Positions 1 to 35,406 of a stretch of DNA of 35,406 nucleotides are shown one piece after another. Below the pieces are notes generated by a model. That model ran no database searches. It saw nothing but the letters and a program-made list of their open reading frames with translations, and had not been told where the DNA came from. Where the stretch lies: the NCBI RefSeq assembly GCF_947169325.1, contig NZ_CAMVPN010000018.1:1-35406 (forward strand), read 5' to 3'. This stretch comes from an uncultured Methanobrevibacter sp. (GTDB lineage: Archaea > Methanobacteriota > Methanobacteria > Methanobacteriales > Methanobacteriaceae). Numbering within the stretch: the stretch's first letter is position 1; every line of letters begins with the position of its first letter. The position numbers and the translations under genes are program-made.

Positions 1-182
1 TAACATTATTCATTAAATACCACTATCTAATTTTTACCGTTGAAATCAAAAATTCAAACAAAAAAATTTATATAATATTAAAATAAAAATAATAATCGAT
101 GTGAAGTTATTTTCATATCTAATATTGAACATCAGTCAACCATTTTATAATCTCCAAAATGTTTAGAATATGTTCTTATCCA

Positions 183-221
183 GGAAGTAGTTAAAACTAC
201 TTCCACACTCCCCCTTTTTTT
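183..221 (+). terminator. Perfect 10-bp hairpin followed by a T-tract
   Basis: GGAAGTAGTT (183-192) and AACTACTTCC (195-204) form a perfect inverted repeat with a 2-nt centre. A C-rich stretch and a run of seven T follow at 215-221 on the plus strand. This would suit termination of a plus-strand transcript entering from outside the window, or folding of the 3' end of the dphB transcript, which runs the other way. Bases 1-182 are AT-rich and I see no gene in them. Confidence 0.4.
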
Positions 222-225
222 AAAA

Positions 226-1017
226 TTAAACATCATCAAGTATTTTTGGGTCTGCTCCGGCGATTTCAACCAAATATTCCGCTTCGACAATGTGAAGTTT
301 TGAAGGAATGATGATGCAGTGAAGTGGCCCTCCAAAGTCAAAGTCAATCAATTCCGAAATATTTCCTGCACGAACACAGACATCACCTGAACCAACACGA
401 GCAATGCCCATTGCCAATGTATCTTCAGTTATCATGCCCTCATAGTCGAGATCATCCTTGATGTTCATGAGATATTCCAAACCCTGATTGACAGTCATGT
501 AACGGTCCTTGTGGGCTTGGATGTCAAGCAGAACCAGAGTATGCAAGTCCATTTTCAGGTTCTCTTCAATTGCCATGTAAGGTGATTTCGGATAGAAATT
601 ATAATCCGGAAACGGAATGGTTGTTACTTTTCCAAATTTGTATCCCTGGAGGCCCGAAATGGCTGGTGCGGAAGAGAGAATTGATGAACCATGAATTACT
701 TCATAGTCAATTCCCTTTTTTGAGCATTGAACAAGAAAGTCACTGTGAGTGGTTGCAATCAGCGGGTCTCCACCTGTGATTAAGGCAACATCCATATTTT
801 CAGCCTCATCGATGAATTTATGTTCCTCTTCAACCTCACCTCTGACCAGAACCTCTATTTCCTGGCCAACCAGCTCTTCAATAGCTTCAAAGCTAGAACC
901 GAAGAGTCTGGATGTGAAAAATTCGGCATAAATTTTATCAACATTTCTTAAACATTCCAATCCTTTTATAGAAATATCCTTATGGTCAAACAACCCTAAA
1001 CCCACTAAATAAAACAT
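226..1017 (-). CDS. dphB: Diphthine synthase (diphthamide biosynthesis methyltransferase)
   Basis: SAM-dependent methyltransferase that methylates the modified histidine of elongation factor 2 during diphthamide synthesis, in the cytoplasm. The protein has the tetrapyrrole-methylase-like fold. It opens with FYLVGLGL, the typical DphB N-terminus, and has the GGDPLIATTH loop near residue 85, an SAPAISGLQGYKFGK stretch, and GPLHCIIIP near the C-terminus. About 263 residues is normal for the family. I chose the ATG at 1017 because the family starts M-(L/F)-YL; an in-frame ATG at 1023 would add two residues. No Shine-Dalgarno sequence is visible and a TATA-like TTTAAATTAT lies about 20-25 bases upstream, so the message is probably leaderless. 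It diverges from trm5. Secure identification. Confidence 0.93.
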   Translation of the reverse strand: MFYLVGLGLFDHKDISIKGLECLRNVDKIYAEFFTSRLFGSSFEAIEELVGQEIEVLVRGEVEEEHKFIDEAENMDVALITGGDPLIATTHSDFLVQCSKKGIDYEVIHGSSILSSAPAISGLQGYKFGKVTTIPFPDYNFYPKSPYMAIEENLKMDLHTLVLLDIQAHKDRYMTVNQGLEYLMNIKDDLDYEGMITEDTLAMGIARVGSGDVCVRAGNISELIDFDFGGPLHCIIIPSKLHIVEAEYLVEIAGADPKILDDV

Positions 1018-1052
1018 ATACATTATATAATAATTTAAACATAATAAACCTT
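1018..1052. promoter_or_regulatory. Compact divergent promoter of dphB and trm5
   Basis: Only 35 bases separate the two divergent start codons. The gap contains TTATATAATAATTTAAAC. Read on the plus strand, TATATAAT (about 1024-1031) lies roughly 25 bases before the trm5 ATG. Read on the minus strand, TTTAAATTAT lies roughly 20-25 bases before the dphB ATG. Both genes lack a ribosome binding site, which fits leaderless transcripts from overlapping TATA elements. The start sites themselves are inferred. Confidence 0.5.
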
Positions 1053-2060
1053 ATGAAATGTGTAAAAGTTCCATTAAGACAACTGAACGACACCCGTATA
1101 AAATTAATGGAATCTGGGAAAATGAATATAGAATACAGGATAAAAACCGAGGACGGATTCGGATATATTCCAGTCAATGAAAATGTTGAAGGTCATGAAA
1201 TAGTGTGCATGGAATTGGAAGCCATGAAAAGGGTTCCCCATAGCTTTGCCGAGATTTTAAAAGATGAACTGACAGAAGACGAAATCGAAACCCTTAGAAC
1301 ATCCTTCGACACCATAGGAGACATCATCATTTTGGAAATTCCCGACAGCTTATACGACAAAAGATTTGAAATCGGCAAGGCCGCCCATGACTTTACAAAA
1401 AGAAGGTCAGTCTACATGAAAAAAAGCGCAGTCAAGGGAACAACACGAGTGCGCGATTTGGAATTTCTAGCAGGAGTTGACGATTCGGTTACAATCCACA
1501 AGGAGCATGGAGCCCGACTGAAACTGGACGTTCGTGAAATGTATTTCTCACCAAGACTTGCAACCGAGAGAAAACGGGTGATGGAAAGCGTCAGTGACGG
1601 CGAGAAGATTCTTGACATGTTTTGCGGAATAGGTCCTTTTCCTATTGTCATTGCAAAAAACAAAACTGCAGACATAACAGCAGTTGACATTAACGGCGAG
1701 GCAATCAGATATCTGAATGAAAACATTAATCTAAATAAGCTCAAGGGCAGCATCAAAACATATGCCGGAGACATTGCCGAAGTAAGCAAACAATTTAACT
1801 GCAAGTTCGATAGAATTATCATGAACCTGCCTGGCCTTGCATATACTTTCCTTGACCTTGCAGTTGAGTTGATTGAAGATGGTGGAATAATCAATTACTA
1901 TGAGTTTTCTGATTCATATGAACAGGGAGAAAAACGCCTGAAAGAGGCATGTGAAAAGAAAAACAAAGATGTTGAAATAGTCAACACCCGAAAAGTAAAA
2001 TCCACTTCACCTGGAGAATGGCATATTGCCATCGACGGCAAAGTCACTGAAAAACAATAA
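1053..2060 (+). CDS. trm5: tRNA (guanine37-N1)-methyltransferase, Trm5/Tyw2 family
   Basis: Class I SAM-dependent methyltransferase that modifies guanosine 37 next to the anticodon, which protects the reading frame. The N-terminal region (1-100) is the family's RNA-recognition part. The Rossmann domain has motif I DMFCGIGPFPI at about 187-197, an acidic AVDING strand near 214-219, and NLPG near 257 in the place of the NPPY-like catalytic motif, as in archaeal Trm5. At 335 residues the length is normal. The start gives MKCVKVPL, the common archaeal Trm5 opening. No ribosome binding site is visible and the message is probably leaderless. A Tyw2-type aminocarboxypropyl transferase is a less likely alternative, because the NLPG motif favours Trm5. 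Confidence 0.88.
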   Translation: MKCVKVPLRQLNDTRIKLMESGKMNIEYRIKTEDGFGYIPVNENVEGHEIVCMELEAMKRVPHSFAEILKDELTEDEIETLRTSFDTIGDIIILEIPDSLYDKRFEIGKAAHDFTKRRSVYMKKSAVKGTTRVRDLEFLAGVDDSVTIHKEHGARLKLDVREMYFSPRLATERKRVMESVSDGEKILDMFCGIGPFPIVIAKNKTADITAVDINGEAIRYLNENINLNKLKGSIKTYAGDIAEVSKQFNCKFDRIIMNLPGLAYTFLDLAVELIEDGGIINYYEFSDSYEQGEKRLKEACEKKNKDVEIVNTRKVKSTSPGEWHIAIDGKVTEKQ

Positions 2061-2087
2061 TGCAGTTAAGAAATTATTAAAATGATT

Positions 2088-3188
2088 CTACAGTACAAAA
2101 CCCGGCTTGTTTTGATTTTGATAAGCATACCAGGTACTGTTTTCGATTAGAAACTCCCTTGCCAAGTCCAATATTACTTCAGTGCTTTCCCCTTCATGTA
2201 TGACCTTCTGTTCTGCCCATACGTACAGCTCGTACATACGTTCATAATCATTGCATATGTCATCCAAGGATTTCTTTCCATAGTAACTTTCTAAAAACAA
2301 TGTGAACGCCGCAGCGAATCCTAAGGACAAGTTCAAGGCAGTTCGCCAAATGTCAGGATGGACATTCCCTGGGGAATGGACAAACATGTACAATTCAAAT
2401 ATAAATGCTAAAAAATAAATTATCAGAGTAACGTATAGCAGAATATTGGTTTCCATATCATTCTTGTATTTTTCCTTCCTCTTATTTTCCAAAGCATATT
2501 CATGATAGGACATCTGATTTCTAATCCAAAAGTTCAAAATGGGTTTTTTTTCCGTCTTGCTTATATCAGGCAATTCCATATCATCTAAAACCTCACTGAT
2601 CCATGGCACTCCTCTTTTAACAAACCATGGTAAAATGTCGACTACCCTTTTGTTTGTGCCGGCTATAGAAAGGAAAAACTGAACACGGAAGGATTCTGCA
2701 AGAACCCTAAACTCCAGATAGTTTTTGTGATGCTGTGAATTTTCCGCCCATTTAAGAATGCCACCCAAAATTATAATCAAAGGCAAACATGCAAAGATAA
2801 TCTCATATAAATCGATTTCACTATAGAGAACAAAAAATATGGCAAGTAATGCACCTAGAATAGCCAGATATTTGAGATTGCTGTAATGCCTTTCAGCATT
2901 TATCCCGCTCAAACTGTTTGCAACCCCATACATCATGTCAAGTTCCTCGAGTTTGGGAATGGTCAGTTCATTTGAGACATGGGAAAGCTTCTCTTCACAG
3001 TCCTTCTGCTTTTTGCACATCTCCATCTCTTCGGACGTCAGCTCGCCGTTTTTACGTCTTTTATAAAAGTCCAGCTTTTGATAAAAAATGTCTTTCTGAT
3101 TGTCTTTCTGGCAAAAAACCTTTGACAACCTGTGAGATAGGGGGTTGTTACCCTTCAGTAATGGACAGAAATATTTCTTCAGATTCAT
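2088..3188 (-). CDS. Four-helix membrane protein, SLATT-like
   Basis: Function unknown. The first ~100 residues are soluble, charged and Cys-containing. Two hydrophobic pairs follow at about 106-123 with 128-147, and 248-270 with 283-300. After the first pair comes FRVLAESFRVQFFLSIAG (160-177) with a WF...PW segment. After the second pair, a helical tail ends in AREFLIENSTWYAYQN. This pattern of a TM pair, an R.LAE..RVQ helix and a terminal ENa.W segment resembles SLATT-type 2TM proteins, which in bacteria are predicted pore-forming effectors of nucleotide-sensing conflict systems. I see no SLOG or nucleotidyltransferase partner on either side. The gene is separated from trm5 by 27 bases, tail to tail. 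The start ATG lacks a strong ribosome binding site. Assignment to SLATT is tentative. Confidence 0.6.
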   Translation of the reverse strand: MNLKKYFCPLLKGNNPLSHRLSKVFCQKDNQKDIFYQKLDFYKRRKNGELTSEEMEMCKKQKDCEEKLSHVSNELTIPKLEELDMMYGVANSLSGINAERHYSNLKYLAILGALLAIFFVLYSEIDLYEIIFACLPLIIILGGILKWAENSQHHKNYLEFRVLAESFRVQFFLSIAGTNKRVVDILPWFVKRGVPWISEVLDDMELPDISKTEKKPILNFWIRNQMSYHEYALENKRKEKYKNDMETNILLYVTLIIYFLAFIFELYMFVHSPGNVHPDIWRTALNLSLGFAAAFTLFLESYYGKKSLDDICNDYERMYELYVWAEQKVIHEGESTEVILDLAREFLIENSTWYAYQNQNKPGFVL

Positions 3189-3287
3189 GATTACACAAAA
3201 ACATTTTCTAGAGATAAATTTGAAGTTCAGATTTAAAATAATTATCTATACCAAAACATCAACGGAAAAAAGTGTTGGAATCATTGT

Positions 3288-4220
3288 TTAAATCGGATCA
3301 ATAATTCCTTTTTCAGTGATTATGCCTGTAATCAACTCCTTTGGAGTTATGTCAAAAGCAGGGTTTATGACTTCGGTTCCTTCAGGACAAATCCTTGCTC
3401 CTCCGTAGTACCTTACTTCATCACCATCCCTCTCTTCAATGATAGTATCATAAATGTTAATGTCATTGTCAAAGGTTGAGTAAGGAGCCGCCACATAAAA
3501 CGGAATGTCATGGTGTTTTGCGGCAAGCGCCACCATAAATGAACCCACCTTGTTTACGACACCCCCTTTTGCAATCCTGTCTGCACCTATGACCACCTTA
3601 TCGATTTTTCCCCGTGACATGAGAAATCCTGATGCGACATCAGGAATCAGTTTTACCGGAATGTTTTCCTGCTGCATTTCCCATACACTGAGGCTTGCTC
3701 CCTGACCGCGAGGACGGGTTTCATCACAGATTACATTTATGTTTTTGCCGGCGTCACGTGCGGCCCTGATTACTCCTAAAGCAGTTCCATAATCAACACA
3801 TGCGAGAGCTCCTGCATTGCAGTGTGTTAAAATTGTATCGCCATCGTCAATGACTTCAGCACCGTACTTTCCGATTGCCCTGTTTGTTGCCATGTCCTCT
3901 TCATACATCTTCAATGCTTCACTAAGTGCATCATCATCACTTTCAAGCACTCTGTCAACTGCCCAGAACAGATTAACAGCTGTAGGTCTTGCGGCCTTAA
4001 TTTCCATTCCAGCTTTTTCCAAATCTACACCCTCAAGTTCGGCAAGCGCCAGCCCAAAAGCGGCAGACACTCCAATCGCTGGTGCTCCACGGACAGTCAT
4101 GTTTTTAATTGCAACTATTACATCCTGATAGTCCTCACAGTATACATAGGTTAACTCATCAGGAAGCTTTCTTTGATCAATAAGTTTTAATTTGTTGTCT
4201 TCCCATTCAAGTGTTTTCAT
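3288..4220 (-). CDS. mtnA: S-methyl-5-thioribose-1-phosphate isomerase (eIF2B-like)
   Basis: Converts methylthioribose-1-phosphate to methylthioribulose-1-phosphate in methionine salvage. The family hallmarks are in order: RGAPAIG (44-50), THCNAGALAC with the catalytic Cys at 134, CDETRPRGQGA (165-175), and VVIGADRIAKGG with the catalytic Asp at 214. At 310 residues it is slightly shorter than bacterial MtnA. The RGAPAIG and CNAGALAC signatures favour MtnA over the related ribose-1,5-bisphosphate isomerases, although archaeal members can act on other 5-deoxypentose phosphates. A GGTG ribosome binding site lies about 7 bases before the ATG. A 241-base gap separates it from ppaC, so it probably has its own promoter. 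Confidence 0.85.
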   Translation of the reverse strand: MKTLEWEDNKLKLIDQRKLPDELTYVYCEDYQDVIVAIKNMTVRGAPAIGVSAAFGLALAELEGVDLEKAGMEIKAARPTAVNLFWAVDRVLESDDDALSEALKMYEEDMATNRAIGKYGAEVIDDGDTILTHCNAGALACVDYGTALGVIRAARDAGKNINVICDETRPRGQGASLSVWEMQQENIPVKLIPDVASGFLMSRGKIDKVVIGADRIAKGGVVNKVGSFMVALAAKHHDIPFYVAAPYSTFDNDINIYDTIIEERDGDEVRYYGGARICPEGTEVINPAFDITPKELITGIITEKGIIDPI

Positions 4221-4461
4221 AGTAACACCTTATTAAAAAATATCCTAAAAAAAATAAGAAAAAAAGTATAATTAAGTGTTAGTTTCTAATTTTGTTTAAT
4301 GTTTGAGCATTAATTTATAATTATACTTTTTAAAAAAATATCCTCACGGATTGATTAGAGACGTATTAAAAATACATCTTAATTATTATTTATCAATTAA
4401 TCCTTTATAAGTTTTTATGTTAAATTGAATACTTTGCATAATATTTAGTAATACCCAACAA
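4221..4461. repeat. Intergenic region with a 14-bp inverted repeat and a flanking direct repeat
   Basis: AAAAAGTATAATTA (4261-4274) is perfectly complementary to TAATTATACTTTTT (4318-4331), with 43 bases between. A direct repeat of TTAAAAAA(A)TATCCT occurs at 4233-4246 and 4330-4344. Either arm could supply a TATA element for mtnA on the minus strand. The sequence is very AT-rich, so chance cannot be excluded. I see no coding sequence in the gap. Confidence 0.35.
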
Positions 4462-5382
4462 TTAAGCATTTTCAGTCATTATCGGAACTACCTGTTTTTT
4501 ACGTGAAACTACACCCTCAAGCAAAACGGTATTGTCCTCCAATTTGACGCCATATGCCTTTTCAACAAGACATGCCTTTTCTCCCAAAGCAATCACTTGG
4601 GAGTTGCTGTTTACGATATCGGTAATCAGAAGCATGAAAAGATCAAGACCTTCATCATCAATTATCTTGTTAATTCCAGCTTCAAGCTCATCCTTCATTG
4701 CCATCACGTCTGAAATATCGGCGGTGTTTACCTGATTTACAATTGATTTAACATCCTTGAAGTCGATCTGTTTTGCATCGAGAGATAAAATTTCTTCGAT
4801 TGAAAAGCTGCTCAGGTCAGTTCCTGCCTTAAGCATTTCCAGACCGTATTCCTCAGCATCTATTCCTGCAATTTCTGCAAGCTTTTCGACTGCGGCCTTA
4901 TCGTCTTCGGTAGTGGTAGGGGATTTTAAAAGAAGGGTGTCGGAAATGATTGCTGAAAGCATCAATGTTGCAATTTCCTTTGTAATTTCAACACCGTTTT
5001 CTTCATAAAGTTTGGCTAAAATTGTTTCGGTACATCCAACAGGTTCAAATCTTAGGAATAAAGGATAGGAAGTTTCCAAAGCCAATTTATGATGGTCAAC
5101 TACTTTTAAAATGTTTGCGTTTTCGAGATTATCAACTGATTCTGCAGGAGAGTTGTGGTCAACCAAAATGACATTTGCGCCGTCTTCAACACTTTCCAAA
5201 AGTTCAGGAGCTTCAATGCCCAAATAGTCCAGAATAAATTCTGTTTCCTTGTTGATATTACCTAATCTGTAAGCTTGAGCTTCTGAGTTTCCCAATTCAT
5301 TTTCCAAGTTAGCCATTACAATACTTGAAGTAATGGTATCGCTATCAGGACTTTTATGTCCAAAAACGTAAGTCTTAACCAT
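4462..5382 (-). CDS. ppaC: Manganese-dependent inorganic pyrophosphatase (family II, DHH)
   Basis: Hydrolyses pyrophosphate to phosphate and pulls biosynthetic reactions forward. The metal ligands are visible in GHKSPDSDT (H9, D13, D15), VDHNS (D75, H76) and VDHHK (D96, H97, H98). The C-terminal SRKKQ (about 294-298) is the substrate-binding motif of the DHHA2 domain. At 306 residues the length is standard and there is no CBS/DRTGG regulatory insert. The start is MVKTYVFGHK. A T-rich leader lies upstream and the gene is divergent from the STAS operon. Secure call. Confidence 0.95.
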   Translation of the reverse strand: MVKTYVFGHKSPDSDTITSSIVMANLENELGNSEAQAYRLGNINKETEFILDYLGIEAPELLESVEDGANVILVDHNSPAESVDNLENANILKVVDHHKLALETSYPLFLRFEPVGCTETILAKLYEENGVEITKEIATLMLSAIISDTLLLKSPTTTEDDKAAVEKLAEIAGIDAEEYGLEMLKAGTDLSSFSIEEILSLDAKQIDFKDVKSIVNQVNTADISDVMAMKDELEAGINKIIDDEGLDLFMLLITDIVNSNSQVIALGEKACLVEKAYGVKLEDNTVLLEGVVSRKKQVVPIMTENA

Positions 5383-5571
5383 ATTATCGTTTTCCTCAAA
5401 AAAATTTGTATCTATTTAAATTATCTTTCTCATCCATATTTAATGTTGTGATATTGCAAAACCGAAATGTCAAACCTGATCAATAGATTCAGAATTTTTC
5501 ACTCTAACATGCAGTTCATTAAACAAAAATATTTAAAATTGATATATACAAATATATCCATAGTGATAATC

Positions 5572-5871
5572 ATGGACATTACTAAAAGTTACAATGAAAA
5601 GGAATTGACATTATCTATTGAGGGACGTATTGACACCATTACCTCAAAAGACCTTGATAAAGAGATTAATGATGAACTGGGAAATTTTGATTCATTGATA
5701 ATGGATTTCACAGATTTGGAATACATTTCAAGTGCAGGACTTAGAGTTCTAATTGCGACTCAAAAGAAACTTAAAGCTGATGATGTTCCGTTTGTGATTA
5801 AGAACATTAATGAAGCTGTTGGCGAAATATTTAGAATGTCAGGTTTCGATAAAATTTTAGACATACAATGA
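5572..5871 (+). CDS. STAS-domain protein, anti-sigma-factor-antagonist type
   Basis: A 99-residue single STAS domain of the SpoIIAA/RsbV type. In bacteria these are phosphorylated by an RsbW-type kinase and dephosphorylated by a PP2C phosphatase. The signature DLEYISSAGLRVLIATQKKL (48-67) contains the SSAG phospho-acceptor region (S53 or S54). I chose the ATG at 5572, preceded by GTGATAATC, because residues translated from the longer frame (5467) do not belong to the domain and run through TATA-like sequence. Its stop overlaps the next start in an ATGA. As archaea lack sigma factors, the downstream partner must be something else. Confidence 0.85.
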   Translation: MDITKSYNEKELTLSIEGRIDTITSKDLDKEINDELGNFDSLIMDFTDLEYISSAGLRVLIATQKKLKADDVPFVIKNINEAVGEIFRMSGFDKILDIQ

Positions 5872-6245
5872 ACACAATAACTCTAAAACCCGAATTAACT
5901 GAATTATATGCTCTTAATGAGTTTATTTCAGATGAATTTCCTCACAAAGACATTCAAGTTAATCTGATTGTTGAAGAGATATTCGTAAATATCGTCAATT
6001 ATTCAAAAACAGAATTCATTACCGTTAATGTGGAATATGAAAGCCCCACATTAACATTGGAGTTTATTGACAACGGTTTTGAATTTAATCCCCTTTTAAA
6101 AGAAAAACCTTCCATGCCAGATACGATTGAAGAAGCAGAAATCGGAGGGCTGGGCATTTATTTAACTAAAGAAATAGCTGACGAAATTGATTATCAATAT
6201 ATGAACGGTGAAAATCACTTGAAAATTGTTAAAAATGTGGAATGA
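5868..6245 (+). CDS. RsbW/SpoIIAB-like GHKL ATPase (serine-kinase type)
   Basis: A 125-residue stand-alone HATPase domain. The N-box is VEEIFVNIVNYSK (35-47; N41/N44), the G1 box FIDNGFEFNP (66-75) and the G2 box IGGLGIYLTKEI (92-103). This is the anti-sigma-factor kinase architecture, and the expected substrate is the STAS protein encoded just upstream. The ATG overlaps the STAS stop by 4 bases, and its own TGA overlaps the next gene by 4 bases, so translation is probably coupled and subunits made in balance. Kinase activity on the STAS partner is inferred from family and context. Confidence 0.85.
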   Translation: MNTITLKPELTELYALNEFISDEFPHKDIQVNLIVEEIFVNIVNYSKTEFITVNVEYESPTLTLEFIDNGFEFNPLLKEKPSMPDTIEEAEIGGLGIYLTKEIADEIDYQYMNGENHLKIVKNVE

Positions 6246-8116
6246 TGAAATCTAAACTGAAGAAAATAGCAATATCATTTTTGATAATGGTAATAATCCA
6301 TTATGCACTTTCTCCTAATCTGTTCTGGACCCTGGGGATATCTACTCCCCATGTCGGATTAATATTTGTTTTAGGTTTATTGTTCGGACCATATGGTGCA
6401 TTGGGTGCAACATTATCCAACATCATTCTGGATTTGCTTGATGGATACACCCCTATTGAAATACTTCCATCAGCAATCATCACTTTTGGAATTTCATATC
6501 TGGCATACAAGATCTGGTACTCCGGCATTAAAACAGACAAGATTACAAAACCAGTACTGGACAATAATTATCACCTTGGCCTATTTTTATCTACTATGGT
6601 AGTGTGCGGATTTATCTATTCTGCCCTTCACGCCGCATTACTGGGAATTATTTACGGAAACAGCATTGACGGATATTTTTTCGTTTCCTATTTTCTCAAT
6701 TTCGTTAACTTAGGATTTATTTTTGGTATACTGGGCATTTGGCTTTCTAAAAAAATCGACCTTGTTGAAACCCCAAAAACATCAAAAAGGCAGATCAACA
6801 AAAAACTGTATCTAACATTATTCTGTGCATTATTAACTTTTACAGGCATTTTACTAATATCCATATTCCTGAACCTGGATACATCCATCATAATGGGAGA
6901 AATCACACTGATTACAATTTTATTATTCGCTTATCTGACAAAACCATTCGAACATGAGATACAACCAAGCGATGAAAACACGATAATTGAAGCAATTATA
7001 CGCAATTTTCTCATAATAACATTAACAATCGCCATTTTTGGAGTGGTAATTTCCATGTTAAGCCTTAATCTTGTATCAAAAATAGATGATGGTAATATCT
7101 ACTTAAGGCTAATGCCTATGCTTATAATAACCGACATCATCATAATTCTATTCTTTATTCCAGGAATGATTATTTTAAGATATATTGAAGGAAAAGTGGT
7201 CAAACCCATTTCATCATTTTCCGAAATCGAAGGATTCATCAATGAAAATGAAAAGATTGAAAGTGACGGGCTGGTGGAAATCTATTCCAGATACCTTAAT
7301 GAACAGAATGAAATAGGAACCCTTGCCCGTTCATACACGGAGCTAATTAACCACAACAACAACTATATTGAAAACATCCGTGAAATTGAAGGTGAAAAGG
7401 AGCGCATTAATGCTGAGCTTGACATTGCAACAAAAATTCAGGCAGCAGCACTTCCAACCAGTGCAATAAAAATGGAGGATTTTATTGTCAATGGTTATTC
7501 CCATCCCGCAAAGGAAGTTGGAGGAGACTTTTTTGATTATTTCATGATAGATGAAGAAAATTTGGCCATTGTTATTGGGGATGCATCAGGCAAAGGAGTT
7601 CCGGCCGCAATAATTGCAATGATTACCCAGGTGAGCATCAAGCAGATATTGAATCATAATCAGGATCCTTCAAAAATTTTATACCTCCTCAATAATCAGA
7701 TGTGTGAAAATAACTCCGAATCAATGTTTATCACATTATGGCTTGGAATCTATAACAGAAAAACTAAAAAATTAACATTTTCCAATGCAGGACACAATCC
7801 TCCGCTAATCAAAGAGAATGGAAAATTCAAGTATCTTGACATCAATAGCGGAATCGTGTTGGGAGTGATGGAAGATTTCGAGTATTCCAACGAAGAGATA
7901 ACATTAACAAGTGAAATAGTGACATATACTGATGGAATAACTGACGCCAACAATGACAACAATGAAATGTATGGTGAAGAGAGGCTTTTAGACTTCTTCA
8001 ATGGATTTGAAAGCAAAGAAGATCCAATCAAACCATTATTAAATGACATTAATGGTTTTACCGAAAATGCAGAACAATTTGATGACATGACATTAACATA
8101 CTTAAAGATAGAATGA
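6242..8116 (+). CDS. Membrane-anchored SpoIIE/RsbU-family PP2C phosphatase
   Basis: A 624-residue sensor phosphatase. Residues 1-170 are strongly hydrophobic, with about five or six helices, and resemble a small-ligand or transporter-like sensor membrane domain. More TM helices follow at about 190-235, 255-285 and 295-320. A HAMP-like and coiled-coil linker (about 320-395) leads to the C-terminal SpoIIE domain with VGGDFFDYF near 427 and IGDASGKGVPAA near 445, where the aspartates bind the catalytic metals. VTYTDGITDANN near 562 is the third conserved acidic motif. Expected role: sense a signal at the membrane and dephosphorylate the STAS protein. The signal is unknown. Confidence 0.88.
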   Translation: MMKSKLKKIAISFLIMVIIHYALSPNLFWTLGISTPHVGLIFVLGLLFGPYGALGATLSNIILDLLDGYTPIEILPSAIITFGISYLAYKIWYSGIKTDKITKPVLDNNYHLGLFLSTMVVCGFIYSALHAALLGIIYGNSIDGYFFVSYFLNFVNLGFIFGILGIWLSKKIDLVETPKTSKRQINKKLYLTLFCALLTFTGILLISIFLNLDTSIIMGEITLITILLFAYLTKPFEHEIQPSDENTIIEAIIRNFLIITLTIAIFGVVISMLSLNLVSKIDDGNIYLRLMPMLIITDIIIILFFIPGMIILRYIEGKVVKPISSFSEIEGFINENEKIESDGLVEIYSRYLNEQNEIGTLARSYTELINHNNNYIENIREIEGEKERINAELDIATKIQAAALPTSAIKMEDFIVNGYSHPAKEVGGDFFDYFMIDEENLAIVIGDASGKGVPAAIIAMITQVSIKQILNHNQDPSKILYLLNNQMCENNSESMFITLWLGIYNRKTKKLTFSNAGHNPPLIKENGKFKYLDINSGIVLGVMEDFEYSNEEITLTSEIVTYTDGITDANNDNNEMYGEERLLDFFNGFESKEDPIKPLLNDINGFTENAEQFDDMTLTYLKIE

Positions 8117-8751
8117 TTAAATTAGCCTATTGCAACGTGGAAAACCTGGACTTAAAAAGAGGATACAAACTGGTTTCTGAAAAGCGCCAGGAAAAGATTG
8201 ATTTTTACAGATTTGAAAAGGATAAAAAACTCAGCTGCGGCGCTTATCTTCTTTTGAAAAAATTATTGCTTGAGGAAAATGTCATTGAACCTCACTTTAA
8301 AACTGGAAAATACGGCAAGGCATACATATCCAACTATGAAAACATTCATTTCAATTTAAGTCATTCCGGCAAAATGGTTTTGTGTGCAATATCCGATAGG
8401 GAAGTTGGGGCGGATGTCGAATATATTGACTCTGAAATTGATTTGGACATAGCTAAAAATTACTTCTACAACAGCGAATATGAAAGCATCATGAACTCCG
8501 AAAACAGCCCCGAAGAATTTTTCAAATACTGGGTTTTGAAGGAAAGCTACATGAAATACACTGGTCTTGGAATGAATCTGGAACTGGACAGCTTTGAAAT
8601 AATAATTGATGAGGAAATCAAACTTAAAAATGACAATAATAATCTGAAATTTAATTTATTTGGCATCCAAGACTATAAAATTGGAATTGCCAGCCATTAC
8701 CCTGAAATTGAGTTGGATAAAGTGGGCGTCAATGAGCTGTATAAGATATGA
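8113..8751 (+). CDS. 4'-phosphopantetheinyl transferase, Sfp type
   Basis: Transfers the phosphopantetheine arm of CoA to a carrier protein. The N-terminal half contains NLSHSG (81-86). The metal-binding GADVEYID (D101, E103) and KYWVLKESYMKYTGLGM (catalytic K143-E144) are the two Sfp signatures. At 212 residues it matches the Sfp class. It overlaps the phosphatase gene by ATGA and is the last gene of the operon. Known substrates of Sfp enzymes are NRPS, PKS and aryl carrier proteins; no such gene is in the window. Some rumen Methanobrevibacter are known to carry NRPS genes, so a distant substrate is plausible. Confidence 0.9.
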   Translation: MIKLAYCNVENLDLKRGYKLVSEKRQEKIDFYRFEKDKKLSCGAYLLLKKLLLEENVIEPHFKTGKYGKAYISNYENIHFNLSHSGKMVLCAISDREVGADVEYIDSEIDLDIAKNYFYNSEYESIMNSENSPEEFFKYWVLKESYMKYTGLGMNLELDSFEIIIDEEIKLKNDNNNLKFNLFGIQDYKIGIASHYPEIELDKVGVNELYKI

Positions 8752-8795
8752 AACTGTCTAAAGCATTTCTGGCGCTTCAAAATCCTTATTGAACC

Positions 8796-8819
8796 TCTCC
8801 GGCTTAAAGAAGCCGGAGA
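8796..8819. terminator. GC-rich hairpin after the phosphopantetheinyl transferase gene
   Basis: TCTCCGGCTT (8796-8805) pairs perfectly with AAGCCGGAGA (8810-8819) over a 4-base AAAG loop. No T-run follows on the plus strand. It lies between convergent genes and is one of the few GC-rich stems in this AT-rich window, so it may act as a 3'-end stabiliser or bidirectional terminator. Confidence 0.45.
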
Positions 8820-8835
8820 ATTCTTGCACAAAAAT

Positions 8836-8875
8836 GTTAAAAAAATAGAGAAAATAGATGAATAACATCTATTTT
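8836..8875 (-). terminator. Terminator hairpin containing the stop codon of the protease gene
   Basis: AAAATAGATG (8851-8860) and CATCTATTTT (8866-8875) are perfect 10-bp arms with a 5-base loop. The stop codon (8869-8871) lies in the stem. Read on the minus strand, the stem is followed by CTCTATTTTTTTAAC, a T-tract suited to archaeal termination. Confidence 0.6.
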
Positions 8876-10815
8876 ACTTTTACACTAGATTTAATTATGT
8901 CTTTACTATATGTGACCTTAACTGTGTAGGTTTTGCCCTTTTTAAGCTTTTTGATAACATTTTTCTTGAAGGTCTTTTTGGCAAGTCCTTTGGAGTTGGT
9001 TTTAACCTTGTAAGTTTTGCCGTTGAACTTGAATGTTATTGTCTTGCCTTTCACAAGTTTGCCGTTGATTTTAAGTTTAGCCTTCAAGACAAAGGATTTT
9101 GCAGACTTTTTGACAGTAACCTTGCTTGTTGTAAGCACCTGTTTTACAGTTATTTTATTGCTGTATGTTTTGCCGTTGTATGTGGTTTTAACAGCATATT
9201 TTCCAGGAGTTTGTGTTATCTTGACTTTGGCAACACCATCAGCGTCAGTTTTAACTGTAGCAGGTTTGCCGTTGATGTTAAACTTAACGATTTCACCGGC
9301 ACCGACTGCACGTCCATCTTCGGTCGCCACTTTAACGGAGAAGTATTTGCCTCCACCATAATCAACTGAAATGTCTTTGTTGTTGATGATTTTACTGTCA
9401 TCAATTACAGTATATGCTTTAAGGCAAACTGTTGAATCAAGTAAACTGGAATCCATCCACTCCTTACCGTCAACACTTACCATTGACACTCCTTCTTCAA
9501 GAGGACGTCTTAACTCAGCCGCAAATGGAACAGAATTGCTTTTGAATTCAACTTTAAATGTATCATTGACTTTCACAGGAACATATTTATCCAAAATGAT
9601 TGTTCTGAATCCCTGGTATTCACTTATGCCTCTTTGAGTGTGCCTTAATTCACCCTTGACATAGACTTTTAGTTCATATTCGATTCCACTATCATTGAAG
9701 TAGGTTCCAACCGCTCCGATTAACTCGTTGAATATTGATTCATATTCATTTGAGTAACATGTGTAGTTTCCATCAAACATATAGATTCCAGCAAAGTCTG
9801 TCTGATAGTTTAAGTGATAGGGAATAGTGTTTTCAAAGATATATCCAGTTGCACCTGAAAGAAATCCCAGATACGATTGCCCAATGAATGACGGATCATA
9901 ATAAGACAGGTAGAAATATCCATTATCTCCAAAATTGGTTCCCCAACTGTTTTTAATAATCCATGCGCCATCATCTTCAGGCGTGAGTATAAAGTTGTCT
10001 TTAGAGAAGTTATCATCCCATCCAATAACCGCCACTGCATGGTTAGGATATCGGATTTCTCCATCTTCATAAGTGGCATTTCCGTAGAGAGCATAGGTTT
10101 CCTCATTGTAGTAAGGAAGAAAATGGTCAGCTGAGTAATCAATTGAAAGGGCGCCATATTTCAATATCGCTTCCTTAACTTTTTGGATGGTTTGATTGGT
10201 ATTGCCCCTGATGACAATTGCATCCTGAACATGAACTGTTTTATTCGAATCATAAATAATGTCTGAGAGTTTTCCAAGTTCATCATACACGTCGGAGTAT
10301 CTCCATTGAACACCAAGCCAGCTTACGGCATATGCAATTCCATTTTCAGCATATCCTCCTTCCACAAGGTCGAATGAACCGTATTTTGAATACCTTAATT
10401 CCATCTTATACAAATTATTTACTGAAAAAGTGTAATTCAATCCTGTTGCTCTACGTATTGCAGATTCGATTGCACTTATTGAACCGAATGCCCAACATGA
10501 ACCCATATCACCCTGATTATCAATCGGAGACACCCATCCCCAGTCGCGCAAATCAAATCTTGAAGGCAGATTATCGACAGTTATATTATTATTTTCCAAT
10601 TTTACCGGTTCTGCATACAATCCCATGAAATACTCATACTCAGAATTGTCAGTCGATAGGGCATCACCCGCATAAGTGTTATTTTTTTCGCTGAATTCAG
10701 TAAATACAGCATAAATGCCCAATCCTCCATTTAAAGTAGGAATTTTCGACGTTGAAATCAGAGTAATATGAATAGATGGCATTTGCAGAGTCAGATATGT
10801 TAAAAGCAACTGCAT
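8869..10815 (-). CDS. Secreted papain-like cysteine protease with Ig-like repeats (3' part of a frameshifted adhesin-like gene)
   Basis: Open frame of 648 codons. Meaningful sequence starts about 10728 (GGLGIYAVFTEF); the first ~29 codons are out of frame. The C1A peptidase domain shows QGDMGSCWAF (oxyanion Q101, catalytic C107), YPNHAVAVIGWDD (H259) and WIIKNSWGTNFGDNGYF (N289), so the triad is intact. A beta-rich linker follows. From about residue 470 two Ig-like/Big-type domains rich in K, G and T end the protein, as is common in methanobrevibacter surface proteins. The upstream half, with signal peptide and beta-helix repeats, lies in the next frame (10697-12028). Removing one A from the AAA at 10730-10732 joins them as SYFNGGLGIYA. 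The joined protein would have about 1,050 residues and be exported. If the shift is real, the protease part has no signal peptide or obvious start. Confidence 0.82.
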   Translation of the reverse strand: MQLLLTYLTLQMPSIHITLISTSKIPTLNGGLGIYAVFTEFSEKNNTYAGDALSTDNSEYEYFMGLYAEPVKLENNNITVDNLPSRFDLRDWGWVSPIDNQGDMGSCWAFGSISAIESAIRRATGLNYTFSVNNLYKMELRYSKYGSFDLVEGGYAENGIAYAVSWLGVQWRYSDVYDELGKLSDIIYDSNKTVHVQDAIVIRGNTNQTIQKVKEAILKYGALSIDYSADHFLPYYNEETYALYGNATYEDGEIRYPNHAVAVIGWDDNFSKDNFILTPEDDGAWIIKNSWGTNFGDNGYFYLSYYDPSFIGQSYLGFLSGATGYIFENTIPYHLNYQTDFAGIYMFDGNYTCYSNEYESIFNELIGAVGTYFNDSGIEYELKVYVKGELRHTQRGISEYQGFRTIILDKYVPVKVNDTFKVEFKSNSVPFAAELRRPLEEGVSMVSVDGKEWMDSSLLDSTVCLKAYTVIDDSKIINNKDISVDYGGGKYFSVKVATEDGRAVGAGEIVKFNINGKPATVKTDADGVAKVKITQTPGKYAVKTTYNGKTYSNKITVKQVLTTSKVTVKKSAKSFVLKAKLKINGKLVKGKTITFKFNGKTYKVKTNSKGLAKKTFKKNVIKKLKKGKTYTVKVTYSKDIIKSSVKVK

Positions 10816-12028
10816 TACCCATAAAAATGGAACCGTTAATATTTAAATCATAGCCATCATGAAATATTGCGCCTCTCTGATATAGTGCAGTGTTATTTGT
10901 GAAATTTGAATCGGCAATGTCGACACCAACTACAGATGTGTAAACGGCACCTCCGCAGGAGAATGCAAGATTGCTATCGAAAGTGGAATTGACAATATTA
11001 AGAAATCCGCTCAGTTGAACAATAGCGCCTCCAAAAGAACTGGAACAATTGGCAAACCTTGAATTGATGATGTCCATTGTTGCATTGTTGTCTATTCCGT
11101 CACCATGCATTCCTCCGGCATCAAAAAATATTGCACCCCCTTCATTTGCACAATTGGTATTTTCGAAAATGCAGTTTTCAACGACATAGGAGTGATTTCT
11201 AACCAAGGAATTTGAATATTTGATTCCGATAGCTCCCGCAGTCATATTCGCATATAAATTAGCGAATCTTGAATTTCTGACATTTAGCCAATATGTATTG
11301 GCATATATCGCAGCAGCATAATTACCTGTCAAATTATTGAATGTGACATTATCCACATTCAATTTAGCTTCATAACTAGCGACAATATGGCCCTTGTAAG
11401 TCACTTCCCCGCTATCAAATACAGAATCCTTAATGTTAACGATTGCAGCAGAAGTGTAGATGTCTGCATAATGCGATACTGTTGAATGAAAACTGCAATT
11501 AACTATATCCAACACAGTATATGTATCATTGAATCCCATAGAGTTTGGTCCGTCAGACGCTACAATAAAAACATTCTCTATCGAGTTTGTTTCATTATCA
11601 TCTATGAATCTGACATTATTTAAAAAGCACATTCCCGTTTCTTCACTAATCGCAATAGGATTTGCATTCATCAATGTCAGGTTATTGACATATAAAATAG
11701 ATTCATTAATATTGAATGAAATTGCCTTGTTTTTACAATTGATGACATGATTATTACCGTTTATTGTTGTATTGCCCATTACTGCAATGCCTCTGATAAA
11801 ATCACCGTCGATTTCTTCGACAAATTCATAATCCGAGTCCAAATCACACATGACAATATCACTTTCCGTATTGCCATAAATGGTTTCATTTAGCTCATAA
11901 AATGATTTGGGACTAACATCATCAGCATCAACCGCACCAGTCTGATTTAAATCGGCCGCATTGACTGCACCCACTGACAGAGTTAATATTAATGTCAATA
12001 TTATAAAAATAATATGTCCTTTTTTCAT
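10697..12028 (-). CDS. Adhesin-like beta-helix protein, 5' part of a frameshifted protease gene
   Basis: Starts with a clear signal peptide (MKKGHIIFIILTLILTLSVG, cut after GAVNA near residue 24), preceded by GGGG at about 7 bases. Residues 60-430 are right-handed beta-helix/Pmp-like repeats of the form 'NSxFxNNxAxxxGGAI', with many Asn/Ser and GGA(I/V) turns. The last 10 residues (WRIGHLCCIY) are out-of-frame sequence before a premature stop. The natural continuation is the peptidase frame at 8869-10728. A TATA-like TTTTTAATATG lies upstream (about 12060-12075). The shared 18-bp operator seen in front of neighbouring genes is absent here. Likely role: cell-surface display of the protease over the pseudomurein wall (inferred). 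Confidence 0.78.
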   Translation of the reverse strand: MKKGHIIFIILTLILTLSVGAVNAADLNQTGAVDADDVSPKSFYELNETIYGNTESDIVMCDLDSDYEFVEEIDGDFIRGIAVMGNTTINGNNHVINCKNKAISFNINESILYVNNLTLMNANPIAISEETGMCFLNNVRFIDDNETNSIENVFIVASDGPNSMGFNDTYTVLDIVNCSFHSTVSHYADIYTSAAIVNIKDSVFDSGEVTYKGHIVASYEAKLNVDNVTFNNLTGNYAAAIYANTYWLNVRNSRFANLYANMTAGAIGIKYSNSLVRNHSYVVENCIFENTNCANEGGAIFFDAGGMHGDGIDNNATMDIINSRFANCSSSFGGAIVQLSGFLNIVNSTFDSNLAFSCGGAVYTSVVGVDIADSNFTNNTALYQRGAIFHDGYDLNINGSIFMGNAVAFNISDSANAIYSYYSDFNVENSYFKWRIGHLCCIY

Positions 12029-12084
12029 TATATCCCCATTATTTTTAATTGATTTAATATCTATTGAATAGACATATTAAAAAT

Positions 12085-12120
12085 AACGGAAAAACTAAAA
12101 AATGTTAAAAAAATAGTAAA
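12085..12120 (-). terminator. T-rich terminator of the small secreted gene
   Basis: On the minus strand, after the stop at 12129, the sequence runs ACTATTTTTTTAACATTTTT and then AGTTTTTCC. These consecutive T-tracts are typical archaeal terminators. They lie between the small secreted gene and the adhesin-protease gene, which suggests separate transcripts. Confidence 0.45.
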
Positions 12121-12128
12121 TAGGATAA

Positions 12129-12598
12129 TTAGAATGCAATTGCATTAACATTATTATCCTTATTGAAGTCGTTTAATTGTGAAACTAAATCTGAATTAGA
12201 TACATTGCTTGTGTCTTTTGCCCAGAATACGACAATGAAGTTTTCGCCGTCACAGTCAATTACTTCGGCAACGCCATGCTGTGCGTGGTCATAGTCTGTG
12301 AAGTTAACTGTGTTGTCTGAGTTTTTGTCTATTTTGAAATCATCGTCAGGAGTTAGGTAGTCTTTGCCTTCGTCATGAATCAAATCATCGTAGGCATCAT
12401 TGTCGTCATCGCCGAATTCTTTGTAGACGGTGATTCCGGAATCCTGATTTGCATTGAGATACAATGAACTGTAATTTCCTTTGTATGCATGGTTGTATGA
12501 TCCATCTACCTGAAAGTCATTTACTGTTTTTTGTGCACTTACCGCTCCGAATAGAAGCATGGAAGTCACAATAAAATTGCTATGTTTCTTAAATCCAT
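12129..12598 (-). CDS. Small secreted acidic protein, apparently frameshifted in the signal peptide
   Basis: Unrecognised protein of about 156 residues. The mature part is rich in Asp/Asn/Tyr, with DYDHAQHGVAEVIDC and ENFIVVFWAKDTSN. A good ribosome binding site (AAAGGTGATAAT) precedes the ATG at 12598, which opens MDLRNIAILL and then hits TGA. One base later, the frame from the GTG at 12569 reads VTSMLLFGAVSAQ and continues to 12129. Adding one T to the TT at 12570-12571 joins the two into a textbook signal peptide ending in VSA. Either the gene is disrupted, the sequence is wrong by one base, or translation starts at the GTG without a ribosome binding site. Its promoter carries the shared operator block (12673-12713). 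Confidence 0.6.
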
Positions 12599-12672
12599 AT
12601 TATCACCTTTGATTTGTATGTAATGTTTAATTTTTGAAAATGCTTCAAAAGCACAATTGATAATATGAAATA

Positions 12673-12713
12673 GGCACTATATAAAGCTTTTCGAGTGCAA
12701 GCACTCACTTGCA
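12673..12713 (-). promoter_or_regulatory. Operator-BRE-TATA promoter block, copy C (small secreted gene)
   Basis: Read on the minus strand: TGCAAGTGAGTGCTTGCA (12713-12696), then CTCGAAAA (12695-12688), then GCTTTATATAGTGCC (12687-12673). It aligns without gaps to the blocks at 13586 and 16078. The palindrome arms are TGCAAG/CTTGCA, with the inner bases of one half-site diverged. CGAAAA is a BRE-like element next to the TATATA box. The gene start at 12598 lies about 80 bases downstream of TATA. Confidence 0.7.
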
Positions 12714-12841
12714 TCCTTAAAAGATAAAAAAAAGAATAATTAAAAGTTTATTTTAAGAAATAATTAAAATTAAACTTCCATTGATTGTTAAATACATTAT
12801 TTGCAAGAACATTTGTTTCAGCACTGATTTTGAACATGCCC

Positions 12842-13429
12842 TTACGGATTGATGCCCTCAAACATGATGTTTATCAAATCATCTGCATAATAATTTGTTT
12901 CAAAGTCAAGATCCTTATTATATATCTTCCAGAGAATAACAGACTGGAACAGCATGCCAAAACACATGATGGCCAGTGATTTAGGATTAACTTCCCTGAT
13001 TATCCCTTTCTCTATTTTTATTTTGAAAAATTCCTCTAATTTGTTCAATATCACGTCAGTAATGCCAGATAGCAAATTCTTTTTCTCAGGAATTTCCCTG
13101 ACTTCCTCCATAGCTATTCTGAGAATGCTGAAATCATCATCTGAAAGGTTCAGGATGCCGAAAAATGAAATCTTGAGATATTCTTCAATTCCTTCATCCT
13201 CTTCAAATTCAAAGATTTCTTCCAATTGCTTAATGAATAACTCCAGATAATAATCTTTTGTTACCTTGACCAGATTGTTCTTATTTTGAAATTTTCTGAA
13301 GATTGTTACTTCATTCACTCCCGCTTCGGCAGCTATCTTTTTTGTTGTCGCTTTGGCGAAGCCTTCCCTTTGAAGAATTCCGAATGTTGCCTTGATAATC
13401 TTTAAGTCAGTGCTGTTAAATTCAGTCAT
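12842..13429 (-). CDS. TetR-family transcriptional regulator
   Basis: A 195-residue repressor-type regulator. Residues 1-50 form the TetR DNA-binding domain: TFGILQREGFAKATTKKIAA and EAGVNEVTIFRKFQNKNNLV contain the helix-turn-helix. The all-helical C-terminal part is a ligand-binding domain with no recognisable effector signature. I chose the ATG at 13429 (MTEFNST) rather than 13504 because the extra residues are not TetR-like and a TATA box (ATATATAA, 13452-13459) lies about 25 bases upstream, giving a leaderless message. It lies amid three promoters sharing an 18-bp palindrome, a typical TetR site size. Control of those promoters by this protein is inference. Confidence 0.88.
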   Translation of the reverse strand: MTEFNSTDLKIIKATFGILQREGFAKATTKKIAAEAGVNEVTIFRKFQNKNNLVKVTKDYYLELFIKQLEEIFEFEEDEGIEEYLKISFFGILNLSDDDFSILRIAMEEVREIPEKKNLLSGITDVILNKLEEFFKIKIEKGIIREVNPKSLAIMCFGMLFQSVILWKIYNKDLDFETNYYADDLINIMFEGINP

Positions 13430-13585
13430 GAATATAGATATATTTCTAATCATATATAATTCAGTTATATTAATGAGATTCCATGACAATAATTTTTTCC
13501 ACAAGCCCTTTTAATGCATCCTCTTAAATTAACACGACAAAATATTATAATAATACTTTTTCATTCTTTTTTTATGATTTTAAGA

Positions 13586-13626
13586 TGCAAGTGAGCACTT
13601 ACATTCGAAAATATTTCTATATGGTC
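13586..13626 (+). promoter_or_regulatory. Operator-BRE-TATA promoter block, copy B (beta-helix gene)
   Basis: TGCAAGTGAGCACTTACA (13586-13603) is a near-perfect palindrome TGYAAGTG-NN-CACTTRCA. It is followed by TTCGAAAA (13604-13611) and TATTTCTATATGGTC (13612-13626), which holds the TATA element. It lies in the divergent gap between tetR and the beta-helix gene and points toward the latter. The tetR TATA box is about 130 bases away. Confidence 0.75.
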
Positions 13627-13696
13627 GTTTTAATAAATTATAGCAATGAAACGTGCGGGTTTCATTAAAACAACTAAATTTATGGAGGACAATATC

Positions 13697-14641
13697 ATGA
13701 AAAATTTCAACATACTATGTTTACTAATGTTCTGCGCATTAATTTTCATGGCAGTTTCATGCGTTAATGCAACTGACGTCAATGATACAAGCATTATTGT
13801 CCATGATGACAGCGCAATACATGTAAACAATCAAGCAACAACATCTCTAAGCAACCAGACACCAATCGAAGATACTGTTAGTGTGGAAAAAAGCATTCCA
13901 ACAACAGTAACAGTAGCAAACGACATGAAAAATCCGGAAAAAGAAATTCCGAAAACTACACAGGCAAAAGACAATCACGGTTCAATGACCGAATTGAAAA
14001 ACCAGTTGAAATTCATCAAAAGCGGAAGCACATACACTTTCACTAAAGATTATCAGTTTGTAAAAGGAAAAGACATTATTCATGCTCTCGTCATAATGGG
14101 AAACAATGTAGTCATCGCCGGAAATGGCCACACCATAGACGGGAAAAACCTAATGGATCATCTCATCATAAGCGGAAACAAAGTAACAATTAAAAATCTG
14201 ACCATAACCCATTTCAAAAATAGAAACAACTGCCCTATTGAATGGAACGGAAACAATGGAGTTTTAAGCAACTGCACCCTCACTGAAAATTCAGGAATAA
14301 TGGGCGGGGCAATAGTATGGAACGGAATAAACGGAGCCATCAGAAACTCCAATTTCAAAAACAACACCGCTCAAAAGATAGCTGGTGCAATCTACATCAA
14401 AGGCGAAAACATGAACGTCGAAAATTCAACATTCACCAACTGCGGATCAAAAATAGTCGGTGAGGCAATCTACGTGAGCCCTAACGTCAAACACTGGAAA
14501 GTGACAGGAACATTCAATAACGTCAATGGAATTGTCGACGGCAGCAAAACCAACATTAAATTAGACTTCTTAAGCAAAACCCATGAAACCAGACTTAATG
14601 AAAACAACATCGACCTGGGCCTCTATTGTATAAAGCATTAG
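13697..14641 (+). CDS. Secreted beta-helix (adhesin-like) protein, first part of a frameshifted gene
   Basis: The ATG at 13697 follows GGAGG (13684-13688) and begins a signal peptide (MKNFNILCLLMFCALIFMAV, then SCVNA). The earlier in-frame ATG at 13646 lies where transcription should begin. A low-complexity Thr/Asn/Val linker (about 25-105) leads to beta-helix turns such as NNVVIAGNGHTIDG, NKVTIKNLTITHF and NNGVLSNCTLTENSG, then GGAIVWNG. The frame ends LGLYCIKH-stop. The sequence continues sensibly one frame over from about 14626 (LYKALVTGKANYLNSN). Adding one T to TT at 14626-14627 restores LGLYLYKALVTG. With a second repair near 15130, the whole gene would be 13697-15889, about 730 residues. 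Confidence 0.7.
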   Translation: MKNFNILCLLMFCALIFMAVSCVNATDVNDTSIIVHDDSAIHVNNQATTSLSNQTPIEDTVSVEKSIPTTVTVANDMKNPEKEIPKTTQAKDNHGSMTELKNQLKFIKSGSTYTFTKDYQFVKGKDIIHALVIMGNNVVIAGNGHTIDGKNLMDHLIISGNKVTIKNLTITHFKNRNNCPIEWNGNNGVLSNCTLTENSGIMGGAIVWNGINGAIRNSNFKNNTAQKIAGAIYIKGENMNVENSTFTNCGSKIVGEAIYVSPNVKHWKVTGTFNNVNGIVDGSKTNIKLDFLSKTHETRLNENNIDLGLYCIKH

Positions 14642-15150
14642 TGACCGGAAAAGCAAACTATCTCAACAGCAATACTCTCTTCTACGGCAGATACATCAAC
14701 AGCAATACCTACGAATTGGTCATCCACAGAATATTTCCAAATCATATAATCTATGAAAAACACTTCACTTTCCAAAACGTGCAAAACCCAAACGACATCT
14801 GCAATAGCCTAATAAACAACCAGGACCACATGAGCCAGATGATTATTAAGAATGTGGACATTTGGGAAACCGGCCAATATGGCAATGCAGTCTCCACAAA
14901 CAGCAATGTTTTAAACAATATTTTGAATACAATACCTGCCAGCGAAAGAGGATCCCTCGTCAAAGCACTGAACATTAACTTCAAACAGACTTTAACAATC
15001 AGCTCAAAAGAAACCCTGAATCCTGCTTCCACCGGTTTTGATGTGATAAACATCAATGGTAACGGTTCCAAAATCACAGGCGGAGCATCAAGTGATGACG
15101 AATACAAATTTGCTACACTTAAATCAGGTAAAAATAATTTCCATATCTAA
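14626..15150 (+). CDS. Adhesin-like gene, middle fragment
   Basis: Continuation of the 13697 gene in the next frame; it has no ribosome binding site or signal peptide of its own. The first ~100 residues (YLNSNTLFYGRYINSNTYEL onward) form a beta-rich insert I do not recognise. The end returns to beta-helix style (ININGNGSKITGG). It terminates at KSGKNNFHI-stop. Removing one A from the AAAAA at 15130-15134 continues the reading as LKSGKIISISNLTIDGF in the third frame. Best treated as part of one disrupted or mis-sequenced gene. Confidence 0.55.
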   Translation: MYKALVTGKANYLNSNTLFYGRYINSNTYELVIHRIFPNHIIYEKHFTFQNVQNPNDICNSLINNQDHMSQMIIKNVDIWETGQYGNAVSTNSNVLNNILNTIPASERGSLVKALNINFKQTLTISSKETLNPASTGFDVININGNGSKITGGASSDDEYKFATLKSGKNNFHI

Positions 15151-15889
15151 TTTGACAATTGACGGATTCAACACAGCAATTGAAAACTTCGGAGGCACAT
15201 ATTACCTAAACGGAGTCACACTCTCAAACAACAAAATGGACTACCTGATTGACAGAGATTGGGGCGCTGCAATCATCAACACAGGAGAATGCGTCTGCAA
15301 CAACTGTTCATTCCTGAACAATTACGCTAAAAACGGCGGTGCAATCTTCAATCAAGGTACATTAAAAATAAACAACTGCAAATTCAAAGACAATTACACA
15401 TATAATGAAGGAGACAACATATGCAACGGAAAAGGTGGCGTTGTAATAGTTAATGGAAAAGACTGCAGTGACGGCATCGGAATCGTTCACAAAGCAGAAA
15501 GCTACAGCGCAACAGAATCCAAACTCATAAGTGTAGGTGGAGTTATCTTAAGCATAGGTACAGGAATTGCGGCAGGAATCATTACAGCAAATCCAGTTGC
15601 AGGTTTCGCAGTAGGTGCAGCAGTAGGTGCCGGAATAGGTGCACTCAGTGCAGGAATAATCATAAAACATGAATTTGATGTGAACTATAATAGGGCTTCA
15701 CTTGCTGCAACATTAATAATCAGCGACGCATTATGTGGAGGATTCGGAGGATGTGCTGCAGGATCAATGACCCTTGAAATGACCTCAGCCACATATGAAG
15801 GAATCAGTCCGGGAATCCACATATTCGGAGAATTTTTAGGCATCGGCGCTAAAATAGCTGAATGTAACATAAACCACATTAATGCCTAA
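15056..15889 (+). CDS. Adhesin-like gene, C-terminal fragment with glycine-rich hydrophobic tail
   Basis: Meaningful sequence starts about 15135 (IISISNLTIDGFNTAIENFG). Beta-helix turns follow, with YLNGVTLSNN, CNNCSFLNNYAKNGGAIFN and INNCKFKDN. After residue ~150 the character changes to long Gly/Ala-rich hydrophobic stretches with small-residue spacing (LSIGTGIAAGIITANPVAG, FAVGAAVGAGIGALSAGIII, and later GGFGGCAAG). This tail could anchor the protein in the membrane, which would be unusual beside the Ig-like ends of other surface proteins here. The stop at 15887-15889 is followed by a possible structured 3' region. Function unknown. Confidence 0.6.
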   Translation: MVTVPKSQAEHQVMTNTNLLHLNQVKIISISNLTIDGFNTAIENFGGTYYLNGVTLSNNKMDYLIDRDWGAAIINTGECVCNNCSFLNNYAKNGGAIFNQGTLKINNCKFKDNYTYNEGDNICNGKGGVVIVNGKDCSDGIGIVHKAESYSATESKLISVGGVILSIGTGIAAGIITANPVAGFAVGAAVGAGIGALSAGIIIKHEFDVNYNRASLAATLIISDALCGGFGGCAAGSMTLEMTSATYEGISPGIHIFGEFLGIGAKIAECNINHINA

Positions 15890-15903
15890 AAACATCAAGG
15901 TTT

Positions 15904-15953
15904 GGAATTGCTGACAACCCTCCATAATATTGTCGAAACACATCGGCAATTCC
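15904..15953 (+). other. Nested inverted repeats in the 3' region of the adhesin-like gene
   Basis: GGAATTGC (15904-15911) pairs with GCAATTCC (15946-15953), and inside it GACAA (15913-15917) pairs with TTGTC (15930-15934). This could be a structured 3' untranslated region. No T-tract follows at once. Bases 15954-16077 are AT-rich without further visible structure. Confidence 0.3.
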
Positions 15954-16077
15954 TTACTTCAACCATCACCAATCATGATTTTTAAAACGTTAAATAGTAT
16001 TAAATCCCCATTATCAATGCCAAATGAACTATTTTTTAAAAATGAATTTTAAAAATTATTATTTTAATTATTAAATA

Positions 16078-16118
16078 TGTAAGTGTGCACTTACATTCGA
16101 AAAACTTTATATATGGTC
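16078..16118 (+). promoter_or_regulatory. Operator-BRE-TATA promoter block, copy A (zinc-ribbon operon)
   Basis: TGTAAGTGTGCACTTACA (16078-16095) is palindromic except at the central TG. TTCGAAAA (16096-16103) and ACTTTATATATGGTC (16104-16118) follow. This is the best match to the archaeal BRE plus TATA consensus among the three copies. The start codon of the zinc-ribbon gene is about 85 bases beyond the TATA box, as in the other two copies. Confidence 0.78.
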
Positions 16119-16197
16119 TTTTTCATATAATTACTTGTGTGAAAAATGCTAATCAAAAGATTAACATGCCACAGTTAAAATTTATCAGGTGATTATT

Positions 16198-16383
16198 ATG
16201 AAGATGCATAAGATTTGTCCAAGATGCGGATCTAGAAATGTTGATTGGATCATACCTCAAAACTGGTCCCAATGCATTTGCAGAGACTGTGATTTCACAG
16301 GACCAATTATTGAAGGAAACGACGACCTTGCTGAAGAGATTCATGAAGCATACATGGAGTCTTTAGAGGAAAACGGCGAATAA
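16198..16383 (+). CDS. Small zinc-ribbon protein
   Basis: A 61-residue cytoplasmic protein. KICPRCGSRN and CICRDCDFTG give two CPxC-like knuckles (C7/C10 and C28/C31 by my count) forming one zinc ribbon. It is followed by an acidic tail (NDDLAEEIHEAYMESLEENG). I chose the ATG at 16198 because AGGTGA lies 5 bases upstream; the GTG at 16189 would sit inside that site. The following gene starts 17 bases after its stop with its own AGGAGG, so the two form an operon driven by the copy-A promoter. The role is unknown; the acidic tail and ribbon could bind nucleic acid or partner proteins. Confidence 0.75.
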   Translation: MKMHKICPRCGSRNVDWIIPQNWSQCICRDCDFTGPIIEGNDDLAEEIHEAYMESLEENGE

Positions 16384-16399
16384 AATAGGAGGGGTTGAA

Positions 16400-17200
16400 A
16401 TGTTAGGATTGAACAAAACCCAATATGATGAAAGCGTTAAAAATGCTCCAAACAATGATTCATATCAAATGATATCTACATTATTTGCAAATAACAACAA
16501 AATCGGCGTGAATGCATTGTCACTTACAGTACTCAATTTAATAAACAAAGGCCAGATCAAATGCGATATCGATATGGACGATTCATATGAAGTGGGAAAG
16601 AAATTAACCCCAGAGGACATGGAAGTAATGAAAAGGATTACCCTTAGAATCGCAAACCAAGGCGAGCTTAAAACTTCAGAAACATCAGCAATCAATCTGC
16701 TTAAAAACATGAACAGGAACAAAAAGTTCAATCTGAAGGCCATGGCAAAGCAAAGCAACAACACTTCAGTCGCCAACAAATTTGAAAAGGACCTCAACGA
16801 ATATGTAAATGCGGTTAAAAGTGAAAACGGCTATGACGGTGAAAACTACAAAGACATTTTGGAAAAAGGCAAATTAACCGGCAATGGAAAGGAACTCAAA
16901 AAGGAATGGAAAAACTTCCAGGACTATTTGAAATCAAAAGATTTGACAGAAAAATACCCTCCAGAGTCCGCTGAAGAGAATTCATCCCAAATCATCTATG
17001 GTGCATGCTTTGAAATTGAAAGGGATGCATTGAAAATAAGGCAAAACAACACAATTTTGACCGATTTCATTGACAAGGATGGATACAAGCTATTGAACAT
17101 TATCTTCAATAACGCTTTGCTGAATGTCAGCGAAAAAAGGAGAGGAGACGGAATATTCTACGGAGTAAACGACAAATACACCATTCCTGGAGGAGGATAA
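16400..17200 (+). CDS. DUF2207-like cytosolic domain protein, no membrane part
   Basis: A 266-residue soluble, Asn/Lys-rich protein with a strong AGGAGGGG site before its ATG. NALSLTVLNLINKGQIKCDI (about 38-57), a charged middle, GKELKKEWKNFQDYLKSKDL (about 155-175) and a YPPESAEENSSQIIYGACFE segment resemble the C-terminal cytoplasmic region of DUF2207 membrane proteins, in which a winged-helix-like LI.KG segment is followed by a W..F..YL motif. The usual signal peptide, extracellular domain and TM helices are absent. It ends YTIPGGG. It sits in an operon with the zinc-ribbon gene under the shared operator. The family assignment is tentative. Confidence 0.62.
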   Translation: MLGLNKTQYDESVKNAPNNDSYQMISTLFANNNKIGVNALSLTVLNLINKGQIKCDIDMDDSYEVGKKLTPEDMEVMKRITLRIANQGELKTSETSAINLLKNMNRNKKFNLKAMAKQSNNTSVANKFEKDLNEYVNAVKSENGYDGENYKDILEKGKLTGNGKELKKEWKNFQDYLKSKDLTEKYPPESAEENSSQIIYGACFEIERDALKIRQNNTILTDFIDKDGYKLLNIIFNNALLNVSEKRRGDGIFYGVNDKYTIPGGG

Positions 17201-17212
17201 TCGTAATAACAT

Positions 17213-17254
17213 GTTTTGAATATTGACACCTGATATTCAAAACTTTATTTTTTT
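17213..17254 (+). terminator. Intrinsic terminator of the zinc-ribbon/DUF2207-like operon
   Basis: GTTTTGAATAT (17213-17223) and ATATTCAAAAC (17233-17243) form a perfect 11-bp stem with a 9-base loop. TTTATTTTTTTATC follows. Bases 17255-17466 hold short open frames on both strands but no ribosome binding site or recognisable protein; T-tracts near 17443-17462 on the minus strand probably end the nifB transcript. Confidence 0.65.
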
Positions 17255-17466
17255 ATCAAGATTAACCATCAAAATAATCAATTTTCCACCCAATTTAACA
17301 TTACTATTGAGATTATCCATTAATTTAATAGCACTTAGATTGACATTAACGATTTCTATTTTGGAATATGAATGCATTTCACTTTGGGATATATATCGCA
17401 TTGACCAATAACAATCATTTCGCAAAATCAGTGATGGTAATGTGAAAAAAAATATAAAAAAAGTAT

Positions 17467-18333
17467 TTAGTAATGACTTTGTGGAGTCATTCCTAAATGA
17501 TGATCTTCGCTTTTCTTACCGGGTATTCCATAGGCATCCGCCCTGCATTGAGTGCATGCTCTGAATACAGGTATGATTTCTTCCACTTGCTCTCTGACGG
17601 ACTCCATCATTGAGCAGTCAGGGCGTGAATAATGTTTCATTTTTGCTAAAGGAATCAATGGCAATATGTTCATTAAAGAAGCTCCCCTTTTCTTGACTTC
17701 TTTAGCTATTTCAACAATATGCTCATCATTCAATCCTGGAATTAAAACTGAATTGACCTTAACGACCAACCCGTTGGCTGCTGCCTTTTCTACACCTTCA
17801 AGCTGGTTTTTGATTAAAATTTCAACAGCCTCATAACCTTTGTAGACTTTACCCTCATACTTAATGAATGAATAAATATCAACAGCAATGTCCGGATCTA
17901 TCGCATTGATTGTTACAGTAACAGAGTTCACACCAAGTTCAGCAAGCCTGTCTGCATATTTTGGAAGCAAAAGCCCATTTGTACTCATACATTTGATTAA
18001 ATCAGGCTGTTCTTCAGCCAGCTTTTCAAAGAATTTGAATGTTTCTTCATTAGCCAGTGAATCACCAGGACCTGCCACCCCCACAACGGCAATTGGACCG
18101 TCGGCAGTGACGTCATTGACATGTTTGATTGCAGCATCTGCATCCATTACACAGCTTGCAACACCCGGCCTGTTTTCCTCATCGTTAATGTCTCTTGTAC
18201 AGAAGTTACAGAAGATATTGCATTTTGGTGCAACAGGCACATGTGCCCTACCAACTTTATCATGCATTTTTTCATTAAAGCATGGATGTGCTTTAGTTAT
18301 ATGTGCAAATCTTGAACCTTTGTGTTCAGCCAT
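17467..18333 (-). CDS. nifB: NifB-type radical SAM Fe-S cluster assembly protein
   Basis: Builds the 8Fe-9S-C core from [4Fe-4S] units using SAM. The radical SAM motif is CNIFCNFC (C38, C42, C45; CX3CX2C). The typical NifB N-terminus AHPCFNEKMHDKVGRAHVPV, the SAM-binding VVGVAGPGDSLANEETF segment and the C-terminal CTQCRADAYGIPG (about C260, C263) are all present. At 288 residues it is a stand-alone NifB without the NifX-like tail of many bacterial forms. GGAGAAGTGATACT precedes the ATG. It has its own TATA box after mmp17, and no nitrogenase gene is in the window. Its position after the mmp cluster suggests it serves the MCR activation machinery. Confidence 0.92.
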   Translation of the reverse strand: MAEHKGSRFAHITKAHPCFNEKMHDKVGRAHVPVAPKCNIFCNFCTRDINDEENRPGVASCVMDADAAIKHVNDVTADGPIAVVGVAGPGDSLANEETFKFFEKLAEEQPDLIKCMSTNGLLLPKYADRLAELGVNSVTVTINAIDPDIAVDIYSFIKYEGKVYKGYEAVEILIKNQLEGVEKAAANGLVVKVNSVLIPGLNDEHIVEIAKEVKKRGASLMNILPLIPLAKMKHYSRPDCSMMESVREQVEEIIPVFRACTQCRADAYGIPGKKSEDHHLGMTPQSHY

Positions 18334-18384
18334 AGTATCACTTCTCCAATATAACTCGTGTTAATTTGTATTATTACGAACAAA

Positions 18385-18392
18385 TATATAAA
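18385..18392 (-). promoter_or_regulatory. TATA box of nifB
   Basis: On the minus strand AAAACTTTATATATTTG contains TTTATATA at 18392-18385, just after the mmp17 stop codon (18398). Transcription would begin about 25 bases on, leaving roughly 28 bases of leader with the GGAGAAGTGAT site. nifB can therefore be transcribed apart from the mmp operon, although read-through is possible. Confidence 0.6.
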
Positions 18393-18397
18393 GTTTT

Positions 18398-18958
18398 CTA
18401 TTTGCCGTTGTTTAACTCATCAATATACTCATTAGCTTTTTCAATCCATGCATCCTTGATTAGCTCGTCTGTAGCTACAACTGCAACGATGTCCTCGGTT
18501 GACATGTCTTTGATAATCTTGAAACCTTCAGGCAATATTCTAAAGATTGCATCATAGATTCTCCTCTGCAGATTTGAGTGAGGGTCATCAATGATTAATG
18601 TTTTCAAACCGGATTGGTCACCGTTAATCTCAAGCTGATACCTGTTAGGCTGATAGATTTCATCTCTTGAAAATCTTGCCCATAACTGCTTTAAGATGTT
18701 TGGAAGATAATTTTCATCGTCAACAATGATTCTTGTAATGTCTTCAGCCTTTACATAAGACAGAGTAGCCACATCTTCAAAGGCAATTGCATTTGAAGTT
18801 TTTCTCATTTTAATGGCAAGGACAAAAACAGGATCATCAGGATTGACATAAGCCTTCAAATCATCGACTGATGAACCTAAAACCAAATCCTGGAATATCT
18901 GTTTGATGATAATTTCGTAAACTTCTGCGCCTTTTTCATCATAGCATTCAACTAACAT
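18398..18958 (-). CDS. mmp17: Methanogenesis marker protein 17
   Basis: A 186-residue cytoplasmic protein found in methanogens. Recognised by MLVECYDEKGAEVYEIIIKQ, the VFVLAIKMRKTSNAIAFEDV stretch and SNLQRRIYDAIFRILPEGF. Mmp17 is a reported component of the MCR activation complex of Methanococcus maripaludis, together with McrC, Mmp3, Mmp7 and the A2 ATPase. The start follows a weak AGGGTTGAT site, 17 bases after the mmp15 stop. It is the last gene of the mmp3-6-5-15-17 operon, and nifB follows. Confidence 0.85.
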   Translation of the reverse strand: MLVECYDEKGAEVYEIIIKQIFQDLVLGSSVDDLKAYVNPDDPVFVLAIKMRKTSNAIAFEDVATLSYVKAEDITRIIVDDENYLPNILKQLWARFSRDEIYQPNRYQLEINGDQSGLKTLIIDDPHSNLQRRIYDAIFRILPEGFKIIKDMSTEDIVAVVATDELIKDAWIEKANEYIDELNNGK

Positions 18959-18975
18959 CGAATCAACCCTTAAGA

Positions 18976-20217
18976 TTATTTGTCATCGTGTCTGTGTCCC
19001 ATACCGGATACAAGAAGGGCCGCTCCGACAGCACCGATATGTTGTGAATATTCCGGAACGATAACTTCAATTCCACCTAAAGTTTCACTTACGGCTTCAA
19101 CAAGACCTGAGATTAAACTTGTTCCTCCTACCTGGATTAAAGGTTCACGGATGTCAATTTCCTGAAGCTGCTGTTCGTAAACCTGTTCTGATACTGAGTG
19201 ACATGCCGCAGCAGCCACATCAGCTTTGGAACCGCCTGCCGCAAGTGTTGTAACAAGGTCCTGAATACCGAAAACGATACAGTATGAGTTGAGCATAGCC
19301 TTTCTCCAGTCTCCCTGTACGGCCAATGGACCGAGTTCAGTGATGTCCACATCCAGCCTACGGGAAGTCATGTCCAGGAATCTTCCGGAGGCACCTGCAC
19401 AGATACCGCCCATGGTAAAGTTGTCCGGAATACCGTTGTTAACAGTAATAACCTTGTTGTCCATACCGCCGATATCCAATACGGTAGCTTCTCCTTTCTG
19501 ACAGTCTGCAAGATATACTGCACCTTTTGCATTGACTGACAATTCTTCCTGAATGAGTTCAGCTCCGAATTCCTGACCCATAGTGAATCTTCCGTAACCT
19601 GTAGTTCCGATACCGTCAACATCATCCCAACCATAGTCTGTGTTGGAAAATGCTTCTGCGGCAGCGGTCTTTGCAGATTCAATAATGTCTTTGGTGGCTG
19701 TCCAACCGGTACCGATGACCTGGTTGTTTTCCATAAGAACCGCTTTTGTAGTGGTTGAACCTGAGTCAAGTCCAAGAGTGAGGCCTTCCTGTTTTTCACG
19801 TGCAAGAATGCTTCTGCGTGTAACTGTAGTGGCCAGAGCTTCCATACGAATAAAGAGTTCATCAGCTTTTGTCCTTTCTGTAAATGAATAGGTAACTACC
19901 GGAATACGAGTATTGTTCTGAATGAAACGTCTTACCTCATTTCTAACCAATGCCGCTTCGGCACATCTGAAACATGTTGCAATGAATACGGCATCAGGTT
20001 TTGACCTGCCTTCTACAATGGCCATAGCCCTTGCAATCATCAATTTCAGACTTGAACTTTGAGCTGAAAAACCAAATTTCTCATAAGATTCATCAATGTA
20101 ATCCAAATCGATTTCAGGAAGAACAATTTCGGCACCGAACTTGTTTGCTGCCTTTTCAATTTCCTTTTGAATTCCACTATATTCTGTTCCACATGAAACT
20201 AAAGCAATTTTAACCAT
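18976..20217 (-). CDS. mmp15: Methanogenesis marker protein 15, BadF/HgdC-type ATPase
   Basis: 413 residues. The N-terminal ~140 residues include CFRCAEA (C82, C85). An actin-like ATPase domain follows with phosphate-1 motif [14 protein letters not shown] (148-161), [11 protein letters not shown] (phosphate-2), [14 protein letters not shown] with C273, and a second Cys in [12 protein letters not shown] near 313. In HgdC/BadF-type activases such cysteines hold a [4Fe-4S] cluster between two subunits, and ATP drives low-potential electron transfer. This fits a role in reductive activation of an enzyme, though Mmp15 was not, as I recall, among the named core subunits of the MCR activation complex. 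It starts 2 bases after mmp5, with GAGGAA as ribosome binding site. Confidence 0.9.
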
Positions 20218-20219
20218 TA

Positions 20220-20675
20220 TTATTCCTCCTCAGCAGTTTCTTCCAATGAATCTACGAATTCGTTAATTTCATTCACCATGACATAGGTTTCATCCTGATT
20301 GGTAGGATAATTAAGTTCCAATACAGGAATTCCCTTATTTCTCAATAAAAAGATTGACAGTTCATTAGTTCTTGCACATCCGATACATCCGAAACCGTAT
20401 GGCGCCCCGTCAACAACTATAGCTGCTTCGGCTTCATCTATAAGAGGGCCGATGATGGCCATCCTTCCACGAACACCTGAAGGCACTTCGATAGCTGCGT
20501 ATTTAAGACCTTTAATCGGGTCCTCTTCGGTAATGTTCATCGGTGGAGAATCAATTTCTGGATCTTTGATTTTTTGTCTGATTTGTTTTTGAAGAACTAA
20601 AGGAGTATGACCTTTTCTTTCAAGTAAATCTGCTAAGATTAATGAGTTTGGAGGATAAATAGCAATTTTAACCAT
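20220..20675 (-). CDS. mmp5: Methanogenesis marker protein 5
   Basis: A 151-residue protein of unknown biochemistry. Opens [40 protein letters not shown] and [13 protein letters not shown] (C97, C100) are the most distinctive parts, and the CxxC may bind metal. A glutamate-rich tail ends the protein. AGGTGAAAAT precedes the ATG, 8 bases after the mmp6 stop, inside the marker operon. Confidence 0.82.
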
Positions 20676-20683
20676 ATTTTCAC

Positions 20684-21154
20684 CTATTCTTTATTTTCTA
20701 AACATTCATTCATAATTTTCTTAAATTCGTCAACGTCAACTGGTTTTTTCTCTTCCAATTCAACTTCCTTCGGATTTTCCAAGGCTTCGGCGACAAAACC
20801 CAGTATTCTGTATTCCTTTTCCATTTGGTGGAATCCTTCCCTAGGCCCAAATCTGTGACCCCTGCATCTTCTAGGGTCACCCGGAGCAAAACCTCTTTCC
20901 TTTGTGAAAATGTGGTTTGGATCTAGCTTTCTTATTTCCTCAATGGCCTTGTAGACATCTTCACTTTTACCGCTTATCATTGAACCGTAGCAGGTGTTTT
21001 TGATTGTCAGCGGCAAACCGAGCATATGAAACTCGTTTACTATCTGCTGTTCGCTTACATGAGCTCCAGGCCCGATGAAAATCATACGGGTAATTACATC
21101 AGGGTCCCAATCCTCTTTACCTAAATCAGGACTCATGGTTAGATTCGGTGACAT
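20684..21154 (-). CDS. mmp6: Methanogenesis marker protein 6
   Basis: About 156 residues. [20 protein letters not shown], a [11 protein letters not shown] segment and [20 protein letters not shown] identify the family. I prefer the ATG at 21154 (MSPNLTMS) with GGAG 9 bases upstream; it overlaps the end of mmp3 by 29 bases. An internal ATG at 21136 and a TTG at 21163 are alternatives. Function unknown; conserved with mmp3, 5, 15 and 17 in methanogen genomes. Confidence 0.8.
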
Positions 21155-22673
21155 AAACTTCAACTCCTTCTTTTAAACTTTCAAGATAATCATAATCTGA
21201 AACGATATCTCCAATAATGTTTGTGGCTTCAAAATTTTCCGCAGTAGGTCCGAATTCGGCATTGTCCTCAAACCTGATACCGATTAGACCTGCGCTTTTG
21301 GAAGCCATGTTGGTAATCCCTATTTGGCCCATGATGACCTTGTCAATCGGGTTGTTTTCAGGAACCAGTCCTTTTGCAGCTTTCTTATCCCCTTCAAATA
21401 TGAGAATATGCATTCCAGGCACTGCAAAGTGAACCTTGATTTTACCGACAGGATTTTCCAAAAGACCTGAGAGACGTTTGAAATATTTAACAGACCTTGG
21501 TGCATTATCTACAAATTTGATTTTGCAGATATCCTCTTTCTTAACCGCCTTAGTGATTACATGACCTTCTTTTAGGATATCGATTGTATGTCTAGGATTC
21601 TGTTCGACAATGATTGCATCATCATCTACCAATCCATCAATCAAATGTTCAACACCGGCTTCAGATAACATCTTGTTAACTGCACCCTGAGTTTGGTTAA
21701 GTAACACTAATCTTTGCTGTTCTGACTGGACAGTGATAAAGTCATTCTCTTTTGCGATATCGATGATTTCCATACCTTTTACAATTTTTCCGACTGTGGT
21801 GTGGTTCGGTGTCAATACCCTGTTTTCACGATATATGAAAAGCTTTCCAACACCCTTACCGGTATTTCTGATAGTCATTGTTCCCCTGAGTCTCTGAGTA
21901 GTGTCCTCTTTAGGTTTATCAAGACCTTCAAGTTCGTAAATACCTAAAAATGATTCACTGTCATAAGAAACCTTAATTCTGCCGTCCTTGATTATGGAAA
22001 ACAGATGCTCAACACAGATAGGTGATTTGTCATTGACCTCAAAAGATATATAGGTGTACAATTCATTTCCTTCCTCGAGAACTGTGCTCAAATCGGATAC
22101 TGAAGCGCTGTCGGTTGTTGTGCTTCTTTCGATAATCGGTTCGATGCCAGTTACCTTATCGTCATCTGTGAGATTTTCCAATGTCTTTCTGCCTCCGATA
22201 ACACGGGCAAAGATACCCTTGTTGTATGGAGGAACACTGTAGACATTGGTTGTGTTCTCCTTTAGCATAATCAAATGAGTAGACTCATTACTGAAACTGG
22301 ATAAACTTAAAACAACATCTCCCTCAAAATATTTGTATTCGTCGTGAGTAGGTTCCAAATCAGTTACGATAGGACCGATTGCCACTTCTGTAGGAGTGGA
22401 CCATCTGATGTCCAAATCAACAAAATCCTCGTATTGGTTTTTCCAGACGTCTACCAAAGGCTTTGCCTCTTGTGACTCTTCCAACTGGAGGATGATGGAA
22501 CCTTTATTTGTCTTAATTTTATACTTATCAATGTTCTTCTCAAGTTCCTTTTTACCTTTAATCAAACAGACAATACTACCAGGAGTATATGGGGCATTGG
22601 TTTGGTCAATTACATCCTGTATTGAAGAACCGTCCGCCACATCTATTTCTTCTCCATTAATTTTAATTAACAT
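21126..22673 (-). CDS. mmp3: Methanogenesis marker protein 3
   Basis: A 515-residue protein and the first gene of the marker operon. It begins MLIKINGEEIDVADGSSIQD, a ubiquitin/ThiS-like beta-grasp opening. A cyclophilin-like middle with LRGTMTIRNTGKGVGKLFIY and a further repeat-like half (ITNMASKSAGLIGIRFEDNA) follow. Mmp3 is reported as part of the MCR activation complex, where complex iron-sulfur clusters pass electrons to F430. TAGGAGATTGT precedes the ATG, and AATATATAATA about 30 bases further up is the likely TATA box. mcrC, mmp7 and atwA are not in this window. Confidence 0.87.
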   Translation of the reverse strand: MLIKINGEEIDVADGSSIQDVIDQTNAPYTPGSIVCLIKGKKELEKNIDKYKIKTNKGSIILQLEESQEAKPLVDVWKNQYEDFVDLDIRWSTPTEVAIGPIVTDLEPTHDEYKYFEGDVVLSLSSFSNESTHLIMLKENTTNVYSVPPYNKGIFARVIGGRKTLENLTDDDKVTGIEPIIERSTTTDSASVSDLSTVLEEGNELYTYISFEVNDKSPICVEHLFSIIKDGRIKVSYDSESFLGIYELEGLDKPKEDTTQRLRGTMTIRNTGKGVGKLFIYRENRVLTPNHTTVGKIVKGMEIIDIAKENDFITVQSEQQRLVLLNQTQGAVNKMLSEAGVEHLIDGLVDDDAIIVEQNPRHTIDILKEGHVITKAVKKEDICKIKFVDNAPRSVKYFKRLSGLLENPVGKIKVHFAVPGMHILIFEGDKKAAKGLVPENNPIDKVIMGQIGITNMASKSAGLIGIRFEDNAEFGPTAENFEATNIIGDIVSDYDYLESLKEGVEVYVTESNHES

Positions 22674-22804
22674 ACAATCTCCTAATAAGAATTTTTAATA
22701 TTATATATTTATCATCTTATTATATATTAAAATTATTTATTTGATTTTCAAAAATTTTATAAACACACACTGCTAACAATATATTAAAAAGGAGGAAAAA
22801 TAAC

Positions 22805-23557
22805 ATGACCATTGCAAAAAAACATATTTTTTCTTTAATATTGATTCTGATATTGGCGATTGGAGCAATATCAATAGCCAATGCATACACTGGCACAGGC
22901 TTTTCACACAACATTCCAAGCTCCAAATACTATGACATGTCCGCTTCGGATATCCTAAGCCAATACCCCGATACAGAATGCCACGTTGAGGAAAGTGCAG
23001 TCTGCACACAGGTTGTGGATGGAGACACAATATATCTGGACAACGGCAAAAAGATCCGTTTTGTCGGAGTGAATACTCCTGAAAGAGGGGTTGAAGGATA
23101 CATTGCATCCAAGAACTTTGTTCAGAAATTATGCCTCAATAAAAAAGTCGGCATCGACATTGACGACAGGAAGCACAACGACAAGTACGGACGTACATTG
23201 GCGGTCGTTATTGTCGACGGAAAAAACGTTAATGAAATGCTTTTAAAAGAAGGGCTTGCAGAGATAATGTACATGCCTCCAAGCGAGTTTTATCCATACA
23301 ACTGGGCGGGAAGCAACACACATGTGGCAGATACGCACAGCCCGTCATCTTCATCGTCAAACAGCTATTCCAGTGACACTTCTTCATCTTCATCATCGGG
23401 CTCCGGAAGCTATGTTGCAAATGCAAATACCGGAAAATTCCATGTTGCAAGCTGCGGAAGCGTGAGCAAAATGTCTGAAAAGAATAAAGTATTTCTATCA
23501 AGCAGGGATGAAGCGATAAATCAAGGATACGAACCTTGCAAAAGGTGTAATCCTTAA
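22805..23557 (+). CDS. Secreted thermonuclease-like (SNase) protein with C-terminal zinc-binding motif
   Basis: 250 residues. A signal peptide ends near AISIANA (27). The SNase OB-fold has VDGDTIYLDNGKKIRFVGVN and TPERG (71-95), with D72/D74, R85 and E93, plus KYGRTLAVV (R130). These match the catalytic Arg/Glu/Arg and calcium-binding Asp of staphylococcal nuclease, so it is probably active. A Ser-rich linker (about 180-206) leads to a small domain GKFHVASCGSVSKM...EPCKRCNP, in which H, C, C and C probably hold zinc, as in the tails of many secreted nucleases. AGGAGG precedes the ATG. It diverges from mmp3. Likely role: outside the cell, degrading nucleic acids for food or defence. Confidence 0.85.
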   Translation: MTIAKKHIFSLILILILAIGAISIANAYTGTGFSHNIPSSKYYDMSASDILSQYPDTECHVEESAVCTQVVDGDTIYLDNGKKIRFVGVNTPERGVEGYIASKNFVQKLCLNKKVGIDIDDRKHNDKYGRTLAVVIVDGKNVNEMLLKEGLAEIMYMPPSEFYPYNWAGSNTHVADTHSPSSSSSNSYSSDTSSSSSSGSGSYVANANTGKFHVASCGSVSKMSEKNKVFLSSRDEAINQGYEPCKRCNP

Positions 23558-23571
23558 TTTTCTTATTTTTT

Positions 23572-24360
23572 TTAATTCAAGTATTTCAATGATTCGATTT
23601 CCCTTTCAAATTTGCCCAAATCATTATCATCGACAATGTTTGAATAAAGCAATCCCAATGAGTAGTTGCCGATACTTTCCAGTGTCGGAATAACTATGCA
23701 GATGTATATCAAGATACCGACATACGGAATTGCGATTATCCATGATGAAATGAATGAAACGACAATCATCAGTATCGCCATGAAGATTATCCATTTGAGT
23801 ATGTTGACGACACCAATCTTTCTGATATCTCCGACAACCTTATGCATCTTCAAGGCTTCAGTCAGACTGTTTAAATAAGCCAGCCTTGCCTTTGCAAAGA
23901 ACAAAAGGATTTCAAATATGATATAGACTATAAGAACAACCAGAACTATTAGAATAAAAGAGAATATGAAATTGTGAATCTTTAGTTCCGCCAGCATGCC
24001 CATAACTGATGATCCAAATATGGAAAATGCAATGAAAAATACCAAAGCGGGCACAATCATATATGCAATTCTCAAAACAAGCAATCTGATGGAATCGTAT
24101 ATGTTTTTGGCAAAATTCAGGGAAGGCATCGCAGATGATTCGTTCAATCCGATATCCACCATTGAAAACAGATATCCCGGTGCAATTAAAAGGAATAATA
24201 AAAATGCCACACCTCCGAAAATAGTGACATACCTGTTGTCAAATATCATGCCAATTGGAATAATGGCTGCCAAAATGAATAGAATGAAAAGAATCGGCAA
24301 TTTCTTAATGTTTCTGAAAGGATACTTAACTGAATTTGATACTATTTTGCCAACATTCAT
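23572..24360 (-). CDS. DUF4013-type integral membrane protein
   Basis: 262 residues with about six hydrophobic helices (near 22-40, 46-68, 95-115, 130-155, 190-212 and 215-235). The N-terminus VGKIVSNSVKYPFRNIKKLP and the FAKARLAYLNSLTEAL segment match the archaeal DUF4013 pattern. Function unknown; such proteins are common in Methanobacteriales. AGGTGG lies 4 bases before the ATG, 12 bases after the mmp2 stop, so it is the last gene of the nob1-DUF2117-mmp2 operon. Confidence 0.68.
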   Translation of the reverse strand: MNVGKIVSNSVKYPFRNIKKLPILFILFILAAIIPIGMIFDNRYVTIFGGVAFLLFLLIAPGYLFSMVDIGLNESSAMPSLNFAKNIYDSIRLLVLRIAYMIVPALVFFIAFSIFGSSVMGMLAELKIHNFIFSFILIVLVVLIVYIIFEILLFFAKARLAYLNSLTEALKMHKVVGDIRKIGVVNILKWIIFMAILMIVVSFISSWIIAIPYVGILIYICIVIPTLESIGNYSLGLLYSNIVDDNDLGKFEREIESLKYLN

Positions 24361-24372
24361 AAAACCACCTGA

Positions 24373-25347
24373 TTATCTGAAAATGAATACAGGATTTTTG
24401 TCCTGGTTGAAGACTTCGGCCTGCTGGTCCTGATAATTCAAAATCAGGGAATTTGAGTCAGTCACCTCGCCGACCACTTCTGCTTCAATGGAATACCTGG
24501 CAAGATATTCCTTGACGTATTCGCATTTGTCTTCGGTTGTAGTGAATACGAATCCGGAACCCGGATATGACCTTAGCCAATCCTCCCAGCTAACGCTTTC
24601 GTTTCTTGGAATGTCCTCGAGATTGACGACAGCTCCTTTGCGGGAAGTTTCCAGAAGCATTTCAAGGGTTCCTAAAATTCCAGGATTTGAAATGTCCTTT
24701 CCTGATTTTATGTAATCGTTTTCTGCAAGATATTGGACAGCTGTAATCTGGTCACGAACCAATTGAGCATCCTTGTCATAAGTTGTGTCCCAATTGAGGC
24801 TGAACATCTCATGGGGCTTGCCGTCAAGGTCGATTGCCACAATTACCTTGTCTCCCTCTTCAGCGGCAAAGCTTGTGATGATTTTGTCCTTCTGGGCGAT
24901 TCCCACAATGGCCACTCCCAATGAATCCACTTCACCGTCAGGGTGAAGGTGGCCTCCGACCATAGGAACTCCAAACTTCAGGCATCCGTCTTTGATTCCA
25001 TTCAGCAAATCTTCGTAAATCTCATCATTGCTTATTGACATTATGTTAACCATTGCAAGGGGTTTTCCTCCCATTGCAGCAATATCATTAACATTAACAA
25101 GCACGGAACAGTATCCTGCCCAGTAAGGGTTCACATTCATGATGTCTCCCCAGATTCCATCTGCGGCAATCAACATTACCTGATTGTTTCCGATGTCAAT
25201 GGCTGAAGCGTCATCGCCTATGTCAATGACAACGTTTCCAGAAACGTTATATGATTCTTTCAAAAGGGAAATTACATTGTCGATTGAGCTTTTACGTGAT
25301 ACTCCTTTAAATTCTTGAATAGATTTAACAAGATTTTCAAAATCCAA
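24373..25347 (-). CDS. mmp2: Methanogenesis marker protein 2 (AIR synthase-related, PurM fold)
   Basis: 324 residues of the PurM/HypE/SelD superfamily. [15 protein letters not shown] (39-53) and ADGIWGDI carry the ATP and metal-binding acidic residues. [20 protein letters not shown] (104-123) and [12 protein letters not shown] are further PurM-type motifs. Expected to be an ATP-dependent enzyme acting on an acyl or carboxylate substrate; the reaction is unknown. The start is a TTG at 25347, supported by AGGAAGTGTAATC upstream and no in-frame ATG before the ATP-binding region. It lies 16 bases after the DUF2117 gene. Confidence 0.85.
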
Positions 25348-25363
25348 GATTACACTTCCTGAT

Positions 25364-26479
25364 TTATTTGATATAATTTATTTTGTATTTGCAATTAATA
25401 TTTTTTATTATTTCAATGATTTTTTCCTCAAGCTCCGAAATATTTGAAAAATCATATGTGACCTGTTTGCCGTCGAAGATTATCCTTTTAATATATTGAC
25501 CGCAGACATCATCAAAACCACTTTCGACTTCAAAGATGACAGAATCTTTAACCTTGAATCCATCTGCTACAACCTTGTCCAAATCACCATCAGTTATTCC
25601 CACCACAGGTATATCAAACCGATACAAAATGTCAGAAGATATCAATGTCGTATCATCACCGATTGTGATAACCACACTGGAGTCCCTGAACCTGTAAACA
25701 TCCTCGCCTGCATGGTCCAAAAATGCTACCTTAAATTCTTCAGGCTTTTGCTTATCCAAAACCCGTGGCTTGACTTTTGCATTCCTCAAAAGACCTGTTT
25801 TGATAATTGCAGTCTCAAGGTCGACTTCACCCAGCTTTTCAAGGCCATGTTCCTTAAGTTTTCCGCCGACAATGTCGACTATATGATTGTCTTTAGCTAT
25901 TAAAATCAGCTTATCGGAGTCTGTTCTGCCAATGACAACACTGTTGACCATTATATTCTCACCTGGGCTCACCCCATGAACGATTCTTTGGTTGACTCCC
26001 GCATCATCCTGCCTGATGTGATTGTCATAGACCTCTTCGGGAGTTACAACGGCCAAACCCAACCTTTCGGAGAGTTCATTGACGATGTCCAAATCACAGT
26101 TCCAGGCAATGATGCTTCCATCGCATTCACCTGGACGTTCAATCTGAATAACCGGAACGTTATTGTCAGAAATCTTATCGGTGAAATGGCTGTAAACCTT
26201 ATATCCGAATACCTGACCGGTCACATCGGATTTTCCATAGTTCAAAAGAAAGATCACGTCAACGCCATCATCATAAAATATCTTTATGGAATCGCTTGGA
26301 ACCAGCTTGCGTGAAATGTCGATGACATCTTCCAGACTCGCATCTATGACTGCTGTTCTTCCCATAGTTCCGCCCAGCCTTGCTGAAACCTCACCATATT
26401 CCCCAAGCAATTCTATAAGTTTCAATGCATAACCGGAATCGATTATGTTGGGTCCGTGAACAACCACTCCAATCCTCAT
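25364..26479 (-). CDS. DUF2117-type conserved archaeal protein
   Basis: 371 residues, no signal peptide or TM segment. MRIGVVVHGPNIIDSGYALK opens a nucleotide-binding-like domain with RLGGTMGRTAVIDAS. A central part, MVNSVVIGRTDSDKLILIAK, is followed by a second alpha/beta domain (VVITIGDDTTLISSDILYRF, then DIPVVGITDGDLDKV). Known as a methanogen hypothetical protein; no reaction can be assigned. I chose the ATG at 26479, which overlaps the nob1 stop as ATGA, over the longer frame at 26521 that lies wholly inside nob1. Confidence 0.72.
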   Translation of the reverse strand: MRIGVVVHGPNIIDSGYALKLIELLGEYGEVSARLGGTMGRTAVIDASLEDVIDISRKLVPSDSIKIFYDDGVDVIFLLNYGKSDVTGQVFGYKVYSHFTDKISDNNVPVIQIERPGECDGSIIAWNCDLDIVNELSERLGLAVVTPEEVYDNHIRQDDAGVNQRIVHGVSPGENIMVNSVVIGRTDSDKLILIAKDNHIVDIVGGKLKEHGLEKLGEVDLETAIIKTGLLRNAKVKPRVLDKQKPEEFKVAFLDHAGEDVYRFRDSSVVITIGDDTTLISSDILYRFDIPVVGITDGDLDKVVADGFKVKDSVIFEVESGFDDVCGQYIKRIIFDGKQVTYDFSNISELEEKIIEIIKNINCKYKINYIK

Positions 26480-26982
26480 TTGTTCACCCTGATTCGTTTC
26501 TTGAATATTCTGGAACCGCAAATTTCACAGTCATCAAACGGATAGTCCTCACCATATTCCTTCTTGCATCCTTCACAAACCTTCTTCCAGTTGTATATTC
26601 CTCTGATTCCTTTGGTCATTACCCCAGAATATGGGATTTCCATGATTTTTGAAGTGTTCTGGATTGTATAATCGTCACTGATCAGCTTCACATTTTCACC
26701 CCGTTGCATCAGCATGTATGCCAGTGAAATCAGCTTAACGTCCTGTGAGGACAATCTCAGGACATCCCCGCTTTTGGAGATTATTTCACCAACCTCATCA
26801 ATGTAGACTTGAGGAACGTCTTCGATAACCAGCAGTCCCTCATTTACGGCACTGTCAAATTTTAACCGTGATTCGAAATCCTTGATTTCGGCGGTGATTT
26901 CAGGAACAGTGCAATTCCTTTTTGAAGTAATTTGAAATCCATTTATAAAAGCCGATGCGTCCAATACATAACAAATTTCCAT
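26476..26982 (-). CDS. nob1: Nob1-like rRNA endonuclease (PIN domain plus zinc ribbon)
   Basis: 168 residues. The PIN domain starts YVLDASAFINGF (catalytic D8), with RLSSQDVKLISLAYML (acidic residue) and LISDDYTIQN (third acidic cluster). The C-terminal zinc ribbon has CEGCKKEYGEDYPFDDCEIC (two CxxC). Nob1 cuts the 3' end of pre-16S rRNA during small-subunit maturation. I chose the ATG at 26982 (MEICYVLDAS); an in-frame ATG at 27000 would add six residues. No ribosome binding site is adjacent, but a strong one lies further up in front of a tiny open frame at 27006-27023. First gene of its operon. Confidence 0.87.
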   Translation of the reverse strand: MEICYVLDASAFINGFQITSKRNCTVPEITAEIKDFESRLKFDSAVNEGLLVIEDVPQVYIDEVGEIISKSGDVLRLSSQDVKLISLAYMLMQRGENVKLISDDYTIQNTSKIMEIPYSGVMTKGIRGIYNWKKVCEGCKKEYGEDYPFDDCEICGSRIFKKRIRVNK

Positions 26983-27005
26983 GATGAATATTTTAATCAT
27001 GAAAA

Positions 27006-27023
27006 TTAATAAATCTTAGCCAT
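27006..27023 (-). other. Five-codon mini-ORF (MAKIY) with a strong ribosome binding site, upstream of nob1
   Basis: On the minus strand GAGGAGGTG (27041-27033) is followed after 9 bases by ATGGCTAAGATTTATTAA. The stop lies 5 bases before an ATG (27000) in frame with nob1. It could be a leader peptide feeding reinitiation at nob1, or a degenerate former start. The ribosome binding site is among the best in the window, yet no long frame uses it. Confidence 0.35.
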
Positions 27024-27050
27024 TAAAATTCACACCTCCTCAAAAATTTG

Positions 27051-27182
27051 TTGGTAGACATTTGGGAGAGAGTTGGGAGAAAGTTGGGAGAGAGTTGGGA
27101 GGAACTTGGGAGAGTTTTGGAATAAGATTGGGAGAGTTTTGGAACAGAATTTGGAGACATTTGGGAGACTTTTGGAAAAATC
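27051..27182 (+). repeat. Twelve 11-bp phased repeats (TTGGGAGAGnn)
   Basis: TTGG or TTGGG recurs at 27051, 27062, 27073, 27084, 27095, 27106, 27117, 27128, 27139, 27150/27151, 27161 and 27172, an exact 11-base pitch. The best units read TTGGGAGAGAG; units 1, 7, 9, 10 and 12 are degenerate. The array is purine-rich on the plus strand and lies in the divergent gap between the nob1 operon and a regulator operon. It ends 2 bases before TATTTAAATATAT (27183-27195), the probable TATA box of the regulator genes. All units face the same side of the helix, as expected for cooperative binding of one protein. No coding function is supported. Confidence 0.85.
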
Positions 27183-27265
27183 TATTTAAATATATGTAGC
27201 AAAATGAGATATTACCGAAAATTCATGGGGTTTTTACAAGAATTTTCATATAATATAAAAAAAGG

Positions 27266-28066
27266 ATGATGATGAAAATGTACGTTAACAATGGAATAAA
27301 CGATGAAATACGATTTCTTGCACAATCCGAAATCCGACTAAAAATTCTCAGCGAACTTAACAAACGCCCGGATAACGTGAGAGGGCTTGTAAAAGAGACA
27401 AAGATAACCTACAGTTCCGTGTCAAGCAATGTCTCAAAGCTGGAGGAGAACAACTACATCAGAAAATTCAACGGAAAATATTACATTGACCCTATGGCAA
27501 GAATCTATTTTAAAACACTTATGGATTTCAAGAAAAGCATTGAAATCATTAAGGATTTTCACTCATTTTGGTATAAGCACAATCTTGGACAGATGAGCAT
27601 CAATTCAATGAGAAACATCAATGATTTGAAAAACTCAAAACTGATTGAAACCACACCCCTGGACATCTACAAAACACACACAACAATCAAAAATCAGCTG
27701 TTCAACTCAAAAGATGTAAAGGCAATTTTTCCATATCTTCATCCGGAATATCCTAAACTGCTTGAAAGGATATTGAAAAACGGAGGTTCCATCGAGTTAA
27801 TCCTCCCAAGAGAGATAACTAGCGCCATAATGAGACCTATCGATGAAACCTTAAAGAAAAATTCCATCAAGAAAGGGAAATTAAAAATTAGAACAGTTAA
27901 AGAAGATTTAAACTTGTATTTAACAATTTGCGATAAAAGTATGAGTTTAGGACTCTTTAAGACCGACGGAAGCTTTGATCAGAATAGGATTCTAGTGTCA
28001 AAAGATGAAAAATCTTGCCAGTGGGCGGAAGAATTATTTGAATATGTCAAGGACAAGGTGATATGA
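27266..28066 (+). CDS. FilR1-like winged-helix regulator (first of three)
   Basis: 266 residues as given; clustered in-frame ATGs at 27266, 27269, 27272 and 27278 leave the exact start open, and AAAGGATGAT suits 27278 best. The N-terminal ArsR-type winged helix (about 15-75) has SEIRLKILSELNKRPDNVRG and TYSSVSSNVSKLEENNYIRK. The C-terminal part (about 100-266), with VKAIFPYLHPEYPKLLERIL and SIELILPREI, is the DUF1724/FilR1 effector domain of methanogen regulators. The 11-bp repeat array and a TATA box lie directly upstream, making it the prime candidate to bind them. Its stop overlaps the next gene by 4 bases. Confidence 0.85.
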   Translation: MMMKMYVNNGINDEIRFLAQSEIRLKILSELNKRPDNVRGLVKETKITYSSVSSNVSKLEENNYIRKFNGKYYIDPMARIYFKTLMDFKKSIEIIKDFHSFWYKHNLGQMSINSMRNINDLKNSKLIETTPLDIYKTHTTIKNQLFNSKDVKAIFPYLHPEYPKLLERILKNGGSIELILPREITSAIMRPIDETLKKNSIKKGKLKIRTVKEDLNLYLTICDKSMSLGLFKTDGSFDQNRILVSKDEKSCQWAEELFEYVKDKVI

Positions 28067-28863
28067 TGACCAACCCAAAAACCAAAAAAGAATTAAATAA
28101 AGAGTTCAAAGATATAAAGTATATACTTACTTCAAGCATGAGAACAAAATTGCTTTTGGCAATATATGATGTTCCCATGAACTTGGATGAGTTAAGGGGT
28201 GTTTTAAAAAAACCCTCCGCCACCATATTACATGGTTTAAAGGAACTGGAAGCTATCAATTTAGTCAGAAAGTCACAAAAATACTATGAATTAACTTCAA
28301 ACGGATATTTGCTGACTACTAATATGATTAAACTGATAGATAATTGGTATTCCCTCAGCAAAAGTGAGATATTTTGGAATAACCATGACCTTTCAGATAT
28401 TCCTGAGGAGATAATTAGGGACATTTACCTTCTAAAAGACGCAGAATACATCAGTTCAACAACAAGCGACCTATCAATCGCTTTCAACAAATACATAAAA
28501 TTAATTTCAAAAGCTAAAGAACTAACAATACTACTACCAATCTACTCCGAAAATCATTTCAAGCACATGATTGTGTTTTTGAATGAAGGTAAACTTGAAA
28601 AATTGGATCTGATTGTTAGTGAGGAAATATACAATTCAATTCAAAGGAATGAATTGTTCAAAAGAGATTTGCTTGAAAATGAAAAAGTGAACACCATCGT
28701 CACTTCCAAAAGATTTAAAATATTTCTGACCTACTCCGAGCGGTTCATGTCTTTAACATTATTTTTTAAGGACGGACATTATGACGATTCCCACATTTTA
28801 ATCGCCAAAGATGATGACGCCAGAAAATGGGCATTGTCTTTAATAAATTCATTTCAAGGGTGA
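28063..28863 (+). CDS. FilR1-like winged-helix regulator (second of three)
   Basis: 266 residues, a diverged paralogue of the preceding gene with the same layout: a winged helix at about 20-80 (SSMRTKLLLAIYDVPMNLDE, then SATILHGLKELEAINLVRKS), and a FilR1 domain from about 110 with ELTILLPIYSENHFKHMIVF and FKIFLTYSERFMSLTLFFKD. The ATGATG start overlaps the previous stop, and its own TGA overlaps a GTG start, so the three regulators are translationally coupled. The two FilR1 proteins may work as a heterodimer (inference). Confidence 0.85.
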   Translation: MMTNPKTKKELNKEFKDIKYILTSSMRTKLLLAIYDVPMNLDELRGVLKKPSATILHGLKELEAINLVRKSQKYYELTSNGYLLTTNMIKLIDNWYSLSKSEIFWNNHDLSDIPEEIIRDIYLLKDAEYISSTTSDLSIAFNKYIKLISKAKELTILLPIYSENHFKHMIVFLNEGKLEKLDLIVSEEIYNSIQRNELFKRDLLENEKVNTIVTSKRFKIFLTYSERFMSLTLFFKDGHYDDSHILIAKDDDARKWALSLINSFQG

Positions 28864-29189
28864 TCCGGCTGATTTCAAATAATGTTTTATTAAATATTTT
28901 AGATTACAACGATAAAGAGTTATATGATTTAATAGTAATCAGGAATGGTGGCATGAACACTATGAGAATCATTGATGAAATCTTAATGAAGCCTCAAAAC
29001 GCTAATCAAATAGCCAAGAGGCTTGGACTTAACTATAAGACAGTAACTTATCATCTAGACCTCATCTGTGATCATAACTATGCGACCAAAGAAAACTTTG
29101 ACAAACATTATTCCTATTTCCCAAGTGACAAACTTGTAAGAAATTTAGAGGAATACAATAAAATCAAAGACTCTTTAAAATCTGAATAA
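28860..29189 (+). CDS. Small winged-helix (ArsR-like) regulator, third of three
   Basis: About 109 residues from a GTG at 28860 that overlaps the previous stop (GTGA) with GGG just upstream. An N-terminal amphipathic stretch (RLISNNVLLNILDYNDKELY) is followed by a winged helix with MRIIDEILMKPQNANQIAKR and LGLNYKTVTYHLDLICDHNY. No effector domain. The frame extends upstream to 28827, but that part lies inside the previous gene. A shorter ATG start near 28952 is possible. The family is clear; the target is unknown. Confidence 0.75.
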   Translation: MIRLISNNVLLNILDYNDKELYDLIVIRNGGMNTMRIIDEILMKPQNANQIAKRLGLNYKTVTYHLDLICDHNYATKENFDKHYSYFPSDKLVRNLEEYNKIKDSLKSE

Positions 29190-29201
29190 AAGGGACAAAG
29201 T

Positions 29202-29708
29202 ATGAAAAGCGAAACTTCAAGACAACATCAAAAAGAATCTTCAAATGACATCACTTGTGGAGTTATTACTCTCAGTGACAGCAGAAAATCAAAAAAAGCA
29301 GATTTGTCTGGCCAGTATATGGTTGAAGAAATCGAATCACGTTACACATTAAAATCAAGGAGTCTCATACCTGATAATGAAGACGAATTGTTAAATGCCA
29401 TTGAAAATATGGTAAATGATGATGTTGACGTTATTCTAACAACCGGCGGTACCGGGCTCGATCCACGCGACATTACTGTTGAAACCGTGGAAGCTATTTT
29501 TGAAAAAAGATTGGATGGTTTCGGTGAGCTTTTCAGAAGAAAATCATATGAAGAAATAGGTGCTGCGGCATTGCTCTCAAGAGCAACAGCAGGCGTTTAT
29601 AAAAAAAGTATTATCTTTTCAATGCCTGGCTCCCCAAATGCAGTGAAAACCGCATTAGGATTAATAATCGATGAGCTTCCGCATTACGTGCACCACGTAA
29701 AAAAATAA
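29202..29708 (+). CDS. moaB: Molybdenum cofactor biosynthesis protein MoaB/MogA family
   Basis: 168 residues. Adenylylates molybdopterin before metal insertion, for molybdenum or tungsten enzymes such as formylmethanofuran dehydrogenase. CGVITLSDSR, ADLSGQYMVEEI, LTTGGTGLDPRDITVE (the MPT-binding TTGGTG loop) and SMPGSPNAVKTAL are all present. AGGGAC precedes the ATG, 12 bases after the third regulator, so it is probably the last gene of that operon. This hints that the regulators respond to Mo/W supply or methanogenesis demand. Confidence 0.92.
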   Translation: MKSETSRQHQKESSNDITCGVITLSDSRKSKKADLSGQYMVEEIESRYTLKSRSLIPDNEDELLNAIENMVNDDVDVILTTGGTGLDPRDITVETVEAIFEKRLDGFGELFRRKSYEEIGAAALLSRATAGVYKKSIIFSMPGSPNAVKTALGLIIDELPHYVHHVKK

Positions 29709-29713
29709 TTTTT

Positions 29714-29750
29714 TGATGAAATTAAATTTCATCATTTTTTCTTTTTTTAG
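29714..29750. terminator. Bidirectional terminator between moaB and pyrE
   Basis: TGATGAAATT-A-AATTTCATCA (29714-29734) is a perfect 10-bp inverted repeat. It is followed on the plus strand by TTTTTTCTTTTTTT, and on the minus strand by AAAAAATTATTTTT. It serves the convergent moaB and pyrE transcripts. Confidence 0.7.
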
Positions 29751-30274
29751 TCAAAAAATTCATTGACACAAATTAAAGGTTCTAAAGTAATTCCTTCTTT
29801 TTCAAACTCTTCAATGGCACCTTCCTGTCTGTCGACAACAACAAAAGCTCTTTTTACATTACCCCCATTGTCCTGGATAGCTTTGATTGCCTTTAGAAGT
29901 GATCCGCCAGTGGTTGAAACGTCTTCAACGACAATGACATCATCGCCTTCGTTGAGCTCGCCTTCAATGAGTTTGGAAGTGCCGTAGCCTTTCTTTTCTT
30001 TTCGAATCATCAATAGAGGAAGTTTTGATTCAAGTGAAACCGCTGTGGCTATCGGAACTGCACCCAAAGCAGGCCCTGCAACCTTGTCAATCTCATCATC
30101 GGCTATTTTTTCCGTGATTAATTTTGAAATTGTTGACAGAATTTCAGGCTCGGTGATTGCTTTTTTCATGTTGATATAATAGTTGCTTTTCTTACCGGAG
30201 GACAGTGTGAAATCCCCTTCAAGAAATACCTCATTTTCCTTAAGCAAATCAATCAGATATTCTTTTGAAACCAT
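29747..30274 (-). CDS. pyrE: Orotate phosphoribosyltransferase
   Basis: About 175 residues. Joins orotate to PRPP to make orotidine monophosphate in pyrimidine synthesis. The type-1 phosphoribosyltransferase motif [38 protein letters not shown] (orotate/PRPP contacts) and [16 protein letters not shown] are intact. I chose the ATG at 30274 ([11 protein letters not shown]), the usual archaeal opening, over the TTG at 30283. It follows the PRC-barrel gene by 9 bases, so the two are probably cotranscribed. Confidence 0.93.
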
Positions 30275-30283
30275 ATGAATCAA

Positions 30284-30514
30284 TTAAATGTCGTCTTCGC
30301 CTTTAAGCAAAATCTTATCTCCGATTACCTTTACCATTTCCATTGGAATCATGTTTTCACTGGATTTGATCTGTTCGGAAAATCCTGTCTTTTTAAGTAC
30401 AATGTCAGTGATTTCGAAAGTATCCTTATCAAAAACAACATCGGAAACCTTTCCGACAATTTGAATATCAACGTCCAATACTTCCTTACCAAAAAATTCA
30501 TCTTTAATTCTCAT
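30284..30514 (-). CDS. PRC-barrel domain protein
   Basis: 76 residues forming a single PRC-barrel: MRIKDEFFGKEVLDVDIQIV, KVSDVVFDKDTFEITDIVLK, then a KVIGDKILLKGED strand. Such stand-alone barrels are common in Methanobacteriales and their role is uncertain; related domains occur in RNA-processing proteins such as RimM. GGTGATTTT precedes the chosen ATG at 30514; the longer frame to 30571 lacks a site. It lies just upstream of pyrE. Confidence 0.82.
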   Translation of the reverse strand: MRIKDEFFGKEVLDVDIQIVGKVSDVVFDKDTFEITDIVLKKTGFSEQIKSSENMIPMEMVKVIGDKILLKGEDDI

Positions 30515-30641
30515 AAAATCACCATGTTTTAGATTTTGATATAATGTTTGTACCTTCAACATAAAATACATTTACTTTCACAAAGCATCGAAGTTAATAC
30601 AATTTCACATAGCAATATGAAAATCACAGATATAGGGATAT

Positions 30642-30680
30642 CAAAATAAGAAAAATTAGTAGATGCAATAAACATCTACT
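30642..30680 (-). terminator. Terminator hairpin containing the adhesin stop codon
   Basis: AGTAGATG (30658-30665) pairs with CATCTACT (30673-30680) over a 7-base loop. The stop codon (30676-30678) lies in the stem. On the minus strand AATTTTTCTTATTTTG follows. The layout and the CATCTA stem match the terminator at 8836-8875 of the other Ig-tailed surface gene. Confidence 0.55.
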
Positions 30681-32574
30681 TACAATTAATATTCACTTTT
30701 TTTGTAACTTTATTGTAGCACTCATTGCCGCCGTATGTAATTGTTGCCTTAAAATTACCTTTTTTTGTTAATTTAGTAATTCTAAATGTTGCAACACCTT
30801 TTTTATTTGTTTTAGCAATGAATGTTTTCTTATTGACTTTTATTGTGACTTTAGTGTTTTTCATGACTTCATTTTGATTGGTTTTTAAAGTTACAGAATA
30901 TTTTTTAGTTTTTAGAGATTTTTTAAATGTTTTTGATTTAGCAGTTAATTTTGGAGTTGATTTTTTAACAGTTACTTTAACATATACTGCAAATTCATCA
31001 TAAGTAATTGATAAAGTATATTTTTTTGGGGATAAATCATCTGTTGATACTTTAATCTGACCTTTTTTATCTGTGACCAGAATTAATGTTTTAACATTTA
31101 AAAATTTAACAGTGACCTTAACCCCCTTAACAAGATTTCCATATTCATCTTTTAAAGTTGCAACCACATATTTCCCTCCGTTATAAACAGTAGTAACACT
31201 GGAAGGAACAAAAATACTAAAAATCATTTGTTTATATACATTATCACCAGAAATACTTGCCTTATTATCTTTAAAGAAGGAATTTAAATTCTGTCCTTTA
31301 TAATTATAAACATAGAGGATTGCACCACCATAATCCGCACGGTTACTAATGAAAGAACAATTCACACAAAAACCATTCAACAATGCACCCCCATAATCTG
31401 CATGGTTACTAATGAAAGAACAATTCACACAGGAACAATCAGAAACTGCACCCCCATAATCTGCATGGTTACTAATGAAAGAACAATTCACACAGGAACA
31501 ATCAGAAACTGCGCCACCAACGAAAGCATAGTTATTAACAAAAGAACAATTCACAGCAAAATATTCCTCGGAATATGAATCAAAACCCCATGGGCCATAG
31601 ATTGCACCACCGTTAACTGCATGGTTACTAATGAAAGAACAATTCACACAAGAACCATAAAACATCGCACCACCATAATGCGCGGAATTATTTATAAAAT
31701 TACAATTCACAGCACAATACTCTTTAGAATATGGATCAAAATTATATGGCCCATAGATAGCACCCCCCGAATCAGCAGCAGAATTATTTATAAAAGTACA
31801 ATTTACAGGATCGGCACCAATGCCAGAAGGATTATATATTGCACCACCATAATGCACTGCAGAATTATTTATAAAAGTACAATTAGTAGAAGAACCATAT
31901 CCCAATGCACCACCATAATGCGCTGAATTATTTATAAAAGTACAATTAGTAGAAGAACCATCTTCCAATGCACCACCATTATAATTCGCACTGTTATTAA
32001 TAAAAGTACAATTCACACAAGAACATCCCCCATAAATAGCACCACCACTATAATTCGCACTGTTATTAATAAAAGTACAATTCACACAAGAACATCCACC
32101 ACAAATAGCTCCACCATTACCTGATTTACCGTTCACAAAGACAATATCATGGAACACAGCATCAGAATCACCAACAATAAAAATACGAGCAACACCATCA
32201 CCATTAATAGTAAATCCATTTCCCCAAACAGTCACGCCACGAGAAATACTTATACCCTGTTTAAAATCATCATCGGATTTAATATCAAAAGTATAAGTAC
32301 TATCCAAATAGATATCATCATCCACATTACCATTAATAACATTATTCAAATCAGTGAAAGTTTTTGAAGTTGTTTTAATAGATTCATCATTTGAATTTTG
32401 ATAAATTAAATTATCAGAAACCGACTTATCTACACTAACTAAATTATCATCAACAGTTATTTCTTCTCCAACAATTTCATTGGTATGGTTTAAATCATTG
32501 GCATTTACAGAAGAAATAATGCCTAAACCAATTATTAGAAATAATAATATAATTATTAAATTTTTTTTATACAC
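30676..32574 (-). CDS. Adhesin-like secreted protein with Pmp-type beta-helix repeats and Ig-like tail
   Basis: 632 residues, intact. The signal peptide (MYKKNLIIILLFLIIGLGII, then SSVNA) is followed by a variable linker. A beta-helix from about 95 to 440 has roughly a dozen repeats of the type CVNCTFINNSAxYxGGA. Two Ig-like domains (about 445-632) rich in Lys, Thr and Val end in KVNINC. There is no cell-wall anchor motif I recognise. Expected to be exported and held at the pseudomurein surface, binding host, bacterial or protozoal partners (family knowledge, not shown here). Several repeats are nearly identical at DNA level. The promoter region (32575-32640) is AT-rich with GGGGGAG upstream of the ATG. 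Confidence 0.85.
   Translation of the reverse strand: MYKKNLIIILLFLIIGLGIISSVNANDLNHTNEIVGEEITVDDNLVSVDKSVSDNLIYQNSNDESIKTTSKTFTDLNNVINGNVDDDIYLDSTYTFDIKSDDDFKQGISISRGVTVWGNGFTINGDGVARIFIVGDSDAVFHDIVFVNGKSGNGGAICGGCSCVNCTFINNSANYSGGAIYGGCSCVNCTFINNSANYNGGALEDGSSTNCTFINNSAHYGGALGYGSSTNCTFINNSAVHYGGAIYNPSGIGADPVNCTFINNSAADSGGAIYGPYNFDPYSKEYCAVNCNFINNSAHYGGAMFYGSCVNCSFISNHAVNGGAIYGPWGFDSYSEEYFAVNCSFVNNYAFVGGAVSDCSCVNCSFISNHADYGGAVSDCSCVNCSFISNHADYGGALLNGFCVNCSFISNRADYGGAILYVYNYKGQNLNSFFKDNKASISGDNVYKQMIFSIFVPSSVTTVYNGGKYVVATLKDEYGNLVKGVKVTVKFLNVKTLILVTDKKGQIKVSTDDLSPKKYTLSITYDEFAVYVKVTVKKSTPKLTAKSKTFKKSLKTKKYSVTLKTNQNEVMKNTKVTIKVNKKTFIAKTNKKGVATFRITKLTKKGNFKATITYGGNECYNKVTKKVNINCK
31384..31509 (-). 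repeat. Two identical 63-bp coding repeats inside the adhesin
   Basis: The segment 31384-31446 is repeated base for base at 31447-31509 (21 codons, encoding FISNHADYGGAVSDCSCVNCS-type turns). Related units of 63 to 69 bases continue on both sides, for example about 31982 and 32051. They keep the reading frame, so copy number could change by recombination without breaking the gene. Confidence 0.75.
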
Positions 32575-32764
32575 CCAACTCCCCCTAATAATAATTAAAT
32601 CTATGATAAACTAATAACTAAGTTATTAATACTTAATAATAATCCTCTTCTATTATAATAATTTTTTCACGGATTCCCCTGCTCTTTCAAAAGTCATTGC
32701 TTAGAATGAAAAATTGTATTTATTATAAACAATATAATAACAACATTGTTTTAAAGGTGAGCAC

Positions 32765-34012
32765 ATGACGGAATATACTGTATCCGAAGTAAATGCCCAT
32801 ATCAACGACCTTATGAAGGGAGATTCAGATTTAAAAAACATTCACGTCAAGGGTGAAATATCAAATTTCAAGACGTATCCCAGCGGACACAGCTATTTTA
32901 CCTTAAAGGATGAACAGTCACAAATAAGCGCAGTAATGTTTAAGTTTTATAAGAAATCCCTAAAATTCAAACCGGAAAACGGAATGAAAGTAATCGTAAA
33001 GGGCAAAATTGAAGTTTATGAAAAAAATGGAAACTATCAGCTGTTTGCAGCATCAATTACTGAAGACGGAATAGGAGCGCTGCATATAGCTTTTGAACAG
33101 CTAAAGAAAAAACTAGACAAAGAAGGCCTGTTCGATGATTCCCACAAAAAGACAATTCCAAAATATCCAAAAAGGATTGGAGTCGTTACGGCACAGACCG
33201 GAGCTGCAATACGGGACGTCATCACAACAATCAGGAGAAGATATCCGTATTGTGAAATATTGGTATTTTCAACACTTGTTCAGGGAGATCAGGCAGCTCC
33301 TCAGATTGTAAGAAAAATTAAATATGCCCAGCAGTTCGACATTGACACATTGATTGTCGGACGTGGAGGAGGAAGCATTGAGGATTTATGGCCATTCAAC
33401 GAGGAAATCGTTGCAAGAGCCATTTATGAGTGTGAAATCCCAGTCATAAGTGCAGTTGGCCACGAGGTGGACTTTACAATATCGGATTTTGTTGCTGATG
33501 CACGGGCTCCAACCCCTACCGGAGCTGGAATGATGGCTGTGCCTGATGCAGGTGAAGTCAAATACAAGGTATCCCAATTAAAGGCAAGATTAAGCAAAAA
33601 CATTAACGACAAGATAACACATAACAGAACTAAAGTGAACAATATTTCTCAAAAGCAGATTTTAAAAAATCCCGAATCAATTTATGAGATTAAAGGAATG
33701 CATTTGGACAATTTAATTACCAAATTGGAGCTTGCTTCAAAAAGCATCATTAGCGAAAACAGAAACAAGCTATTGAAATTGGAAAACAAGAACATCCTGA
33801 AAAATCCAGATGAAATTATAAGGATGAAAAGGGAACCATACATAAGAAATGTAGATAAGCTGAATGTCCTGAATCCTCTTTTGACACTTAAAAGAGGTTA
33901 TACATTAACAAAAGTAGAAGGAAAAGTTGTATCTTCCGCAAATCAAGTCAAATCAGGAGACAAGCTTGACGTTGAATTTGATGATGGAACAGTGAATACA
34001 AGGGTGATATGA
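32765..34012 (+). CDS. xseA: Exodeoxyribonuclease VII large subunit
   Basis: 415 residues. An OB-fold (about 1-100) with NIHVKGEISNFKTYPSGHSY and FTLKDEQSQISAVMFKFYKK is followed by the catalytic domain. It has RIGVVTAQTGAAIRDVITTI (about 138-157), VGRGGGSIEDLWPFNEE (198-214) and GHEVDFTISDFVADARAPTP (229-248), all family hallmarks. A coiled-coil region and a C-terminal YTLTKVEGKVV strand end it. Somewhat shorter than bacterial XseA (about 450). AAAGGTGAGC precedes the ATG. Exonuclease VII is mainly bacterial, so transfer from bacteria is likely. Cuts single-stranded DNA into oligonucleotides. Confidence 0.95.
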   Translation: MTEYTVSEVNAHINDLMKGDSDLKNIHVKGEISNFKTYPSGHSYFTLKDEQSQISAVMFKFYKKSLKFKPENGMKVIVKGKIEVYEKNGNYQLFAASITEDGIGALHIAFEQLKKKLDKEGLFDDSHKKTIPKYPKRIGVVTAQTGAAIRDVITTIRRRYPYCEILVFSTLVQGDQAAPQIVRKIKYAQQFDIDTLIVGRGGGSIEDLWPFNEEIVARAIYECEIPVISAVGHEVDFTISDFVADARAPTPTGAGMMAVPDAGEVKYKVSQLKARLSKNINDKITHNRTKVNNISQKQILKNPESIYEIKGMHLDNLITKLELASKSIISENRNKLLKLENKNILKNPDEIIRMKREPYIRNVDKLNVLNPLLTLKRGYTLTKVEGKVVSSANQVKSGDKLDVEFDDGTVNTRVI

Positions 34013-34231
34013 ATGGAAAATTTAAGTTTTGAAGAAAGTTTGGAAAAATTAGAGGAAATCGTTAACAAATTGGAAAACGGAGACGTTCCGTTGGATGATG
34101 CGATTGATGAATTCGGAAACGCAATGCAGTTGGTCAAAATCTGTGAAGACAAATTGTCAAAAGCGGAAGAGTCAATTGCAAAAATCGTGAATGACAACGG
34201 TGAAATCGAAGATTTCAACATTAACGAATGA
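34013..34231 (+). CDS. xseB: Exodeoxyribonuclease VII small subunit
   Basis: 72 residues. SFEESLEKLEEIVNKLENGD and PLDDAIDEFGNAMQLVKICE form the two-helix hairpin of XseB, which packs along the coiled coil of XseA. The ATG follows the xseA stop with no gap, so the subunits are translationally coupled. Its last 11 bases overlap the end of cbiZ on the other strand. Confidence 0.95.
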   Translation: MENLSFEESLEKLEEIVNKLENGDVPLDDAIDEFGNAMQLVKICEDKLSKAEESIAKIVNDNGEIEDFNINE

Positions 34232-35228
34232 AATGGCTTATCCAGTATTCCAGTAATGTTTTTACTGGATAGCTATTACAATTCTCTTTTATTGTTTTTT
34301 CAGCCAATATTAATGCATGCTCTTTTTCAAGCAGATTGCATTCAACCTCATCAATCAGGTTCAAAACAGAAGATGTTACTGCCAGATTATCCTGTTTTCT
34401 CATGTCCCTCTGCAAAAGGCTTATGAACTGTTTCTTATCACAATCCAAGGAGTCATAAAACTCATCAATATCCAGCTCATAGCGGTTAAGCCTGGCAAGG
34501 ACATTTGACTGTGAGTTCTCGGATATCCAAACCTGTTTTCTGACTGCATTTTTCACTGATTCTATTACACATTGGCCAATCAGTTCGCCTAATTTGGAAT
34601 GCTTTCCTGCGTTTGTCAATGTGTTGTCCGATTCAAGATTTGAGAAAATGCACATGCCGTCAGTTCCAGTTCCTGTTGCATAGCCGTTGGAGTACTGTGA
34701 CGGAATCTTCAAATCGTTCAAGGCAACTGTCTTTGCTTCGGTTGCTGTCATGAACGCTTCAAGCAATGTTTCATAATCCAAATGAGCACTTATTAAAATT
34801 ATCGTGTTTATTGTGCCGAACTTGCCGTTCTCCTCATAGAATGCACCGGGATCGCCTGCCCTTACCGCATTTGTCCTGACTCCTGCAGTTGTCAGCGCTA
34901 CAACTTCAATGTTTTTGTATGACTTTGTCACTATGCTTACGTTCTTCATTAGGGCAAGTGTTGTCAGGCCTGTTGAATAAGCGGAATCGATGTTTAAAGA
35001 CCAGCAGTGCTGAATGAGATAATCCCCAATGTCATGGTCTTCAAGATAGTCAATGTGTTCCTGAGTCAGATGGTGGTTGAAAACGCTTTTGAAGCTTGAA
35101 GAAAATCCTCCATTCAATTTGGAAGTGGATATTCCATTACGTTTAACGTTGAACTTAACAAAAATAGTGTCTTTTAGATAGTATACTTCATCCTTGAGGG
35201 ATGTTAAAAAAAATAGTCTGTCTTTCAT
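34221..35228 (-). CDS. cbiZ: Adenosylcobinamide amidohydrolase
   Basis: Cuts the aminopropanol tail of adenosylcobinamide to give adenosylcobyric acid, so salvaged cobinamide can enter archaeal B12 synthesis. This matters because methanogens need corrinoid for methyltransferases. The signatures are VVALTTAGVRTNAVRAGDPG (109-128), GTINTIILIS, LLEAFMTATEAKTVALNDLK (155-174) and YATGTGTDGM (183-192). Residues after ~235 form a helical extension not needed for the core domain. 335 residues. No ribosome binding site; a T-rich tract lies before the ATG. Tail overlap with xseB is 11 bases. Confidence 0.9.
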   Translation of the reverse strand: MKDRLFFLTSLKDEVYYLKDTIFVKFNVKRNGISTSKLNGGFSSSFKSVFNHHLTQEHIDYLEDHDIGDYLIQHCWSLNIDSAYSTGLTTLALMKNVSIVTKSYKNIEVVALTTAGVRTNAVRAGDPGAFYEENGKFGTINTIILISAHLDYETLLEAFMTATEAKTVALNDLKIPSQYSNGYATGTGTDGMCIFSNLESDNTLTNAGKHSKLGELIGQCVIESVKNAVRKQVWISENSQSNVLARLNRYELDIDEFYDSLDCDKKQFISLLQRDMRKQDNLAVTSSVLNLIDEVECNLLEKEHALILAEKTIKENCNSYPVKTLLEYWISHFIR

Positions 35229-35272
35229 GAAAATAAAAAAAAGAAAAGAAATTAATTAAAATTTCTTTAAAT

Positions 35273-35406
35273 TTACATCATTGGAGGCATTCCGCCCATT
35301 GCGGAAGGGTCCATACCCATGTCTTCTGGGCCTCTGGTTGATGCAATTACGTCATCGATTCTTAAAATCATTTCAGCTGCTTCAGATGCAGATTGGATAG
35401 CTTGTT
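35273..35406 (-). CDS. Thermosome (group II chaperonin) subunit, C-terminal end, partial
   Basis: Only the last 44 codons are in the window; the gene continues beyond the right edge. The translation reads [20 protein letters not shown], then [20 protein letters not shown], ending [11 protein letters not shown] followed by a Gly-Met-rich tail is the characteristic end of archaeal thermosome subunits. The chaperonin folds cytosolic proteins in an ATP-driven double ring. The downstream T-rich stretch (35229-35270, minus strand) is a likely terminator and also the cbiZ promoter region. Confidence 0.9.

Follow-up and report, generated by a model that had tools for sequence, protein, structure and literature searches.

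A TATA-registered array of 11-bp direct repeats at a regulator operon of Methanobrevibacter, a probable cooperative operator

The window analysed here, a stretch of 35,406 nucleotides from an uncultured Methanobrevibacter species, contains a run of short direct repeats immediately upstream of an operon of predicted transcription regulators. The features on which the following analysis is based are these:

26476..26982, minus strand: nob1-like PIN-domain gene, the divergent neighbour in most relatives (start chosen in this analysis)
27050..27181, plus strand: array of twelve 11-bp units (TTTGGGAGAGA / TTTGGAATAAG-like), with unit -3 shifted by +1
27171..27182, plus strand: promoter-proximal unit -1, TTTGGAAAAATC, overlapping the BRE position
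27183..27192, plus strand: regulator-operon TATA box, TATTTAAATA, its register to the array fixed genus-wide
27266..28066, plus strand: reg1, FilR1-like regulator with an ArsR-type wHTH and a FilR1_middle domain
28063..28863, plus strand: reg2, the other FilR1-like regulator, with PSATILHG as its recognition helix
28827..29189, plus strand: reg3, small winged-helix protein of ArsR-like type, with an uncertain start and conservation beginning near residue 29
29202..29708, plus strand: MoaB-like protein, closing gene of the conserved operon

These neighbours agree with an earlier reading made from the sequence alone (hereafter the sequence-only reading). The FilR1_middle domain was recovered in both reg1 (E 7e-26) and reg2 (E 1e-16), the small wHTH protein and the MoaB-like protein follow, and the divergent side encodes the PIN-domain protein, a DUF2117 protein and methanogenesis marker 2. 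The window's own copy of reg3 gave weak Pfam matches only. The order of the operon is reg1-reg2-reg3-moaB, and 43 of the 59 named loci have all four genes grouped together. Elsewhere in the window (30676-32574) a large surface-protein-like ORF contains several overlapping tandem repeats of 63, 69 and 156 bases.

Within 27051-27175 the motif TTGG occurs twelve times, starting at 27051, 27062, 27073, 27084, 27095, 27106, 27117, 27128, 27139, 27151, 27161 and 27172, in units that are for the most part TTGGGAGAG or TTGGAATAAG-like. The sequence-only reading had spoken of twelve exactly 11-bp repeats; the twelve copies and the absence of net slip stand, but the spacings, eight of 11 bases followed by 12, 10 and 11, are not all exact. 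TTTGGAAAAAT, the final unit, reaches to 27181, and the TATA box starts at 27183. Compared with itself at a lag of 11, the array has an identity of 0.70; dinucleotide shuffles averaged 0.305 (sd 0.044), and not one of 5000 matched the array's self-similarity at lags of 7 to 19. Tandem Repeats Finder called the array as well. A scan of the 2.6-Mb assembly to which the window belongs (93% complete) with the pattern TTGG-N7-TTGG-N7-TTGG gave seven matches, every one within the array, and none with the reversed control pattern. A four-unit profile likewise gave matches below E 1e-4 only at the array, the next best having an E-value of 0.14; a second such array was found in this assembly by neither the spaced-pattern nor the profile scan.

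The sequence-only reading had further proposed that the array may control transcription in both directions. This part of the proposal is less well supported, because in five loci (L169, L170, L172, L175 and L179) nob1 is more than 1 kb off or was not found within 3 kb, and the array is retained at the regulator promoter. It is accordingly the regulator promoter to which the array belongs, and control of the divergent nob1 gene was rejected as a necessary role. On the nob1 side a promoter at window positions 27003-27030 (minus strand) consists of TTTATTAA with a GCTAAG/GCCAAG-like flank; it can be made out by eye in numerous relatives, and the array unit is absent from it.

Of 67 genomes from the genus, 63 gave an ortholog of reg1; G017, G029, G035 and G074 did not. 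A recognisable TATA box is present in 62 of the 63 upstream regions under a relaxed TATA pattern, which recovered several loci with a TATA box that a stricter pattern missed, and 61 regions were scored, one locus (L061) having no promoter on its contig and another (L019) being too short. Among lags of 6 to 19, a lag of 11 was the best period in 58 of these 61 promoters, the exceptions being an array of four units, too short for the test window (L013), a locus with no array (L022) and one with two units (L059). Mean lag-11 identity was 0.62 in the orthologous promoters versus 0.33 in 23 control promoters, which belong to FilR1 paralogs and outgroup homologs; in this comparison the controls were cut at a set distance from their gene and were not TATA-anchored, whereas at orthologous loci with more than one TATA candidate the anchor was picked by the lag-11 fit. 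Lag 11 was best in none of the 23 controls, and with an array in none of these promoters the FilR1 paralogs and outgroup homologs were ruled out as users of the array.

The expectation that the pitch would survive while the bases change was thus borne out, since the unit itself drifts from locus to locus: TTTGGAATAAG is replaced by TTTTGAAGAGA in L009, TACTGAACAGG in L012, TTTATGAGAGT in L057, TTGGAGGAAAA in L029 and L030, TTTTCAGGAAA in L023 and L025, and TTCAAAGAATA in L026. For the counts of unit -1, contrasts, helix types and accessory arrays, 11 TTCA-clade and 6 TTGA loci were classed by hand. Rule-based classing adds L014, L132 (G012) and L134 (G032) to the TTCA class and L058 and L131 (G020) to the TTGA class; L131, L132 and L134 have TTCA- or TTCC-like units, yet stand outside the TTCA-clade counts. 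In the TTCA-clade genome G013 (L247, L026) a TTCA array has about 24 units on one contig end, and the assembly breaks inside it because the array is so long. Among 38 TTGG-class loci, GG lies at the same phase to the TATA box in 22-27 loci at units -1, -2 and -4 to -7. At unit -3 it is in phase in 13 of the 38 and shifted by one base in 14, the window's own locus being one of the latter.

The promoter-proximal unit has a conservation of its own. Of 51 loci that do not belong to the TTCA clade, 46 have a TTTG(G)-type unit at this position (four have neither type and one has TTCA), and among the TTGG-class loci unit -1 is the most conserved unit (0.84). From the usual layout of archaeal promoters, TFB would be expected to contact the DNA here, and it is conceivable that the whole array consists of repeated BRE-like TFB contact sites which strengthen the promoter with no dedicated regulator. 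This would account for the position and the conservation of unit -1, but unit -1 is TTCA in all 11 TTCA-clade loci, switching along with the rest of the array, although within one genome TFB should recognise the same element at every promoter; moreover, the array is present at few promoters. We hence regard this explanation as extremely improbable.

Further arrays were sought by pattern and profile scans of the 67 genomes, and most genomes contained no additional such array at the thresholds used. Six profile matches with E-values of 1e-4 to 1e-2 (L197, L199, L202, L203, L204 and L206) lie seemingly inside coding sequence, look like chance and were discarded. Arrays also adjoin the TATA boxes of three unrelated accessory gene families. 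The first family encodes a protein of 51 aa with the pattern MxILxIxVLKxIIExVPEDYxIEF..., which has no match in the window's genome; its genes have a very short leader and varied surroundings, and one was seen by eye next to a terminase-like ORF. In 12 of its 13 closest loci lag 11 is best and the array abuts the TATA box in register with it, the remaining locus having no TATA box, and an array was found in none of 16 distant or fragmentary matches; these promoters are not independent because they are partly copies of one mobile cassette. The cassette, with its own 11-bp array and TATA box, is seen at L088-L096, L098, L110 and L111. The second family comprises DUF6932 genes, for which lag 11 is best in 13 of 16 promoters, three of these weakly (0.45). 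Degenerate 11-bp arrays stand at the TATA box in L211-L222 and L227, and several of the DUF6932 loci have another repeat family farther upstream, with GTAAAATTG-like motifs every 20-some bases. The third, a family of 315-aa proteins without a Pfam match above cut-off, has TTCA-type arrays upstream in G013, G021, G061 and G068. Of 30 examined loci from this family, which has many more copies, 26 could be placed, some with little upstream sequence; among the placed loci the array occurs in four of seven from the TTCA clade versus none of 19 from other genomes, leaving 22 of 26 without one. In G083 (L244) there is a further TTCA array with no clear downstream gene on the contig.

The distribution of unit types among these promoters is informative. 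TTGG/TTGA-type accessory arrays (51-aa and DUF6932 genes) were found in 19 of the 67 genomes and in none of the 11 TTCA-clade genomes, a hypergeometric probability of 0.018 if ancestry is ignored. Across the whole genus, matches to a four-unit TTCA pattern in promoter orientation are confined to the TTCA clade (11 genomes and G068), while seven matches in G002, G005 and G024 come from TGAA-type arrays read on the opposite strand. One exception to this matching of unit type and genome is G002, which is a TTGG genome but has a 51-aa promoter of the TTGA type. At unrelated promoters the unit type broadly follows the genome, which indicates a trans-acting reader and constitutes the strongest evidence for one.

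The same data bear on the possibility that the array is a functionless minisatellite that arose by slippage or unequal exchange, its pitch being kept by whole-unit duplication. Units within one array have an identity of 0.63, compared with 0.56-0.60 between orthologous units -2 to -6; since a unit resembles the others of its own array as closely as its orthologs in other species, the arrays undergo concerted evolution, in keeping with such an origin. Large TTGG tandems also exist in two genomes: in G090 (L068:2161-2600) 43 units with a 7-unit higher-order repeat lie between convergent genes with no adjacent promoter, and in G089 (L069:1362-1490 and 3594-4120) dozens of degenerate TTGG units lie near genes for small secreted-looking proteins, so that the unit can evidently also expand like a minisatellite. 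Nevertheless, unit -1 and the recurrent one-base offset at unit -3 (14/38) persist despite concerted evolution and diverged arrays keep their register to the TATA box. The placement of arrays at TATA boxes of unrelated genes, mostly with the type of the genome, and the want of any other such array in most genomes at the thresholds used also argue against a minisatellite, which we consider improbable as an explanation of the promoter arrays. An element of chromatin or curvature, in which A/T and G/C steps recur in phase and thereby bend the DNA or position archaeal histones, appears highly improbable. In its favor, TT and AA stand at the unit edges and GG at mid-unit in many relatives, but the window's own units are mostly AGAG-rich without A-tracts, and the TTGG pattern is strand-specific and found in its own genome at this promoter only. 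Furthermore, histone or curvature phasing is near 10-10.5, whereas the pitch of the array is 11.0. A periodicity of 11 bp has also been discussed as supercoiling-related (PMC3372288).

Among the proteins of the operon, the small wHTH protein reg3 is a better candidate reader than the two FilR1-like proteins, and we would put the chance that it is the reader at about even. In 56 of 56 genomes reg2 has the same recognition helix, and that of reg1 (TYSSVSSN) shows little variation, which speaks against either as reader of a unit that goes from TTGG to TTCA. In the recognition helix of reg3 positions 2, 4 and 8 are kept and positions 1, 3, 5 and 6 vary most, with DYKT accompanying mostly TTTGGAA, DYNT accompanying TTTTGAA and S/YYNT accompanying TTTTCA. 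Position 3 is K in 31 of 39 TTGG/other loci. DYN occurs in all six hand-classed TTTTGAA loci (six of seven if L058, which is TTGA by rule and carries K, is counted) and also in six of the 39 TTGG/other loci, and [SY]YN occurs in 11 of 11 TTCA loci. On a tree of reg1, reg2 and nob1, N replaces K in several separate lineages, some with a G fraction of zero.

The raw covariation of reg3 with the unit is confounded by shared ancestry, and an uncorrected column-by-column scan of reg1, reg2, reg3 and nob1 places its top column in reg1 (reg1 65). With independent contrasts, from which L059 and L067 were left out, reg3 N71 ranks 3 of 1271 for GG per unit and 9 of 1271 for G at position 4, with columns of reg2 and even of nob1 reaching similar values; for the single TTCA switch reg3 69/71 rank 319-535 of 1612. 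Partial Mantel tests (L131, L132 and L022 left out) give 0.45 for reg3, 0.29 for reg1 and 0.27 for reg2, a ranking that is weak because reg3 also evolves fastest. After correction for phylogeny, the covariation of reg3 with the unit is suggestive support for reg3 as the putative reader.

The occurrence of the genes provides a second line of comparison. The sequence-only reading had held that relatives with the same regulators and no array would count against it. Such relatives exist, but reg3 was found in none of them: G008 has both FilR1-like genes with reg3 missing and is the sole arrayless operon in the genus, and in M. olleyae-type reg1-reg2 pairs (34-42% identity) reg3, moaB and the array were all not found. 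Conversely, G012 retains a fading array although reg3 was not found there and reg1 has stops, and in G062 (L059) and L178 reg3 is present while the array is down to one or two units; the reg3 region of G032 falls in an assembly gap. The alternative that the operator is equally cooperative and is read by reg1 or reg2 appears rather unlikely to us. Their genes stand first in the operon, binding to its own promoter is described for the FilR1 of Methanosaeta (PMC3991700), reg1 65 is the strongest column of the uncorrected scan, and several reg2 columns, some of them in its HTH (46, 67 and 74), rank high with contrasts; against these points stand the nearly unchanging helices and the lack of an array beside distant reg1-reg2 pairs for which reg3 was not found. 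What the sequence-only reading had taken for a cooperative operator bound by the adjacent regulator therefore holds as far as the kept pitch and the broadly genome-matched unit type are concerned, but its choice of binder fits poorly with FilR1-like helices that hardly change.

Of 12 reg3 members, eight match HTH_5 (ArsR). A profile of the family searched against solved structures has 14 PDB matches, which include ArsR-type chains and AspA and no BldC; AspA is matched at E 2e-4 to 4e-4 and other wHTH chains at comparable or better E-values. The corresponding profile of reg1 had no match among solved structures.

Cooperative assemblies of wHTH proteins on repeats are already known, and several of them resemble the proposed system in part. 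In Streptomyces, BldC is a small protein consisting only of a wHTH, which forms cooperative head-to-tail multimers on promoter direct repeats of varying number (PMC5859096), and the present array likewise comprises tandem direct repeats in variable number at a target promoter. BldC is a bacterial protein with a MerR-like fold and 9-bp repeats of consensus AATTNNNN(C), with two and four repeats at the described sites (PMC5859096), whereas here the candidate is an ArsR-like wHTH, the pitch is 11 bp, the units number up to a dozen or more and their register to an archaeal TATA box is fixed. The domain and structure matches give no indication that reg3 is a MerR-like BldC homolog. AspA of the archaeal plasmid pNOB8 is, like the proposed reader, a small archaeal wHTH protein that binds upstream of its own gene, and it is reported to form a helical assembly that extends along 200 bp of DNA (PMC5120986). 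Unlike the situation here, it nucleates on one 23-bp palindrome and partitions the plasmid with ParB/ParA, and no direct-repeat array is described in the available part of its report (PMC5120986); neither parB nor parA follows reg3 in the reg1-reg2-reg3-moaB operon.

RdfS is an oligomeric wHTH protein that forms helical filaments with negative autoregulation, as proposed here, but is the excisionase of a bacterial ICE, with no consensus motif according to the accessible portion of the text (PMC11963761). The FilR1 of Methanosaeta harundinacea, after which the FilR1_middle domain found in reg1 and reg2 is named, binds to its own promoter and, unlike the present proteins, belongs to a two-component system (PMC3991700); a word search of the main text of that paper returned none of the terms 'direct repeat', 'inverted' and 'footprint'. 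For Stf76 of pSSVx, a 76-aa archaeal wHTH protein recognising its own promoter, only two sites are mentioned in the text available (PMC4027180). No parM-like match was found among the proteins scanned beside the array. Runs of 11-bp direct repeats are bound as a helical array, with autoregulation, in the ParR/parC system of plasmid R1, where the protein is of the RHH type and serves DNA segregation.

Taken together, we propose that the array is probably a multi-unit, cooperative direct-repeat operator through which the regulator operon autoregulates itself by overlap with the BRE. Each 11-bp unit would hold one protomer of a small DNA-binding protein, and the protomers would assemble head to tail on the DNA. 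The promoter-proximal unit would overlap the BRE directly upstream of the TATA box, and as the last unit sits at the BRE position the filled array should exclude TFB. By blocking TFB/TBP it would set transcription of the regulator operon, giving a steep negative autoregulation; recruitment of TFB/TBP by the filled array, and thereby activation, is possible and less likely than a block. Binding, polymerisation and repression at the array are here what we infer from the sequences. A pitch of 11 bp on DNA of 10.5 bp per turn implies a rotation of 17 degrees per unit and about 190 degrees across the array, and hence a protein chain that winds slowly round the DNA or underwinds it. Same-face spacing, as put forward in the sequence-only reading, consequently applies to neighbouring units but not to the array as a whole, unless the bound DNA is underwound.

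A more specific scenario, which we offer tentatively and with less than even confidence, is that in the Methanobrevibacter smithii group the operator is coded by its pitch. A small winged-helix protein may polymerise with one protomer per 11 bp, the pitch and the TATA register may be the conserved signal, and the unit may drift (TTGG to TTGA, ATGA and TTCA) as the protein and the arrays of a genome change together. Mobile or accessory genes (the 51-aa, DUF6932 and 315-aa families) with a roughly host-type array might in this way join the regulon. Among the matches listed for open-licence titles and abstracts, no genus-wide, TATA-registered 11-bp archaeal array with a co-drifting unit is described.

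In approximately 60 species a single regulator-operator pair occurs in natural variants, with a changed motif and a fixed geometry, and their arrays constitute a ready test of co-evolution between a cooperative DNA-protein filament and its sites. The genus includes the main methanogen of the human gut, and the array gives a predicted regulon for regulators that are otherwise unannotated. These observations point to a chain of DNA-binding proteins that may switch genes and that would have co-evolved with its sites.
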